Source: Pontiella desulfatans (GTDB lineage: Bacteria > Verrucomicrobiota > Kiritimatiellia > Kiritimatiellales > Pontiellaceae). From it: a stretch of 64,000 bases of DNA. The DNA is taken from NCBI RefSeq assembly GCF_900890425.1, contig NZ_CAAHFG010000003.1, positions 310,001 to 374,000 of the forward strand, given 5' to 3'. How positions within the stretch are numbered: position 1 is the first letter of the stretch; each line of letters begins with the position of its first letter. Shown one piece after another: positions 1 to 64,000 of the stretch. Both the position numbers and the translations under genes were made by a program. The notes under the pieces were generated by a model. The model was given only the letters and a program-made list of their open reading frames with translations. It searched no databases and was not told the DNA's origin.

Positions 1-1
1 A

Positions 2-922
2 GTCCACTTTACCGCCGACATGGAAACCAAGCTCGACGAGGTCGAGGAAGGCAAGATCGAGTGGACGGCCATGATGCGGGAGTTTTATCCGTCGTTGCTC
101 GAATGGATCGAGCATGCGAAGGAGACCGCGGAGCCGGCCTTTGTGGCCCAATGTTTCGAGGCCTTGGCGAATGTCTCCGAGTGGGCGCCGGCCGTCAAGT
201 CCGGCCGCCGCACCTACGACGACCACAAAACCTTCGAAGACCTCCAGGAAAAGGTGGGCGAGGGCGAGCTGCTCTCCAAGCGCCAGGGCGAAATGCTGCA
301 CAAGATGTGCTGCCGCTACATCAAGCAGGTTCCCGCCGCGTTGGCGGCCGAGCTGGAGCTGGTCGAGCCCGAAGCCGTGCGCGGCGACACGCCCCGCAAG
401 CTCCAGATCCTGGCCAACGTGAAGTTCGAAGAACCCCGCAGCGTCGGCAAGCGCACCTACGACGACAAAAAGTTTGTCGGTTCCCTGGCCGACCAGATCA
501 CCATGGGCAAACGCCTCAGCGAGCGCCAGGTGGCCTATCTCGATACGCTGCTCACCAAATATTCCGACCAGCTCGAAAACTTCGAGGCCATCAAGGCCGA
601 GTTCAAGCTCGACGAAAAGAAGGAGGTCGAGGCCGATCCCACCACCGCACCGGTGATTGCGCTGATGCAGCACATTACCGAATGGGCCGAGCCGACCATG
701 CGCGGCAAGCGCGAGTTCAACGATAAGACGTTCTTCGATTCCATCTCCACCCAGTTCAAGGGCAAGGGGGCGCTCTCCGATCGCCAGCTCGCCGCCCTCA
801 AGAAGATGGCCGCGCGCTATGCCGACCAGATCCCGAACTATCAGGACGCGATGGATCAATACGGCCTGCCCGCCCCCCGCAAGCCCAAGCCGAAGAAGGA
901 AGAAACTCCTGCTTCTGAATAA
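2..922 (+). CDS. topA: DNA topoisomerase I, C-terminal part (5' end outside window)
   Basis: The reading frame is open to the left edge, so only the C-terminal ~306 residues are present. The first visible residues (VHFTADMETKLDEVEEGK, then an MMREFY motif) match the end of the type IA topoisomerase core, just past the toroid. The usual zinc ribbons are absent. Instead the tail has three repeats of about 50 residues, each with a GKRTYDD-like start, an LS(K/E/D)RQ motif and a final RY/KY..Q. The enzyme relaxes negative supercoils through a covalent 5'-phosphotyrosine; the catalytic Tyr lies outside the window. Family call is firm; the repeat tail is of unknown role, perhaps DNA binding. Confidence 0.85.
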   Translation, partial: VHFTADMETKLDEVEEGKIEWTAMMREFYPSLLEWIEHAKETAEPAFVAQCFEALANVSEWAPAVKSGRRTYDDHKTFEDLQEKVGEGELLSKRQGEMLHKMCCRYIKQVPAALAAELELVEPEAVRGDTPRKLQILANVKFEEPRSVGKRTYDDKKFVGSLADQITMGKRLSERQVAYLDTLLTKYSDQLENFEAIKAEFKLDEKKEVEADPTTAPVIALMQHITEWAEPTMRGKREFNDKTFFDSISTQFKGKGALSDRQLAALKKMAARYADQIPNYQDAMDQYGLPAPRKPKPKKEETPASE

Positions 923-925
923 GAA

Positions 926-1010
926 TTAACCACAAAGGCACAAAGGACTCGAAGAGGTGACTATACTCGTTTTCGTGTTCCTTTGTGAACTTGGTGCCTT
1001 TGTGGTTAAA
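926..1010. repeat. Intergenic palindromic repeat, ACCACAAAG type
   Basis: An imperfect inverted repeat of about 85 bp fills the gap between topA and xerC: TTAACCACAAAGGCACAAAG on the left and its near complement ending CTTTGTGGTTAAA on the right. It belongs to the same family as the ACCACAGAG elements near 2.0, 3.8, 4.1, 5.9, 11.8, 18.7, 28.4 and 39.7 kb. The hairpin could act as a terminator for topA. Confidence 0.75.
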
Positions 1011-1021
1011 AGCGATTCGCC

Positions 1022-1978
1022 ATGAACGATCCGTGCGTTGAACATTTTGTGCAGTATCTCGAAGGCGAGAAAAACGCCTCCGAGCATACGATCAGCAACT
1101 ACCTGATCGATATCCGGCAGTATTGCGAGATCGTGTGGGGCGAGGAGGCCACCGCGCCCTTCAAATGGAAGGAGGCCGACCGCTTTACCGCGCGCAAGTT
1201 TCTCGTCTTTTTCCAGAAGCTGGAAATGGCGCCGGCCACCACGGGGCGCAAGCTTTCGGCGTTGCGCTCGTTCTATCGGTTTTTGCTGCGCGAGGAATAT
1301 GTGGAGCACAATCCGTTCAGCGGGTTGAACCTGCCGAAGAAGGGGAGCTATCTGCCGCAAATCCTTTCAACCACCGAGGTGGTGCGGTTGCTCGACGCTC
1401 CTGCGAAATACAACGAACAGCAGGTGCTCACCAACAATCCGAAGATCAAGATTTGGCGCGAATACATGGTCGCGCGCGATGCCGCCATCCTGGAACTGCT
1501 CTATTCCACCGGCATGCGCATCAACGAGTTGGTCAAGTTGCCGGAGGAGGGCATCGACCTGCTCTCCGGCGTGGCGCGCGTCCGCGGCAAAGGCAAGAAG
1601 GAGCGGCTCTGCCCGTTGGGGTCGCCGGCGGAACGGGCTCTGACCAACAACCTTCAGCTTCGCGAAAACGTTTGGCTGTTGGAAGGCAAGCGCGATGTGC
1701 GAAGCCCGGTCTTCCTGAATAAAAGCGGCGGCCCCATCACCGCGCGCTCCATCGAACGCATGATGAAAAAATATGTGCTGTTTTGCCACTTGAACGCCGA
1801 ACTGACCCCGCACAGCCTGCGCCATAGCTTTGCCACCCACCTGCTCGATGCCGGCGCCGATCTGCGCAGCGTCCAGGAGTTGCTCGGCCACGCCTCGCTC
1901 TCCACCACCCAAATCTACACCCACGTCTCCGTCGAGCGCCTCAAGGAAGTCTACCAGCTGGCCCATCCAAGGGCGTAA
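1022..1978 (+). CDS. xerC: Tyrosine recombinase XerC/XerD
   Basis: 318 residues, the usual length for a chromosome-dimer resolvase. An N-terminal SAM-like core-binding domain (about residues 5-95) is followed by the catalytic domain. The catalytic set is visible: Arg166 (STGMRINEL), His264-x-x-Arg267 (PHSLRHSF), His290 (LLGHASL) and nucleophile Tyr299 (IYTHV). The protein would resolve chromosome dimers at dif together with a partner Xer. No integrated element lies beside it, so a housekeeping role is likelier than a phage integrase. XerC versus XerD cannot be decided here. It follows topA on the same strand, separated by a palindromic repeat. Confidence 0.9.
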   Translation: MNDPCVEHFVQYLEGEKNASEHTISNYLIDIRQYCEIVWGEEATAPFKWKEADRFTARKFLVFFQKLEMAPATTGRKLSALRSFYRFLLREEYVEHNPFSGLNLPKKGSYLPQILSTTEVVRLLDAPAKYNEQQVLTNNPKIKIWREYMVARDAAILELLYSTGMRINELVKLPEEGIDLLSGVARVRGKGKKERLCPLGSPAERALTNNLQLRENVWLLEGKRDVRSPVFLNKSGGPITARSIERMMKKYVLFCHLNAELTPHSLRHSFATHLLDAGADLRSVQELLGHASLSTTQIYTHVSVERLKEVYQLAHPRA

Positions 1979-2079
1979 TACCAATAAACTGATTTGTTTT
2001 TTACCACAGAGGGCACTGAGGCACAGAGGAGCGAGGTTGCCATATTACTTCGTGCCTCAGTTGAGACCATTCAAATTAG
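1979..2079. repeat. Intergenic palindromic repeat, ACCACAGAG type
   Basis: A copy of the recurrent element: a flank reading AATAAACTGATTTGTTTTTT, then ACCACAGAGGGCACTGAGGC, then the opposite arm CGTGCCTCAG and a closing GAGACCATTCAAATTAG flank. It lies between the convergent xerC and the TPR-protein gene and overlaps the stop codon of the latter. Confidence 0.75.
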
Positions 2080-2978
2080 TGGTTGCAGTCCGGGCCATGC
2101 ACGTGTTCTTCGTGGTCATCATGGCCGCAGTCGCACTCTTCGCCGTGTTCATGATCATGATCGTGGTCGTCGTCCTCGCATTCGTGCGTTTTGTGGAAGA
2201 GCAGTTCGAGCCGTGCCTTGGCGGCTTCGGGGTCGAGTTCGCCGGCTTCCAGCTTGGCCAATCGTTCTGCGAAGACGGGGGAGGGACTGAGTTGGAGACG
2301 ATCCTTGGCTGCGACAATGGCTTCTTCTTGTTTGTCCATCGCTTCGTTCACAAAGGAGCGGGATATGTGGATGAAGGCCAAGTCGAGTGCGGCTTGTTCG
2401 GGGTCGGCCTGTTCTTCGATGGAGGTGAGCATTTCCATGGCGGTTTCCAGCGATTCCAGCGCGGGCGCATACTCGGCTGAAGAGAGGAAGAGTCGCCCCA
2501 TTTCAAGCGGGAGCTCGTAGCGGTCGGGATTTTTTTCCATGGCTTCGCGGATGGCGTCACGGGCCAGTTCCGGGCGGTCGCATTCGCCGTTGAGCCAGAA
2601 GCTGGCCACCAGGTAGATTTCTATGTTGTGCGGATCGCTTTTGGAGGCCAGCCGGAGCCAGGGCAGGATTTCCTCGATCTCGCGCCCTTCGGTATGGGCA
2701 TGTTTGTTCGGGACGATTTCCTCTTTCCATTTTTGGAAAAAGCCGTGGAAGGCTTCCTCCTTCTCGTGGCCGACGCCCTTGTGGAAGTAGAGGTCGGCGC
2801 GTTCGTACAGGCTTTCGGCCAGGAGCGCGCGGGCGGGGCCAAGCAGGTAGACGGAACCTTTGGCCATGTTATTGCCTTCCGACGGCTTGTGGGAAAGCAA
2901 CGCGGCGCCGGTGGCGACGGCCGCCATACAAGCCACTCCGATGGCCAGCACGGGAATTTGGGCGTTGAGGCGGCTCAC
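2076..2978 (-). CDS. TPR-like protein with a His/Cys/Asp-rich metal-binding tail
   Basis: About 300 residues from a GTG start whose last bases overlap the TGA of the upstream permease gene (GTGA overlap), so the two are translationally coupled. The N-terminus carries one hydrophobic segment (roughly residues 7-25), suggesting a membrane anchor. The middle is helical and TPR-like. The last ~40 residues are packed with His, Asp, Glu and Cys (for example HDHDHEHGEECDCGHDDHEE), a plausible site for Zn, Cu or Ni. With the ABC permease and ATPase upstream it forms an export system; the tail suggests a metal-linked role. The function is not established. Confidence 0.7.
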   Translation of the reverse strand: MSRLNAQIPVLAIGVACMAAVATGAALLSHKPSEGNNMAKGSVYLLGPARALLAESLYERADLYFHKGVGHEKEEAFHGFFQKWKEEIVPNKHAHTEGREIEEILPWLRLASKSDPHNIEIYLVASFWLNGECDRPELARDAIREAMEKNPDRYELPLEMGRLFLSSAEYAPALESLETAMEMLTSIEEQADPEQAALDLAFIHISRSFVNEAMDKQEEAIVAAKDRLQLSPSPVFAERLAKLEAGELDPEAAKARLELLFHKTHECEDDDHDHDHEHGEECDCGHDDHEEHVHGPDCNH

Positions 2979-3763
2979 AGCTGCGCCCCGCGTTTGAAAT
3001 ATTTTTTGCGGAAGGCCAGCCAAGCCAACCCGATGAAGACGGTGGTGAGCAACAGGCCGTAGGCAAGGGTGCCGATAAAGATGCCGCTGCCGAGCGTGCC
3101 CCAGTTGTGCAGCACGCGGGCGCGCATGTCGAACAGCTCAAGGTGGGGGGCAATGAAGTAGATGCCGGTCAGGGCGGCGGCGCGCCAGCCTTCGGCATAG
3201 GCGAGCAGGTTGGGGATGCGCGGCACGAACAGGTAGCAGAGCACCACAAAGATACCGGCGCCGGTTCCCGCGGCCCCCTGCGACACAAACATGCTGAAAA
3301 ACAGGCTGATGGCGACCAGCAGGCCGAGCAATGCCGAGTGCAGGCAGAAGACCTGCAGGAGCACCGCGGGCTCGAAGGCATAGCCTTTCGAGAGCGTTAC
3401 GCCGGTCACGATCAGGTAGAACAGCGCGTTCGCGGCCAGGAGGCCGAGCCAGAGCCCCAGCCACTTGCCCAGCAGGAACTCAAAACGGTTGATGGGTTTG
3501 GTGAGGATCGTGAAAATGGTGCCCGAGCGGATTTCGTTGGGGAATTGACGGGCGCCCATGATGACCGCCAGGGCAATCGAGAAGAGGAAAACCAACATCA
3601 GGCCAATGTCCATGATGTAGGAGGAGGGGACATCGGAGCCGAACGCATCCACCGTGGTGAGCAGGAGGGTGAAGAAGCCCTGCAGGGTGAGGATAATGTA
3701 GACATCCTTGCGCCGGAGCATTTCCAGCCAAACCGTTTGTGCGATAGTGATCATGTTTTTCAT
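2975..3763 (-). CDS. ABC-2 type transporter permease (NosY-like)
   Basis: 262 residues with about six hydrophobic segments. The opening MITIAQTVWLEMLRRKDVYI is typical of NosY/ABC-2 permeases, followed by ARQFPNEIRSGTIFTILTKPI, the conserved cytoplasmic region of this family. It would form the membrane channel for the ATPase at 4248-4988; the two are separated by about 480 bp of palindromic repeats, probably inserted into an older operon. It overlaps the next gene by 4 bases. The substrate is unknown; the His/Cys-rich neighbour hints at metal handling, as in the NosDFY copper system, but that is inference. Confidence 0.8.
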   Translation of the reverse strand: MKNMITIAQTVWLEMLRRKDVYIILTLQGFFTLLLTTVDAFGSDVPSSYIMDIGLMLVFLFSIALAVIMGARQFPNEIRSGTIFTILTKPINRFEFLLGKWLGLWLGLLAANALFYLIVTGVTLSKGYAFEPAVLLQVFCLHSALLGLLVAISLFFSMFVSQGAAGTGAGIFVVLCYLFVPRIPNLLAYAEGWRAAALTGIYFIAPHLELFDMRARVLHNWGTLGSGIFIGTLAYGLLLTTVFIGLAWLAFRKKYFKRGAQL

Positions 3764-3786
3764 GTTGTTTCCTGCTTCGTTTATTT

Positions 3787-3910
3787 ATACCCAATTAAAC
3801 AGATTTTTTTTACCACAGAGGTCACCGAGACACAGAGCAATTGAACATTCCCGCTCCTCTGTGCCTTCGTGTCCTCTGTGGTGAGACCATTCAAGTTAAG
3901 TTCATATTAC
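3787..3910. repeat. Full-length ACCACAGAG palindromic element
   Basis: One of the best-preserved copies. The flank TACCCAATTAAACAGATTTT leads to ACCACAGAGGTCACCGAGAC, a short loop, the opposite arm CCTCTGTGCC...CCTCTGTGGT and the closing flank GAGACCATTCAAGTTAAGTT. The same two flanks recur, in either orientation, at 11781-11910 and 18664-19067, so the mobile or repeated unit is about 125 bp and not only the hairpin. Confidence 0.8.
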
Positions 3911-4033
3911 GTGGCAAATGGGTCAGGATAATCTAGGAAAAATCATTAAATGCAAAATGTTGGCTTCGACCTGGAATGTTGATTGTTCCTCATTTTGCTC
4001 CAAATTATTTTGCTTACTTAAGTCCTGTTTCGG

Positions 4034-4246
4034 TTCCTCTGTGCCTCCGTACTACGATCCGTCAATTTCTTGTTTTGCTGGCAAGTTTTTACCACCCGCT
4101 GCGCTAGAGGACACGGAGGCACAGAGGGTGAGGATGCTTTGTGTCTCTGAGTTCTCTGTGGTGAAAAATCCGTGTCTTCGGTGTTCATCTGTGGCGTCAA
4201 ATAATTTGGTGTGCGGCACTGCTGCTCCAGGCTCTCGGTGGTGAAA
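4034..4246. repeat. Composite ACCACAGAG repeat cluster
   Basis: About 210 bp of merged repeat arms between the ABC permease and ATPase genes: CCTCTGTGCCTCCGTACTAC, GTTTTTACCACCCGCTGCGC, GGACACGGAGGCACAGAGG, TTCTCTGTGGTGAAAAA and GGTGTTCATCTGTGGC. The same blocks occur in reverse complement at 18690-19000. The rest of the gap from 3911 to 4033 shows no gene. Confidence 0.7.
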
Positions 4247-4247
4247 A

Positions 4248-4988
4248 TCAATCCTGTCCAGCATCCTGCTGAAGGGCTTCGAGGAAATAGTGTTCGAGGT
4301 TGGGTTTGTCGCCGACCAGCTCGGCCACCGGGCCCTGGCGAATAATCCTGCCGTTGGCGATCATGATGATTTCGTCGCAGACGGTTTCGATTTCGGACAG
4401 CTCGTGCGAGGAAAAGAAGATGGTCTTGCCGCGCGCCTTGAGCTGCTCGATCAGCTTGCGGATCTTCATGCGTCCGAGGGGATCGAGGCCGTTGGTGGGT
4501 TCGTCCAGGATCAGCAGGTCGGGATCGTTGATCAGCGCCTGGGCGAGGCCGATGCGCTGGAGCATGCCGCGCGAATAGGTGGCAATGCGCTTGTTGGCGT
4601 GGGCGATCAGTTCCACTTCGTTAAGCAAGTGGTCAACCCGCTCCTTGCGCTCCGACTTGGGAATATCGAATAGCTTGGCGGTCATTTCCAGATATTCGCG
4701 GGCGGTCATGTATTTATAGCATTCGGGGTGCTCGGAAAGATAACCGATCTGCGAGCGCGACTCGGCGGACGAGGCATCCTTGCCCAGCAGCTGGGCGGTG
4801 CCGGAGTCGGGGGAAAGAAATCCAAGCAGGACGTGCAATGCAGTGGTTTTTCCGGCGCCGTTGGGGCCGATGAAGCCCACGGTTTTTCCTGCTTCCACCG
4901 TGAACGATACCTCGTCCAAAGCCTTATGGACCTGTTTTTTGTGCTGGAACGTGGCGCAGAGGCCGTTTGCTTCGATAACCGTTTTCAT
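4248..4988 (-). CDS. ABC transporter ATP-binding protein (ABC-2/NosF type)
   Basis: 246 residues, the normal size of a stand-alone ABC ATPase. Walker A is GPNGAGKTT (about residue 40), the signature is YSRGMLQRIG and Walker B is LLILDEPTNGLDP, followed by an SSHELSE switch region. It powers the permease encoded downstream at 2975-3763. The order ATPase, permease, TPR/metal-tail protein on one strand suggests a single transport operon into which repeats have been inserted. Confidence 0.88.
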   Translation of the reverse strand: MKTVIEANGLCATFQHKKQVHKALDEVSFTVEAGKTVGFIGPNGAGKTTALHVLLGFLSPDSGTAQLLGKDASSAESRSQIGYLSEHPECYKYMTAREYLEMTAKLFDIPKSERKERVDHLLNEVELIAHANKRIATYSRGMLQRIGLAQALINDPDLLILDEPTNGLDPLGRMKIRKLIEQLKARGKTIFFSSHELSEIETVCDEIIMIANGRIIRQGPVAELVGDKPNLEHYFLEALQQDAGQD

Positions 4989-5189
4989 GATGTCCTTTTT
5001 AAAGTTGCTGATTAATTACAGCATTTAGCAGGTATGATGCCAGTTTGGATGCTTCAAGCCTAGCATCCAGGTTTTCGAGGCAGGTTTTTCTTGCTGCGCC
5101 GTGGCGCGGATGTCCGATCCGCGTTTTCGGCTGTATTCCTTTCATGCGGGAAACTCGCAGCGGAGATGTGAGCTACAGGGTTGCATGAC

Positions 5190-5219
5190 AAAAAAAGGAC
5201 GCCCGAAGGCGTCCTTTCT
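5190..5219 (-). terminator. Rho-independent terminator of the pseudopilin gene
   Basis: On the minus strand the stem AAAGGACGCC/GGCGTCCTTT closes on a TTCG loop and is followed by a run of T. It lies about 25 bp past the pseudopilin stop codon. Confidence 0.85.
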
Positions 5220-5241
5220 ACAGATCTAAGCGGTTTCCCGA

Positions 5242-5574
5242 TTAGAATGCGGCATTATGAGTAGCTGCGTCAGCGCCGGCACAAGCAGGGTCAACACCGA
5301 GAAGGCCCGTGGTGTATGCAGCACCGTCAGTCGGGCAGGTCGGATATGCAAGACCCTTGATGTATTGGGCTGCGTTGTCGATGGAGTTGTCTTCTTCCAT
5401 TGCGCACTGTTCCTTGGCCGCGTCGATGATGCGGAGGTTGTTAACGCAGGCTTTGGTGCGGGAGTTGTCACGAGCCTTCGCGAAGGAAGGGATGCCGATG
5501 GCAGCAAGCAGACCGATGATGGCCACTACGATCATGATTTCTACGAGGGTGAAGCCTTTTTTATTCGTTTTCAT
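5242..5574 (-). CDS. Type IV pilin/pseudopilin with N-terminal methylation signal
   Basis: 110 residues. The start MKTNKKGFTLVEIMIVVAII is a class III signal: prepilin peptidase would cut after Gly7, expose Phe8 for N-methylation and leave Glu12 for assembly. A hydrophobic helix runs to about residue 30. The compact C-terminal head has four Cys that could form disulfides. It is the likely major pilin or pseudopilin for the PilB/PilC motor encoded just upstream on the same strand. A sigma-54-type promoter precedes it and a terminator follows, so it is probably transcribed alone and strongly. Short pilins of this type with a KACVNNL motif are common in Lentisphaerota/Kiritimatiellota. Confidence 0.88.
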   Translation of the reverse strand: MKTNKKGFTLVEIMIVVAIIGLLAAIGIPSFAKARDNSRTKACVNNLRIIDAAKEQCAMEEDNSIDNAAQYIKGLAYPTCPTDGAAYTTGLLGVDPACAGADAATHNAAF

Positions 5575-5663
5575 TTTGTTTTCTCCATTTGGTTTAGTTC
5601 TTGCGTTTAGTTTTTCTTGTCTGCGTTGAGCTCACCTCATGTCGTTCAGACGGATAGCTATAT

Positions 5664-5679
5664 AGCGGATAGCGTGCCA
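5664..5679 (-). promoter_or_regulatory. Sigma-54 (-24/-12) promoter of the pseudopilin gene
   Basis: On the minus strand TGGCACG-CTAT-CCGCT lies about 90 bp upstream of the pilin start. The GG and GC dinucleotides are at the 12-nt register of the RpoN consensus TGGCACG-N4-TTGC. A NtrC-family activator gene lies next door, and pilin control by PilR and RpoN is known in Pseudomonas. The -12 box has CC in place of TT. Confidence 0.6.
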
Positions 5680-5917
5680 ACTTTTATTTTCGGTAAGCGG
5701 GGAGATTCGGGCAAAAACGGGGATCGTTGAAAAAACCCTTTAAAATAAGCATTTTTACAGGGTGATGCGGGTTGGAAATTCTTTTGGGGAGGGTGGGGGT
5801 GGATTTCAAGAAAGCCGGAAATTTCCGATTCTGAGAAGAAACCGGCTTCCAAAAACTGGAATTTTCAGGTTTGGAGTGGAGCCAGAGCTATACCACATTC
5901 ATTTAGCTATCGGTATA

Positions 5918-5997
5918 TTCCTCGCAGAGGCGCAGAGAGCGCAGAGAATTCTTTTTAATCTGTACGGCTCTGCGATCTCAGCGACTCTGCGAGGGAT
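5918..5997. repeat. Palindromic repeat, CGCAGAG variant
   Basis: An imperfect inverted repeat, TTCCTCGCAGAGGCGCAGAG opposite GACTCTGCGAGG, a sequence variant of the ACCACAGAG family. The rest of the 570-bp gap between the pilin and regulator genes holds the pilin promoter but no convincing gene. Confidence 0.65.
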
Positions 5998-6064
5998 CAA
6001 TCCGACAGGGAAGTTTAGGCCGAATACGAACTGAAGATTCGTTGTTTTGCCTTCATTCGTTGCA

Positions 6065-6100
6065 AATAAAAAACGCGCCCTCCGAATGGAGTGGCGCGTG
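6065..6100 (-). terminator. Rho-independent terminator of the pil regulator operon
   Basis: On the minus strand the stem ACGCGCC/GGCGCGT, extended by an inner TCC/GGA pair around GAAT, is followed by TTTTTTATTTG. It lies about 50 bp past the response-regulator stop. Confidence 0.8.
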
Positions 6101-6106
6101 TGCGGT

Positions 6107-6145
6107 CTGATCTGATCCCTGACCCCTGATCCCTGATCCCTGATT
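6107..6145. repeat. Short tandem CCCTGAT repeats
   Basis: Five to six imperfect copies of TGATCCC/CCCTGAT in a row, placed directly after the response-regulator stop codon. Function unknown; probably slippage-generated. Confidence 0.6.
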
Positions 6146-6146
6146 C

Positions 6147-7532
6147 TCAGCCCTCGGCGTTTTGTTCCTCTTCCGGCAACTTGCGGTAGAGGGTGGCCAG
6201 GCTGATGTCGAGCTCCTTGGCCGCGGCAACCTTGTCGCCGCCCATGGTGTCGATGACGGTCTTGAGGTATTCCTTCTCCTTTGCGCGGAGGAAGGCCTTG
6301 AGCGATTTGCCCTTTTCAAACTCGCCGGTGAGGGCGGCGCTCTGGGCGCCAGGGTTTTCCTCGTAGGAGACAATGAGTTTGGAAGGCAGGGTTTCCTTGG
6401 TGATCTTGCCATCGCTGAGGAAGGTGAGGCAGTGCTGGATGACGTTCTGCAGCTCGCGCACGTTGCCCGGCCAGGTATAGTTTTGCAGGATCGAGAGGAC
6501 GGCATTGTCCATGGACGGGAATTCCTCGCCGGGGTCAAGCTCCGTTCCAATAAAGTGCTGGGCGAGGGGCAGGACATCCTCCGGGCGTTGCTTCAGCGGG
6601 GGAATATCGATGGAAATTACGCTGAGGCGGTAGAACAAGTCCTCGCGGAAGGAGCCTTCCTTCACCATGTTTTCCAGGTTGCGGTTGGAGGCCGCGAGGA
6701 TGCGCACATCGACATCGAATTCCTCGGTTCCGCCGACCTTGCGGATCTTTTTGTTCTGGATGGCGCGCAGCAACTTGGACTGCAAGGCGTGGGGGATGGA
6801 GTTGATTTCGTCGAGAAACAAGGTGCCGCCCCTGGAAGCTTCGAAAAGGCCTTCCTTGTTGGCGCTGGCCCCGGTGAAGGCGCCCTTGGTGTGGCCAAAA
6901 AGTTCCGATTCGATCAGGGTTTCGGGCAACGCGGCGCAGTTGACGGGAATGAAGGGCCCTTCGGAGCGGGCGCTATAGGCATGGACGGCTTCGGCGACGA
7001 GCTCCTTGCCGGTTCCGCTTTCGCCGGTGATCATGATGGTGGTTTTGGTGGGGGCGACGCGCTTGATCATTTCGCAGACGTTGACCATCTGCTCGCTCTC
7101 GGCAACAATGTTGCCGAAATATTTCTTGGCTTCGATATGCGAATCGGCACCGATTTGCTCGGACAGGGATTTCTGGTAGTCGAGCGCGCGTTTCACGGTT
7201 GCGAGCAGCTCGTCGATCTTGAACGGCTTCGGGATATAGTCGAAGGCGCCTTCCTTCATGGCTTCAACCGCCGTGGCAACAGTCGCATAGGCCGTAAGCA
7301 TGATGACTCCGACGTACGGACGCATTTGCCGGGTTTTGCGAAGCAGCTGCATGCCATCGACCGGCTCCATCTTGATGTCGGAGATCAACAGGTCGAATTG
7401 TTCGGACTTAAGTTTTTTTTCGCCGACCACGCCGTTTTCGGCCAGTTGGACTTCGTAGCCCTTAGAAAGCAGTATTTTGTTTAGCAAGCTGAGAATCGTC
7501 GGATCATCATCCGCTATGAGTATTTTCGCCAT
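6147..7532 (-). CDS. NtrC-family sigma-54-dependent response regulator (PilR-like)
   Basis: 461 residues. Receiver domain 1-120 with the acidic pocket DDD at 8-10, phospho-acceptor Asp52 and a conserved Lys in IPKPFK. The AAA+ domain (about 145-375) has Walker A GESGTGKE, the sigma-54 contact loop GAFTGA and Walker [11 protein letters not shown] Fis-type helix-turn-helix lies at the C-terminus ([16 protein letters not shown]). It should activate RpoN promoters, most simply the one before the nearby pseudopilin gene. Its start overlaps the 3' end of the sensor-kinase gene by 26 bp, so the two are coupled. Confidence 0.9.
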
Positions 7533-8808
7533 CCTGTAAGCCTCTCCCTGTGGTATTCAGATGGCCTATATAACCCTGATTTTTCACATCTGAGTCAAGC
7601 TTAATGATGGATATAAGGTCCTTCGGGGAGAACTCCGCGAAATCAACAAAATTGCGTACGGCACTGTCCATTCTGTGCGAGGCGTCTTCGATGTGGTCGA
7701 ACAATTCGTTCCGATCCTTCCGCCGTGGGCTACTGGGGAGCCAATCGGCCGCCGAGGCTTTTTCCTCGTAGCGTTTCAGCAGCTGGATCGAGGCGGAGAT
7801 GGCGGTGAGCGGGGTTCGTATTTCGTGGGCCAGTTCGCCGGCCAGGCGCGTGGCCGCATTGATCCGCTCGAGTTTCCGCAGTTTCTTTTCCGTTCCCAGG
7901 GCATGCGAGATGTCGGTCAGGATGATCAGGCTAATGGCGATCGTTGTGTTTTTCCGGCCTTCGGGGCCAAGCAGGGCAAGCTCGGGAACCTGGAGTTCGC
8001 TCGAGGCGTAGCGGACGGGGAGCGCATCCCTGTCTTTCCTGCGCAACAGGGCGGTCGTGCCGTAGGATTCCGGAATGGGATCGCCTTCTTCGTCCAGCAA
8101 GTCCGTGAATGCCATGTTGGCGAGTTCGTTCTCCCCGAATCCGAGCAGGGATGTCGCCGCTTTGTTGGAGAAAAGGATGCAGCCTTTCTGGTCGAGAACC
8201 AGCGCCGCTTCCGGAATGCGTTCCAGCAAGGTGGCGGTGGTTTCGGTCAACTCCTGTTCCGCGGAGTCGATAAAGTTGCACCGCTTGGCCACATAGACAC
8301 TCGCCACGCCAAAGAAGGCAAAGGTGAGGCTGCGCAGCAACAGGGTGGCGCTGGTCGATTCCGCAAGCAAAGGCGTCCCCGTGGGAACATACTCCACAAT
8401 CATATGGTTCGAGAGCAACGTAGCCATCAGGATGTAGGTGACGATGGCCAGTATCGTTATTTCCGCCGCTTGCTTCGGGGTTCCGACGATGCCCGCCGAG
8501 AGGATGACGAGCGGATAGAGCAGGGTCAGCTCGCTACGGATACCCCCGGTGAAATAGACTAATCCCGTGACCAGCAGCAAATCGACCACGAACTGAAGCG
8601 GAGCGAATTCTGCGGTTTGCAACCGGTTGCGCAGCCACAGGGAATAGGGGATGGTGATAATGAAGGCCACGCCCATCAGGGCATAGAAGGCCGCATCGTC
8701 GTTCGGCAGCAGCAACGACACCAGCACCAGCAACCATAGGAACCCAAGGCGAGCCAATAGGATCGCCGTGAGTTCCGGCCACGAGGTGGTATTGCTTGGT
8801 TCCGTCAT
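7507..8808 (-). CDS. PilS-like sensor kinase lacking the ATPase domain
   Basis: 433 residues. Six hydrophobic segments (about 18-175) form a PilS-like membrane domain. A PAS domain follows (about 190-300), then a HisKA dimerization helix with phospho-acceptor His328 (LAGELAHEIRTPLTAI) and a second helix to about residue 395. The protein then ends in some 35 residues without any N, G1 or G2 box: the whole HATPase_c domain is missing. No second frame supplies it, since the response-regulator gene starts inside the last 26 bp. It may accept phosphate from another kinase, act as a phosphatase or scaffold, or be a truncated relic. Confidence 0.85.
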   Translation of the reverse strand: MTEPSNTTSWPELTAILLARLGFLWLLVLVSLLLPNDDAAFYALMGVAFIITIPYSLWLRNRLQTAEFAPLQFVVDLLLVTGLVYFTGGIRSELTLLYPLVILSAGIVGTPKQAAEITILAIVTYILMATLLSNHMIVEYVPTGTPLLAESTSATLLLRSLTFAFFGVASVYVAKRCNFIDSAEQELTETTATLLERIPEAALVLDQKGCILFSNKAATSLLGFGENELANMAFTDLLDEEGDPIPESYGTTALLRRKDRDALPVRYASSELQVPELALLGPEGRKNTTIAISLIILTDISHALGTEKKLRKLERINAATRLAGELAHEIRTPLTAISASIQLLKRYEEKASAADWLPSSPRRKDRNELFDHIEDASHRMDSAVRNFVDFAEFSPKDLISIIKLDSDVKNQGYIGHLNTTGRGLQDGENTHSG

Positions 8809-8825
8809 ATACCGTTAACCGTGGG

Positions 8826-9920
8826 CTACATGCCCACGACTTCCCCCATTTTGAAGATCGGCAGGAACATCGCGACCACGATGGTGCCGATGATGCCGCC
8901 GATGAAGACCATCAGCAACGGCTCGATCATCGAGGTCAGGCCGTTGAGCATGGTTTCCACCTCGTTTTCATAGAACTCGGCCACCTTGTCCATCATCTCC
9001 TCGACCTGCCCGGTCTTTTCGCCGGCGGAGAGCATGTGGACGAGCATGCGCGGGTAAAACTTGTTCGGCTCCAGCGCGGAAGAGAGCGGTTGGCCTTCCT
9101 CAACGTGCTTGCGGGCTTCGAGCAGCGAGTCGCCAATGACCCGGTTGCCGGTGGCCAACCCCACAATCTCCAGCGATTCCATGATCTGCACGCCACTGTG
9201 CATCAGCTGGGCGAAGGTGGAGGCGAAGCGGCTGACGGAAACCTTGGTGGCCAGTTCGCCGAGGATCGGGAACTTGAGCTTCATGAGGTCGATGTTGTAT
9301 TGCCCCTTGTCGGTTTTGTAATATTTCTTAAAGGCGAAAATCACGCTGGCGATCAGGATGGTGGCGATATACCAATAGGCGGTCAGCAGGTTGCTGAAGT
9401 CCAGCAAGGCCTGCGTCAATCCGGGTAGGTCGGCGCCGAACCCGGAAAACATTTCCGCGAAGACCGGCACGATGAACATGATCAGGGCGGTGGAAAGCGC
9501 AATGGCCACGATCATGACGACGGATGGATACATCATGGCCGACTTTACCTTGGACCGCATCTTGTTGCTCGATTCCAGGAACGAAGCGACGCGGGCACAG
9601 GTTTCGGGCAGGATGCCGCCCACCTCGCCGGCGCAAACCATGCTGATGTAGAGTTCATCGAAAATCGTGGGATAGAAGGCCAGCGCCTCCGAATACATGG
9701 CGCCGCCCTCGACCCGGCTGCGGATGCCGCCGATGACCGGCTTGAAGTTTTTGTCGGAGGTCTGCGCCTCCATGGCGGAGAGGGTCTGCACCAGGGGCAT
9801 GCCGGCCGAGAGCATGGCCGATACCTGCCGGGTGAATAACGAAAGTTCCTTGAGCCGGATTTTCCGCGCCCCGCGCACGACGGGCAGTGCGCCCTTTGCC
9901 TTGAATTTTTTATTAGCCAT
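8826..9920 (-). CDS. pilC: Type IV pilus/type II secretion inner-membrane platform protein (PilC/GspF)
   Basis: 364 residues with the duplicated T2SSF domain: residues about 30-150 (LSLFTRQVSAMLSAGMPLVQ) and about 235-355 (VSRFASTFAQLMHSGVQIME), each followed by long hydrophobic helices. It forms the inner-membrane platform on which the PilB ATPase acts. The gene starts 9 bp after the PilB gene and precedes the sensor-kinase gene by 17 bp, so PilB-PilC-kinase-regulator form one operon. Confidence 0.92.
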   Translation of the reverse strand: MANKKFKAKGALPVVRGARKIRLKELSLFTRQVSAMLSAGMPLVQTLSAMEAQTSDKNFKPVIGGIRSRVEGGAMYSEALAFYPTIFDELYISMVCAGEVGGILPETCARVASFLESSNKMRSKVKSAMMYPSVVMIVAIALSTALIMFIVPVFAEMFSGFGADLPGLTQALLDFSNLLTAYWYIATILIASVIFAFKKYYKTDKGQYNIDLMKLKFPILGELATKVSVSRFASTFAQLMHSGVQIMESLEIVGLATGNRVIGDSLLEARKHVEEGQPLSSALEPNKFYPRMLVHMLSAGEKTGQVEEMMDKVAEFYENEVETMLNGLTSMIEPLLMVFIGGIIGTIVVAMFLPIFKMGEVVGM

Positions 9921-9929
9921 GGTGTTCCT

Positions 9930-11639
9930 TTAGTGTTCGCTGGTTACGCGCATGATTTCTTCGATGGAGGTCATGCCCTCGCGGACGCGGTCGAGTCCGG
10001 CCTCGCGCAAGGTGCGCATGCCGTTTTCCACGGCCATTTTGGCGATGGCATCGGCTTCCGGATTGTTGAGTACGGTTTTACGGATGGCCTCGTTGATCAA
10101 GAGGATTTCCATGATGCCGCCGCGGCCCTTATAGCCGATGTTGTTGCATTTCGGGCAGCCGGCCTTGGCGTAGAACTGGGTGCCTTCCATGTGGCTGGGA
10201 TCGATCCGGTTTTTCTTGAGGGTTTCGTAGGGGATGTCGATCTCCTTCTTGCAGACGGGGCAGAGCCGGCGGTAGAGGCGCTGCGCCTGCGTTAGCAAAA
10301 GGGAGGATGAAAGCATGAAGGGCTCGATGCCCATGTCGATCAGGCGGGCGATGGCGCCGGCGGCATCGTTCGTGTGCAGCGTGCTGAGCACCATGTGGCC
10401 GGTCAAGGCGGCTTCCACGGCAATGGTCGCCGTTTCGCCGTCGCGAATCTCCCCGACCATCACCACATCCGGGTCCTGGCGGAGAATCGAGCGCAGGGCG
10501 GCCGCAAAGGTGAGGCCGACCACGGGGTTGATCTGCACCTGGTTGATGCCGTCGAGCTGGTATTCCACCGGGTTTTCGGTGGTGATGATGTTGGTTCCGG
10601 TGTCGTTGAGTTCCTGCAGGGCGGAATAGAGCGTGGTGGTCTTGCCGCTACCGGTAGGTCCGGTAACGAGGATCATGCCGTAGGGTTGGCCCAGCGCATA
10701 GGTGAAGTTGTCGAGCGAAAGCTGGTCGAGCCCCAGTGCTCCGAGGTTGGGGGCCAGTGCGGTTTTGTCGAGGATACGCATTACGATCTTTTCCCCGTGC
10801 ACCGTTGGCAGCATGCTCATGCGGACGTCGACTTCCTTGCCGAGGGCCTTGATCTTGAAGCGGCCGTCCTGCGGGACGCGCCGTTCCGCAATATCGAGCT
10901 GCGACATGATCTTCAGGCGCGAAATGATGGCGTTCTGCAGGTTTTTGGGCGGGCTGGGCGATTCGTAGAGTACACCGTCGATGCGGTTGCGCAGGCGGAT
11001 GGTCTTTTCCATCGGTTCGATATGGATGTCCGATGCGCCTTTGCGCAAGGCTTCGATCAGGATCGAGTTGACGATCCGGATTACGGGGGCTTCGCCTGCG
11101 TTTTCGAGCATTTCATCCAGGCTGGCGTCATCGAGGTTTTCCTTGCCCACCTCGACATCGCCTTCATCGGCCATGTCCTTGAGGATGTCTTCGAGTGCCT
11201 GCGTGGGTTGATCGGTAATGGCGTTGAGGGCTTCCTCGACTTCTTTTTCGAGGGCCACCACGGGGGCCAGTTCCATCTGGGTACCGGATGCAATGGTTTC
11301 GCGGCCGACAATATCGAACGGGTCGGCCATGGCAATGGTTAGGCGTGCGCCCAGCTTGGAAATGGGGATGGCCTTCAATTCCTTCCACTTTTCCTTCGGC
11401 ATCAGCTCGATGAGTTCTCGTTCGGGCGAAAAAGAGGAAAGGGTGATGGGGCTGAGTTCGAGGTATTCCGCCATCGCCAGCGCCATGTCCGTGTCGGAAA
11501 CAACGCCTTGCTCAATCAGGAGACGCTCCAGCGGAAGATTCTTCAATTCCGCTTCTTTTTCCGCCTCGGCATAGATTTCCGCCTCGATCGGGCGGATTCG
11601 CTTCAGGCAATCCATTAGGCTATTGGAGCTATGCATCAT
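9930..11639 (-). CDS. pilB: Type IV pilus assembly ATPase (PilB/GspE)
   Basis: 569 residues. The N-terminal MshEN/T2SSE_N region (about 1-150) precedes the secretion ATPase. Walker A is GPTGSGKTT (327-335), the Asp box and Walker B are in DPDVVMVGEIRD, the His box is STLHTNDAAGA, and a zinc site of two CxxC pairs is at Cys460/463 and Cys495/498. It powers pilus extension or secretion. It is the first gene of the cluster; a repeat and a short untranslated region lie upstream. No retraction ATPase PilT is seen in this window. Confidence 0.92.
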   Translation of the reverse strand: MMHSSNSLMDCLKRIRPIEAEIYAEAEKEAELKNLPLERLLIEQGVVSDTDMALAMAEYLELSPITLSSFSPERELIELMPKEKWKELKAIPISKLGARLTIAMADPFDIVGRETIASGTQMELAPVVALEKEVEEALNAITDQPTQALEDILKDMADEGDVEVGKENLDDASLDEMLENAGEAPVIRIVNSILIEALRKGASDIHIEPMEKTIRLRNRIDGVLYESPSPPKNLQNAIISRLKIMSQLDIAERRVPQDGRFKIKALGKEVDVRMSMLPTVHGEKIVMRILDKTALAPNLGALGLDQLSLDNFTYALGQPYGMILVTGPTGSGKTTTLYSALQELNDTGTNIITTENPVEYQLDGINQVQINPVVGLTFAAALRSILRQDPDVVMVGEIRDGETATIAVEAALTGHMVLSTLHTNDAAGAIARLIDMGIEPFMLSSSLLLTQAQRLYRRLCPVCKKEIDIPYETLKKNRIDPSHMEGTQFYAKAGCPKCNNIGYKGRGGIMEILLINEAIRKTVLNNPEADAIAKMAVENGMRTLREAGLDRVREGMTSIEEIMRVTSEH

Positions 11640-11780
11640 CGTTGAACATCCGTTTTTTCAATAAGTTCCCTCCTGATAAGCAATAGCCGTGCCTACCCGG
11701 AAAAAAGCGGTTGTCCCGAGGGGTGGCCTGGGCTTGCCCCGCATTTGGCCTGCAACCTGCTTAAGGTAGGAGCACGGTTT

Positions 11781-11910
11781 TATAGGCAATTAACTTGAAG
11801 AGTCTCACCACAGAGCGCACGGAGGCACAGAGCAACCAACATATCTGCCACCCTCTGCGTCTCTGTGAACTCTGTGGTAAAAAATTCAAATCAGTTTAAT
11901 TTGGTATTAT
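11781..11910. repeat. Full-length ACCACAGAG palindromic element
   Basis: The left flank CAATTAACTTGAAGAGTCTC leads into ACCACAGAGCGCACGGAGGC, then the opposite arm CTCTGTGAACTCTGTGGT and the right flank CAAATCAGTTTAATTTGGTA. It is the reverse orientation of the copy at 3787-3910. It fills most of the divergent gap between pilB and the next gene. Confidence 0.8.
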
Positions 11911-11924
11911 TTAAGGAGAAAGAA

Positions 11925-12758
11925 ATGGCAGACGGACAAATCCAAGGCAACCTAGCCGACAGCATTGCGATGCTCGAACAAATCCTGGAGGTCATGCCTC
12001 AGGATCCGGAGGCGCTGAAGGCGCTCTATAACGCCTATCTAAAGGGTGGCCACACGGATCGGGCATTCGATTATCTGGGCCGGCTGGTCGAGGTGACGCT
12101 CGGGGGAGGACATCCGGAGCTGTTTGCCTATATTGGCCAGGAACTACCTAATTTCGAAGAGAGCCATCCTTCCGAAGTGGCCGCGCAGATTGCCCGGTTG
12201 CGTACGCTCGCGCCGGTGGATCTCCCGAAAGAAACCACATCGGATGCAACAACGGCCAAGGCGGCCCCCGCAAAGTCCAGGGCGGAGACCGACATCGGCG
12301 AGGAGTTGGCGCTGGCCTGGCGCCTCTACGAGGAAAACCAACTCACGCAGGAGGAATATTCCAGTGTCCTGCACGACCTTACCGAGGTCTCTTCCAAGGA
12401 ACTGGATGTGCCGGCAAGCGTTTTGCATGTGCTCAACGACCGGGGGTTCACCCAGATGACCCGGATCATGAACTATATGTCGAACCGCTCCGGTGTGCCG
12501 CCGCTCTCCCTAAAAAACTTTGACCTCGATGAAAAGGCCGCAAACGTTTTGCCGTTGGGCGTCCCCGTGCACGAAGGCGCGCTCCCGTTCGCGTTTTTCG
12601 GGAACGACATCCTCGTCGGCGTGCTCAACCCGTTCAACAACATGCTGGTGGACAAGGTGGAAACCGAAAGCGGCCACCGCTGCCACACCTATCTGGTCGA
12701 GCCGGAAGACTACGACACTGCGCTCGGCAAGCTCCGGGAGATGCAGGCCAAGGATTAG
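11925..12758 (+). CDS. Protein with MshEN/GspE N-terminal-like domain, no ATPase
   Basis: 278 residues from ATG with a strong AAGGAGAA ribosome site 5 bp upstream; an in-frame start further upstream would lie in the repeat and is rejected. Residues 1-70 are helical and TPR-like, a Lys/Ala-rich linker follows, and residues about 135-275 resemble the T2SSE_N (MshEN) domain: LALAWRLYEENQLTQEEYSS, then VPPLSLKNFDLDEKAANVLP, a fold that in MshE binds c-di-GMP. There is no Walker motif. It is divergent from pilB, so it may act as a regulator or adaptor of the pilus motor; this is inference. Confidence 0.7.
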   Translation: MADGQIQGNLADSIAMLEQILEVMPQDPEALKALYNAYLKGGHTDRAFDYLGRLVEVTLGGGHPELFAYIGQELPNFEESHPSEVAAQIARLRTLAPVDLPKETTSDATTAKAAPAKSRAETDIGEELALAWRLYEENQLTQEEYSSVLHDLTEVSSKELDVPASVLHVLNDRGFTQMTRIMNYMSNRSGVPPLSLKNFDLDEKAANVLPLGVPVHEGALPFAFFGNDILVGVLNPFNNMLVDKVETESGHRCHTYLVEPEDYDTALGKLREMQAKD

Positions 12759-12910
12759 TGCCGTGCGTATGCCGTTGGGGGGCATAATTCCGTGCATATC
12801 TCAGTCTTGAGCAGTTTATGTGGATTGTGACTTGCGCGGCGAATGACATATGTGTTTTAACTATACAAAATATCTAATGAACGTCTCGGGGTGGGACGGG
12901 ATGAAGTTTT

Positions 12911-13030
12911 ATCCGGTGTTTTTTGCGCCGGATCCGAAGCGGGCAAGCTGTTCTTCCAGGGGATGCAAGAACGGTTGCCCAAAAACTAAAACACCGCCAC
13001 ATGGGGTGGGGGAACCAGAAGGGAATACGA
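12911..13030 (+). promoter_or_regulatory. Structured leader RNA, copy 1, before lipoprotein 1
   Basis: Three predicted hairpins precede the first lipoprotein gene: ATCCGG/CCGGAT; a 14-bp stem at 12941-12980 (GGGCAA + CTGTTCTT paired with AAGAACGG + TTGCCC, one bulged G, loop CCAGGGGATGC); and CACC/GGTG around the CCACATGGGG segment. The ribosome site GAAGGG follows. A near-identical block precedes lipoprotein 5, with compensating changes in the stems. It matches no riboswitch class I recognise. The stretch 12759-12910 shows no gene. Confidence 0.5.
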
Positions 13031-13411
13031 ATGAAAATCGAATGGTGGAAATTGGCAAGACGCGGAGCGATGGCGGCGATCGTCGCCTGTTGCGTGGTGG
13101 GTTTGATGGGGTGTGATGATGAGGATACCGGCGAAAGTGCAAGTATCGAGGGTAGCTGGGAAATACGCGACGCTGCGTCGGATGAGGTGATTTCTGTTTT
13201 CACATTCCATGGCGATGGCACTCTTAACACGACTTTTGGGAGGGATGGCACCTATAACGTAGACGGGTTTTCTCTCGTAATTGAAACTCCCGGCGCTGAA
13301 GACACCACAATCTGGCTAAAGGCAACGATTGCCGGAGACAGCCAAAGCATGTCGGGAACCTGGACGGACTCCGTTGGTGATGCCGGTTCTTGGGCTGGTA
13401 GCCGAATGTAA
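13031..13411 (+). CDS. Lipoprotein paralogue 1 of 5 (MKIEWWKL family)
   Basis: 126 residues. The start MKIEWWKLARRGAMAAI is shared by all five genes in this array. A charged, Trp-rich n-region leads to a hydrophobic stretch and the lipobox LMGC, so signal peptidase II should cut before Cys28. The mature protein opens with an acidic run (CDDED, with Asp at +2, the inner-membrane retention residue in E. coli) and continues as a small beta-rich domain with GSW, GDGTL and SGTW turns, like small lipocalin- or META-like folds. The start was chosen by family alignment; frame-open sequence upstream is leader RNA. Function unknown. Confidence 0.82.
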   Translation: MKIEWWKLARRGAMAAIVACCVVGLMGCDDEDTGESASIEGSWEIRDAASDEVISVFTFHGDGTLNTTFGRDGTYNVDGFSLVIETPGAEDTTIWLKATIAGDSQSMSGTWTDSVGDAGSWAGSRM

Positions 13412-13422
13412 TCCACTTAGTT

Positions 13423-13453
13423 AAAGGCGGCCTTTCGGCCGCCTTTCAATTTT
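13423..13453 (+). terminator. Rho-independent terminator after lipoprotein 1
   Basis: Stem AAAGGCGGCC/GGCCGCCTTT with a TTTC loop, followed by CAATTTT. It means the array is not one simple operon, at least past gene 1. Confidence 0.85.
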
Positions 13454-13469
13454 AGATAGGAATATACAC

Positions 13470-13895
13470 ATGAAAATCGATTGGTGGAAATTAGTAAGGC
13501 GCGGAGCCATTTCGGCGATCGCCGCAGGGTGTATTGTCGGTCTGGTTGGCTGTGGCGATGACGACGAGTCGGCAGGTGACGGCAGTGGAGGCGATTGGCC
13601 TAACGAAGTTTGGATAATCACAAAAGAGCGTGGTCATGGAACGCTAGACCAGGTTCGACTGGATCTGGCTGACAGGCATTTCGAAGCCATTGGTGAATTC
13701 TGCAATTGGGGATGTAGCGGATCTGTTGAGTACTGGAGGGTTTCCAACGGTTCCCTTGATGCAAAATTTGGAAATGATACCCAGTCGGCAACACTTGAAG
13801 GAACGGTTTCGGGGAGCTCTTGCTCCGGAACGTATGTGATTTCATATGACTCCGGAGGCTCTTCAACGGGAGAGTTCTACGGAGAGCGCCAATAG
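13470..13895 (+). CDS. Lipoprotein paralogue 2 of 5
   Basis: 141 residues. The N-terminus MKIDWWKLVRRGAISAIAAG is the family cassette, with lipobox LVGC at Cys28 and an acidic GDDDE start to the mature protein. The mature part differs from its neighbours: it has three Cys (EFCNWGC and SSCSG), which could form a disulfide, and the recurring GTVSGSSCSGTY turn near the end. A terminator lies before it, so it probably has its own promoter or depends on read-through. Function unknown. Confidence 0.8.
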   Translation: MKIDWWKLVRRGAISAIAAGCIVGLVGCGDDDESAGDGSGGDWPNEVWIITKERGHGTLDQVRLDLADRHFEAIGEFCNWGCSGSVEYWRVSNGSLDAKFGNDTQSATLEGTVSGSSCSGTYVISYDSGGSSTGEFYGERQ

Positions 13896-13937
13896 ATTGA
13901 ACTGGGATAGAATGGATCAGTAACGAATGGAGTATTT

Positions 13938-14339
13938 ATGAAAATCGAGTGGTGGAAATTGGCACGGCGCGGAGCCATGGCGGCGATTATCGGATGTTTC
14001 GCAATCGGGGTGATCGGGTGCGGGGACGACGACGGGACGACCGAGTCCGACGCCGTCACGTATTATTTCAATTGGTCTGAAACCGATGGCGACGAAGGTG
14101 AAGGAAGCATGACGATCACGGTCGAGGGGACAACGTTTTCCGGGACGCTGGAGGTGACCAAGTTTACCAACGAGGGCGGAACCTATACCTATGGGATTTC
14201 AGGAGATCTGACCGCTACCGGTTTGAGTGGTGTTGATGCGCGGGGCCGGTCGTGGAATGTCGTGATCGATGGGGCTTCGATTTCTGGCTCCTACTATGAT
14301 CCCGATGGAGGCGAGACCGGGACGGTCACCTTGCGTTAA
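13938..14339 (+). CDS. Lipoprotein paralogue 3 of 5
   Basis: 133 residues. Family cassette MKIEWWKLARRGAMAAIIGC, lipobox VIGC (Cys28), acidic GDDDG start. The mature domain is beta-rich and glycine/threonine-rich (VEGTTFSGTL, GDLTATGLSG, IDGASISGSYYDPDG) and ends in a GTVTLR strand. It starts 42 bp after gene 2. The conserved 5' coding sequence and the divergent 3' part suggest duplication followed by selection on the mature domain. Confidence 0.8.
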   Translation: MKIEWWKLARRGAMAAIIGCFAIGVIGCGDDDGTTESDAVTYYFNWSETDGDEGEGSMTITVEGTTFSGTLEVTKFTNEGGTYTYGISGDLTATGLSGVDARGRSWNVVIDGASISGSYYDPDGGETGTVTLR

Positions 14340-14404
14340 TGATTTAAATGATGAAAGTATTGCAGCCAATGTGGCTGCGTTAACCAGGAAAGAAAGGGTG
14401 AAAA

Positions 14405-14824
14405 ATGAAAAACGAATGGTGGAAATTGGCACGGCGAGGGGCCATGGCGGCAATTATTGCGTGTTGCGTAGTGGGTTTGACCGGCTGCGGCGAAGATGAT
14501 GGCGAAGATGCCGATGTTGCTGGAACCTGGGTTGTGGACGGAGCTGGCCTCGAGTTCACGCTTGATGGAAATGGCGGTTTGGCCGGTCGTTGGTTGGATC
14601 CCGAGGAAAAATATCCTGATATTACAGGAAGTTACGAACTTCAGGGAAGTTCGATAACCATTCGTGCGACCCGTATCTACACAGACCAATCATCGGTGGA
14701 GATAACACAGGTAATCACTCTTGAAGGGTCAATTACCGGCAATAGAATCAGCGGAACGTTTAGCGAAACTGAAAACGGGATTGCAACGTATACCAATGTT
14801 CCGTGGAGTGCGACCAAGCAGTAG
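14405..14824 (+). CDS. Lipoprotein paralogue 4 of 5
   Basis: 139 residues. Family cassette MKNEWWKLARRGAMAAIIAC with lipobox LTGC at Cys28 and an acidic GEDDGED start. The mature domain reads as a small beta-barrel: GTWVVDGAGLEFTLDGNGGL near the start and LEGSITGNRISGTFSETENG near the end, the GxIxGxxxSGT motif being shared with genes 1, 2, 3 and 5. A GCAGCC/GGCTGC hairpin at 14362-14378 precedes it. Confidence 0.82.
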   Translation: MKNEWWKLARRGAMAAIIACCVVGLTGCGEDDGEDADVAGTWVVDGAGLEFTLDGNGGLAGRWLDPEEKYPDITGSYELQGSSITIRATRIYTDQSSVEITQVITLEGSITGNRISGTFSETENGIATYTNVPWSATKQ

Positions 14825-14832
14825 ACAGGTTA

Positions 14833-14954
14833 TTTCCGGCACTTATGATGCCGAATCCGAAAACGGGCAGGCTGTTCTTCCAGGGGATGCAAGAACGGTT
14901 GCCCAAAAACTAAAACACCGCCACATGGGGTGGGATAACCAGAAAGGAATACAT
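14833..14954 (+). promoter_or_regulatory. Structured leader RNA, copy 2, before lipoprotein 5
   Basis: A second copy of the leader seen at 12911-13030. The long hairpin (about 14865-14904) is nearly identical, with A-U changed to G-U in the GGGCAG/TTGCCC part, and the loop CCAGGGGATGC and the following AAAAACTAAAACACCGCCAC are unchanged. The first hairpin has changed on both sides (TTCCGGCA/TGCCGAA) but still pairs. Distance from hairpin to start codon is the same in both copies (51 bp). Confidence 0.5.
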
Positions 14955-15356
14955 ATGAAAATCGAATGGTGGAAATTGGCACGGCGCGGAGCCATGGCGG
15001 CAATTATTGCGTGTTGCGTGGTGGGCTTGACGGGGTGTGACGAGGATGATGGTGAAGATGTTAGTGTCGTTGGCGACTGGAACATTGCCGGTGGTGATGA
15101 TCTGGAGGCTTACGATAAGATTACGTTCTATGCAGACAATACCTTGACCATGTTTACCGATGAGGGTGACCGTGATGGTACGTATGAGATTTCAGGATCC
15201 CGAATCGTATTCACCTTTAGCTTCCAGGATGGCCCTGACCCGGTAGATGACTTGGTTTCAGTTACGGGAACCGGAACGGTCGACGGCGATACGATGTCCG
15301 GTCAATTCGTTGACAGTAGCGGCGACTCCGGGGACTGGCAGGGATATAGGCTTTAA
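14955..15356 (+). CDS. Lipoprotein paralogue 5 of 5
   Basis: 133 residues. Family cassette MKIEWWKLARRGAMAAIIAC, lipobox LTGC at Cys28, then Asp at +2 and an acidic DEDDGED run. The mature domain (GDWNIAGGDDL, ITFYADNTLTMFTDEGD, DGTYEISGSRIVFTF, TGTVDGDTMSGQF, GDWQGYRL) is most like that of gene 1, and both carry the leader RNA, so genes 1 and 5 appear to be the closest pair. The start is set by the family alignment and a GAAAGGA ribosome site. Function unknown. Confidence 0.82.
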   Translation: MKIEWWKLARRGAMAAIIACCVVGLTGCDEDDGEDVSVVGDWNIAGGDDLEAYDKITFYADNTLTMFTDEGDRDGTYEISGSRIVFTFSFQDGPDPVDDLVSVTGTGTVDGDTMSGQFVDSSGDSGDWQGYRL

Positions 15357-15379
15357 TTTTTGACCGCTAATTATCCGAT

Positions 15380-15411
15380 GGGGCTACTTCACTGAGGTAG
15401 CCCCATTTTTG
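15380..15411 (+). terminator. Rho-independent terminator of the lipoprotein array
   Basis: Stem GGGGCTAC/GTAGCCCC followed by ATTTTTGTTT, 23 bp after the last lipoprotein stop and before the convergent antiporter gene. Confidence 0.85.
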
Positions 15412-15427
15412 TTTCCAGGCCTTGTGC

Positions 15428-16726
15428 CTACCGCGTGGCCTTGCCGAGTTCGCCGGCTTTGCCGAGGGCATATTTGGCGAGGATGGGGCCGATGATTTCG
15501 AAGACGATGCAGGTGGCGGTGATGGTGGTGATGACCTTGGTGCCGATCATGTTGCCATGGGCAATGCCGTTTTCGCCAATCGCACCCAGTCCGGCAAATT
15601 CGGCGCCGACGATCAATGAGAGGCCAATGGCCACCCCGGCCTGCGAGAGGATGCCGAGGCCGACATATTTCTTAATCTTATCTTCGACGTGGCCGAAGAT
15701 GGCGCCGAGGCGCGCGCCGCCGATCAGCCCGCCGGAGCGGCCAAGGATGTAGACGATGCCGATGAGGCCTAGGCTGGGCAGCGCGGAGACCTGCAGGTGG
15801 GCGCCGGCCAGGCAGAAAAAGAGCACGAAGGTGAGCGGCATGATTTCGAGCAACGGTGCCGTAACCTTGTGAACGAGCGATTCGCGGCGGGTGTTGATCA
15901 GCACGAAACCAATCACCATGTTGGTGAGGATCAGCGACAGGTGCCACAGCATGGAGAGCCCCGTGCCAAGGGTGATCAGGCCAAAAACAACAATCAGCAT
16001 GTCGCGCGAGTTCTTTACGAAGCGGACCAGCTGGGCCAGCACAAAGCCGAGGACGGTGCCCACCCCGATACTCAGGATGATTTCGATGGTGGGGGCCTTG
16101 AGCATCTGGAAAAAGCCTTCGGAAACATGCCCGGGGGTTTCGGCCAGCAACAGGCTTTTGGAAATGGCGGCCGCAAAACCGAAAATGATGATGGCCAGGC
16201 CGTCGTCGAACCCGACCACGGCGTAGAGGGCTTGGGTCAGGCTGCCGCTGGCCTTGTATTCCTGGATGATGGCCACCGTGCCGGCCGGTGCGCTGGCGGG
16301 GGCCATCGAGCCGAAGATCAGGGCCATGGGCAGGTCGCGCGTAACGGCGTAGATGAGCCCGGTCACAACGAAGAAGGCGGTGAACGATTCGGCGAAGATG
16401 ATCCAGACAATCCCGTGGCCGAGCCGCTTGAGCGATTTCATGCTGAGCTCGGAACCAATGCTGAAGGCCACGAAGCCGAGCGCCACCTGGGTGACGAAGG
16501 CCAGGCTTTCCAGCACCGGTTCGGTAAACAGCTCCATCCCGTATTTCTTGAACGAGGGGCCGAAAAGCGCCCCGACGAGCATGTAGCCAATCAGCGAGGG
16601 CAACGAGGTTTTCTTGATGAGCTTGCCCGCGTAGAAGCAGACGATAAGCATGATGCCCACCAGCGTGAAAAGTTGGGGCATTCCGGCGGAGGCTTCGGCG
16701 GCGTGTTCGAGAGCGGGTGCTGACAT
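15428..16726 (-). CDS. Kef/CPA2-type cation:proton antiporter
   Basis: 432 residues with about 12-13 hydrophobic segments and no C-terminal TrkA-N or TrkA-C domain, so shorter than KefB/KefC. The family pattern is visible in LPSLIGYMLVGALFGPS, VALGFVAFSIGSELS (acidic residue in helix 4) and VVGFDDGLAIIIFGFAAA (paired Asp of the ion site). It likely exchanges Na+ or K+ for protons. The downstream-strand neighbour upstream in transcription is an EIIA-like gene 9 bp away, which may supply the regulatory input that TrkA domains give in other members. Confidence 0.88.
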   Translation of the reverse strand: MSAPALEHAAEASAGMPQLFTLVGIMLIVCFYAGKLIKKTSLPSLIGYMLVGALFGPSFKKYGMELFTEPVLESLAFVTQVALGFVAFSIGSELSMKSLKRLGHGIVWIIFAESFTAFFVVTGLIYAVTRDLPMALIFGSMAPASAPAGTVAIIQEYKASGSLTQALYAVVGFDDGLAIIIFGFAAAISKSLLLAETPGHVSEGFFQMLKAPTIEIILSIGVGTVLGFVLAQLVRFVKNSRDMLIVVFGLITLGTGLSMLWHLSLILTNMVIGFVLINTRRESLVHKVTAPLLEIMPLTFVLFFCLAGAHLQVSALPSLGLIGIVYILGRSGGLIGGARLGAIFGHVEDKIKKYVGLGILSQAGVAIGLSLIVGAEFAGLGAIGENGIAHGNMIGTKVITTITATCIVFEIIGPILAKYALGKAGELGKATR

Positions 16727-16735
16727 TCCTGATTC

Positions 16736-17548
16736 CTAGATGTTGAGGTTGCCGGCGCAGTAGAACAGTTCCTGGACGGTCAACAGGATGTCGTCGCGCT
16801 CGTCCAGCGAACCAACCTTCTGCTCAATGCGGCGGATCGTTTCGTTGGTGTCCTTCTTGTCGACGGTTGCGAGAATCACCTTGCAGAATTCCGCCTGCTT
16901 GTCGCTCCAGAAGCCGGCGAAGAGCGGCATTTTGTGGATATAGTTCGCGGCAGGCTCGGCTTCGGTAACCATGACGGTCGATGAGTTGAAGCCGGCGAAG
17001 ATCTTGATCACGTCCTGGAACAGCTCCTCGTCCTGGATCTGGACGCGGAACAGGTTCTTGTTGTCGTGCTCTTTCGGGTCGGCTTCGTCGCGCACGTGGC
17101 GCAGGAAGTTTTCCGCCAGTACTTCACCGGTGGGCGCCTGCAGCATTTCCTCCACGTTCGCGGGGACGTTGAGCACCTGCGAGATGGCCGAAAGCACCTT
17201 GATATGGATGTTCGAGCTGCTGGACGGGGCAATGATGAAAACGAACAGTTTGACCGGCGCGCCATCCATGGCGGCGAATTCGACGCCATCGGGAACCGAC
17301 AGGATGCCCACTACGAAATCCTCCACGCCATCGAGCCGGCAGTGGGGGATCGCGATGCCGTTGCCAAAGCCGGTGGTGCTCAGCTCCTCGCGGTCGGCCA
17401 GCCCTTTCAGCAGGACCGATTCCTCCAGGTTGGCCAGCACGGCCGATTTTTTGGCCAGCTTGGCGATGGCGGCCAGGACTTCTTCGCGCGTGCGGCAGTC
17501 GGCCTGGGCCATAACGCATTCGCTTCTCAGGGCATTGATCAGGTTCAT
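16736..17548 (-). CDS. PTS EIIA (fructose/nitrogen type) domain protein with extra C-terminal domain
   Basis: 270 residues. Residues 1-150 are an EIIA-2 domain with the phospho-accepting His69 in TTGFGNGIAIPHCRLDG. Residues about 165-270 form a second domain (FRVQIQDEELFQDVIKIFAG ... ILLTVQELFYCAGNL) that looks like an alpha/beta ferredoxin-like (P-II-like) sensor, though I cannot assign it firmly. No EII B or C components are near, so the protein is probably regulatory. It is encoded 9 bp ahead of the antiporter gene and likely controls it. The ribosome site is GAGGAA. Confidence 0.82.
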   Translation of the reverse strand: MNLINALRSECVMAQADCRTREEVLAAIAKLAKKSAVLANLEESVLLKGLADREELSTTGFGNGIAIPHCRLDGVEDFVVGILSVPDGVEFAAMDGAPVKLFVFIIAPSSSSNIHIKVLSAISQVLNVPANVEEMLQAPTGEVLAENFLRHVRDEADPKEHDNKNLFRVQIQDEELFQDVIKIFAGFNSSTVMVTEAEPAANYIHKMPLFAGFWSDKQAEFCKVILATVDKKDTNETIRRIEQKVGSLDERDDILLTVQELFYCAGNLNI

Positions 17549-17638
17549 GTTTGGGGTTCCTCGCTTCGGGTGCTCCAGGCCAAAGTTTGCTGGATGCTGG
17601 GTTGACGCAGTCGATTAAAGAGACGTAGCTTATGGGCT

Positions 17639-18595
17639 ATGCAAAGGACTGTCCAGATTCTATTGCTCGTTGCCCTGCTCCTGCCGATGGCCGGACTCGC
17701 CCGCGAAGAAACGCTCGAGGAGCGCAAGACGCGCATCACCCGCAAATACCTGCGCAAACGCGTGAACATATCCCAGAGCGACATGATCGTGCCTTCCGAC
17801 CTCCCGCAGGAAGACGAACGGGTGGCGGCTTCGGAAAAATACAAGCAGGCCGACGACCTGCTCCAGCAGCAACAGCAACCTTCCACCCTGCCGCCTCCGC
17901 AAGTGCGCAGGCCGATGCCGGAGGAAAAAGAGAGCAATTGGCTGCTGGATGATGCGGCCGAGGAACTGTCCGATCCCTACGCCGACCCATTTGCCATCGG
18001 CAAACCAAACGACTCAACCAGCGACTATTGGGCGTTGTTCGGTGGGCGTTCGAAAGACTCCTCCTCTTCCAGTTCGTCGAGCCGGCGGGGCGAAGACTCT
18101 CGCTATGATCCCTACGCATCCCGCTCGCTAGACCGCTATGGCTCCGGAACCGATGGCCGGGTGAACCAGGGCTTCGATTCATACGGACGTCCGTTGCAGG
18201 GCAGCCGCTATGGCCAATCGACGCAATCCGGACTCTATGGCCAACGGCAGGATTCCTCCGTGTCGGATGGAACGCTGGGTTCGCGCAGATCCTATGGATC
18301 GTCGCCGGATTCCGGCCTCTTGCTCGATTCGTTCCCCCGGACGCAGTCCTCGGGAAGCGATGCCTATCGCCGCTACGATTCCGGCTCCCGCGAAACCCGG
18401 GGATATACGCCTACCTATCAGAGTCCGCTCCAGACCCGCCGCGAACAACAGCGGCAACAGGGCGCGCAGGACTACCAAAAGAAGGAATACCAGCAACCCA
18501 ACACCTATCAGCAATGGAAAGACCGCAGCAAGGCCTGGGATCCCACCAAGGACGATGCCTACGTGGATGAACTGATGCGGAAGAACCGGAAATAA
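17639..18595 (+). CDS. Secreted low-complexity Ser/Arg/Tyr/Gln-rich protein
   Basis: 318 residues. An N-terminal signal peptide (MQRTVQILLLVALLLPMAGLA, cut near residue 21) is followed by a charged region, a Gln run (DDLLQQQQQP), a Ser run (KDSSSSSSSSRRGED) and many SRYG, DRYGS, GSRYGQS and YRRYDSGS segments. No known domain is seen. The composition suggests a disordered, possibly cell-surface or matrix protein. Many Tyr and Arg residues could support phase separation or cross-linking; this is speculation. It is divergent from the EIIA-like gene and followed by a terminator. Confidence 0.65.
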   Translation: MQRTVQILLLVALLLPMAGLAREETLEERKTRITRKYLRKRVNISQSDMIVPSDLPQEDERVAASEKYKQADDLLQQQQQPSTLPPPQVRRPMPEEKESNWLLDDAAEELSDPYADPFAIGKPNDSTSDYWALFGGRSKDSSSSSSSSRRGEDSRYDPYASRSLDRYGSGTDGRVNQGFDSYGRPLQGSRYGQSTQSGLYGQRQDSSVSDGTLGSRRSYGSSPDSGLLLDSFPRTQSSGSDAYRRYDSGSRETRGYTPTYQSPLQTRREQQRQQGAQDYQKKEYQQPNTYQQWKDRSKAWDPTKDDAYVDELMRKNRK

Positions 18596-18606
18596 AAAAA
18601 GACTGA

Positions 18607-18647
18607 GCCTCTTGCAAAACCCTTCGAGTTCGCGAGGCGGTTTTTTG
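18607..18647 (+). terminator. Probable terminator after the low-complexity protein gene
   Basis: Stem GCCTC-TT-GC paired with GC-GAGGC around a 17-nt loop, followed by GGTTTTTTG. The stem is short and bulged. Confidence 0.55.
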
Positions 18648-18663
18648 TTAAAAGTTGTTGGTA

Positions 18664-19067
18664 TATGAACTTAACTTGAATGGTCTCACCACAGAGAACC
18701 TGGCGCGGCATAGCCGCAACCAAATTGTTTAGAACCACTGATGAACACCGAAGACTCAGATTTTTTTACCACAGAGAACTCAGAGACACAGAGCATCCTA
18801 ATCCTCTGAGCCTCAGTGTCCTCTAGCGCAGCGGGTGGTGAAAACTTGTCAGGAAAACAAGAAATTGACGGATAGTAGTACAGAGACACAGAGCATCCTA
18901 ATCCTCTGAGCCTCAGTGTCCTCTAGCGCAGCGGGTGGTGAAAACTTGTCAGGAAAATAAGAAATTGACGAATAGTAGTACGGAGGCACAGAGGAGCGGG
19001 AATGTTCAATTGCTCTGTGTCTCGGTGACCTCTGTGGTAAAAAACAAATCTGTTTAATTGGGTATTA
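18664..19067. repeat. Large compound ACCACAGAG repeat cluster
   Basis: About 400 bp of repeat arms fill the 620-bp gap between the low-complexity gene and the small lipoprotein gene. The outer flanks are CTTAACTTGAATGGTCTC on the left and CAAATCTGTTTAATTGGGTA on the right, the same ends as the 125-bp unit at 3787. Several units are nested inside, matching 4034-4246 in reverse complement. No gene is seen in the remaining stretches. Confidence 0.75.
18781..18980. repeat. Exact 100-bp tandem duplication inside the repeat cluster
   Basis: Bases 18781-18880 and 18881-18980 are the same 100-bp unit with only two differences (C/T and G/A). Each unit runs from CAGAGACACAGAGCATCC to GATAGTAGTA or AATAGTAGTA. 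The high identity shows a recent duplication. Confidence 0.85.
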
Positions 19068-19216
19068 TTGGGGTAAACCGCTGGTTTCGTATGACTTGTC
19101 CTGATAACAAATAACCAGTGCCTGATAACTGGAACGGAAAACCAGAGGTTTTGCAAGTTCCTCGGCCGGATGCCAATTTTGGCACCGGCCCTGTTAAAAT
19201 TCGGAACGTTTGCGGG

Positions 19217-19552
19217 TTAGAGTTCCTTGTAGTTCACCACCTTGCCCTCCACCAGCATCACCTCGTATTTCGATTCCTTGAGGGTGCGGTTGAGCTGCCC
19301 GATGCGGCGCTCGATCTCTTCGTTGGTCTCCATCGAAGCTTCGGGGGCGGGAGCCGGCTCTTCCCTATAGGTGTAGTAGAAATATTCTGCGTCATCCCGC
19401 TCTTCCGTGTAGTCCGGTTGTCCAAGGATTTTGACGACCTCGTCCTTCGCCATGCCCTCCTGGACATCGCTGAGTTTCCAAGGTCTGAACGTGGTTGCGC
19501 ATCCGGCAAGGAACAGCACCACGGTGGCCAGCATCAAGCTCATTGTTTTCAT
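19217..19552 (-). CDS. Small BamE/SmpA-like lipoprotein
   Basis: 111 residues from the second Met (MKTMSLMLATVVLFLAGC), which gives a clean type II signal with lipobox LAGC at Cys18; a Met two residues earlier is possible. The mature part SDVQEGMAKDEVVKILGQPD is the signature of SmpA/OmlA (BamE-like) proteins, which help outer-membrane protein assembly. A helical, charged C-terminal part follows. It lies 33 bp after ftsH on the same strand and may share its transcript. Confidence 0.7.
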   Translation of the reverse strand: MKTMSLMLATVVLFLAGCATTFRPWKLSDVQEGMAKDEVVKILGQPDYTEERDDAEYFYYTYREEPAPAPEASMETNEEIERRIGQLNRTLKESKYEVMLVEGKVVNYKEL

Positions 19553-19584
19553 GTGCACATGTTAATCCGGACGAAACGAAATGT

Positions 19585-21555
19585 CTATTCCGTTTCCGCT
19601 TCCGATTTCGGTTCCGCTTCGGAGTCCGCTGCGGCCTCCTCGATCGGGGGCGGTTCGGTTTTTTCGGAACCCTCGGGGAGCTTGCCGGTCTTCATGATGG
19701 AATCGACTTCCGCAAAATCAAGCACTTCGCGCTCGATCAGCAATTCGGAGAGTGCCACCAGTTGCTCCCGGTTGTCGGTCAGGATTTTCATGCATTTGTC
19801 ATAGGCCTCCGCGAGGATGCGTTGCACTTCCTGGTCGATCTTCTGCGAGGTTTCTTCGCTGTGTTCGTGCGCGCCGCTAATGCCCTGCCCCAGGAAAACG
19901 GGCTGGTTGTGGCTGCCAAGGTTTTGCGGGCCGAGCAGTTTGCTCATGCCGTATTCGCAAACCATGGCGCGGGCAATCATGGTGGAACGTTCAATATCGT
20001 TGTGGGCGCCCGTGGTCACGTCCTCGAAAATCATCTCTTCGGCCGCGCGGCCGCCCATCAGGGCAACCAGGTCGGCTTCAAGCCGCTTTTGGCTCTGCGT
20101 GTAGCGGTCCTTTTCCGGCAGCGACATCGTGGCGCCCAGCGCCCGGCCGCGCGGGATGATCGTAACCTTGTGGATCGGCTCGCATTCCGGGGTCTTGTAC
20201 ATCGCAATGGCGTGGCCGGCCTCGTGGTAGGCCGTCAGCTTCTTCTCTTCCGGATCCAGCACATGGCTGCGGCGCTCGCGGCCCCACATCACCTTGTCGC
20301 GTGCTTCTTCCATATCCTCTTGCTCAACAAAGTCGGCGCCGCGCCGCGAGGCCAGCAGGGCGGCTTCGTTCACCAGGTTGGCCAGGTCGGCCCCCGAGAA
20401 GCCCGGCGTTCCGCGCGCCGAGCGCTTCAGATCGACCTGGTCCGAGAGGCGGACGTTGCGGGAATGGATTTTCAGGATCTGTTCGCGGCCTTCGAGCGTC
20501 GGCAGGTCAACCACCACCTGGCGGTCGAAGCGGCCCGGGCGCAACAGGGCGGGGTCGAGCACGTCGGGACGGTTCGTGGCCGCCACGATAATGATGCCTT
20601 CCTGCGTGTCGAAGCCGTCCATCTCGACCAGCAGGGCGTTGAGCGTCTGCTCGCGTTCGTCGTGCCCCCCGCCAATGCCGCTGAAACGGCTGCGGCCAAC
20701 GGCATCGATTTCGTCGATGAAGATGATGCACGGGGCGTTTTTCTTCCCCTGTTCAAACATGTCGCGCACGCGGGAGGCGCCGATCCCGACAAACATTTCA
20801 ACAAAGTCGGAGCCGCTGATGGTGAAGAAGGGCACGTCGGCCTCGCCGGCGACGGCTTTGGCCAGCAACGTCTTTCCGGTTCCCGGCGAACCGGAGAGCA
20901 ACACGCCTTTGGGCATTTTTCCGCCGAGTTTCTGGAACCGCTTCGGGTCTTTCAGGAATTCGACCACTTCCGCCAGCTCCTCCTTGGCTTCGTCAACGCC
21001 GGCCACATCCTTGAACGTAATCTTGTTCTTGTCCTGCGTCAGCAGCTTGGCGCGGCTCTTGCCGAAGCTCATCGCCCCGCGCCCCGCATTCTTCATCTGG
21101 CGGATGAAGATGAAATAAATGATGCCGAAAATCAGGATGAACGGAACGATGTTGGCGAGAATCGAGACCAGCATGGTCTTCGGGCGCTTCACCTTCACCT
21201 GGACTCCATTGTCCTCCAGCATCTCCATCAGCTTTTCCGTCAGGATGATTTCCGTGCGGAACTGGGTGGTGCCGGATTCGTTGATGTCCATCGACTCGCC
21301 GGAAACATAGTGGTTGCCGGCCCCGTCGTGGGCAATGTCCACTTTCGATACCCGGCCGTTCTTAACCATGTTCACGAAATCGGTATATTCGATCTCGTTC
21401 GACTTCTGCGAGTTGTTCGAGAAAAGGTGCAGGACGGTCAGGAATACGGCCATCATCAGGAACGAGATCGCCAATCCGCGCATCGGCATCGGCGGCGGCC
21501 CCTTCTTGCCTGGTTTGTTTCCCTTGGGTTCCTTCTGTTGCTTGTCATCTGCCAT
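19585..21555 (-). CDS. ftsH: ATP-dependent zinc metalloprotease FtsH
   Basis: About 656 residues from MADDKQQ; an upstream in-frame Met is less likely. Two membrane helices (about 25-45 and 120-140) flank the periplasmic domain. The AAA+ domain has Walker A GSPGTGKT (family norm GPPGTGKT, so Pro to Ser), Walker [13 protein letters not shown] and the second region of homology ending in RPGRFDRQV. The zinc site is HEAGH ([12 protein letters not shown]). The C-terminus is acidic. FtsH removes misfolded membrane proteins and regulators. It follows tilS on the same strand. Confidence 0.95.
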
Positions 21556-21637
21556 AATTAAATCTTTCTGTGAAAAACTGCGCAAAAACTAACACCGCCA
21601 TGGGGCGAATGCAACGTGTACACACACAAACTTGGAG

Positions 21638-22909
21638 TCATTCGGTGCCGTTTTGTTCAATGCGGAGATGCACGGCTTTCCCATCCCGTCCCCGCACGTC
21701 CCATCCGCGCGCCGTCCGGTAGCCCGGCAACCAGATGATTTCATTCCTGCACACCACGACCGGAACGCCTGCGCGTTGCTCCCTGGGCACCTTTTGGTCG
21801 GTCAGGATATCCTGCAGTTTGCGGCTGCCCGCCATGCCCAGCGGTTCCATCCGATCGCCGGGCCGCCAGCCACGGACCTCGATGGGCGATCCGCCGACCT
21901 TCTCCGCATCGAACGAGGCCTCCGCCGGAAGCACGCCCGCGCCCTTGCCATGGTCTTTCCGCCAGCCCGTCCCCGTCTCCATCGTCAACCGAACGCAGGG
22001 CAGGCTTTCCGGCCTGCACAACCCGGTCTCGAAGCGGGGTTCCCCATATTCCACCACCACGCGCTGCCGTTCGTTCAGCTCAAAAACCGTTGTGCCTGCT
22101 GCCGCATCCATGAGCGAAAGGATCTTTTCGATGCAATCGAAGGAGACCTCTTCAGCCCCTTGGTCGAACAGCCACATCCGGAGCGTTCGCCGCCGGGCGG
22201 CCAGGGATTCCGACCCATCCTGCATCGCGGTCATCCACTCGTTCTCGGCGCGCAGGATTTCCATCGTTCGCAGAATGGTGTTGCGGATGCCCGGGTTCAG
22301 TTCCTTTTCGAGCAGAGGCAGCACCGTGTGCCGCACCTTGTTCCGCAGGAAGGTTTCGTCGGCGTTGCTGGCATCTTCCCGCCAGGACAGCTCTTTTTCT
22401 TCGAGCCACTGCAAAATGGTTTCCCGCGGAATCTCCAGCATCGGACGGATCAGCCGGATCGGGCCGATCTCTTGTTTGAAGGCCATTCCGCCCAGGCCCT
22501 CGCAACCCGCCCCCCGGGCAAGCCGGAGGAGAAAGGTTTCGGCCTGGTCGTCCGCATGGTGGGCGAGGGCAATCACGGCGTTCTCGAATTCCGCAAAAAA
22601 ACCGTGCCGCGCCTGCCGCGCCGCCATCTCGAGCGACTGCCCGCTTTCCTGGGCCAGCGCCCGGACATCGACCGACTTCACCTCAACGGGAAATCCAAGC
22701 GCGCGAACAAAGCGTTCATCGGCATCCGATTCCGCGCCGCGCAGGTTGTGGTTCACATGCGCAACGGTGAAACGGATTCCAAGCTCGTGGAGCGCATGCG
22801 CCAAGGCAACCGAGTCGGCCCCGCCCGAAACCCCGACCACCACGTTCGCGCCATCGGGGATCAGTTCGTGGCGATCAATCGCCTCGCGGATGGCAACGGC
22901 AAGGTTCAC
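21638..22909 (-). CDS. tilS: tRNA(Ile)-lysidine synthase TilS
   Basis: 423 residues from a GTG start three bases past the secA stop. The N-terminal PP-loop ATP-pyrophosphatase motif SGGADS is at about residues 29-34, followed by HVNHNLRGAESDADERFV and ALAHHADDQAETFLLRLARG, both diagnostic for TilS. The C-terminal TilS_C domain (VRGWRPGDRMEPLGMAGSRK) is present. It converts C34 of the CAU-anticodon tRNA-Ile to lysidine, so AUA is read as Ile. The secA-tilS-ftsH order places it in a housekeeping run; tilS beside ftsH is common in bacteria. Confidence 0.93.
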   Translation of the reverse strand: MNLAVAIREAIDRHELIPDGANVVVGVSGGADSVALAHALHELGIRFTVAHVNHNLRGAESDADERFVRALGFPVEVKSVDVRALAQESGQSLEMAARQARHGFFAEFENAVIALAHHADDQAETFLLRLARGAGCEGLGGMAFKQEIGPIRLIRPMLEIPRETILQWLEEKELSWREDASNADETFLRNKVRHTVLPLLEKELNPGIRNTILRTMEILRAENEWMTAMQDGSESLAARRRTLRMWLFDQGAEEVSFDCIEKILSLMDAAAGTTVFELNERQRVVVEYGEPRFETGLCRPESLPCVRLTMETGTGWRKDHGKGAGVLPAEASFDAEKVGGSPIEVRGWRPGDRMEPLGMAGSRKLQDILTDQKVPREQRAGVPVVVCRNEIIWLPGYRTARGWDVRGRDGKAVHLRIEQNGTE

Positions 22910-22912
22910 GCA

Positions 22913-25981
<3,069 letters not shown>

Positions 25982-26147
25982 GTCCGTTCCTGTGTTTGCA
26001 AAAAGAGGAAGAAACCTACCTCATTTGCCGCCCCCCCACAAGCCGTGATTAGGAAAAGGGCGGCCACCTTGGCGGCGGGGTTTTGAAGAAATTCTTCTCT
26101 TGAATAGTACTTGATCCGCGCAGGCAAAGTTTCTAGCATTCCCGACT

Positions 26148-27611
26148 ATGCAAAGCGATGGGTCAGCGCCAATTCCGTTGGTCATCTACGGCGTGCCGTT
26201 CCACAACGTCACGTTCGAAGAGGCCATCGACTGGATTGTTGAACGGGTGCGCTCCGGCCGCCCGGCCAACATAGCCACCGCAAACCTCGATTTTGTCACC
26301 CGCGCCTGGAGCGATCCCGAGCTGCAGCGCATCCTCATCGATGCCGATCTGGTGCTCGCCGACGGCTTTCCCATCGTGAAACTCGCCCCGTTTTTCGGCC
26401 CGGCCTTGAAGGACCGGGTCACCGGCTCCGACCTGACGCCCATGCTGGCGGAACGGGCCGCGAGGGAGGGCATGAGCATCTACGGCCTCGGCAGCGCGCA
26501 GGGCGTGGCCGAAAAGGCCATGGATATCCTGAAGAAACGGCATCCCGATCTCAAGGTTGCGGGAACCTTCTCGCCGCCTTTTGCCCCCCTGCTCGAAATG
26601 GATCACCGCAAAATCCTGCAAAAGCTCGAACGGGCCGGGCCGGACATCCTCTTCGTTGCGCTCGGGGCCCCCAAGCAGGACAAGTTCATCAGCATGCATG
26701 TGCGCGGATGGAATGTTCCCGTCGCCATGGGCGTCGGCGCTTCGCTCGATTTCATCACCGGCGAGCAGCGCCGGGCGCCCTTGTGGATGCGCAAGCACCA
26801 TCTCGAATGGTTCTGGCGCATCTGCTGCAATCCCCGGCGGCTATTGGTTCGCTACCTCGAAAACGTCCGCTTCCTGCTGTCCGCATCGCGGCAAATGTAT
26901 TTGATCCATCGAATGGCCGACAAACCCCGCCCGTTCGAGGCGCTGGAGGAGCGCGGTTTCCTCGAATTGGAAGACAAAGGAATTGCCGTGGAGCGCTTCC
27001 AGGGCTTCGAGTCCGAATCCGCCGCCCGCGGTTTGGTGGAACACATCGCCCATACCGCCAAGGGTATGAATCTGTTGCTCGACCTCCATGCCGTTCCCTG
27101 GCTGGACAGCCTGGAACTCGGCGCCCTCCTCGAAATCAACAAGCTTTGTCGCTCGTGGGGGAAACGGCTCATTCTCTACGCCCCGCGTCCCAAGGTGCTT
27201 CGCCTGCTCGAAACCTGCCGCCTGACCGACTATTTCAACACCGCCACCCGTCTCGACGAGGTCGAAGCCATTGCCCGGAACCTGACGGAGCACCTCGACG
27301 GTGGAACCATCTACGAAGAGGGCTCGCTCAAACTCGAACTTCCCATGGAACTCACCTCGGCCACCTTGCCCTCCTACGAAAAAGAGGCGGAGTTCATCCG
27401 TCGCGAACTCAAGGAGCAGGGCATCCTCAAAACCGTCGAGGTCGATGCCGCCCAGCTCGATTTCATCGACAGCTCCGGCCTCGGCTTCCTCATTGCCCTG
27501 AAGAAAACCACGCAGGACGAAGGCGTATCCATGTCCATCGCCAACCTGCCCACCAAACCCCGCCGCACCTTCGAAATCGCCCGCGTCGACAAGGTGCTCC
27601 TACACGCATAA
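26148..27611 (+). CDS. WecG/TagA/CpsF glycosyltransferase fused to two STAS domains
   Basis: 487 residues. Residues about 12-240 are a GT26 glycosyltransferase: NIATANLDFVTRA, ADLVLADGFPIV, VTGSDLTPML, FVALGAPKQDKFI and GVGASLDFITGEQRRAP are its hallmarks; such enzymes add N-acetylmannosaminuronate or ManNAc to lipid-linked surface glycans. Residues about 275-375 form a STAS-like domain with VPWLDSLELGALLEI. Residues about 385-487 form a second STAS domain with the canonical FIDSSGLGFLIAL; in each, a Ser after Asp is the expected phosphorylation site. STAS domains normally respond to anti-sigma kinases, so glycan synthesis may be under partner-switch control. The gene stands alone, divergent from secA. 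Confidence 0.82.
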   Translation: MQSDGSAPIPLVIYGVPFHNVTFEEAIDWIVERVRSGRPANIATANLDFVTRAWSDPELQRILIDADLVLADGFPIVKLAPFFGPALKDRVTGSDLTPMLAERAAREGMSIYGLGSAQGVAEKAMDILKKRHPDLKVAGTFSPPFAPLLEMDHRKILQKLERAGPDILFVALGAPKQDKFISMHVRGWNVPVAMGVGASLDFITGEQRRAPLWMRKHHLEWFWRICCNPRRLLVRYLENVRFLLSASRQMYLIHRMADKPRPFEALEERGFLELEDKGIAVERFQGFESESAARGLVEHIAHTAKGMNLLLDLHAVPWLDSLELGALLEINKLCRSWGKRLILYAPRPKVLRLLETCRLTDYFNTATRLDEVEAIARNLTEHLDGGTIYEEGSLKLELPMELTSATLPSYEKEAEFIRRELKEQGILKTVEVDAAQLDFIDSSGLGFLIALKKTTQDEGVSMSIANLPTKPRRTFEIARVDKVLLHA

Positions 27612-27652
27612 GTCCTCCCGGACTTCCTTCCATCAAGCTCTTCCCGCACTCG

Positions 27653-27700
27653 AAGTATATCATCCAACCACCACGATCGTGGGTGTTGGATGATATACTT
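27653..27700. repeat. 48-bp palindromic repeat, copy 1
   Basis: The arms AAGTATATCATCCAACCACC and its near complement GTTGGATGATATACTT surround CACGATCGTGG. Two mismatches break the symmetry near the centre. An almost identical copy lies at 36540-36587. It sits between the convergent glycosyltransferase and endonuclease V genes, where it could terminate both. Confidence 0.85.
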
Positions 27701-27702
27701 TC

Positions 27703-28350
27703 CTAGTTGCCCGATGCGAGTTTGTGGGCGTGGCGGGTGGTTTCCGGCAGGCGGTATTTCGTGACGCACTGCAGGACGATCCGGTGGGCGGTGTCGAGGC
27801 CGACGCGGTGGCCGGGGGAGATGTAGAGGGGTTTGACGTTGGTGCGGGTGCGCAGGACGACTCCGATCTGTTCGTCTTTATCCATCAGCGGAACATGGCA
27901 CCCTTTTTCCAATGGAACGTCTGCGTGCGTTCCGGTCAGGCGCGACTTGGCGACGCCGATGGCGGGAATGTCGAGCAGCAGGCCGAGGTGGGCCGCGATG
28001 CCGAAGCGGCGGGGATGGGCGATGCCTTGGCCATCGCACAGCAGCAGGTCGGGTTGGGCGCTAAGCTTGAGCATGGCCTCCAGCACGGCCGGGACTTCGC
28101 GGAAGGAGAGCAGGCCGGGCACGTAGGGGAAGGTCGTCGGATGGTGGGCGATCGCCGTTTCCACCACGTCGAGTGTTGCGAAATCCAGCACCGCAATCGC
28201 CGCGTGTGTTACCGTGTTGTTTTTCTCGAAGCCAACATCCACTCCGGCCACGGTGTTGATTTCGCCGAAGTCGTCCTTGAGCTTAACGCGATCCTGCAGC
28301 GCGTGCTGGATCTTGACGGCTTCCTTCGGACTGACATCCCATGCATGCAT
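27703..28350 (-). CDS. nfi: Endonuclease V
   Basis: 215 residues from ATG (MHAWDVSPKEAVKIQ); a GTG four codons upstream lies in a repeat and is less likely. The family motifs are VAGVDVGF with catalytic Asp38, PYVPGLLSFREVP (the wedge that senses the lesion) and LLCDGQGIAHPRRFGIA with a second metal-binding Asp. It nicks DNA or RNA near deoxyinosine/inosine. It is the last gene of the hemB-sbcD-rhuM-sbcC-hemL run, after a repeat. Confidence 0.93.
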   Translation of the reverse strand: MHAWDVSPKEAVKIQHALQDRVKLKDDFGEINTVAGVDVGFEKNNTVTHAAIAVLDFATLDVVETAIAHHPTTFPYVPGLLSFREVPAVLEAMLKLSAQPDLLLCDGQGIAHPRRFGIAAHLGLLLDIPAIGVAKSRLTGTHADVPLEKGCHVPLMDKDEQIGVVLRTRTNVKPLYISPGHRVGLDTAHRIVLQCVTKYRLPETTRHAHKLASGN

Positions 28351-28422
28351 TTTTTTTACCACTAAGACACGAAGGACTCTAAGTTGCCGTGCTTCGTGCT
28401 CTTCGTGCTTCGTGGTTAAATT
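28351..28422. repeat. Palindromic repeat, ACCACTAAGACACGAAG type
   Basis: TTTTTACCACTAAGACACGA on the left pairs with the CTTCGTGCTTCGTGGTTAAA arm on the right. It fills the gap between hemL and nfi and includes the hemL stop codon, so it arrived at the very end of the gene. It could also work as the hemL terminator. Confidence 0.7.
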
Positions 28423-29678
28423 TTTTCCAGTTCGGTAATAAACCGATCGATGTGTTCCTCGGTGTGGGCGGCGGAGACGAAGGCGACCTCGAATCCGGAC
28501 GGCGGGGTGTAGAACCCGTGGTCGAGCATGTGGTGGAAATAGGCGGCGTGCGCCTTTTGATCGCAGGCCTTCGAGTCGTCGAGGTTACGAACGGCTGCTT
28601 TGCGGAAGAAGGGCGTGAACATGCCGCCGCGCTGCGCGCAGTGCAGATCGAGTCCCTTTTCTGCGGCGATGCGGTTGACGCCGTCGGCCAGTCGTTTGCC
28701 CAGAATTTCCATCTTTAGGTAAGGCGATTCGTCGCGCAGCAGCTCGAGCGTTTTCATGCCGGCGGCCACGGCGACCGGGTTGCCGCTGAGGGTGCCGGCC
28801 TGGTAGACCGGGCCGAGCGGCGCGAGGGTGGACATGATCTTGGTGCTGCCGCCAATGGCGCCGATGGGCATGCCCCCGCCAATGATTTTGCCAAGCGTGG
28901 TGATGTCGGCCTCGATGCCAACCGTATGCCCGAAGGTGGTCGGGGCAAGGCGGAAGCCGTTGATGACTTCGTCGAAGATGAGCAGGGAGCCGGCTTCGGC
29001 GGTGGCGGCGCGCAGGCCTTCGAGGAAGCCCGGTTCCGGTTCAACCAATCCCATGTTGCCCGCAATCGGTTCGACGATCACGGCGGCGATCTCGTCGCCG
29101 TTGGCCTTCAGGATTTCCTGTACCGCCCCCAGGTCGTTGTAGGGGGCAACGAACACCTCCTCCGTCGCGGCGGGCGATACCCCGGCGGACGACGAAATGC
29201 CGCCCGTCAGCAGCCCGCTGCCGGAGGCCACGAGCAGGTAGTCGGAGTGGCCATGGTAGCAGCCATCGAACTTGATGATCTTGCGGCGGCCCGTGTAGCC
29301 GCGCGCCAGGCGGACGGCGGTCATGACCGCCTCGGTGCCGGAGCTGACCAGCCTCACCATTTCCATTTCGGGCACCAGCGAGGTAAGCAACTCCGCGAAC
29401 TCGGCTTCCGCCGCGGTGTTGGCGCCGAAGCTGAGGCCATCGGCGGCGGCTTTTGAAACCGCCTCCACCACCTCGCCGCGCGCATGGCCCAGAATGAGCG
29501 GCCCCCATGAGCCGCAGAAGTCGATCAACTCGGTGCCATCCTCGGTCTGCACCTTCGCGCCCTTGCCGGACTTGAAATAGACGGGCGTTCCGCCCACGCC
29601 GTTGAAGGCGCGCACCGGGCTGTTCACGCCGCCGGGGATGACTTTCTGTGCCCGCTCAAACCATTGTGCTGAATTCAT
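28416..29678 (-). CDS. hemL: Glutamate-1-semialdehyde 2,1-aminomutase
   Basis: 420 residues, standard length. The class III aminotransferase features are present: start region IPGGVNSPVRAFNGVGGTP, GTEAVMTAVRLARGYTGR, and LGKIIGGGMPIGAIGG, which holds the pyridoxal-phosphate Lys. It makes 5-aminolevulinate from glutamate-1-semialdehyde in the C5 tetrapyrrole pathway. HemB, the next enzyme, is encoded at the head of the same gene run, though the sbc genes lie between. Confidence 0.95.
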   Translation of the reverse strand: MNSAQWFERAQKVIPGGVNSPVRAFNGVGGTPVYFKSGKGAKVQTEDGTELIDFCGSWGPLILGHARGEVVEAVSKAAADGLSFGANTAAEAEFAELLTSLVPEMEMVRLVSSGTEAVMTAVRLARGYTGRRKIIKFDGCYHGHSDYLLVASGSGLLTGGISSSAGVSPAATEEVFVAPYNDLGAVQEILKANGDEIAAVIVEPIAGNMGLVEPEPGFLEGLRAATAEAGSLLIFDEVINGFRLAPTTFGHTVGIEADITTLGKIIGGGMPIGAIGGSTKIMSTLAPLGPVYQAGTLSGNPVAVAAGMKTLELLRDESPYLKMEILGKRLADGVNRIAAEKGLDLHCAQRGGMFTPFFRKAAVRNLDDSKACDQKAHAAYFHHMLDHGFYTPPSGFEVAFVSAAHTEEHIDRFITELEKI

Positions 29679-29695
29679 ATAACAGATCCTTTTGT

Positions 29696-32600
29696 TTATT
29701 TCGCGATAGTAGTGGAAATCCCGGTTCCTGCAAGCCGACTGCGCCCGCCGCTGGTGGTTTCTACATTGATTTGCGTTCCGATGCGCTCTTTGAGTGCGCC
29801 GACGTGCGAGATAACCCCGATCAGCTTACCGTCTTGCTTGAGTTCGGCCAGGGCTTCAAGCGCGGTTTCCAGCGCGTCTTCGTCGAGCGTGCCGAAGCCT
29901 TCGTCGAGGAAGAGCGAATCGACGCGGATCGTTTTGCTGGCCATGCGCGAAAGGCCCAGCGCAAGCGAAAGGCTGACGATAAAGCTTTCACCGCCGGACA
30001 GATTCTTCACCGGCCGCTCTTCCCCGGCCTGATAGTTGTCGATCACGTTGAGGTCGAGCGGTTGCCGTTTGTCGCGGACGAGGAGGTAGCGGTCGCTCAT
30101 TTTGGACAGCTGCTGATTGGCGTGCGAGACCATCAGCTCGAAGGTGAGCCCCTGCGCAAAGTTGCGGAATTTTTTCCCGTCGGCCGAGCCGATCAGATCG
30201 TGCAGCAGGTTCCAGCGGTTGCATTCGATCTGTTGCTTTTCGAGTTCTCCAAGTTTGTTTCGGTGCAGTTCCGCCGCCTGCCGGTTTTGCTCAATGCGGC
30301 TCTTGAAGGTTCCGATCCGTTGCAGGTGTTCGTTGCAGGAATCGACCAGAGCCTCATATTCCTCCGGCGAGGTTTCGGCATGTTTCTGTGCGCGTTCGGC
30401 CTGGAGCTGCCGGGACTTTTCGGCTTCCAGTGCGGCGAGGCGCGTGTGGCGGTGCTTGAGTTCAGCGGCACGCGCTTCGAGCTTGGATTGCTCCGCGTCT
30501 TCTAGCCGGGAGGAAAGCCACGCGGCCTCGCTTTCAAAACCGGCCGCGGCCATTGCTGCGGCGAAGGACGGTTCGGCTTCGTCCAATTGCTGCTGTGTTT
30601 CCTGGATTCTCTTTTCCAATGACTGGAAGTTTTGCCGGGCGAGAGAGAGGGCTTGCTTCCTTTCGTTCAATTGGTTTTTTGCGGCGTCGGTTTCCTTGCG
30701 CGCGGCATCGAGTGCGGTTTGGGCTTCCTGTTCCACGGCGTCGGGGTCGCGGTCGCCAAAGAGGGTTGTCCGATCCGTTTTCCGTTTTTCGATGGCGGCC
30801 CGGCTGGCTTCCAGCTGTTCCGTCTGTTTTTGGATGCGCGCTTCATGCTGTTCGATTTGTTCCACCTGGCCGGCAAGGGTGGCGTGCAGGGTCGAGATGG
30901 TTTGCTTCAGTTCAGTGGTTTGTTTGTCCGCCTCGATCCATTGGTCGTGGCGGGCGGTGAGCTGGGAAGCGGTTTCGGGGGATAGGGGAATGCCGAACGG
31001 CTCGACTTTTTGTTGGAGTTGGTTTTGGGCTTCTTTTAGCGCGGTTGCAGTTTCGATCCGTTGGATTTCCACGGTCTCGGCCTTTTCCATCGCGGCGGTG
31101 GCTGATTGCCTTGCGCTTTGCTGGGCCATCCTTTGATGGCTCAGCGAGTCGCGCGCATCGTCCAGCGCAGCCTTGGTTTCTTTTTCGCGGCGTTCCAGTT
31201 CCGCGAGTTGCCCGATACGGGCGGCGACCTGTTCGACCTCTTCCGCGTTTCCGGGTGCGAGGGAGCCAAGCTCGGCTTCATCTTTCGTGAGCGCGGTTTG
31301 GAGGGCTTTGCGTTCCGCATTGGCACCGGACTGTTGCTCGGTCAGGGCGTTGATCCGATTGCCGAGCGAGGAAAGGGCGGCGTTGATCTTTTCAAGCGAA
31401 CTCGATTCGCGAGCGGGCAGACCCGTGGCATAGGGATGCTCAAGCGCGCCGCAGAGCGGACAGGGCTCGCCATCGGCCAGCGACGCACGTTCGGTTTCTA
31501 AACTTTCGATTTTTTGCTGAAGCTGAAGGTTTTCAGAAACGAGCGCCTGTTCTCGCTGTAGTCCTTCCTGCTCGCTCCTTTTCAGGATCAGTTCCTTGCC
31601 TGCTTCTTCGGCTGCGGCGGTCTTTATGGCGATGGCTTCGCGCGCATCCTGAATTCGTTGCTCGATTTTGATCCGTTGCCGAAGTTCTTCAAGCCGGGCG
31701 TGCCAGTCGGTGCCGTCAAGCAGAGGGGCAAGTTCGTTGCGGATCGTTTCCAGCAAGCCTTCGGTTTCGGTGAAGGTTTTCTGCGTGATCGCTAGTTTTC
31801 CTGATTCTTCCGTTGCGGTTTTGGCGGCTTTTTCTGCCACGGAGGCAGCCTGCTTCGCAGCTTGTTGTGCATCGCGTTGGGCAGTGGTCAGTTTTTTCAG
31901 TTGTTCCAATGATTGAAGAATCGCGGCCAACTGCCCGACTAGCTCCGCATCTTGGACCTGTTCGCTTTGATAGGTCTCGGCGTCGACTTGTTGGGCCTGA
32001 AGTTTTTCCAGCTGGGTCTGATTTCCGGCCTGCTTGTTTTGCAGGCTGTTTAGTTCTCCTTGTAGTTTCTTGAGTTCGTCTTGTTCCTTGTTCAACGTGG
32101 TGGAGCGTTCGGAAATTTGGGTGTCGAACGCACGCGCCTGCTTCAAAAGCGGTGCCTGTTGCTGTTGCGCGGCTTCTTTCTCTTCGAGCCGTTTCCCTGC
32201 GGTTTCGTATGCGGCCATCGCGTTGCTTTGCTGCTCTTCCAAATTGGGAAGCGCGGCGGTGGCCGTTTGCAGTTCGGCTTCTGTTTTTCTGAGCTCGTTA
32301 CGAACGTTTACCAGTTTGGCGTGGGCGACCGCCAACGGCTGGGCGCGTTTGGCGGTGGCCAGGCGTTCGGCGTCGGGCTTGAAGGTGGCATGCTCCCCGC
32401 GCAAGGCTTCCTGCTCCGCCCGGTTCGTCTCCAACTCATGCGTCAGTGTTTCGATTCGTTTCAGGCCATCCAGCGCGGCCTTGGCGGCGTCGCGCTTTTC
32501 ACTTTCCGCCCGGTGCTTTTCTTCCCCCTGTTCCAGGTCGAAGGCCAGCTGCTCCAGTTCATCGGCACCCAGTAGCTGAATGCCGCCCAGCCCGGCCTTC

Positions 32601-33205
32601 AGTTCGTTCAGCGTTTGGTTTTCGGCGCTGTTGCGCTGATGCACCAGCTTGGAGATTTCGGTATAGATGCCCGTGCCGGTTATCTGCTCCAGGATCGGCG
32701 AGCGATCATCGGCATCGGCTTTCAGGAACGAGTCGAAACTGCCCTGCGCCAGCAGGATCGAACGGGTGAAACGGTCAAAGCCCATCCCCACCACATCGTC
32801 GATCGTCTCCTGCACCTCCCGCAGTTTAGTTGCCAGGATCGTTCCCCGATGGTCGGCAATCTCGCGTCTCGGCGCCTGCAAGGCCCCATCCGGTTTTTTA
32901 CGCGCGCGCTGCTGGTGCCAGTGGGTGCGGTACGTTCCCTTCGCGGTTTCGAAATGCACCTCGGCAAAGCATTCGCCCGTCTGGCGCGACATCACCTCGT
33001 TTTCACTTTTCGAAATATTCTTAATCCTCGGTGTCTGGCCATAAAGCGCCAGGCAAAGCGCATCCAGAAGGGTCGACTTTCCCGAACCCGTCGCGCCCGT
33101 GATCGCGAACAACCCATCCGCCACGAACGCCGGATCCGAAAAGTCGACGCACCACTCGCCATACAGCGAGTTCAGGTTCTTGAAACGTAGTTCGAGAATT
33201 TTCAT
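29696..33205 (-). CDS. sbcC: Exonuclease subunit SbcC (Rad50-like SMC ATPase)
   Basis: 1169 residues. The N-terminal ATPase half has Walker A GATGSGKSTLLDAL (about residue 36). Long Gln/Glu/Ala-rich coiled coils flank a central zinc hook with CPLC at about residue 580. The C-terminal half has the ABC signature NLSGGESF and Walker B LFLDEGFGTLD. With SbcD it cuts hairpins and protein-blocked DNA ends. It overlaps the upstream rhuM gene by 4 bp (ATGA type), so it is translationally coupled to rhuM and not directly to sbcD. Confidence 0.94.
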   Translation of the reverse strand: MKILELRFKNLNSLYGEWCVDFSDPAFVADGLFAITGATGSGKSTLLDALCLALYGQTPRIKNISKSENEVMSRQTGECFAEVHFETAKGTYRTHWHQQRARKKPDGALQAPRREIADHRGTILATKLREVQETIDDVVGMGFDRFTRSILLAQGSFDSFLKADADDRSPILEQITGTGIYTEISKLVHQRNSAENQTLNELKAGLGGIQLLGADELEQLAFDLEQGEEKHRAESEKRDAAKAALDGLKRIETLTHELETNRAEQEALRGEHATFKPDAERLATAKRAQPLAVAHAKLVNVRNELRKTEAELQTATAALPNLEEQQSNAMAAYETAGKRLEEKEAAQQQQAPLLKQARAFDTQISERSTTLNKEQDELKKLQGELNSLQNKQAGNQTQLEKLQAQQVDAETYQSEQVQDAELVGQLAAILQSLEQLKKLTTAQRDAQQAAKQAASVAEKAAKTATEESGKLAITQKTFTETEGLLETIRNELAPLLDGTDWHARLEELRQRIKIEQRIQDAREAIAIKTAAAEEAGKELILKRSEQEGLQREQALVSENLQLQQKIESLETERASLADGEPCPLCGALEHPYATGLPARESSSLEKINAALSSLGNRINALTEQQSGANAERKALQTALTKDEAELGSLAPGNAEEVEQVAARIGQLAELERREKETKAALDDARDSLSHQRMAQQSARQSATAAMEKAETVEIQRIETATALKEAQNQLQQKVEPFGIPLSPETASQLTARHDQWIEADKQTTELKQTISTLHATLAGQVEQIEQHEARIQKQTEQLEASRAAIEKRKTDRTTLFGDRDPDAVEQEAQTALDAARKETDAAKNQLNERKQALSLARQNFQSLEKRIQETQQQLDEAEPSFAAAMAAAGFESEAAWLSSRLEDAEQSKLEARAAELKHRHTRLAALEAEKSRQLQAERAQKHAETSPEEYEALVDSCNEHLQRIGTFKSRIEQNRQAAELHRNKLGELEKQQIECNRWNLLHDLIGSADGKKFRNFAQGLTFELMVSHANQQLSKMSDRYLLVRDKRQPLDLNVIDNYQAGEERPVKNLSGGESFIVSLSLALGLSRMASKTIRVDSLFLDEGFGTLDEDALETALEALAELKQDGKLIGVISHVGALKERIGTQINVETTSGGRSRLAGTGISTTIAK

Positions 33206-34236
33206 TCGGAGGTCTTCTCGTCTTTCCGCGGCAGGGCTTTGATCATTTTATCGAAGTCGGATTCGATGGATTGGGTTTTGTCGAATTTTTCGTATTCGCC
33301 GAAGGCTTTTTCTTCGGCCTTTTTGCGCGAGATGGTGCCGTGTCCTTCGAGCATTTTGTATTCGTTGAATTCGAGAAACTTGTTCACGCTTTCGGCAAAG
33401 CCATCCATGGTGAAGGTGTTGCGGCGTTCGATAATGCCTTCGATGTAGTCGAAGAAGGCGGTGACCGCCCGTTCGAGCCGTTTGATCTCTTTTTCGGAAA
33501 GGTAGTTCTTTCCGACGGTGGTGTCGGATTTGAGCACCCGGCCATCGGGGGCGTTTTTGTGGGTCATCATTCCCATTAAGGGTTTTTCTGCATCGGCTTT
33601 CAGATAGATGATTTCGGCGGCGGTGTGTCCGGTGATGGCATAGTGGAATTTGTCCTGCACGTGGGCGTAGAACCGGCGGGTGGTTTCCGATTTTGGATCG
33701 TAGTCGATGCTGCACTCGGAGAAGATGTCGGTGATTTGCTGGTAGATCCGGCGTTCGCTGGCGCGGATGGAGCGAATGCGCTCCAGAAGTTCCCGGAAAT
33801 AGTCTTTCCCGAAGTGACGACCGTTTTTGAGCCGATCGTCATCCATCGCGAAGCCTTTGATGATGTATTCTTTCAGAAGCTTGGTTGCCCAGATACGGAA
33901 TTGGGTGGCCCGGGATGAGTTGACGCGGTATCCGACGGAAATAATGGCATCAAGATTGTAGAACTTTGTTTGGTAGTTTTTACCGTCAGCGGCAGTTGTT
34001 TCCAAAATGGAAATAACTGAAATTTCCTCTAATTCGCCACTTTCGAAGATGTTGTTCAAGTGCTTGGAAATGGAGGGAACGCCGACGCCAAACAGCTCGG
34101 CCATCTTTTTCTGGGGAAGCCAGATCGTTTCGTCGTGAAGGACGCATTCAACCTTTACCTGTCCGTCGGGGGCGGTATAGAGCAGGAAGTCGGTCAGTTC
34201 GTCGCGGATGGATAGTTCTCTCTCTTTTTTACTCAT
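33202..34236 (-). CDS. RhuM family protein inside the sbcDC operon
   Basis: 344 residues. The N-terminal half carries the RhuM/Fic-associated motifs IWLPQKKMAELFGVGVPSIS, ILETTAADGKNYQTKFYNLD and AIISVGYRVNSSRATQFRIW, typical of virulence protein RhuM of Salmonella SPI-3 and its many homologues in defence and mobile islands. The C-terminal half (about 190-340) carries a PLMGMMTHKNAPDG motif and a helical region. Its biochemical role is not known. Its position between sbcD (12-bp gap) and sbcC (4-bp overlap) is unusual and suggests insertion of a defence-type gene into a repair operon or a real functional link. Confidence 0.88.
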   Translation of the reverse strand: MSKKERELSIRDELTDFLLYTAPDGQVKVECVLHDETIWLPQKKMAELFGVGVPSISKHLNNIFESGELEEISVISILETTAADGKNYQTKFYNLDAIISVGYRVNSSRATQFRIWATKLLKEYIIKGFAMDDDRLKNGRHFGKDYFRELLERIRSIRASERRIYQQITDIFSECSIDYDPKSETTRRFYAHVQDKFHYAITGHTAAEIIYLKADAEKPLMGMMTHKNAPDGRVLKSDTTVGKNYLSEKEIKRLERAVTAFFDYIEGIIERRNTFTMDGFAESVNKFLEFNEYKMLEGHGTISRKKAEEKAFGEYEKFDKTQSIESDFDKMIKALPRKDEKTSE

Positions 34237-34248
34237 GGTCTTACCTTT

Positions 34249-35481
34249 CTATTCCGCGTGAATATCACCCTCTGCGTGGGTTTGGAGGATTTCGGCGTAG
34301 GCGGCGGTGAGCTCGGGGCGCTGGCCGTAGGGGATTGCGTGGGCTTCGAGGCAACGGGCGAAGACGTCGGTGGGTTCAAGGTCGTCGAGGGTTTCGGCGG
34401 TGTCGATCCGCTGGAGGACGCGGTCGATGACGCGGCGGTTTTTGATGCGGCGGATTTCGAGGTTCGTACCGTCGATGGCCGCTTCAACCTGGTCGCGCAG
34501 GTCGGGGACGATTTCGTCGCCGGTATATTCGATTTCGATCCAGGCGGTGCTGCGTTCCAGCGTGAGCTGCTTGAGGGCTTCGAGGATTTCGTCCAGCGTT
34601 CCGGCGATGCGGCGGAGGGGCTGGAAGCAGGGAACGGAGATTTCGGTGACGGTTGGCGCGCGGCCTTCGAAGTCGATTTCCAGGACGAGCTTTTGCTGGT
34701 TGGCTTCGCCGAAGCCCATGGGGATGGGGGAGCCGCAGTAGCGCATGGTGTCGCTATGGGCTACCCGCTGCGGAACATGGAGGTGGCCGAGTGCGAGATA
34801 ATCGAAGCAGGCGGGAAAGGCGGCAGCCTCCACCTGGTCGAGCGAGCCGACGTTGAGGTCGCGCACGCCGTCGTCGGCCACGGTGGTTCCGCCGGCGGCG
34901 AAGCAGTGCCCCATCCCGATGATGGGCAGGTCGCGGTCGCCGCGCGCGGCTTCGGCGCGGTTGCCGATGTTGGAATAGTGTGCGCGGTAGCCCTCGGCGA
35001 GCTTGGCGCGTTTGTCGTCGATCGATTCCCCCGCCTCGGCTTGGCGGATGTCGCGGTCGCGCAGGTAGGGGACGGCGCAGACGATGGCTTCCGGATCGCC
35101 GGCGGCATTGCGGCAGACAACGATTTCGTCGTCCGGGTTTCCGGTATTGATGGCTCCAACCACATGGACGCGCAGCGCGCCCAGCAACGCCTTGGGTGCG
35201 TTCAGGAACGAGGGCGAATCGTGGTTGCCGCCAATGACGACGACCTGGCGGCAGGCGACCGAATGGGCGATGCGGCAGAGGAAGGAATAGTAGAGTTCCT
35301 GTGCATGGTTGCCGGGGGAGGTGGTGTCGAACACGTCGCCCGCGATCAGCAACAAATCAATCTGCTCGTGCTCAATGTGTTCCGCCAGCCAGTCGAGGAA
35401 TTCCGCAAACTCGTCATGGCGCCGGCGGCCATAAAGCGAGCGCCCGAGGTGCCAGTCGGAGGTGTGCAGGACTTTCATCAA
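34249..35481 (-). CDS. sbcD: Exonuclease subunit SbcD (Mre11-like nuclease)
   Basis: 410 residues. The calcineurin-like phosphoesterase motifs are all visible: HTSDWHLGRS, LLIAGDVFDT, VVIGGNHDSP, and the LALGHLHVPQ metal-binding His pair. A capping domain follows residue ~270. It is the Mn-dependent nuclease of SbcCD. It overlaps hemB by 4 bp upstream and is separated from its partner sbcC by rhuM. Confidence 0.94.
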   Translation of the reverse strand: MMKVLHTSDWHLGRSLYGRRRHDEFAEFLDWLAEHIEHEQIDLLLIAGDVFDTTSPGNHAQELYYSFLCRIAHSVACRQVVVIGGNHDSPSFLNAPKALLGALRVHVVGAINTGNPDDEIVVCRNAAGDPEAIVCAVPYLRDRDIRQAEAGESIDDKRAKLAEGYRAHYSNIGNRAEAARGDRDLPIIGMGHCFAAGGTTVADDGVRDLNVGSLDQVEAAAFPACFDYLALGHLHVPQRVAHSDTMRYCGSPIPMGFGEANQQKLVLEIDFEGRAPTVTEISVPCFQPLRRIAGTLDEILEALKQLTLERSTAWIEIEYTGDEIVPDLRDQVEAAIDGTNLEIRRIKNRRVIDRVLQRIDTAETLDDLEPTDVFARCLEAHAIPYGQRPELTAAYAEILQTHAEGDIHAE

Positions 35482-36458
35482 TCCCGGAATAGTTCGTTAT
35501 ACTGGTTCGCCCAGTAGGAGATGAGAATGTCGGCTCCGGCGCGGGTGAGGGCCATGGTCGATTCCTGTACCATGGCCTTGAGGTCGCCCCAGCCGCGCTG
35601 GGCGGTGGCGTGGAGCATGGAATATTCGCCGCTGACGTTGTAGGCCGCGAGCGGCAGGTCGGTGGTGGCCCGCAGCTCGGCGAGGATGTCGAGGTAGAAG
35701 AGCGAGGGTTTGACCATCAGCATGTCGGCCCCTTCGGCTTCGTCGAATTCCGATTCCCTCAACGCGGTTCTAAGATCTCCATACGATGCCTGATACCCCT
35801 TGCGGTCGCCCTTGCCGGGCTTCGATTTTTCCGCATCGCGGAACGGGCCGTACATGGAGGAGGCAAACTTGGTGGAATAGCTCATCAGGATGGTTTCAAT
35901 CAGTCCGGCATCGTCGAGTCCTTCGCGGATGGCCATGATCTGCCCATCCATCATGGCGCTGGGCGCAACAATGTCTGCGCCCGCCGCCGCCTGCGAAACG
36001 CAGATCTTGGCGAGGTTTGCAATGGCGGCATCGTTGTCGACCTCGCCGGAGCGGGTCAGCGGGCCGCAGTGGCCATGGTCGGTATAGGCGCAGACGCAAG
36101 CGTCGGCGGCAACCACGAGATCGGGGAACTTGTTTTTAACCAGGCGAATGGCGCGCTGGACGGTTCCATCTTCATTGTAGGCTTCGGAGCCGTTGGAATC
36201 CTTTTTCGCGTCTTCGGCCAGCCCGAACAGCAGGATGCTGCCGATTCCGGTTTCAACCATCGGCTCAAGCTCGATCAGCAACTGGTCGATGCTCAGGCGG
36301 TATTGGCCGGGCATCGATTCGATTTCCTCGCGCTTGCCCTCGCCTTCGATCACAAACGTTGGCCACATGAATGTTGCAGGGGGCGGCAGGGGGGCATCCA
36401 GCATTCTGCGGATGCCCGCGCTCTGGCGCAGGCGTCTAAGTCGTACTTCGGGAAACAT
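35478..36458 (-). CDS. hemB: Delta-aminolevulinic acid dehydratase (porphobilinogen synthase)
   Basis: 326 residues. Conserved segments: RRLRQSAGIRRML at the start, VVAADACVCAYTDHGHCG with the Cys-rich zinc site (Cys, Cys, Cys), SAMMDGQI, YSTKFASSMYGPFRDA with one active-site Lys, and DMLMVKPSLFYLD with the Schiff-base Lys. It joins two 5-aminolevulinate molecules into porphobilinogen. It heads the hemB-sbcD-rhuM-sbcC-hemL-nfi run and has an 18-bp palindrome in front. Confidence 0.95.
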   Translation of the reverse strand: MFPEVRLRRLRQSAGIRRMLDAPLPPPATFMWPTFVIEGEGKREEIESMPGQYRLSIDQLLIELEPMVETGIGSILLFGLAEDAKKDSNGSEAYNEDGTVQRAIRLVKNKFPDLVVAADACVCAYTDHGHCGPLTRSGEVDNDAAIANLAKICVSQAAAGADIVAPSAMMDGQIMAIREGLDDAGLIETILMSYSTKFASSMYGPFRDAEKSKPGKGDRKGYQASYGDLRTALRESEFDEAEGADMLMVKPSLFYLDILAELRATTDLPLAAYNVSGEYSMLHATAQRGWGDLKAMVQESTMALTRAGADILISYWANQYNELFRD

Positions 36459-36472
36459 CTACCTTCTCCTGG

Positions 36473-36490
36473 TTTTCCATCAATGGAAAA
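36473..36490. promoter_or_regulatory. Perfect 18-bp palindrome upstream of hemB
   Basis: TTTTCCATCAATGGAAAA (half-sites TTTTCCAT and ATGGAAAA around CA) lies 15 bp upstream of the hemB start. A similar palindrome, TTTCCA-N5-TGGAAA, lies upstream of the Crp/Fnr-type regulator gene at 38543. It could be an operator controlling the hemB-sbc run. Confidence 0.4.
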
Positions 36491-36539
36491 GCAATGTACG
36501 GATTTTTGCCAAGGGCGGGAAGAAAAACCGAAACCGCAA

Positions 36540-36587
36540 AAGTATATCATCCAACCACCACGATCGTGGTAGTTGGATGATATACTT
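36540..36587. repeat. 48-bp palindromic repeat, copy 2
   Basis: AAGTATATCATCCAACCACC, then ACGATCGTGGTA, then GTTGGATGATATACTT, with a single mismatch in the palindrome. It is nearly identical to copy 1 at 27653-27700. It lies between the hemB start region and the ZIP transporter stop. Confidence 0.85.
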
Positions 36588-36630
36588 GCCGGTTGCGGGG
36601 GTGCGGAGTTGGGACTGCTTGCCGGGGAGG

Positions 36631-37521
36631 TTAGCGCATCAGCAGGAGGCTCAGCGCCATGACGAGCATGCCGCCAACAAGGCCGAAGAGGGAGTCGTGG
36701 CCCTTGCCGTAGGCGCGGCTGGTGGGCAGGAGCTCGTCGAGGCTGATGTAGACCATGATGCCGGCGACGCCGCCGAAGAGGATGCCCATGACCTGCGGCG
36801 GAATGACGCCGCCCTCGCCGACGAAAAGGGTGAGTGCGAAATAGGCGATGATGGCGCCGACGGGTTCGGCCAGGCCGCTGAGGAAGGAATAGATGAAGGC
36901 TTTCTTGCGGTTGCCGGTGGCATAGAAGATGGGAACGGAAACGCTGATGCCTTCCGGAATGTTGTGCAGGGCAATGGCGATGGCGATCGGAATGCCGAGG
37001 CTGGGATCTTCCAGTGCGGCCAGGAAGGTGGCCAGGCCTTCGGGAAAGTTGTGGATGGCGATGGCGAGGGCGGTGAAGAGCCCCATGCGCATCAGTTTAT
37101 GGTTATGTTTGGTATGCTGTTCCTCATCAGCGATGGTTTTCATTTTCAGTTCATCCGATGTGGGCATCGGCGCATCGGGATTGTGCAGGGGGGCGGTCTC
37201 GAACTCGGCGTGGATTTCGTGCGGGTTTTCGGCGTGGGGGATGAGGGCGTCAATGATGCCGATGAGCGCCATGCCGCCAAAGAAGGAGGCGCAGTTGATC
37301 CAGTGTCCCATGGGGTCGCCATAGGATTCGACCAGCGAGTCGACCCCCTTGATGAAGATTTCGACGAAGGAGACATAAAGCATGACCCCGGCGGAGAAGC
37401 CGGTGGCGATGGACAGGAAACGGAAGTTGGTGCGCTTGGCCATGAAGGCGATGGCGCTGCCGATGCCGGTGGCCATGCCGGCGAAAACCGTCAACCCGAG
37501 GGCAAACCAGACGTTGCTCAC
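36631..37521 (-). CDS. zupT: ZIP family divalent metal transporter (ZupT-like)
   Basis: 296 residues with about eight hydrophobic segments and a cytosolic His-containing loop ([11 protein letters not shown]). The paired metal-site motifs HNFPEG and HNIPEG in helices 4 and 5 are diagnostic. It would import Zn2+, Fe2+ or Mn2+. It overlaps the phosphatase gene upstream by 4 bp, so the two form an operon. Supply of zinc for HemB is a possible link but only inference. Confidence 0.92.
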
Positions 37522-38051
37522 TTGTTATTCCCCTGCTGGAGCCGCTCGGCAAGGGGGAGGAACCGGTTGGTCAGGCGCACCTGTTCGTCGGTCATTTGGG
37601 TTTGCATGTATTGCTTTACATAGATGATGGCGTCTTCGGCCGACATTTTCAGGATGTCGCGTACGATGCAGCTGGTCATGACGCCGGTGCGCCCAACCCC
37701 GGCGTTGCAGTGCACGGCCACGTTGGCTCCTGCCCTTAGATAGCAGGCCACCTGGTCGACGACCTTGGAGAAGTCGTGCAGCTCGGGGCTGGTGTAGTCG
37801 GCGATCGGGAAGCGGATCGGCTCGATGTTGTTCTTCTTGTAGGTCTCGATCACGTTGCGCTTGGCCTTCTTCGCCAGCTCGACATCGGTCACGAGCATGA
37901 CCACGAACTCGATTTTCTTTTGCTTATAGATTTTCAGCAGGGCGTTGCCGGGGTCGTAGGGGCCAAAGGGCATGGGGCTGCAATACAGCTTGCCTTTCAC
38001 ATCCAGGGGTATGCGCACGCAGGTTTCTTCTTTTTGGCCAAACAGGAACAT
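37518..38051 (-). CDS. Protein tyrosine / dual-specificity phosphatase
   Basis: 177 residues. The CX5R loop is [12 protein letters not shown] with nucleophile Cys115 and Arg121; Asp85 in [10 protein letters not shown] is the likely general acid. Folds of this size are found in cyclin-dependent-kinase-inhibitor-3-like and atypical dual-specificity phosphatases. The protein target is unknown. The gene overlaps the ZIP transporter gene by 4 bp. Confidence 0.88.
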
Positions 38052-38116
38052 CGGACTCTCCGCTAATCGAGATCAACCTAGTACAGTTTCCCCAAGGGCT
38101 GGAAGGAAATAGATGC

Positions 38117-38500
38117 TTATTTAGCCTGTTCGATGATTGCGATGGTGGCTTCCTCCACCTCTTCGGCCACCGCCATCAACTCGGCCGAATCGGAGATGGC
38201 CGCGAGCATGGCCTTGGGTTTGATCATGCCGATCTTGGTTTGCCCGTTTTCGGAGTAGACCGAGATGCGGCAGGGTAGCGCCATGTTCAGGCTCATGTCG
38301 GCGGTGAGCACGGCATGGGCTTTGTGCGGGTTGCAGATTTCGAGTACCTGGCATTCGTTGGCCAGGTCGACGCCCTTGTTTTTCATGGTTTGCTTGAGGT
38401 TGTGGATATGAAGCACTCCGAACTGGTAGTCCTTTGCCGCGGCCTCGACATCCGCAACGGCCTGCTCCACCGACTTGCTGGTCTCAACGATATATTTCAT
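38117..38500 (-). CDS. DUF302 family protein
   Basis: 127 residues. The pattern MKYIVETSKSVEQAVADVEA, FGVLHIHNLKQTMKNKG and LEICNPHKAHAVL is characteristic of DUF302, a small alpha/beta fold often found beside redox or sulfur genes in anaerobes. The conserved Cys in the CNP motif is present. It is divergent from the Crp/Fnr-type gene, suggesting shared regulation from the 97-bp gap between them. Confidence 0.87.
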   Translation of the reverse strand: MKYIVETSKSVEQAVADVEAAAKDYQFGVLHIHNLKQTMKNKGVDLANECQVLEICNPHKAHAVLTADMSLNMALPCRISVYSENGQTKIGMIKPKAMLAAISDSAELMAVAEEVEEATIAIIEQAK

Positions 38501-38542
38501 CCTGGGTCTCCGGTGTTTTAACGTTTGCGTAGACTAGCCGTT

Positions 38543-38559
38543 TTTCCAGTCATTGGAAA
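38543..38559. promoter_or_regulatory. Palindrome in the DUF302 - Crp/Fnr divergent gap
   Basis: TTTCCAGTCATTGGAAA, half-sites TTTCCA and TGGAAA around GTCAT, lies midway between the two divergent starts. It is a candidate operator for the Crp/Fnr-type protein encoded beside it. It resembles the palindrome before hemB but with a 5-bp instead of 4-bp spacer. Confidence 0.4.
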
Positions 38560-38596
38560 TTGAAACTTCCGGCAATGGTGTCCAGAGTCGTTCGCC

Positions 38597-39247
38597 ATGA
38601 ATATTGAGCTGTTTATCAACGAAGCCCCCTTCTTCAAGGGATTGTCCGAAGAGCACCGCGGCGAACTCGCGAGGATATGCCGCCTGGCAAAGGTGAAGAA
38701 ACGCGAATACCTGTTCCACGAAGGCGAAAAGGGCAGCGATATGTTTTTGCTCGTTGATGGCAACATCCAGTTGCACAAGAATACCGAGGATGGGCGCGAG
38801 GTGGTGATTCGGGTCATCAAGCCCGGCGACGTGTTCGCCGAGGTGGTCTTGTTTGAGCGGGAGCGCTATCCCGTTTCGGCCCGTGCCGTAACCCCGGCCG
38901 ACGTGCTGGTGTTTCCGAAGGCGGGCATCCACCGCCTACTGGCGGAGGAGGGTTTCCGCAACGACTTCATTGCACTACTCATGGCCAAGCAGCGTTATCT
39001 GGCCGAGCGCATCCAGGAGCTAACCACCAAGGATGTCGAGCACCGCTTCTTCACCTTCCTTCGCAACCAGTACGGCGAAAAGGAAACCATCCACACGCCG
39101 TTGTCCAAGAAGGATATCGCCGCCGCGATCGGCACCACGCCCGAAAGCCTCTCGCGCCTGATCCTGCGCCTGACCGATGACGAGATCATCGATTGGAAAG
39201 GCAAGGAGATAAAAATCCTTTCCAATCCCTGGAAGTGGCTGGACTGA
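38597..39247 (+). CDS. Crp/Fnr family transcriptional regulator
   Basis: 216 residues. The N-terminal cyclic-nucleotide-binding-like domain has LFHEGEKGSDMFLLVDGNIQ and VIKPGDVFAEVVLFE. A long helix follows and then the winged helix-turn-helix with SKKDIAAAIGTTPESLSRLI. The N-terminal FNR iron-sulfur Cys cluster is not seen, so a HcpR- or NnrR-like heme or redox sensor, or a cNMP sensor, is possible. The neighbours (DUF302, cupin, ferredoxin) suggest an anaerobic, nitrosative or oxidative stress regulon. Confidence 0.9.
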   Translation: MNIELFINEAPFFKGLSEEHRGELARICRLAKVKKREYLFHEGEKGSDMFLLVDGNIQLHKNTEDGREVVIRVIKPGDVFAEVVLFERERYPVSARAVTPADVLVFPKAGIHRLLAEEGFRNDFIALLMAKQRYLAERIQELTTKDVEHRFFTFLRNQYGEKETIHTPLSKKDIAAAIGTTPESLSRLILRLTDDEIIDWKGKEIKILSNPWKWLD

Positions 39248-39248
39248 A

Positions 39249-39323
39249 GAGCTTACAGCCTATAGCTAACAGCCGACAGCGGAGTGACATGGCTGCAAGC
39301 TGTTGGCTTAAAGCTGAGGGCTA
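39249..39323. repeat. Intergenic ACAGC-type imperfect repeat
   Basis: AGCTTACAGCCTATAGCTAA and a later GCTGCAAGCTGTTGGCTTAA form imperfect direct and inverted copies of an AGCTxACAGC motif in the convergent gap between the Crp/Fnr and cupin genes. Confidence 0.45.
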
Positions 39324-39650
39324 CGCTTCTGACCGGATCATGGTGAGCAGCATTTTAAACGGCTGCTCGGCGGCCTGAACATCATGCGGAATGTTAGCCG
39401 GCATAATGAACATCTCGCCTTCTTTTACGGTCTGCATCTCACCGTCTACAATAAAAGAACCCTGGCCTTCCACGACCTGAACCACCGCATCGAACGGGGA
39501 GGTGTGTTCGCTCAGGCCCTGTCCTTTATCGAAAGAAAAGAGGGTTATGTTTCCAACCTCTTTTTTCAGCAGGGTTTTACTGATGACCGCTCCGTCGGCA
39601 TAGCTGACTTCTTTTTTAAGATCTAATGCTCTGTTGATATATTCGTTCAT
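39321..39650 (-). CDS. Small cupin-domain protein
   Basis: 109 residues from MNEYINRAL, which has a GAGAGG ribosome site about 10 bp upstream; a start seven codons earlier is possible. The cupin motifs are GLSEHTSPFDAVVQVVEGQG and EGEMFIMPANIPHDVQA, with two His as metal ligands. Such single-domain cupins bind Fe, Ni or Mn and often accompany ferredoxin genes and Crp/Fnr-type regulators in anaerobes. Substrate unknown. Confidence 0.85.
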   Translation of the reverse strand: MNEYINRALDLKKEVSYADGAVISKTLLKKEVGNITLFSFDKGQGLSEHTSPFDAVVQVVEGQGSFIVDGEMQTVKEGEMFIMPANIPHDVQAAEQPFKMLLTMIRSEA

Positions 39651-39672
39651 TGTTCTAGTCCTCTCTATCAAT

Positions 39673-39762
39673 ATTTTACCACCCGCTTCGCTGAAGATTT
39701 GAAGAACACGAAGGGGCTGTTATGTGGTCTTCGTGTCCTTCCAGACTTCGTGGTGAGATCGA
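39673..39762. repeat. Palindromic repeat, ACCACCCGCTTCGCTGAAG type
   Basis: TTTTACCACCCGCTTCGCTG on the left, GAAGAACACGAAGG in the middle and CTTCGTGTCCTTCCAGACTT plus CGTGGTGA on the right form an imperfect palindrome of the same family as the ACCACAGAG elements. It separates the cupin and ferredoxin genes. Confidence 0.65.
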
Positions 39763-39763
39763 G

Positions 39764-40570
39764 TTATCCTGCGAGTTGTTTGGTGCCCAGCAGCTCGCCG
39801 TCGAGGCCGATGGTGACTTCCTCGATCACCAGATCCGACCGGCAGCTCATGGCGTGCGCCTGCTGTGTGATGGCCGTCAACCCGCCGCAGCAGGGTACCG
39901 ACATGCGGACAATGATGACCTTCGGAATGTTGTTCCCGGCCATGATGCCGGCGAGCTTTTCGACATAGCCCTCGGTCTTGTCGAGCTTGGGGCAGGCGAC
40001 CACGAGCGAGCGGCCGCGGACAAAGCGCCAATGCACATCCGGTGAAGCAACCGGAGAGCAGGTGCTGAGCACCACGAGTTCCTTGCCTTCGAAGAACGGC
40101 GCGGTCGGCGGAACGAGGTGCAGCTGGATCGGCCACTGGTCGAGGTCGGACTTGATGACTTGCCCGGAGACTTCCGTGCTGGCCGCTTTCGGTTTTGCTT
40201 CCGCCTTGTCCTTGTTTCCAAAACGAATCTGGAGCCCGGGGCATCCGCCGCCGGCCGGCTTTTGGGCCGCCTGTTCCTTCGCGTCGTGTTCGGCGTTGGC
40301 TTCATCGAACCGCTTCAGGGCATCCTCTCCCATTTGTGCAACATGTTCACGGGTGGCATCAATGTCGTAGGCCACCGCCTCCCGCTCAACAATCTGGAGG
40401 GCCCCGGTCGGGCAGGTTCCAATGCAATCGCCGAACCCATCGCAAAAATCCTCTTTCACCATTTTGGCTTTTCCGTTCACCAGCTGCAGCGCGCCTTCCG
40501 CGCAGCCCACAATACAATCCCCGCATCCGTTGCAGAGGTCTTCGTTGATTTCGATAATTTTACGTTTCAT
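39764..40570 (-). CDS. Two-[4Fe-4S] ferredoxin-domain protein
   Basis: 268 residues. Residues 1-65 hold a pair of cluster motifs: CNGCGDCIVGC and CDGFGDCIGTC. In the second, the middle Cys of CxxCxxC is replaced (CDGFGDC), so one cluster may be [3Fe-4S] or altered. An Ala/Lys-rich linker follows, then a C-terminal domain (about 130-265) with further Cys in LVVLSTCSPVA, VVACPKLDKTEGY and SVPCCGGLTAI. It is probably an electron carrier or redox sensor linked to the neighbouring Crp/Fnr regulator and cupin. Confidence 0.85.
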   Translation of the reverse strand: MKRKIIEINEDLCNGCGDCIVGCAEGALQLVNGKAKMVKEDFCDGFGDCIGTCPTGALQIVEREAVAYDIDATREHVAQMGEDALKRFDEANAEHDAKEQAAQKPAGGGCPGLQIRFGNKDKAEAKPKAASTEVSGQVIKSDLDQWPIQLHLVPPTAPFFEGKELVVLSTCSPVASPDVHWRFVRGRSLVVACPKLDKTEGYVEKLAGIMAGNNIPKVIIVRMSVPCCGGLTAITQQAHAMSCRSDLVIEEVTIGLDGELLGTKQLAG

Positions 40571-40701
40571 GGCTGACTCCTTGTCTTAAATTGTTGGGCA
40601 CAGCTTGCCCCCAAATACGAAAGCGTTCCTTGATGGGAGTCAAGAAACGCTTTTTTTCTGAAAAAACCACAACATGGAAGATTCAATAGAGTCCAATAGT
40701 A

Positions 40702-40830
40702 TTATTCGGGTACATGCAGAGCGATTGGTAGATGCTCGGCAAATTTTTTAAAATCACCATCGGTCGTATAGATGGTCATCTTGTTTTGCAACGCCTGTGA
40801 CCATACGCTGGTGTCGACAATGATTTTCAT
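40702..40830 (-). pseudogene. vapC: VapC PIN-domain toxin remnant with internal deletion
   Basis: A 42-codon frame reads MKIIVDTSVWSQALQNK and then jumps directly to TIYTTDGDFKKFAEHLPIAL. The first part is the usual PIN start with the first catalytic Asp; the second is the usual PIN end with the last acidic residue. About 80-90 residues that hold the other catalytic residues are missing, and the frame is kept. It overlaps the antitoxin gene by 4 bp, as in intact VapBC operons. It is too short to be an active RNase. Confidence 0.8.
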
Positions 40831-41027
40831 GCACGGGCTCGTTGTTTCTTGTAGTCATAGCCGGAATCGATCTCAACCGTGCCAAACAAGGAAAGGATTT
40901 TCCGTTGTTCGAGGTGATTCACATATTCCTCCAGCGCTTCAGTCACGGCGCTCTTTTTGGTTTTATGCCCACCTAGCTTTACTGCTTTTTGGATAAGCTT
41001 GTCGTCAATTTGAAGATTAGTAGCCAT
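40827..41027 (-). CDS. vapB: VapB-type antitoxin
   Basis: 66 residues. MATNLQIDDKLIQKAVKLGG followed by HKTKKSAVTEALEEYVNHLE is the ribbon-helix-helix pattern of VapB antitoxins (type II toxin-antitoxin family VapB_antitoxin). The C-terminal part (LFGTVEIDSGYDYKKQRA) would wrap the toxin. It overlaps by 4 bp a toxin gene that has lost its middle, so it is now an orphan antitoxin. Confidence 0.85.
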   Translation of the reverse strand: MATNLQIDDKLIQKAVKLGGHKTKKSAVTEALEEYVNHLEQRKILSLFGTVEIDSGYDYKKQRARA

Positions 41028-41118
41028 GAGGAACCTCGTTGTTGATGTGTGGGTTACCGCACAGTTGTTTGTGTGTCAATGGTGGCGTGGTGGCGGATCG
41101 GAATCCACCCCCGCGTTT

Positions 41119-41775
41119 CTACGCCTTGTTCGCCACAAACGGCTTTTTGCGGTTGGGGTGGGTGGTGCGGCAGATTTCGCAGACGGTGCCGTCGCATCCA
41201 CGGGCGGTGCAATATTCCCGGCCATAGGTGATGAATTGCAGATGCAGGTCTTCCCACTTTTCCGGCGGATAGAGTTTTTTAAGATCCTCCTCGGTCTGCA
41301 CCACGTTCTTGCCTTTGGTGAGCCCCCAGCGCTGGGCGAGGCGGTGGATGTGGGTATCGACCGGAAAAGCCGGAATCTTGAAGGCGTGGATCATTACCAC
41401 GCTGGCGGTCTTGTGGCCGACGCCCGGAAGTTCCTCCAGTTGTTCAAATGTGCGCGGCACGACGCCGTCGTACTTTTCCTCCAGCATTTCCGAGAGCCGC
41501 TTGATGTTCTTCGCCTTGCTGTTGGCCAAGCCGCAGGTCTGGATGCATTCGAGGATTTCCTCCACCGAAAGCTCCATCATTTCCTGCGGGGTCGAGGCCT
41601 TGGCGAAGAGGGCCGGCGTAACCATGTTGACACGCTTGTCGGTGCATTGCGCCGAGAGCAGCACGGCGATCAGCAACGTGAAGGCATCAGTATGGTCGAG
41701 CGGGATCGGAATCTCCGGATAGAGTTCTTCCAGCTTGTTGCCGACATACTCGGCGCGTTCTTTTTTGGTTTTCAT
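41119..41775 (-). CDS. nth: Endonuclease III (DNA glycosylase/AP lyase)
   Basis: 218 residues. The helix-hairpin-helix LEELPGVGHKTASVVM carries the catalytic Lys, and the catalytic Asp is in FPVDTHIHRLAQR. The C-terminal iron-sulfur loop has four Cys (YCTARGCDGTVCEIC) spaced C-x4-C-x4-C-x2-C, not the usual C-x6-C-x2-C-x5-C. It removes oxidised pyrimidines in base-excision repair. The 4-bp overlap with the upstream GNAT gene shows co-transcription. Confidence 0.93.
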   Translation of the reverse strand: MKTKKERAEYVGNKLEELYPEIPIPLDHTDAFTLLIAVLLSAQCTDKRVNMVTPALFAKASTPQEMMELSVEEILECIQTCGLANSKAKNIKRLSEMLEEKYDGVVPRTFEQLEELPGVGHKTASVVMIHAFKIPAFPVDTHIHRLAQRWGLTKGKNVVQTEEDLKKLYPPEKWEDLHLQFITYGREYCTARGCDGTVCEICRTTHPNRKKPFVANKA

Positions 41776-42287
41776 GATCGAACCGATTTCTCAGGAGATA
41801 CATTCGTTCCTAGCTTCTTCTCATAGAATAACGCTTTGCCCATTTCTGGATCGAGTTCGTATCCTTCGAACCCAAATTTGCTGTAAACCGCTCGGGCGAT
41901 GGTGTTGCCCTCTAAAACCTCGAGGGTGATTTTGCAACAGGCGGTCTTCTTCGCGATCTCCTCCACCTTCGCCAGCAGTTGTTTGGATAAACCGCGACCG
42001 CGAAATTCGGGAGCGACCGTGAAATCATGGATGTTTAAAATTGGTGCGCACAAGAATGTGGAGAAGTTCTCAAAGCAGATAGCCAGCCCAGCGGGCAAAC
42101 CATCGATAAAGGCTAGTACAACTCGGCATCCGACGCGCTTTCCCAGTTCAGCAATGAGATGCTTCCTCGTGTGCCCAGATAGTTCCTCGCCGCCACCCAT
42201 GCAATCCGTGGCGTATTCATTGAGCAAATGCAGGACGGCCCTGGCGTGGGAGGGATCGGACAAATCCGCCAAAATGATTTGGGTCAT
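41772..42287 (-). CDS. GNAT family N-acetyltransferase
   Basis: 171 residues. The acetyl-CoA-binding motif A is visible in IHDFTVAPEFRGRGLSKQLL and motif B in LEVLEGNTIARAVYSKFGFE. The C-terminal FYEKKL strand is typical. The substrate cannot be told from sequence. The gene lies between the methyltransferase gene (1-bp gap) and nth (4-bp overlap). Confidence 0.85.
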   Translation of the reverse strand: MTQIILADLSDPSHARAVLHLLNEYATDCMGGGEELSGHTRKHLIAELGKRVGCRVVLAFIDGLPAGLAICFENFSTFLCAPILNIHDFTVAPEFRGRGLSKQLLAKVEEIAKKTACCKITLEVLEGNTIARAVYSKFGFEGYELDPEMGKALFYEKKLGTNVSPEKSVRS

Positions 42288-42288
42288 C

Positions 42289-43122
42289 TCATTTCACTCC
42301 CACCACGTAGGCGACCCAGCCCTGGACGTTTTCGTAGGTTTTGCGGAGGCGGAAGATTTCGTCGGACTCACCCTCGTCGTCGAAGTCGTGCAGATAGACC
42401 TCGGCCTTGGCAAAGCCGGCCTCGAGGAGGATTTCCTGGATCTCCATCAGCGTCCAGAGGCGCCATTCGTAGGTGAAGGCCTTTTCGATGCGCCCGAAGC
42501 CGGGCACCTTGAAGTGGATATGGCAGGTGGTGTCGTGGTTGATCGGGTTGTAGTCGGCCTGTTCCCATAGATATTCAAAGTCGGGGATCTTCATGCCATC
42601 CGGCGTGGTGAGGCCGGGGATCTCGCGGACATCATCGGATTTGGCCATGATGGACTCGGTTCCGCCATAGATGTCCATCACGAAGAGGCCCTCCTCGTTC
42701 AGCGATTGATATACGCGTTTGTAATATTCGCGCAGCACCTCGCGCTGCTTGAAGACGCAGAAGGAAAAGTTCAGCGCGAAGGTCATATCGACCTTCGGGG
42801 TTTCCGCCTCCAGCACATCGCCGCAAACCAAATGAAGTCGTTTCTTCTGTTGATCCGTGAGCCCGGATACATTGTGTTTGACGCCCCAGTCCAGTGTCGG
42901 CTGGTGGAAGTCGATGCCCCAAGCCTCGTGTAGCTTGTTGCGCTGCGCCCAGCGGGCGGCGAGCTTGGCGGTGCCGCAGAAGTCCTCGCGCACGGTCAGC
43001 GGTTTGCGCTTCCAATGCTTTTGGTAGACCCGCTTGCCGAAATCCAGGTCGGTGTCGACGTTCTGGACGGAGGCCTCGTAGAGCCAGTGGATGTCGGGAA
43101 GGTTTTTTTTCTTTTTGCTCAT
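42289..43122 (-). CDS. Class I SAM-dependent methyltransferase
   Basis: About 277 residues from MSKKKKNLPD; a Met four codons upstream would overlap the previous gene. The Rossmann motifs are weakly conserved: motif I region VREDFCGTAKLAARWAQRNK, EAWGIDFHQPTLDWG (motif II acidic residue), and VDMTFALNFSFCVFKQREVL (motif IV). Proteins of this type with a DFCGTA motif are common in Planctomycetes and Verrucomicrobia and have no known substrate. It lies in a compact run with the inositol-phosphatase-like and GNAT genes. Confidence 0.8.
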   Translation of the reverse strand: MSKKKKNLPDIHWLYEASVQNVDTDLDFGKRVYQKHWKRKPLTVREDFCGTAKLAARWAQRNKLHEAWGIDFHQPTLDWGVKHNVSGLTDQQKKRLHLVCGDVLEAETPKVDMTFALNFSFCVFKQREVLREYYKRVYQSLNEEGLFVMDIYGGTESIMAKSDDVREIPGLTTPDGMKIPDFEYLWEQADYNPINHDTTCHIHFKVPGFGRIEKAFTYEWRLWTLMEIQEILLEAGFAKAEVYLHDFDDEGESDEIFRLRKTYENVQGWVAYVVGVK

Positions 43123-43124
43123 AA

Positions 43125-43913
43125 TCAGATGCATTTCGTGTGGATGGCGCGCAGGCCCTCGATAAGGTTTCCGTTGGCCACCATCACGGTTGCCCCATGG
43201 GGTATTTCCTTATGCGGGTAGAGCGTCATGGCGGCACCGGCCTGTTCCGCGATGAGCCCGGCGGCGGCATAGTCCCACAGGTAGATGCTGGTTTCGAAGA
43301 AGCCGTCGCCATGGCCGGCGGCCACGTTGCATATGTCGAGTGCGGCCGCCCCGTTGATGCGCACCTTTTGGGTGTTGAGCGCCAGCATGCGGAACATTTC
43401 GAAATGGGGTTCGCTGGCCGACTCCATGTGCTTCGACAGTCCCGTGAAGACCATGGCATCCTGCAGATGGCGGGTTTCCGAAACCTGGATCGGTTCGCCG
43501 TTGAGCTTGGCCGGGTCTTCGATGTGCGCGGTGTAGTAGTCGTTGAAATCGGGGGCGAACACGCAACCGGCCAGCACCTTGTCGTGGAAGCGCACGGCGA
43601 CCGAGCAGCACCAGTAGGGGAATCCATGCGTGTAGTTCATCGTCCCGTCGATCGGGTCGATGATCCACTCATAGCCTTCCGCGGAATTCTGGCGAATATC
43701 CTCCTCGCCCAGGATGCCGTGGTCGGGATATTCCTGGGCAATGATGCCCTCGGCAATCCTCTGGCACTCCAGGTCGAGCACCAGCTTGACATCGTGCGTG
43801 AAGCTTTCTGTGGCCTCGGTGCGCCGGGCCTTGTTTTCAAGGGCGTGTTTGCCGGCCGCGTCGGCCGCGCAGATCGCCACATCAAGCAGGTCGGATAATG
43901 GAATGTTTTTCAT
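43125..43913 (-). CDS. Inositol monophosphatase family phosphatase
   Basis: 262 residues from MKNIPLSDL, preceded by an AGGCG ribosome site; an earlier start would add 14 residues. The metal-binding motifs are GILGEEDIRQ, WIIDPIDGTMNYTHGFP and YLWDYAAAGLIAEQAG, all standard in IMPase/FBPase-like enzymes. It could act on inositol-1-phosphate, 3'-phosphoadenosine-5'-phosphate or fructose-1,6-bisphosphate. It starts the run that includes the methyltransferase, GNAT and nth genes. Confidence 0.9.
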   Translation of the reverse strand: MKNIPLSDLLDVAICAADAAGKHALENKARRTEATESFTHDVKLVLDLECQRIAEGIIAQEYPDHGILGEEDIRQNSAEGYEWIIDPIDGTMNYTHGFPYWCCSVAVRFHDKVLAGCVFAPDFNDYYTAHIEDPAKLNGEPIQVSETRHLQDAMVFTGLSKHMESASEPHFEMFRMLALNTQKVRINGAAALDICNVAAGHGDGFFETSIYLWDYAAAGLIAEQAGAAMTLYPHKEIPHGATVMVANGNLIEGLRAIHTKCI

Positions 43914-43969
43914 TCGCCTATTAAGCTGAACCCCAACGGCCTTGGCAACTTCCAATCAGGACAAGTCGG

Positions 43970-44569
43970 CTATTTCACAACCGTGTTTTCGAAGTCGGTC
44001 GCGTAGGCGCGCGGCGGACTGAAGATCAGGTTGGCGATGATGGCCTTCCTGAGATCGGCCTTGTTGCCCAGTGGAAAGTTGATGCGGCCGGCGGAGTTGC
44101 TGCGGAGAATCGCCGGCGTTGCAATGCGGAGGCCTTTTAGGCTGGCGATGCTCGAAGGCATCGATTTCAAGGCCATTTCCATGGGCTCGGCTTGGGCCAG
44201 CGGGTGGGTGGCGGCCGCGGCCTTCAGCGAACCCGGAATGGGCATGGGGGCTGGCGGGGGCGTCGGGACAGGTTCCGCAACGGGCTCCTCGAAGGTTGCA
44301 GGGGGCCCGGTTTCGAACTCCTCCATTTCCTTCATGTAGTCGGGGCGCTCATAGCCTTCCGGCCAATCGGGAAGCCGGCTCGGTTGTGGTTCCAGCTTGC
44401 CGGCGAGGTTTTCGAAAAACTCCTCGATCGTGCCAGGTTCCTTCCTCGGCGGTTTTTGGCCGGGAACGGCGGGTGGTTGTTTGCCTTTCACCCCTTTTTC
44501 GAGGATGAATTTCACCAGGTTCACCAGCGCAATGACGATGAAGATTAAAAATGGAACCAGGTCTTCCAT
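43970..44569 (-). CDS. Membrane-anchored protein of unknown function, Pro-rich
   Basis: 199 residues. A single N-terminal membrane helix (DLVPFLIFIVIALVNLVKFI) is followed by a charged and proline-rich cytosolic or periplasmic region (EEPVAEPVPTPPPAPMPIP) and a short globular end. The final segment SLKGLRIATPAILRSNSAGR with IIANLIFSPPRAYATD resembles short tails of unannotated PVC-group proteins, but no domain is recognised. A terminator for floA lies upstream, so it has its own promoter. Confidence 0.65.
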   Translation of the reverse strand: MEDLVPFLIFIVIALVNLVKFILEKGVKGKQPPAVPGQKPPRKEPGTIEEFFENLAGKLEPQPSRLPDWPEGYERPDYMKEMEEFETGPPATFEEPVAEPVPTPPPAPMPIPGSLKAAAATHPLAQAEPMEMALKSMPSSIASLKGLRIATPAILRSNSAGRINFPLGNKADLRKAIIANLIFSPPRAYATDFENTVVK

Positions 44570-44596
44570 AGCCCCTCCGGGGAAGTTCTAACTTCG

Positions 44597-44632
44597 AAAA
44601 ACCCAAATCCGAACGTCATTCGGATTTGGGTG
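44597..44632 (-). terminator. Rho-independent terminator of floA operon
   Basis: A 13-bp perfect stem ACCCAAATCCGAA/TTCGGATTTGGGT with a CGTCA loop, followed on the minus strand by TTTTCG. It ends the nfeD-polymer protein-floA operon. Confidence 0.85.
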
Positions 44633-44640
44633 TTTAGTGC

Positions 44641-45651
44641 TTAGGATTTGTTTTCGTCTTCTTCGCCACCGGCGAGCGATTCTCTCATGGAGGTGTCGGC
44701 CATGATGTTCTGCATGCGGTAGAAGTCCATCACGCCGAGGTTGCCTTTGCGGAAGGCATCGGCCATGGCCAGCGGCACCTCGGCCTGCGCTTCGATCACC
44801 TTCGCCTGCATTTCCTGAACACGGGCGCGCATTTCCTGCTCTTGCGCAATGGCCATCGCGCGGCGCCCTTCGGCTTCGGCCTGCCGCATGATCTTGTCGG
44901 CATCGGCACGGTCGGTTTCCAGTTTGGCGCCGACGTTGGCGATTTGCCCGATGCCGGCCACGGAGACATCGGCGATATCGATCGAAACGATCTCGAAGGC
45001 GGTCTGCGCATCGAGACCGCTGTTGAGCACCTTGCGGCTGATGGCATCGGGGTTTTCGAGCACTTCCTTATAGGAGACCATCGAGCCTATGGCACTGATG
45101 ATTCCCTGGCCGACGCGCGCGATGATCGTCTGCTCGGTGGCACCGCCAACGAGGCGTTCGAGGTTGGTGCGGACGGTGACGCGGGCCTTGACCAGCAGAC
45201 GGATGCCGTCCTTGGCCACGGCGTCGAGCATCCCGCCGGCGGTCTTGTCGGGATCGGGGCAGTCGATGACCTTCGGGTTGACCGAGGTCTGTACGGCATC
45301 GACAATGTTGCGGCCGGCGAGGTCGATGGCGGCCGCCTGCTGGAACTTGAGTTCGATGTTGGCCTTGTCGGCGGCGATCATGGCGCGGACGACGTTTTGC
45401 ATGCTGCCGCCGGCGAGGTAGTGGGCTTCGAGCATGCCGGTGGTGATTTCCAGCCCGGCCTTGATGGCGGAGATATAGGTCAGCACCACCTGGGCAGGGG
45501 GCACGTGCCGCAGCTTCATGCCGATCAGGTCGCGGATGCGAACCGGGGCTTCGGCAAAGAGCGCACGCACCCACAGGTTGATCACGGAGATCGCCAGTCC
45601 GAACATGACCAGCAGAATCAGGGCAACGGGAACTAGGACAATGTACATCAT
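44641..45651 (-). CDS. floA: Flotillin-like protein FloA
   Basis: 336 residues. An N-terminal membrane hairpin is followed by the SPFH-like core with [20 protein letters not shown] and [20 protein letters not shown], which are diagnostic for the FloA (YqfA/DUF1432) family. The C-terminal helix is Ala/Glu/Gln-rich ([19 protein letters not shown]) for oligomer formation. FloA scaffolds functional membrane microdomains. It overlaps the polymer-forming protein gene by 4 bp; nfeD is also in the operon, as in many bacteria. Confidence 0.94.
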
Positions 45652-46835
45652 GGTTGTTTCTCCTCGGGTTTGTATTGTTCGTCTCTCAATTCTTCAAGTT
45701 TCTTCAAGTTGGCCGGCACCTGCAGGATCAGCCGTCTCTTCTCAAGCAGGGCGAGGATAAGCGATCCCATGCCGAGCCACAAGACTGTAAGTTGCACGGG
45801 AACGCCAATGCCCGGGATGATGGTGGTGGCATAGATGATGGCCAGCCCCAGCCCCATGGCCAGCAAGACGCGGCCGATGGAGGTTCCGATGGAGCGCAGA
45901 AGCATGGTGCCGAGCACCAGCGCCATGATGATGCGGCCGAGATAGAACAGGATGCCCCACGACGCGAGGATCAGCGCACCCAGCGGAACGCCGATGATCG
46001 ACGATGCGGACATGATGCCGAAAATCGGCAGGGCGCCCGACGCCAGGAAGCCGACCCAGAGGCATTTCCACGGCGAGCGCCTGGCCAGCTGCGATGCCAT
46101 GGCGGTGGTCATCGGAAAGAGGGTGATGAACGGGAGGCCGGCCAGGAACGCCGCGAAGAACCACATGGCCTTCGAGGTGAGCCGCTCCATCGAAAACAGG
46201 GGTTCCGTTTCCGGGGCCACCCGCAGGAGCCGGCCGCCGACAATCCCCTCCGCGGGAATCAGCTCCTTGTTGGTGGTATAGGCCAGGTCGCCCTTGAGCT
46301 TGGCATCCCGCTTAAGGATGATGTCGGGCGAAAACACCTTGGAGTGGCCTTCGATGGTCCCGCCCAGGGTGGCGACGCGCGCGGAGGTGATGGCGGCATC
46401 GCCCCGGATCAACCCCTCGAGAATGATGCTGGTTCCAAGCAGGCGGACGCTGCCGCCGATCACGGCGTTGGTTCCAATGATGATGGTTTCGCCCATGGCG
46501 ATCACGTTGCCGCCGACCGGCCCGTTGATCCTGACCGACTTGCCGGAGAGCCGCACATTGCGCAGGCATTCCCCGTTCAGGTTGGCCTCCATCGAGGCCG
46601 CGCCCCAGAGGTTGCCCTCGAACGTGCCGTTGAGTTGGAGCGGATTGCCCGAAAGGATGAACAGGTCGTTCTTGAACGTTCCTTCGGTTTCGGCAATGCC
46701 CGAGAAAACCCACTGCTCGTCGGCCACCACGGTATCCGCGCCGACGGCGTAGACATTGGTGGCAATGAAATCGATGGCCGAAACCTGAAGGGTCAGGAAG
46801 GCAAGGAGGGCGGAAAAGTAGATTCTAAAACGCAT
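45648..46835 (-). CDS. Exported polymer-forming (bactofilin-like) repeat protein with membrane domain
   Basis: 395 residues. A signal peptide ([20 protein letters not shown]) is followed by a right-handed beta-helix-like region with short turns ([51 protein letters not shown], about residues 45-200), as in bactofilins and polymer-forming cytoskeletal proteins. The C-terminal half has about five membrane helices (205-365). It would place the beta-helix outside the cytoplasmic membrane. It sits between nfeD and floA with 4-bp spacing or overlap, so it is probably part of the flotillin-microdomain system. Confidence 0.75.
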
Positions 46836-46839
46836 CGAG

Positions 46840-47310
46840 CTAGGCTTTCACGACGGAAACATGGCCGCCGGAGGTTGAGGAGACTTTCACGCTTTGGCCG
46901 GCCTCGATCCATTCGCCATCGGCCACGACATCGACACGCTTGCCGTTGAACCGGGCAATGCCTGACGGCCGCAGGGTGGAATCCGCCACGCCGAGATCCC
47001 CGACCACGACCCCGTCGCCCTTGTGGGCCTTGTAGGTGGAGGTGTTCTCTCCGAGCGTAAGGCTTTTGCCCACGCGGCTTTTGGGGAAATAGCGGATCCA
47101 AACCACAAAGGTCAGGATGCCGACCACCAGTAGGGCCAGTCCGCTCACCATGTTCCAGGGTTCGGGAAAATTGCGCCAGCCTATGATGGCCGCAACCACC
47201 CAGGCCACCGAGCCAAAGATGCCTAGAATGCCGCCGGGAATGAAAATCTCCATGCCGATCAGCACAAAGCCCGCAAGCAGAAGCGTAAAGTAGATCGTTA
47301 TCGGTTCCAT
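46840..47310 (-). CDS. nfeD: NfeD family protein
   Basis: 156 residues. Three membrane helices (about 8-30, 33-48 and 55-75) are followed by the NfeD C-terminal OB fold, with KGDGVVVGDLGVADSTLRPSG and IARFNGKRVDVVADGEWIEAG. It is the short NfeD1b form without the ClpP-class protease domain. NfeD proteins partner with flotillins and stomatins; floA is two genes downstream in the same operon, with a polymer-forming membrane protein between. Confidence 0.9.
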   Translation of the reverse strand: MEPITIYFTLLLAGFVLIGMEIFIPGGILGIFGSVAWVVAAIIGWRNFPEPWNMVSGLALLVVGILTFVVWIRYFPKSRVGKSLTLGENTSTYKAHKGDGVVVGDLGVADSTLRPSGIARFNGKRVDVVADGEWIEAGQSVKVSSTSGGHVSVVKA

Positions 47311-47352
47311 GGGCGGAATAATAGGGGAAGAAAAGGGGAATGGAAGAATGGA

Positions 47353-48177
47353 TTAGCGGATTGTTGGCGGCTTGATCATCATCGCCCCGTGCCCGGCGCC
47401 GACGTTGGCGGGATTGAGCAGGCAATCGTTCATGAAAGATTTCGCGGTTTGCACGGCTTCCATGGTGTCCTGCCCGAGCGCAATGGCCGACGCGATGGCG
47501 GCGGATAGGATGCAACCCGTGCCGTGGGTGTGGCGCGTTTCAATTCGCGGCGATGTAAGCCAGCAGCATGTGCCGCCCGCGCTCCAGAAGTCGCAGCACT
47601 CATCCCCTTCGGCGTGGCCGCCCTTGATCAATACGGATTCGACGCCCATGGCGAGGATTTCATCCGCGGCCTCCTCCACGGATTCAATCGCATGCCCGGT
47701 GAGCAGTTCGGTTTCCGGGAGGTTCGGCGTCAGCACCGTTACCCGTGGAAAGATTTCGCGGATCAGGATATCGATTGCGGCGGGGTTGAGCAGGTCGGTG
47801 CCTGACGTGGACTTTAAAACGGGATCGAGCACAACCGGAGCTTCGACGGTTTGCAGGAATTCGGCAACCAGGGTGCAGGTTTCCAGGCCTCCGAGCATGC
47901 CGATCTTGATGACCGCCGGGGGAAGATCGGCCGCCAGGGCGTCCAGCTGCGCCCGGAGCATGGACGTGGAAACGGGTTCGACGGCTTGGACGCCCAAGGT
48001 GTTCTGGGCCGTGAGGGCGGTGATGACCGAGCAGCCATGCACGCCGAATGCGCTCATCACCTTAAGGTCGGCCTGGATGCCCGCCCCGCCGCCCGAATCG
48101 GAGCCGGCGATGGTCCAGGCAATCGGGCTTGGGGTTAAGGTCGGAAGGCCGGAAGTCGAGGATCGGTTCGGTTTCAT
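47353..48177 (-). CDS. thiD: Hydroxymethylpyrimidine (phosphomethylpyrimidine) kinase
   Basis: 274 residues from MKPNRSST; the frame is open upstream but the sequence there is not conserved-looking. The ribokinase-fold motifs are TIAGSDSGGGAGIQADLK at the start, VVLDPVLKSTSG, TPNLPETELLTG and the anion hole HTHGTGCILSAAIASAIA. It phosphorylates HMP and HMP-P for thiamine synthesis or salvage. No other thi gene is in the window. It lies downstream of the FtsB-like gene. Confidence 0.93.
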   Translation of the reverse strand: MKPNRSSTSGLPTLTPSPIAWTIAGSDSGGGAGIQADLKVMSAFGVHGCSVITALTAQNTLGVQAVEPVSTSMLRAQLDALAADLPPAVIKIGMLGGLETCTLVAEFLQTVEAPVVLDPVLKSTSGTDLLNPAAIDILIREIFPRVTVLTPNLPETELLTGHAIESVEEAADEILAMGVESVLIKGGHAEGDECCDFWSAGGTCCWLTSPRIETRHTHGTGCILSAAIASAIALGQDTMEAVQTAKSFMNDCLLNPANVGAGHGAMMIKPPTIR

Positions 48178-48217
48178 TGGACGTTCGACCTCCGACTGCT
48201 GATGCCGCCGAGCGGCA

Positions 48218-48526
48218 TCAGAAGTTTCCTGATTCTTCCGGGAAGTGGAAGATCGTTTCGTTGGTCCGCGCATAGCCGACCTCGTGGGCAACCTTTTCGA
48301 CGAACTCCGGGTCGACCGAGAATCGCCGCTGCTTTTCCTTCAACTCCAGCTCGTAGGCCTCGGTCTCGTCAATGCGCTGCTGCAGCACGTCGTGCCGGCT
48401 CTGGTATTCCTGGAGCTGCTTCACCTTCGGGGTGAACGCGAGCACCACCCCCACGCCGGCCATGATGACAATGGCGACCAGCACGATGCGGTTGATCAGG
48501 TTCCAGTATTTTTCAGTTTGTTGCAT
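48218..48526 (-). CDS. FtsB/DivIC-like septum formation protein
   Basis: 102 residues. One membrane helix (about 14-31, IVLVAIVIMAGVGVVLAF) is followed by a coiled coil (VKQLQEYQSRHDVLQQRIDE) and a conserved end, DPEFVEKVAHEVGYARTNET, characteristic of septum initiators. It would join FtsL and FtsQ in the divisome. Its position after enolase matches the common eno-ftsB gene order. Confidence 0.88.
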   Translation of the reverse strand: MQQTEKYWNLINRIVLVAIVIMAGVGVVLAFTPKVKQLQEYQSRHDVLQQRIDETEAYELELKEKQRRFSVDPEFVEKVAHEVGYARTNETIFHFPEESGNF

Positions 48527-48654
48527 GGGGGTAGCGGGTTTTGCGTGGTTCGATGGTTGGAATATAGCGGGAAACTCAACGCCGACAAGTTTGTTTTGCA
48601 GGTAGGGTGCGATCCCCGGGCGCGCCGCAGGCCGGACGGTCTATCCCTGCCCAA

Positions 48655-48688
48655 CAAAAAAAGGCGGCCCGAAGACCGCCTTTTTCTC
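48655..48688 (-). terminator. Rho-independent terminator of eno
   Basis: On the minus strand AAAGGCGG/CCGCCTTT around TCTTCGGG is followed by a run of seven T. It lies 20 bp after the enolase stop and separates eno from the FtsB-like gene. Confidence 0.88.
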
Positions 48689-48707
48689 ATTAACGAAGAA
48701 TCGTTAA

Positions 48708-50180
<1,473 letters not shown>

Positions 50181-50208
50181 TCAGGAAAAGCTAAGGAGCT
50201 TATTAACA

Positions 50209-50901
50209 ATGGAATACACATCTGAAATCAAGGAAATGTGTGTTGTTGCCCGTGGGCCGCAGAACGGTCCGGCGCCGATCCCCCAGGAGGGGAAATGGAC
50301 GCAGGCAGCAGAAATCAGGGACATCAACGGCTTCACGCACGGCGTGGGCTGGTGCGCACCGCAGCAGGGCGCCTGCAAGCTCTCGCTGAACGTCAAGCAA
50401 GGCGTTATCCAGGAAGCGCTGATCGAAACCGTCGGTTGCACCGGCATGACCCACTCCGCCGCAATGGCCGGTGAAATCCTCACGGGGAAAACCATTCTCG
50501 AGGCGCTCAACACCGACCTCGTCTGCGACGCGATCAACGTGGCCATGCGCGAACTGTTCCTGCAGATCGTATACGGGCGTTCGCAGTCCGCCTTCTCCGA
50601 AGACGGTCTCCCGATCGGCGCCGGCCTCGAAGACCTGGGCAAGGGCCTCCGTTCCGTAACCGGAACCATCTTCGGCACCGTCGAAAAGGGCGTTCGCTAC
50701 CTCGAAGTGGCCGAAGGCTATGTGACCAAGCTCGGTCTCGACGAAGACGACGAAGTCATCGGATATGCGTTCTGCCACCTCGGCAAGATGATGGAATTCA
50801 TCGCCAAGGGCGACAGCGCCAACGAGGCCCTCGAAAAAGCATCCGGCACCTACGGTCGTTTCGCTGATGCGGTTAAACAAATTGACCCGCGCCATAAATA
50901 A
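50209..50901 (+). CDS. NifU-like iron-sulfur scaffold protein paired with GGGtGRT protein
   Basis: 230 residues from MEYTSEIKEM, with an AAGGAG ribosome site 11 bp upstream. The NifU_N/IscU-like features are GWCAPQQGACKLSLN and ETVGCTGMTHSAAMAGEILT, giving Cys residues for cluster binding. A third Cys lies in DLVCDAIN and a fourth in GYAFCHLGKMM. It is found with the following gene in many anaerobes, where the pair is annotated as scaffold protein plus GGGtGRT protein, without a known substrate. The two genes are 13 bp apart and surely co-transcribed. Confidence 0.85.
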   Translation: MEYTSEIKEMCVVARGPQNGPAPIPQEGKWTQAAEIRDINGFTHGVGWCAPQQGACKLSLNVKQGVIQEALIETVGCTGMTHSAAMAGEILTGKTILEALNTDLVCDAINVAMRELFLQIVYGRSQSAFSEDGLPIGAGLEDLGKGLRSVTGTIFGTVEKGVRYLEVAEGYVTKLGLDEDDEVIGYAFCHLGKMMEFIAKGDSANEALEKASGTYGRFADAVKQIDPRHK

Positions 50902-50914
50902 GGAGATTTGAACC

Positions 50915-51910
50915 ATGGCATTATTTGAAGGATATGAAAGACGTATCGCCCAGATCACTCCGGTTCTCGAACAGTATGGAATTGGGTCGATTGAAGAGTG
51001 CGCCGAAATCTGCAAGGAAAAAGGCGTAGACGTTTACGAAATCGTTAAGGAAATCCAGCCGCTGGCATTCGAGAATGCGATGTGGGCCTACACCGTGGGA
51101 GCCGCCATCGCCATCAAGAAGGGGCAGACCGTTGCTTCCGACGTCGCGGAAACCATCGGCGAAGGCCTCCAGGCCTTCTGCATCCCCGGTTCCGTTGCGG
51201 ACGACCGCAAGGTCGGCATCGGCCACGGCAACCTCGCCGCCATGCTGCTGAAGGAAGAAACCAAATGTTTCGCCCTGCTCGCCGGTCACGAATCGTTCGC
51301 GGCTGCGGAAGGCGCCCTCGGCATCTGCCGCTACGCCAACAAGGCCCGCAAGGAGCCGCTGCGCGTCATCCTCAACGGTTTGGGCAAGGATGCTGCACAC
51401 ATCATCTCCCGCATCAACGGATTCACCCACGTGGCCACCCGGTTCGACTACGCGAGCGGCAAGGTTGAAGTGGTGAAGGAAAAGGCCTACTCCAAAGGCG
51501 AGCGCGCCGAAGTCCGCTGCTACGGGGCCGACGACGTTCGCGAAGGTGTGGCCATCATGCACCTGGAAGGCGTCGATGTTTCCATCACCGGCAACTCCAC
51601 CAACCCGACCCGCTTCCAGCATCCGGTTGCAGGCACCTATAAAAAGGAAACCGTCGAGCTCGGCAAGCCCTACTTCTCCGTGGCCTCCGGCGGCGGAACA
51701 GGACGCACCCTGCACCCCGACAACATGGGCGCGGGACCGGCTTCCTACGGCATGACCGACACCATGGGCCGCATGCACTCCTCGGCGCAGTTCGCAGGAT
51801 CCTCCTCCGTTCCCGCGCACGTGGAAATGATGGGCCTCATCGGCATGGGCAACAACCCGATGGTTGGCGCCTCCGTGGCGGTCGCGGTTGCGATCTCCCA
51901 GGCAATGTAA
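50915..51910 (+). CDS. GGGtGRT family protein
   Basis: 331 residues with the name-giving motif VASGGGTGRTLHPDNMGAGP near the C-terminus. Other conserved blocks are AFENAMWAYTVGAAIAIKKG, PGSVADDRKVGIGHGNLAAM, FALLAGHESFAAAEGALGI and VEMMGLIGMGNNPMVGASVA. The glycine-rich segments suggest a nucleotide or cofactor site. No function is established; it nearly always follows a NifU-like gene in anaerobic bacteria. A ribosome site AAGGAG precedes it and a terminator follows. Confidence 0.88.
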   Translation: MALFEGYERRIAQITPVLEQYGIGSIEECAEICKEKGVDVYEIVKEIQPLAFENAMWAYTVGAAIAIKKGQTVASDVAETIGEGLQAFCIPGSVADDRKVGIGHGNLAAMLLKEETKCFALLAGHESFAAAEGALGICRYANKARKEPLRVILNGLGKDAAHIISRINGFTHVATRFDYASGKVEVVKEKAYSKGERAEVRCYGADDVREGVAIMHLEGVDVSITGNSTNPTRFQHPVAGTYKKETVELGKPYFSVASGGGTGRTLHPDNMGAGPASYGMTDTMGRMHSSAQFAGSSSVPAHVEMMGLIGMGNNPMVGASVAVAVAISQAM

Positions 51911-51931
51911 TCCGATTTTCGGATTCATTCG

Positions 51932-51963
51932 AAAGGCGCTCCTCATTGGGGCGCCTTTTTTAT
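51932..51963 (+). terminator. Rho-independent terminator of the NifU-like/GGGtGRT operon
   Basis: AAAGGCGC/GCGCCTTT stem followed by TTTTTATT; a smaller ATCCGA/TCGGAT hairpin lies just before it. Confidence 0.85.
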
Positions 51964-51970
51964 TGGAAAC

Positions 51971-52600
51971 ATGATGAAAACAATTCTCTATCTCATTCGG
52001 CACGGGCAGACGCAATGGAACGCCGAGCGGCGCATGCAGGGGCGCTCCGATTCGCCGCTAACGGAAAAGGGCATCCGCATGGCGGAACGGCTGGCGGATG
52101 GTTTTCCCCCGGTGGATGCGGTCTATGCCTCGCCGCAAGGGCGCGCGCGGCGCACGGCGGAAATCATTTTTGGAAACCGGGAAATCCAAACCGACGACCG
52201 GCTACGGGAAATCGATCTCGGCGAGTGGGAAGGGCGCTTGCAGGCCGAGTTGGATATCGACGATGCCGAACAGCATTCCAACTTTTGGAAGTCGCCGCAT
52301 CGGTTCGCTCCGCAAACCGGCGAAACCTTTGAGTGCGTGCACCGGAGGGCGGCGGCCTGCCTGCACGATCTTGCGGCAAGGCATGATGGCGAATCCATTG
52401 CCCTCGTTTCGCACACGACCGTCATTCGCTCCATGCTCTTTTCGATCGAAGAGCGCCCCCTGGCTGATTTCTGGAACCCGCCCGCCGTCTATCCGGCCAG
52501 CGTCAGCGAGGTGCACGTCGAGGATGGGCAATTCAAGATCGCCCGCTTCGGCGACATTGCCCACTACGGCCCGGACAGCCGGCCCTCGGGAGCCTACTAG
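51971..52600 (+). CDS. Histidine phosphatase family protein (phosphoglycerate mutase-like)
   Basis: 209 residues. The RHG motif LIRHGQTQWNAE holds the phospho-His, the second pocket residues are in YASPQGRARRTAE, LREIDLGEWEGR holds the acidic residue, and SHTTVIRSML holds the second His. Length and motifs match GpmB/CobC-like enzymes. It could act on phosphosugars, adenosylcobalamin phosphate or small phosphoesters; the substrate cannot be told. A second Met directly follows the first. Confidence 0.9.
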   Translation: MMKTILYLIRHGQTQWNAERRMQGRSDSPLTEKGIRMAERLADGFPPVDAVYASPQGRARRTAEIIFGNREIQTDDRLREIDLGEWEGRLQAELDIDDAEQHSNFWKSPHRFAPQTGETFECVHRRAAACLHDLAARHDGESIALVSHTTVIRSMLFSIEERPLADFWNPPAVYPASVSEVHVEDGQFKIARFGDIAHYGPDSRPSGAY

Positions 52601-52602
52601 CC

Positions 52603-53982
52603 CTACCACTTGATGACGTTCATCGATCCGTATTGGTAGTTTTGGCTGCCGACCTCGCCGACCTTGATCCAGCGTTCGGCATATTTGGGGCCCCAGCTGT
52701 CGGAGATGGCGGCTTCGCCGGTCCGCTCGTTGTAGCCGATGACGAGGCAGATATGCCCGCCGTAGCCGCTGGACGGCACATTCTTTTCCTTGATCTTCTG
52801 GCCCTTGCGTTCGGCCGTGTTCCGGTTGGCGGCGAACTGGAGGTCGGAGGTGCTCATGAAGCGCCACATGATCGGCAGGCCCTGGTCGATGTATTCGGCA
52901 ATGTTTTGGGGCGCAAGCGAGTTGCCGATGGGTTCGAGCTCGCGGCCGTTGGCGGAGATGAGCGATTTGGTGGCGGCCATCATTTGGTGGGCGTAGGTTC
53001 CGCCGCCGACGCCGGTGTTGCCGGCCAGCGCCAGCAGGTACATATCCGCCGGTATGTCCATGTAGCGCAAATAGCGCTCCCAGGTGGCGGGCGAGCAGTA
53101 GCCCTTGGGCCCTTGGTCGATCATTGGAATGTTCCTGATGACCACATCGCCGTTTTCGTGCCGCTCGACGCAGGAGGCCATGCGCTTTTTCAACTCGGCT
53201 TCCGTGATCTTCTCAACGCGGCCTGCGCGGTCGGCGCGGTCGGCGGGCATGATGCGCAGGGCGGCATATTTGCCTTCGGCGACGGTGAGCATGATGGCGT
53301 GTTCGTTCCAGTCCCAGCGCCAGACCTTCTCGCGCATATCGCCCTTGCCGAGGGTGTCGCGCTTGGGTTCGCCGAGCACGGGTTCGAGCACGTTGTGCAC
53401 ATGCTCGCCGCTTTCCTCGATCTTGACGGCCATTTGCTCGATGAGGCCGGGGCTGATCTGGCCGTTGGGGATCGGCATGTCGCCCTGGTTGGCGAAGACG
53501 AACGAGATGCTGGCAACATGTTCCGTCCCGCCATAGAGGACGGTGGTGTAGACGGGCTCCTTGAGCACCTTCGCTTCGCCGAGCGGATAGGCGCGGTGGT
53601 TTTCCATGAAGTCGGTCTTCGATTCCTTGGCCAGTCCCATGCGATTGGCGGTCTCGGCGGTGGCATCGTCCCAGAGGTTGTCGTCCTGCCAGATCTCGAT
53701 GCCGAAGAGCTGGTTGAGTTCGTTCCACGGAACGGCGTGCAGCGGGCCGCGCCCCTTGCGGGAGAGCAAATATTCCAGATGCTCCACGTCCGCCGCGGCG
53801 AAGGTGTTGAAGGGCACCGTGATGGTTCTTCCCGAGTGGGTTCGCAAGGCCACGGTTTGGTTGGCATTCACTGTCACCACCTCCGCCTCGACCTCTTTCC
53901 CGTCCGTGCTCGTCCAGGTTCTGGAATAGGCCGGCAGGGCGGCCGGCAAGAGTAGGATGCAAATGGAAGCTATGAATCTCAT
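52603..53982 (-). CDS. Secreted C39-like cysteine protease with SHD1-like domain
   Basis: 459 residues. A signal peptide (MRFIASICILLLPAALPAYS) is followed by an SHD1-like module (RTWTSTDGKEVEAEVVTV ... VPFNTFAAADVEHLEYL, about 21-72), common in PVC-group secreted proteins. A long middle region precedes a C39-like (papain-fold) domain with Cys296 (QGPKGYCSPATWERYL), His410 (YGGHICLVIGYN) and Asp428 (ISDSWGP), a plausible catalytic triad. It probably processes proteins or peptides outside the cytoplasm. It converges with the phosphatase gene with almost no gap. Confidence 0.78.
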   Translation of the reverse strand: MRFIASICILLLPAALPAYSRTWTSTDGKEVEAEVVTVNANQTVALRTHSGRTITVPFNTFAAADVEHLEYLLSRKGRGPLHAVPWNELNQLFGIEIWQDDNLWDDATAETANRMGLAKESKTDFMENHRAYPLGEAKVLKEPVYTTVLYGGTEHVASISFVFANQGDMPIPNGQISPGLIEQMAVKIEESGEHVHNVLEPVLGEPKRDTLGKGDMREKVWRWDWNEHAIMLTVAEGKYAALRIMPADRADRAGRVEKITEAELKKRMASCVERHENGDVVIRNIPMIDQGPKGYCSPATWERYLRYMDIPADMYLLALAGNTGVGGGTYAHQMMAATKSLISANGRELEPIGNSLAPQNIAEYIDQGLPIMWRFMSTSDLQFAANRNTAERKGQKIKEKNVPSSGYGGHICLVIGYNERTGEAAISDSWGPKYAERWIKVGEVGSQNYQYGSMNVIKW

Positions 53983-54206
53983 GCTTCCAAAATAGGGCGA
54001 AGCGCTTTTCTTGTAAAGCCGGCGGTTAGGCGTTTCGGGTGCAGGCGGCTATCCCTGGGTTTGATGAATTAGCTAGAGAGTGTTTTTTTATGTGAATCAG
54101 GTGGTTGATAAAGAGCCGTCTAAAGAAAACTGATCCTTTTGAAACGGTTGCTAGGGGCTGATCGCCAAAAGATAGGCTCGCGCAGCATCGCTGGCAGGTG
54201 TGAAAA

Positions 54207-54228
54207 TGTTTCCACTTTGTTTCCGCTT
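54207..54228. repeat. Tandem 11-bp repeats outside the element (possible arm sites of a second element)
   Basis: TGTTTCCACTT followed directly by TGTTTCCGCTT, 103 bp outside the left att copy. The same layout (two 11-bp direct repeats, about 105 bp from the att core) occurs inside the right end at 60057-60078 but with a different sequence. The stretch 53983-54330 has no gene. Confidence 0.6.
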
Positions 54229-54298
54229 TCGTCCCGTTTTATCCTGAAATATCAGGTGATATCATGTGTGGGGAGAATGTGCGCAAATAAAGAAAAGC

Positions 54299-54328
54299 CC
54301 CGCTATCTATGAAGATAACGGGGCTTTA
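54299..54328. terminator. tRNA-type terminator hairpin beside the left att copy
   Basis: AAGCCCCGCTATC/GATAACGGGGCTT next to the left att copy. The right end has AAACCCCGCTATC/GATAACGGGGTTT in the same place; the G-C pair is changed to A-T on both sides, so the stem is kept. Confidence 0.65.
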
Positions 54329-54330
54329 AG

Positions 54331-54375
54331 TGGTGATCCGGCTGGGGCTCGAACACAGGACCCTTTGATTAAAAG
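54331..54375. repeat. att repeat, distal copy (3' half of tRNA-Lys)
   Basis: TGGTGATCCGGCTGGGGCTC followed by GAACACAGGACCCTTTGATT and AAAAG. It matches the tRNA-Lys 3' half from the CCA end through the anticodon, with one A for C change. The tRNA 5' half is missing here, so this is an attachment-site copy and not a tRNA gene. Confidence 0.9.
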
Positions 54376-54434
54376 GCAGAGTAATATGTTAATAATAGTT
54401 AATGTAATGTCCATTTATTGGAGTTGTTGGTTCG

Positions 54435-54456
54435 TATCTTTGGCATATCTTTGGCA
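54435..54456. repeat. Integrase arm-type sites, left end
   Basis: TATCTTTGGCA repeated twice without a gap, 60 bp inside the left att core. The right end has TTTCTTTGGCA twice in the same orientation. Paired 11-bp direct repeats are the usual form of arm sites bound by the N-terminal domain of tyrosine integrases. Confidence 0.65.
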
Positions 54457-54529
54457 AAAAGCTTTTTTTCTTCAGCGGGATGTTCTATACATATCAGGAC
54501 ATATCTAACCGCATTATATTGAGGATACA

Positions 54530-56116
54530 ATGAAAGAGCAGATCGTGGTCAAGGGGCGCCTTGAGCGTCGCAAAGAATCCAAATGGTGGTACGGGGTATA
54601 CTCAATCGATAAAACGCGTTATGCCAAAAACCTGCGAGTTGAGATCCGAGGAACACCTCCGAGTGAAACGGAGGAGCATGGCTCTGTTCATTTCGAAAAA
54701 TCAAAATCAGAGGCGGAGTCTGAGCTCCGCAATCTGCTTAAATCAATCAATAGCGATAAGAGTGCAGAGGAGATCGCTCAGGCGGTTCATCAGGCTCGTA
54801 CTGGCGGGAGACGGGTCAAGGTTTACAAACTGAGTGAGTTGCCAGATTTGTGGATTAATATGCCGAGAAATAAACCGGTATCGGATCTGCACCGCCAAAC
54901 GACCCTGGCCTGGATCGAAGGGTTTATTTCATACTGCAGTGAGCATTGGCCGAATATTACGAAACTTGATCACCTGTCTAACGACCATGCGCGTCAATAC
55001 ATGCAGCACCAGGAGGAGCGTGGGATCAGCCCGAGAACCTGGAATGCGATCCTGGGGGCTTTGAAAGCAGCTTGCAAGCGAGGGCAGTGCACTGCATTTA
55101 ACGATTTGAGGCAGAAGCAGAGCGAGACCGTGCATCGTGTTCCATATTCTCCAGAAGAGCTGAAAGCCATCTTTGATGTGGCTAAATCCGATGTGCTTTT
55201 ATACCCCCTCGTTGTGACTGCAGCCTGTACGGCTATGCGCAGGGGTGACTGCTGTAAGCTGAAATGGACCAGTGTAGATTTGGACGAGGGGTTCATCACA
55301 GTGAGTACGTCGAAGACTGGACGCAGGGTGGATATTCCGATAGCAGATATGTTCCGTGACGCGATTTCTCACGAGCTGAACAATGGGTCTGAATTCGTTT
55401 TTCCGGCGTTGGCAGCTCAATACGACCGAAATGCAAAGGTGCTTACGGATCGTTTACGAAAAGTTTTAGCTAAAATTGGGTATTATAGCGACGATTATGT
55501 GCCGCTACGGGAGCTTGATGATATAGAATCTTCTGACCTTATTAGGATGGCCGAGGTCTATTTTTCATCCGTTCCTACGGAGAATAAGCGAGAGAATGCT
55601 CGGAGGATGTTGATTGCCTATCTCGGTGGGTTATCTCTGTGCAAGGCAGCTACGGCCGTTGGCATAAGCAAGGCAACCGGATCAGCATACCTGAATGAAA
55701 TAGAGCGCGCTACGGGGCTGGCTTTCATTCGGGGAAAAAAAATTCCTGTCAGCGAACAGAAAACTTCACGGTTGGGTGACGTTCATTTGGAACGTAAAAA
55801 TGGTCTCAGAAGGGCTTCTGTTCGGGACTTCCACTCTTTTAGGACAACGTGGATTACGCTTGCACTTTGCTCCGGGATTCCATTTGAGCTAGTTCAGCAG
55901 GTCACGGGTCATGCTACAGCTGAAATCGTGCTGGAACATTATTTCAAACCGCAGCGAGCTCAGCTTAAAGCGGCTCTAGAAAAATCTATGCCTAGTCTTT
56001 TAACAGCGGGAAACGTCAACCCAGTTGATCGCCTACCTGATCTTCTGCGGAGCATGAGTTCAACGAATTGGTGTGAGATTCGTGATGAAGCATTAGATAT
56101 TTTGGGGTGTTCTTGA
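54530..56116 (+). CDS. int: Tyrosine integrase with an insertion in the catalytic domain
   Basis: 528 residues. The catalytic residues are Arg237 (TACTAMRRGDCCKLKW), His435-x-x-Arg438 (RDFHSFRTTW, Phe in place of the common Leu), His461 (VTGHAT) and nucleophile Tyr471 (EHYFKP). The Arg to HxxR distance is about 200 residues, roughly twice the usual; an insert at about 310-415 contains a helix-turn-helix-like segment (CKAATAVGISKATGSAYLNE). The N-terminus (about 1-90) is an arm-binding region and 110-200 a SAM-like core-binding domain. It would catalyse integration at tRNA-Lys. It lies just inside the left att copy. Confidence 0.88.
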   Translation: MKEQIVVKGRLERRKESKWWYGVYSIDKTRYAKNLRVEIRGTPPSETEEHGSVHFEKSKSEAESELRNLLKSINSDKSAEEIAQAVHQARTGGRRVKVYKLSELPDLWINMPRNKPVSDLHRQTTLAWIEGFISYCSEHWPNITKLDHLSNDHARQYMQHQEERGISPRTWNAILGALKAACKRGQCTAFNDLRQKQSETVHRVPYSPEELKAIFDVAKSDVLLYPLVVTAACTAMRRGDCCKLKWTSVDLDEGFITVSTSKTGRRVDIPIADMFRDAISHELNNGSEFVFPALAAQYDRNAKVLTDRLRKVLAKIGYYSDDYVPLRELDDIESSDLIRMAEVYFSSVPTENKRENARRMLIAYLGGLSLCKAATAVGISKATGSAYLNEIERATGLAFIRGKKIPVSEQKTSRLGDVHLERKNGLRRASVRDFHSFRTTWITLALCSGIPFELVQQVTGHATAEIVLEHYFKPQRAQLKAALEKSMPSLLTAGNVNPVDRLPDLLRSMSSTNWCEIRDEALDILGCS

Positions 56117-56276
56117 CGAGATGCTGGGTGGCCTCGCAAACCCCTATTAGCGGTATCGGTGTGTATTTTCATAGCTTTTTCGTGTAAACGCCGGTTGAAA
56201 AGTGCACCGGGCGGCGGCCCAAAAGTGTAACACTTTTTCGTTAATTACCCCGCTTCCTTGCGGGTGTCAATTGCTC

Positions 56277-57059
56277 CTACGGTTTCTTTGTTTTCTGCCG
56301 TTGTCCCCGGCGGCGCAATGAGTCCTGCAGCCTGAAACTTTCACCATTGGCTTCGAGGATATGGACCCGGTGGGTCAATCGATCGAGTAAAGCGCCAGTG
56401 AGCCGCTGCGAGCCCAGCACCTCCGTCCATGATTCGAAGGGCAGGTTCGTGGTGACCACGACGCTGGTGCGTTCGTAGGCCCGGCTGACGACTTCGAAAA
56501 GCAGTTCTGCCCCCAGCTTGGAGAACGGAACGTAGCCGAGTTCATCGAGCACGAGCAGGTCGGAGCGCTCGAGTTGCTTGAAGAACCGGTCAAGCTGCCT
56601 TTCCTCCCGGCGTTCGAGCAACTGCGTGACCAGGGCGGTGACGCCGAAGAACCGCACCTTGAAGCCCATCTGGCAGGCGGCGAAGGCCAGGGCGGTGGCG
56701 AGGTGGGTTTTTCCGGTTCCGCTGTTGCCGATCAGCAGCACGTTCTCCCGCTCCTTGATAAACTCGCCATGGGCTAGTTCCCTCACCAGCGGCTGGTTGA
56801 TCGAGGGCTGCTCCTCGAACCGGAAGCTGTCGAGGGTTTTCACAACGGGGAAACGGGCGGACTTGAGGCGGCGTTCGGCGGCCCGTTGTTCCCGGTCGTG
56901 AATCTCCTGTTCGATGAGCCGCAGCAAATAGGTCGAGTAATCGGCCCGTTCGGCCTGGCAGACCGAGGCCATCTTGCGGTGCTCCCGCAGGACACTCGGC
57001 AGCTTCAGCGTTTTAAGGTAGTGCTCGAGCAGTACATGCGACGGGGTCTTCGTGCTCAT
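56277..57059 (-). CDS. istB: IS21 helper ATPase IstB
   Basis: 260 residues, full length. The IstB N-terminal helices (HYLKTLKLPSVLREHRKMAS) are followed by the AAA+ ATPase with Walker A LIGNSGTGKTHLATALAFAA and Walker B LLVLDELGYVPFS. The sensor region LTGALLDRLTHRVHILEANG is present. It assists the transposase IstA in target choice. It overlaps the istA remnant by 4 bp. Since the transposase is truncated, the IS is probably immobile on its own. Confidence 0.93.
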   Translation of the reverse strand: MSTKTPSHVLLEHYLKTLKLPSVLREHRKMASVCQAERADYSTYLLRLIEQEIHDREQRAAERRLKSARFPVVKTLDSFRFEEQPSINQPLVRELAHGEFIKERENVLLIGNSGTGKTHLATALAFAACQMGFKVRFFGVTALVTQLLERREERQLDRFFKQLERSDLLVLDELGYVPFSKLGAELLFEVVSRAYERTSVVVTTNLPFESWTEVLGSQRLTGALLDRLTHRVHILEANGESFRLQDSLRRRGQRQKTKKP

Positions 57060-57586
57060 GCGCCCACCTCCTGTCCGAGCAGACGGTTGTAGTCGGCCAC
57101 ATCGACGCAGTCCACCTGGACCTCTCGTAGATGCTCATGGCCGTCGAGGCTGAACCGGGTGCATCGCCATTCCGGCCGGGGAATGAGGAACTGGGCAATG
57201 GCGTCTCGGGAGGAGGCCCCGCAACGCAGCCCCTGCTCAACGGCCCGGGCCAGTTCCTTGGGTGAATGCTTTTCGAGCAGACGCAGCACCTTGATGTACT
57301 CCCGGGTTCCTTCGCCATCGAGATCGGCCTCCAGCCTGCTGCGCAGATCCCGAAAGCAGGATGGCAGTTTCCAGTCTTCCAATGGCCGGGCGTGGTCGAG
57401 CCCGCCGGGCTTGCGTTCGAGCAGTGCGAGATAGTGCACGGGGTTGAGATGGACGCCGGCCTTGCCCCACAACCGGGGATGTTCGGCGATGCATTCATCG
57501 CCCCGGCAGACCACAATCCGGTCGATATAGCCCTTGACCACCGTTTCGTAGTGGGCGTAGCGCACGGGCACCGAATATTGCCGCAA
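57056..57586 (-). pseudogene. istA: IS21 transposase IstA, C-terminal fragment
   Basis: About 176 codons of the C-terminal region of IstA remain: RQYSVPVRYAHYETVVKGYI, WGKAGVHLNPVHYLALLERK and PRPEWRCTRFSLDGHEHLRE. The full protein is about 500 residues with an HTH and a DDE catalytic core, all missing here. The frame stays open a little upstream and then enters the Hsp70 remnant on the other strand. Confidence 0.88.
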
Positions 57587-57588
57587 GG

Positions 57589-58041
57589 TTGCATAAGGAC
57601 TCTGTGAATGAGCCGGTTATTATCGAAGGTGGCGTGCTTCCGCCTCTCTCTATTATCACCCGTGATGTCACGGCGCACGCCATTGGGGTCACTGTTCTCA
57701 AGGAATCTGACGGAGAGCTGTATAACGCAGTGATACTGAAAAAGGGCATCCCGTTTCCATCTCATGACAATACCGACAGGTTCAAGCTGGCAGAGCGAGG
57801 GCAGACAGATGTTGTTATCGAAATTTTGCAGGGTCCGCCTGGCGCAAGACGCGACGATTGCCTTGTTCTTGGCAAGTTCGAACTCAATGGGTTGAGCAAG
57901 GTGACCGATCCGAATCGCGAACATGAAATCCTGATCACGATGCAGTTGAACAAAGATGGAATCCTTACTGCCAGGGCGCGAGATTCGATCGATGGCCTAG
58001 AAGCAGACCTGCAGGTTGAATACACCAATAAGGCAACCTAG
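57589..58041 (+). pseudogene. Hsp70/DnaK-like substrate-binding domain, N-terminal ATPase missing
   Basis: About 150 codons from a TTG, or 146 from a GTG at 57604. EPVIIEGGVLPP corresponds to the DAVA.GAAIQGGVL end of the Hsp70 ATPase domain, RDVTAHAIGVTV to the DVTPLSLG linker strand, and the rest (IPFPSHDNTDRFKL, IEILQGPPGARRDDCLVLGK, LNKDGILTARARDS) to the beta-sandwich peptide-binding domain. The ATPase domain and the C-terminal lid are absent. The IS21 remnant abuts the break, so the gene was probably full length once. A terminator follows. If still translated it would be an ATP-independent holdase-like fragment. Confidence 0.8.
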
Positions 58042-58052
58042 CCAAGGCTAAC

Positions 58053-58081
58053 CCCGGCGTACATTGCGCCGGGCTTTTTTC
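58053..58081 (+). terminator. Rho-independent terminator after the Hsp70 remnant
   Basis: CCCGGCG/CGCCGGG stem with a TACATTG loop, then CTTTTTT. It separates the Hsp70 remnant from the vWA gene. Confidence 0.88.
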
Positions 58082-58106
58082 AATCTAAAGAAAATGGAGC
58101 AATCAA

Positions 58107-58832
58107 ATGGAAAAATCATTTCATAATTTCGCAACTACAATTCAAAAACCTACGGGGCAGGTTTGTACTTTACTTGTTGTTGATGTTTCGCCGTCTATGG
58201 AAGCCTCGGATTATCCTCCAAGCAGGCTTATGGCTGCGATTGCAGCGATTATTGATCTGTTGGGAATAAAGCTCGAACGCCACCCCGATGATTATGTGGG
58301 TATTGTTAAATTCAGTGGTTCAGCAAGCATTGTTCAGCCGCCGCTTCCTGTCGGCTCTCAATACGAGGTTCTGAAGCGTGCGGCTCTTAATGGACTGACA
58401 GTCGGAGGGTATACCAACATTGCTGCGGGATTGAAGTGTGCGGCAGATGCATTAAGTCAGCATTGCCCGGTGCCTGACCGAAAGGGGGGAGCCATAAAGG
58501 AATTCTTTCTTGGCTCCGACCAGGGCGCGGCACCGGGTGGCGTATCTGAACTAAAGTCCGGTATTCAGGGGCATATTATTTTGCTAACGGATGGCGATCA
58601 CAACTGCCCCGGATTTCCTCGTGACTGGGGGGGGCGCCTGAAGGACTCCGGTGTTGTTATCGATTGCATCGGTATCGGAGGAAGTTCTTCCGATGTTAAC
58701 GAATGCTTGCTCAAGGACATTGCATCGATAGATGAGTCCGGCCGCCCGCGTTATCGCTTTATAGACGACCGCGATGCACTGCTGATGGAGTTCCGTGAAA
58801 TGGCAAAGGCCGGCTATTTACGCAAGGCATAA
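58107..58832 (+). CDS. von Willebrand factor A domain protein
   Basis: 241 residues, one soluble vWA domain. The MIDAS metal site is intact: Asp26-x-Ser28-x-Ser30 (VVDVSPSME), Thr103 (GGYTNIAAGL) and Asp162 (IILLTDGDHN). A ~20-residue Gly/Asp-rich insert (FFLGSDQGAAPGGVSE) lies before the last strand. There is no signal peptide or membrane helix. It resembles the TerY-like, YfbK-like and other cytosolic vWA proteins that work with chaperones, AAA+ ATPases or kinases in stress and conflict systems. It is the best-preserved cargo gene of the element. A GGAG ribosome site precedes it. Confidence 0.85.
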   Translation: MEKSFHNFATTIQKPTGQVCTLLVVDVSPSMEASDYPPSRLMAAIAAIIDLLGIKLERHPDDYVGIVKFSGSASIVQPPLPVGSQYEVLKRAALNGLTVGGYTNIAAGLKCAADALSQHCPVPDRKGGAIKEFFLGSDQGAAPGGVSELKSGIQGHIILLTDGDHNCPGFPRDWGGRLKDSGVVIDCIGIGGSSSDVNECLLKDIASIDESGRPRYRFIDDRDALLMEFREMAKAGYLRKA

Positions 58833-58850
58833 ATGATCAAGAGGTGAATC

Positions 58851-59048
58851 ATGACGATTAGGGACTTTCAAAGATATCTATCAAAGGTTATGGCAAAAAT
58901 GACTACGCTTATTCAAAAGGCGAAAAACGAACCTGAATATCGAAGGGTCGGTATTCTTGCGGTGGTATTGTTGGTTTCCACGACGATCATGTCTCCTCTG
59001 CTAGGTAGTGTGTTGGTGTTGATCGGGGTTTGGTATCTTACCTTCTAA
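58851..59048 (+). CDS. Small membrane protein of unknown function
   Basis: 65 residues from ATG with an AGAGGTG ribosome site. The N-terminal half is basic and helical (MTIRDFQRYLSKVMAKMTT), the C-terminal half has one long or two short membrane segments (ILAVVLLVSTTIMSPLLGSV and LIGVWYLTF). It starts 18 bp after the vWA gene, so the two are probably co-transcribed. No family recognised. Confidence 0.6.
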   Translation: MTIRDFQRYLSKVMAKMTTLIQKAKNEPEYRRVGILAVVLLVSTTIMSPLLGSVLVLIGVWYLTF

Positions 59049-59063
59049 CATTGGAGGAAGGAC

Positions 59064-59264
59064 GTGAATGGTAGGCATATAACATTTTGGGTCGTGTTCT
59101 TCGTTGCATTCCTCATCTGCAAACGATTTATCCCTTGGTTTGGTAGCCTTCCGGGGGATATCGAGATCAGGAAAGAAAACCTCTATGTGGCAATACCTAT
59201 TGTGAGCTGCCTGCTGCTGAGCATTGTCCTCTCTGTGCTTGCTTCAATTGTCCGCCGGTTTTGA
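59064..59264 (+). CDS. Small DUF2905-like membrane protein
   Basis: 66 residues from a GTG start with a GGAGG ribosome site. It has two membrane helices around the motif GSLPGDIEIRKENLYVAIPI, which resembles the GRLPGDI.IER.NF core of DUF2905; the closing LLLSIVLSVLASIVRRF also fits. Function of DUF2905 is unknown. It lies 15 bp after the previous small gene in the vWA operon. Confidence 0.7.
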   Translation: MNGRHITFWVVFFVAFLICKRFIPWFGSLPGDIEIRKENLYVAIPIVSCLLLSIVLSVLASIVRRF

Positions 59265-59273
59265 GAATCTGCC

Positions 59274-59993
59274 TCAATGACTGCGCAGGGTATGCTCGAT
59301 CAGGTAGTCAGCGGTTGACTGCGAGATCATTCCGTCCATCACGGCTTGCTCCAGAATATAGATGGCCTTGTCGCGATCCATGGATCTCAATAAGAGGAAT
59401 ATCTTGTGGCGGGTATCGCCATTATCATCGATTTGGAAATCGATGGCTAAGTGATTAAAGCGGTCGCTGATCTCGCCAAGATCATCATAGGTCATACCAA
59501 GCCCGGCCATCTCGGTTCTGGTTCCGGCACGCTGCTTCCTGAATCCGGTTTCCGTCAAACGATCACCCATTTCCTGGCCAGAAATCTTGCCGCTATCATA
59601 GAGGTCGTGGATTGTTCGCTCTTTCTTTTCGTAGTAATCCAGCTTTGAGCGGTATTCATCAAGGGACTCAACGATCAGCTTGATGCGACTGACATATACA
59701 TCCAGTTCTACAAAATCTCTGTACGGATCGGAATAGGCCTGATCATATTCCTCGAGAACCTTCTCCAATTGCAGGATTTGTTCGGCGATTCGATTACCGC
59801 TGGAGGTGCGGTATTCGCAATGTTCATCAAGCCGCTTATTTTCCTCGTGCTCATCAAATGCGCCCGATGAATGGAAGTCATCGACAATCTCATGGGCTTT
59901 GTTGATGATATCCTCAGAACTTTCCTCTTTTAACTCTTCCATATCAGCGTGCTTATCATCCCACCCATCCTGGCTATTGTCCGCAAACCACAT
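59274..59993 (-). CDS. Acidic coiled-coil protein of unknown function
   Basis: 239 residues with a strong GGAGG ribosome site. No signal peptide and no membrane helix. The N-terminal 60 residues are acidic and probably disordered (DDKHADMEELKEESSEDIIN). Residues 65-135 form a coiled coil (RIAEQILQLEKVLEEYDQ). The C-terminal part (about 180-239, KIFLLLRSMDRDKAIYILEQ) is helical. No family recognised. It is convergent with the vWA operon, 9 bp from its end, and lies just inside the right att copy, where it could be a regulator or the element's own effector. Confidence 0.7.
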   Translation of the reverse strand: MWFADNSQDGWDDKHADMEELKEESSEDIINKAHEIVDDFHSSGAFDEHEENKRLDEHCEYRTSSGNRIAEQILQLEKVLEEYDQAYSDPYRDFVELDVYVSRIKLIVESLDEYRSKLDYYEKKERTIHDLYDSGKISGQEMGDRLTETGFRKQRAGTRTEMAGLGMTYDDLGEISDRFNHLAIDFQIDDNGDTRHKIFLLLRSMDRDKAIYILEQAVMDGMISQSTADYLIEHTLRSH

Positions 59994-60056
59994 AATGCCA
60001 CCTCCAAATAAATACAGATTGTCCCATTATAGGCAAAGGGGATTGGTAGCTGTTCA

Positions 60057-60078
60057 TTTCTTTGGCATTTCTTTGGCA
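60057..60078. repeat. Integrase arm-type sites, right end
   Basis: TTTCTTTGGCA twice without a gap, about 105 bp inside the right att core. It matches the left-end pair TATCTTTGGCA. Confidence 0.65.
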
Positions 60079-60148
60079 AATAGGCTTAAAATGTCCTGAA
60101 ATATCCTATGCTATCATGAACTGCACAGGATGCGCTAAATAAACAAAA

Positions 60149-60178
60149 ACCCCGCTATCATTGCTGATAACGGGGTTT
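60149..60178. terminator. Terminator hairpin downstream of tRNA-Lys
   Basis: AAACCCCGCTATC/GATAACGGGGTTT with an ATTGCT loop directly after the tRNA 3' end on the minus strand. It is the probable tRNA terminator, supplied by the inserted element. Confidence 0.7.
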
Positions 60179-60182
60179 AATA

Positions 60183-60258
60183 TGGTGATCCGGCTGGGGC
60201 TCGAACCCAGGACCCTTTGATTAAAAGTCAAATGCTCTACCGACTGAGCTACCGGACC
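60183..60258 (-). tRNA. tRNA-Lys (anticodon UUU), target of integration
   Basis: On the minus strand, GGTCCGGTAGCTCAGTCGGT begins a complete cloverleaf. The anticodon loop CTTTTAA gives anticodon TTT. The T loop GGTTCGAGCC is standard, the acceptor stem pairs GGTCCGG with CCGGATC (one G-U) and CCA is encoded. The 3' 45 bp are duplicated at 54331. The integrated element reconstitutes the 3' half, so the tRNA stays functional. Confidence 0.95.
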
Positions 60259-60435
60259 AAAATTTGCCTTCTCAGCGAGTGGGTCATGAACCCCTTCCCG
60301 TGAAAGGAGCGCATGTTTTACAGAAGACCCCCCAGCGACGCAAGCGATAAATTTGTGTTTTCTTTTGTTTCACTTGGAAGAGCATCTCCCCTATGCTTTG
60401 ACGATGCCTTGGCAATATAAACAAAAGGGGAATAG

Positions 60436-61674
60436 ATGAAGGTAGTTGGATTGATTTTGGGAGGTGGGGCCGGTAGTCGGTTGCAACCCTTGACGCGCGA
60501 TCGTTCGAAGCCGGCGGTTCCGATTGCCGGTAAATACCGATTGGTTGATATCCCCATCAGCAATTGCATCAATAGCGGGATTCGAAATGTCTTCCTGCTA
60601 ACCCAGTTCAACAGTGTGTCGTTGCATCAGCATATCGGCGCGGTTTATCGGTTTGATCAGTTCAGCGGAGGACATGTGCGGATTTTGGCGGCGGAGCAAA
60701 CGCCCGATTCGGCCGGTTGGTTCCAGGGCACGGCGGATGCCGTCCGGCGTTCGATGCGGTATTTCAAGGACGACCGGCCCGATGTGGTTGTGATTCTTTC
60801 GGGTGATCAGCTCTACCGGATGGATTTGAAGTCGGTTATTCAGTCGCATGTGGACAACAAGGCCGATTTGACGATCAGCACCAAGCCGGTTCCGCGAGGG
60901 GAGGCTGAGAGTCTGGGAATTATGCAGGTCAATAAGCAGGGAAGGATTGTTCGTTTTTCCGAAAAGCCCGGCGATACGGTCTTGCTGGATCAGTTGAAAG
61001 CGCCACTTTATGACGATGAGCTGTACCTGGCGAGCATGGGCATTTATGTCTTCAACATGGATGTCTTGGAAGATTTGCTTTGTAACAACGATGAAACCGA
61101 TTTCGGCAAGCACATCATTCCGGGGGCAATCGATAGCCATAAGGTATATAGCTATATCTTTAATGGTTATTGGGAAGATGTTGGTACCATCCGTTCGTTC
61201 TGGGCGGCCAATTTGGCCTTGACCGATCCATTGCCCCAGTTTTCGTTCTATGACATGAGGGCCGTTATCTATACCCGCATGCGCTATCTGCCGCCCTCGA
61301 AAATCAACCAGTGCGACCTGAGCCGCTGCTTGCTTTCGGATGGCTGCATCATTTCGGGGAAACGGATCGATCACGCGGTGGTTGGCCTGCGCGCCTTGGT
61401 GGGCGAGGGATCGGTGGTGGAGGATTCGATCCTGATGGGGGCGGATTTCTACGAGCACGGAGTGATTGAGCATCCATCCGGAATTCCGATGGGCATCGGG
61501 AAGAACTGCGTGGTGAAGAATGCCATCATCGATAAGAATGTGCGGATTGGCGACAACGTGGTTATTTCGCCGGAAAACAAGCCGGCCGACGAGCACTCCG
61601 AGCTTTATTGGATACGCGACGGCATCATGGTGATTCCCAAGAACACCGTGATTCCTTCCGGGACGGTGCTGTAG
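60436..61674 (+). CDS. glgC: Glucose-1-phosphate adenylyltransferase
   Basis: 412 residues. The nucleotidyltransferase motif LILGGGAGSRLQPLTRDRSK starts the protein and includes the ATP-binding and allosteric residues. PAVPIAGKYRLVDIPISNCI, GDQLYRMDL and WFQGTADAVRR follow. The C-terminal left-handed beta-helix (GEGSVVEDSILMGADFYEHG) is present. It makes ADP-glucose for glycogen synthesis. It is the first gene after tRNA-Lys. No other glg genes are in the window. Confidence 0.94.
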   Translation: MKVVGLILGGGAGSRLQPLTRDRSKPAVPIAGKYRLVDIPISNCINSGIRNVFLLTQFNSVSLHQHIGAVYRFDQFSGGHVRILAAEQTPDSAGWFQGTADAVRRSMRYFKDDRPDVVVILSGDQLYRMDLKSVIQSHVDNKADLTISTKPVPRGEAESLGIMQVNKQGRIVRFSEKPGDTVLLDQLKAPLYDDELYLASMGIYVFNMDVLEDLLCNNDETDFGKHIIPGAIDSHKVYSYIFNGYWEDVGTIRSFWAANLALTDPLPQFSFYDMRAVIYTRMRYLPPSKINQCDLSRCLLSDGCIISGKRIDHAVVGLRALVGEGSVVEDSILMGADFYEHGVIEHPSGIPMGIGKNCVVKNAIIDKNVRIGDNVVISPENKPADEHSELYWIRDGIMVIPKNTVIPSGTVL

Positions 61675-61814
61675 GTCTCGCTATCCGTTGTTGACACGAC
61701 TTCCCTGTTCTGGTGATCTTTCGTGACTTCTTTGTGCCGAAGGAGGTCTTCAACCGAAAGGGAAGAATCGCCGTGGGGTCCCCGAAAAGTATAGTCCGAC
61801 GTGTTGGGAACGGG

Positions 61815-62600
61815 ATGTTGTCCCGTTTCTACGACGCCCAGGTGTGGTGCCAGAGCAAACTTTTCCCTCCGCCGCCGAAGGGCGCGTTCCCGCCGATCTG
61901 GCTAACGACCCGCAAGCCGCCCTATGGTCTGCTGGCGAGGGGAGGGGAGCTGACGGAGGAATCGTTGCTCCTGGCCTATTCCAAGGGTGTTTTTCCTTTT
62001 ACGGACAGGGGGTCGGTCAACTGGTGGTCGTGCGATCCGCGCATGGTGCTGTTTCCGGAAAAAATGAAATTTAACCGGCGCTTTCGCCAACAACTTCGGT
62101 CCGACCGCTTTTCGGTCACGTTCGATACCGCATTCGAGCAGGTCGTGAATGCCTGCGCCGAACGGGAATCCACCTGGCTGAATCCCGAAAGGATTGCCAT
62201 TTGCAACGCCCTGCATGAAAAGGGATATTCGCATTCCGTGGAGGTGTGGAGTCAGGAGGGGCTGCTGGTTGGCGGGGTTTTCGGCACCGACATGGGCAAA
62301 ATCCTGATTGGCGAGTCCAGTTTCCACCGCGAACCCAGCGCCAGCAAAATCGCGATCGTGACGCTGGCCTGCCATCTCCAGCACTGGGGCTACCACGCTT
62401 TCGATATCGGCGGCTACCAGGCCTACTGCGAAGCGATGGGTTTTGAGAATATTCCGCGCAAGGAATACCTCGCGTGGTTGAAAAAAGGCACGACCGATGG
62501 AAGAAAAACCGGAAAATGGAGGGTTGATCCCGGGGTGGATGTTGCTGCATGGAAACCGGGGGAGCCGGGAAGCCAGGTGGCTCGTCGGGATGATATTTAG
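61815..62600 (+). CDS. aat: Leucyl/phenylalanyl-tRNA-protein transferase
   Basis: About 261 residues from ATG; in-frame GTG codons at 61773 and 61713 are alternatives. Aat motifs: FPPIWLTTRKPPYGLLARGG, then LLLAYSKGVFPFTD, NWWSCDPRMVLFP, HSVEVWSQEGLLVGGVFGTD and GESSFHREPSASKIA. It adds Leu or Phe to N-terminal Arg or Lys of proteins for ClpS/ClpAP degradation (N-degron pathway). The extra N-terminal and C-terminal residues (WRVDPGVDVAAWKPGEPGS) are longer than in E. coli. Partner clpA or clpS is not in the window. Confidence 0.85.
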   Translation: MLSRFYDAQVWCQSKLFPPPPKGAFPPIWLTTRKPPYGLLARGGELTEESLLLAYSKGVFPFTDRGSVNWWSCDPRMVLFPEKMKFNRRFRQQLRSDRFSVTFDTAFEQVVNACAERESTWLNPERIAICNALHEKGYSHSVEVWSQEGLLVGGVFGTDMGKILIGESSFHREPSASKIAIVTLACHLQHWGYHAFDIGGYQAYCEAMGFENIPRKEYLAWLKKGTTDGRKTGKWRVDPGVDVAAWKPGEPGSQVARRDDI

Positions 62601-62751
62601 ATTGTGTCTCTGCAAAAAATGCGCTAAAAATCCACCCAGTTTTATAGAAATGTCGGGTGTCGTAAGGGGTCGGCACGAAGATGGGAATTTAGCTGGCCAA
62701 CAAATTGGGCACTTCCGCCGAACCGGTGGATATAAAGAATCTGGACTGAAA

Positions 62752-63672
62752 ATGAAATATCCTCTGATGTTCGGTGTCGTTGCGCTAGCAACGGCCTTTA
62801 TGGTTGTTACATCCGACGCCGATGTGTTCGGGAGCGGGGCCAACCAATTCTCAATCGATTTCGTCGATATTGGCTATGCCGGAAACGTTGCCGATGCCAC
62901 TACGGGGCTCGGGGCGGTGGGGTATGATTTCCGCATCGGTACATACGAGATTACCATCGATCAATTCACTAGGGCCGATGCCGCATCCAGTGGGGCCATT
63001 GGCAATGGCAATGAAAACTACTATATTGCCGCTGGTGGCGATGCCCCGGCCAGCGCCATGAGTTGGCAGGAGGCTGCGCGATTCGCCAACTGGCTTACGA
63101 GCGGCGATATCAATGTCGGGGTCTATCAGCTTTCGGGAGATACTTTGCAGGGGATCAATCGTTCCTATCGCAACTCAAGCGGCGTAGCCTATATGATGCC
63201 TTCCGAGGACGAATGGTTCAAGGCTGCCTACTACAAGCCGGCTGACGACGGTTCTTATTCCCTCTATTCCAGCGGACTCGACACGACTCCGTCCGTTATA
63301 ACCTCCGATGGGTGGAATTATTCCCCGACGGAGCACAATCCTCCTCTCGGAACGACCAATCCCATGTGGGCCACTGGCTCCGGAGCATTGGAACAGAACG
63401 GGACTTACGACATCATGGGTAACGTATGGGAGTGGACGGATACCTTGATTACCAATGGGACGGTTGGTGCGGTATACCGTGGAGGTTCCGCCTGGGCCAC
63501 GGCCGACTATCTAGCCTCCGATTCCTCCTACGATTCGAGTCAAGATCTCGCCCAAAGCGAGGGTTCGATTGTCGGTGTTCGCATCGTGGCCATTCCGGAA
63601 CCAAGCAGCATCGCCATGATTGCGCTCATGGGGGGTGGCATCTTCGCCATCCGCCGTATTTTCATGGTCTGA
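62752..63672 (+). CDS. FGE-like (SUMF1) fold protein with PEP-CTERM sorting signal
   Basis: 306 residues. A signal peptide (MKYPLMFGVVALATAFMVV) is followed by the formylglycine-generating-enzyme fold: VGYDFRIGTYEITIDQFTRA, AMSWQEAARFANWLT, YMMPSEDEWFKAAYY and YDIMGNVWEWTD. No Cys is present in the mature protein, so it cannot activate sulfatases; a carbohydrate- or protein-binding role is likelier. The C-terminus is PEPSSIAMIALMGGGIFAIR plus a basic end, a PEP-CTERM signal that an exosortase would process. It appears exported and surface-linked. Upstream in-frame sequence is not part of the gene. Confidence 0.85.
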   Translation: MKYPLMFGVVALATAFMVVTSDADVFGSGANQFSIDFVDIGYAGNVADATTGLGAVGYDFRIGTYEITIDQFTRADAASSGAIGNGNENYYIAAGGDAPASAMSWQEAARFANWLTSGDINVGVYQLSGDTLQGINRSYRNSSGVAYMMPSEDEWFKAAYYKPADDGSYSLYSSGLDTTPSVITSDGWNYSPTEHNPPLGTTNPMWATGSGALEQNGTYDIMGNVWEWTDTLITNGTVGAVYRGGSAWATADYLASDSSYDSSQDLAQSEGSIVGVRIVAIPEPSSIAMIALMGGGIFAIRRIFMV

Positions 63673-63710
63673 TTTATGGGGTGGGCATTCCTTCCAGCCC
63701 TCCCGCATGT

Positions 63711-64000
63711 TCAAGGATTCCCGGCAAGGGCTTGCTTCATTCTCCCCGGAACGTTGGTGGTGATGGATTTTGCGCCCCAGTCCAGGAAGTTCCGGGCGGC
63801 TTCGGGGTTGTCCACCGTCCAGACGTGGAATTCGTACCCTTCAGCCTGGATGCGCGAAACGAGGGGTTCCCCGAGATGGTCTTTTCCTGCGCTGAGGCCG
63901 TCCGCCCCGATCTGCTCCAGGGTGGCCAGCACGTGGTCGAACGATGGGGAGACGGAGCCGCTTTTACTTTGTTTGAAGCCGCATAGCCACGATGCCTTGA
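63711..64000 (-). CDS. Glycerophosphodiester phosphodiesterase, C-terminal part (5' end outside window)
   Basis: The frame is open to the right edge; about 96 codons are visible, ending in GKDHLGEPLVSRIQAEGYEF, HVWTVDNPEAARNFLDWGAK and SITTNVPGRMKQAL. The pattern VWTVDN...GAKSITTNVP is the last part of the GDPD TIM barrel. The enzyme splits glycerophosphodiesters into glycerol-3-phosphate and an alcohol. The catalytic His residues lie outside the window. Confidence 0.85.
   Translation of the reverse strand, partial: KASWLCGFKQSKSGSVSPSFDHVLATLEQIGADGLSAGKDHLGEPLVSRIQAEGYEFHVWTVDNPEAARNFLDWGAKSITTNVPGRMKQALAGNP

Follow-up and report, generated by a model that had tools for sequence, protein, structure and literature searches.

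Lipoprotein families in which a constant leader is joined to variable domains are best known in pathogens, with host immunity as the presumed driver. The closest analogue of the family described here is the Erp (OspE/OspF/Elp) lipoproteins of Borrelia burgdorferi cp32, in which the leader peptide and the first residues of the mature protein are conserved and precede unlike external parts. In these proteins a single promoter, leader and localisation sequence has been joined by recombination to many external parts of independent origin (PMC10016077). Acidic residues beside the lipid anchor offer another point of comparison, because the lipoprotein export signal (LES) of the Bacteroidota has an acidic run at +3 to +5 that is enriched among surface lipoproteins. 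In B. fragilis its consensus is SDDDD right after the lipidated Cys, and a start of this type is sufficient to display a lipoprotein at the surface (PMC5080379). Tandem arrays with conserved blocks also occur among the T7SS immunity paralogues EsaG and TipC (PMC9484751), which the present array resembles in layout.

We analysed a stretch of 64,000 nucleotides of the Pontiella desulfatans genome (the window) that contains five tandem lipoprotein genes at positions 13031–15356, all on the + strand. The genes and their associated elements are as follows:

12927–13030, + strand: non-coding leader DNA upstream of g1, with a ribosome-binding region and a GGGCAA...TTGCCC hairpin.
13031–13411, + strand: g1, 126 aa, Cys28, Asp at +2; mature part of the barrel family (translation; leave-one-out profile, E 5e-7).
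13420–13455, + strand: terminator-like intrinsic hairpin 3' of g1 (-19.4 kcal/mol, z -4.3).
13470–13895, + strand: g2, 141 aa, Cys28, Gly at +2; the most diverged leader of the five (translation; leave-one-out profile, E 9e-4).
13938–14339, + strand: g3, 133 aa, Cys28, Gly at +2 (translation; leave-one-out profile, E 0.055; model pLDDT 49).
14405–14824, + strand: g4, 139 aa, Cys28, Gly at +2; leader nearly identical to that of g5 (translation; leave-one-out profile, E 4e-9).
14850–14954, + strand: repeat of the non-coding DNA that precedes g1, here 5' of g5, aligned with 12927–13030.
14955–15356, + strand: g5, 133 aa, Cys28, Asp at +2; mature part a predicted eight-stranded barrel (translation; pLDDT 84.3).
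15377–15407, + strand: intrinsic terminator 3' of g5, at the end of the array (z -6.0).

All five translations begin with MK(I/N)(E/D)WWKL(A/V)RRGA and continue through a lipobox at Cys28 into an acidic stretch, as the original prediction had described for these adjacent genes. The lipobox, (L/V/I/M)(T/M/V/I)GC, is preceded in every case by a positively charged start and a hydrophobic stretch, which together are the features of an SPase II substrate. The reported split at +2 is likewise correct: the residue is Asp in g1 and g5 but Gly in the three genes between them. G+C content is 51.8% in the array (13031–15356) and 57.3% in the window, a difference for which gene type or foreign origin could account. 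On the 5' side the array is flanked by genes for a T2SSE (GspE) ATPase and a TPR-MshEN protein, and on the 3' side by a gene for a Na+/H+ exchanger. The GspE/TPR-MshEN pair is conserved in 12 congeners, where both an array gene and the exchanger are absent beside it, and orthologues of the array genes were found in none of the genomes compared.

Judged from sequence, the family appears to follow the Erp principle of a common leader or sorting segment combined with external parts of separate history. Unlike Erp, the present genes are chromosomal, both tandem and dispersed, belong to another phylum and have no known link to a host or prophage; their mature parts are mostly of one barrel class. 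The likeness that we claim is one of working principle, not of homology.

Across the ten pairs of array genes, the 84-base signal region is 69–90% identical in DNA. The description of these leaders as almost unchanged at the DNA level therefore holds for g1, g4 and g5 but not for g2. The similarity extends beyond the signal region in some pairs: the upstream DNA of g1 and g5 is identical at 95 of 103 aligned bases (92%), and the match between g4 and g5 spans +1 to +106. This 103-bp non-coding repeat, with its GGGCAA...TTGCCC hairpin, was found only 5' of g1 and g5. We rejected the upstream hairpin as an RNA element, as it was no more stable than shuffled sequences would allow (z -0.85 and -1.84), and Rfam gave no match. 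A genome-wide search, which had been proposed as a check, did find the leader outside the array, with high similarity at two loci (C3:1208k and C4:287k) and weaker similarity at about 18 others. At the first of these, L008 (= L073, G000 C3:1208k), the leader is 82–89% DNA-identical to that of the array. In a second cluster, L065 (G000 C2:64.5–68.8k), three dissimilar mature parts carry a leader type of their own, M.K.TRRLMTTLL.GASLAL.GCG.DD, and a leader similar to it lies at G000 C3:266320.

A profile built from 25 members matched 40 places in the source genome (8.66 Mb, six contigs), and about 38 genes can be read as short lipoproteins with a median length of 138 aa. They form eight or more clusters, each with two to five genes, and also occur as single genes. 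The proposal of an exported-lipoprotein family that combines a constant leader with variable mature parts was right, and the family is larger than was apparent from the window. In a set of 28 genomes from this genus or family, a single match was present in three (G024:C55, G013:C102 and G003:C398) and none in the others; these single members are possible outgroups for dating the expansion. No genome besides the source genome exceeds four members among 289 genomes of the phylum, in a count that scored up to 14 candidates per genome and in which only the source genome reached 14. Among the genomes compared, the expansion is therefore confined to the source genome.

The mature parts of g1–g5 share 24–39% pairwise identity, and their shuffle Z scores are highest for g1/g5 (13.6) and lowest, at about 0, for g3/g4. 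In this respect they are, as had been stated, hardly alike, but the five-way alignment retains eight invariant columns, Gly-xxx-Ser-Gly among them, and the g1/g5 similarity is strong. Leave-one-out profiles grouped g1, g2, g4, g5 and 16 further members at E < 0.001, with g3 borderline; approximately ten members, L008 included (E 20), failed to match the common mature profile. The structure predictions were of uneven quality. For g5 the model is a confident up-and-down barrel of eight strands, and a calycin-like barrel was found for this protein only; the g3 model was of low confidence and was discarded. Avidins and designed barrels (Z 11–12.6 for these two groups), together with fatty-acid-binding proteins, are nearest to the g5 model in shape, and because Foldseek significance was modest, we take this to indicate fold class only and claim no relationship. 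By the leave-one-out profiles, a single barrel-like domain is common to many members, among them g1, g4 and g5 and, less strongly, g2.

Eight-stranded barrels are also found in lipoproteins of the Lipocalin_4 (PF13648) and DUF5640 (PF18692) families. No array gene reached any Pfam cut-off, the best Lipocalin_4 score being that of g5 (17.6 bits against a gathering cut-off of 22.4); three dispersed paralogues passed this cut-off (23.8–32.9 bits). Seven members show weak similarity over the leader and early mature domain to TIGR03066 (Gem_osc_para_1), whose name marks it as a paralogous family in Gemmata, another PVC bacterium, and the array genes scored 18.9–20.3 bits against its curated cut-off of 93.25. 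A search of solved structures with the mature profile returned FimG matches only, at chance level, and these were set aside. The mature part of L008 is, in our reading, reminiscent of an Ig-like repeat (FSEP...DLAGNP); Pfam gave nothing and solved structures nothing convincing, a search of 28 relatives turned up no homologue of it, and this domain was left unnamed. Judged by fold class, binding of small ligands or glycans at the cell envelope is the most likely role of the barrels; immunity or inhibitor roles are less likely, and the receptor and adhesin roles raised in the original prediction are conjectural.

Leader and mature part have separate histories in these genes. In the closest pair, C1a_1902 and C1b_6085 of locus L064 (G000 C1:836.5–844.8k), DNA identity is 96.7% over -31 to +89 and the sequences are dissimilar past that point. 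Leader dS is 0.07 in this pair and mature synonymous sites are saturated (27% mature identity, Z 1.8), mature dS being inflated by poor alignment in less similar pairs. The mature alignment of g1 and g5 was taken as reliable (39% identity at the Z of 13.6), and here same-residue codons are identical in 71% of cases in the leader versus 29% in the mature part (Fisher p 0.002); for g4 and g5 the values are 68% versus 26% (p 0.003). Similarity in the closer pairs stops near the Cys codon and acidic linker (+73 to +106). Saturated mature synonymous sites next to young leader and upstream DNA indicate recent copying of the leader among paralogues that are themselves old, and the presence of the array leader on the non-matching L008 domain supports exchange of the module with unrelated sequence. 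The leader also follows location: 12 of 24 clustered genes have their nearest leader within their own cluster (expected, 1.6), and the observed within-cluster leader similarity was matched by none of 2000 shuffles of the cluster labels. For mature parts the nearest relative lies within the cluster in 4 of 24 genes, which 182 of 2000 shuffles matched and which is no clear departure, and mean mature similarity is a little higher inside clusters than between them. Such a pattern of leaders by cluster is expected if clusters were duplicated and their 5' ends then homogenized. The family is thus mosaic, with leaders that are specific to the locus. An IS1595-type transposase gene separates the two L064 genes (near 1902 and about 6142), which lie roughly 4.2 kb from each other, and this element may have helped the leader to move.

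Constant signals on variable mature parts in tandem layout are also the picture expected of diversifying selection, in which phages, predators or competitors would drive fast change in the mature parts of recent tandem duplicates and constraint would keep the signal peptide constant. The slightly raised mature similarity inside clusters fits this account, and it indicates that duplication with divergence occurred too. Positive selection, however, raises dN and not dS, and fast protein evolution alone therefore fails to explain saturated mature synonymous sites beside leader synonymous sites and upstream non-coding DNA that are not saturated; nor would it produce the abrupt loss of similarity just beyond +89 in the closest pair. 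We regard diversifying selection as an unlikely source of the pattern, and the fast-diverging mature domains of the original prediction are better described as old domains behind young leaders. A quite improbable alternative is that old paralogues have undergone ordinary drift and that their 5' ends stay alike solely because the signal peptide, the start region and the regulatory DNA upstream are constrained. The distant pairs are the evidence in its favour, because leader codons are no more alike than mature codons in g5/L009 and g1/L008, and this disappearance of the excess implies that signal-peptide constraint accounts for part of the pattern. Constraint of this kind is difficult to reconcile with close pairs that are near-identical at synonymous and upstream non-coding positions, or with leaders that vary between clusters, which shows that no single sequence is required.

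The remaining alternative concerns function and is compatible with leader exchange by recombination, namely that the array encodes periplasmic or surface immunity proteins against the polymorphic toxins of neighbouring bacteria. The proteins are tandem, non-identical, small and acidic, and esaG and tipC arrays are known to recombine through their conserved blocks (PMC9484751). Those arrays differ from the present one in that no toxin partner or toxin-like domain occurs in the adjacent genes examined here; the search of defence profiles gave a single weak match (g4, E 0.016) and the family is dispersed over its many clusters, so that we consider an immunity array very improbable.

We favour, with a probability of roughly 0.7, an explanation in which a 5' module spreads among paralogues by recombination, while the mature parts, mostly lipocalin/avidin-like barrels, keep old and separate histories and the products are exported and lipid-anchored. 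Each gene would be a mosaic of this module and a mature domain, often a small eight-stranded barrel. The module would comprise the ribosome-binding site, in some cases along with roughly 100 bp of DNA that precedes it, the lipobox-bearing signal peptide and the acidic linker. The recombination that we infer between paralogues could be gene conversion, unequal exchange or the capture of a new mature part, and exchange would end in or near the Asp-codon-rich linker, a putative recombination seam. Copying would take place inside clusters and sometimes to distant loci, with the mature parts retaining their older histories. Export and lipid anchoring of the products are most likely, and the acidic linker may serve to sort them to the outer membrane or the cell surface.

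Several observations bear on this last suggestion. At least three of seven residues are acidic at the start of 32 of 37 family members, in a count for which a floor of two acidic residues was used in placing the Cys. The background consisted of 18 non-family lipoproteins from 854 kb of the window's contig, of which three have at least three acidic residues at +2 to +8 and 15 have two or fewer. WWKLxRRGA occurs in none of the 18 listed, so the leader is not, as the original prediction had recognized it might be, common to all lipoproteins of the organism. As in LES lipoproteins, the acidic run appears to follow the Cys directly; the family differs from these in phylum and in its +2 residue, which is mostly Gly (22 of 37 members; typical start, C-G-D-D-D) and not Ser. 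The DNA pattern for G-C-x-D-D-D occurs 12 times in the source genome, is absent from the reversed control and occurs 0–2 times per relative, a result that is no more than suggestive. By analogy, an acidic export signal like that of the Bacteroidota could plausibly bring the proteins to the surface. LolA is encoded in the genome, and a LolC/E-like protein gave a match under its cut-off in the profile search. It is doubtful that the Asp/Gly difference at +2 predicts different membranes, because more acidic residues follow +2 in all five array proteins.

We also put forward, tentatively and as possible rather than probable, a chromosome-wide leader shuffling in which a spreading 5' cassette of RBS, signal peptide and acidic LES-like sorting signal would make small domains, whether related or not, into surface lipoproteins that are sorted together, so that the surface proteome is readily re-assorted. 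With this family one could ask if surface sorting can be transferred by a short acidic linker beyond the Bacteroidota. A copy-rich chromosomal version of the leader-plus-variable-domain arrangement in a probably free-living marine anaerobe would show that this pattern can arise without a host. Leader shuffling, if true, would mean a modular surface proteome outside host-associated pathogens, in a probably free-living PVC bacterium.
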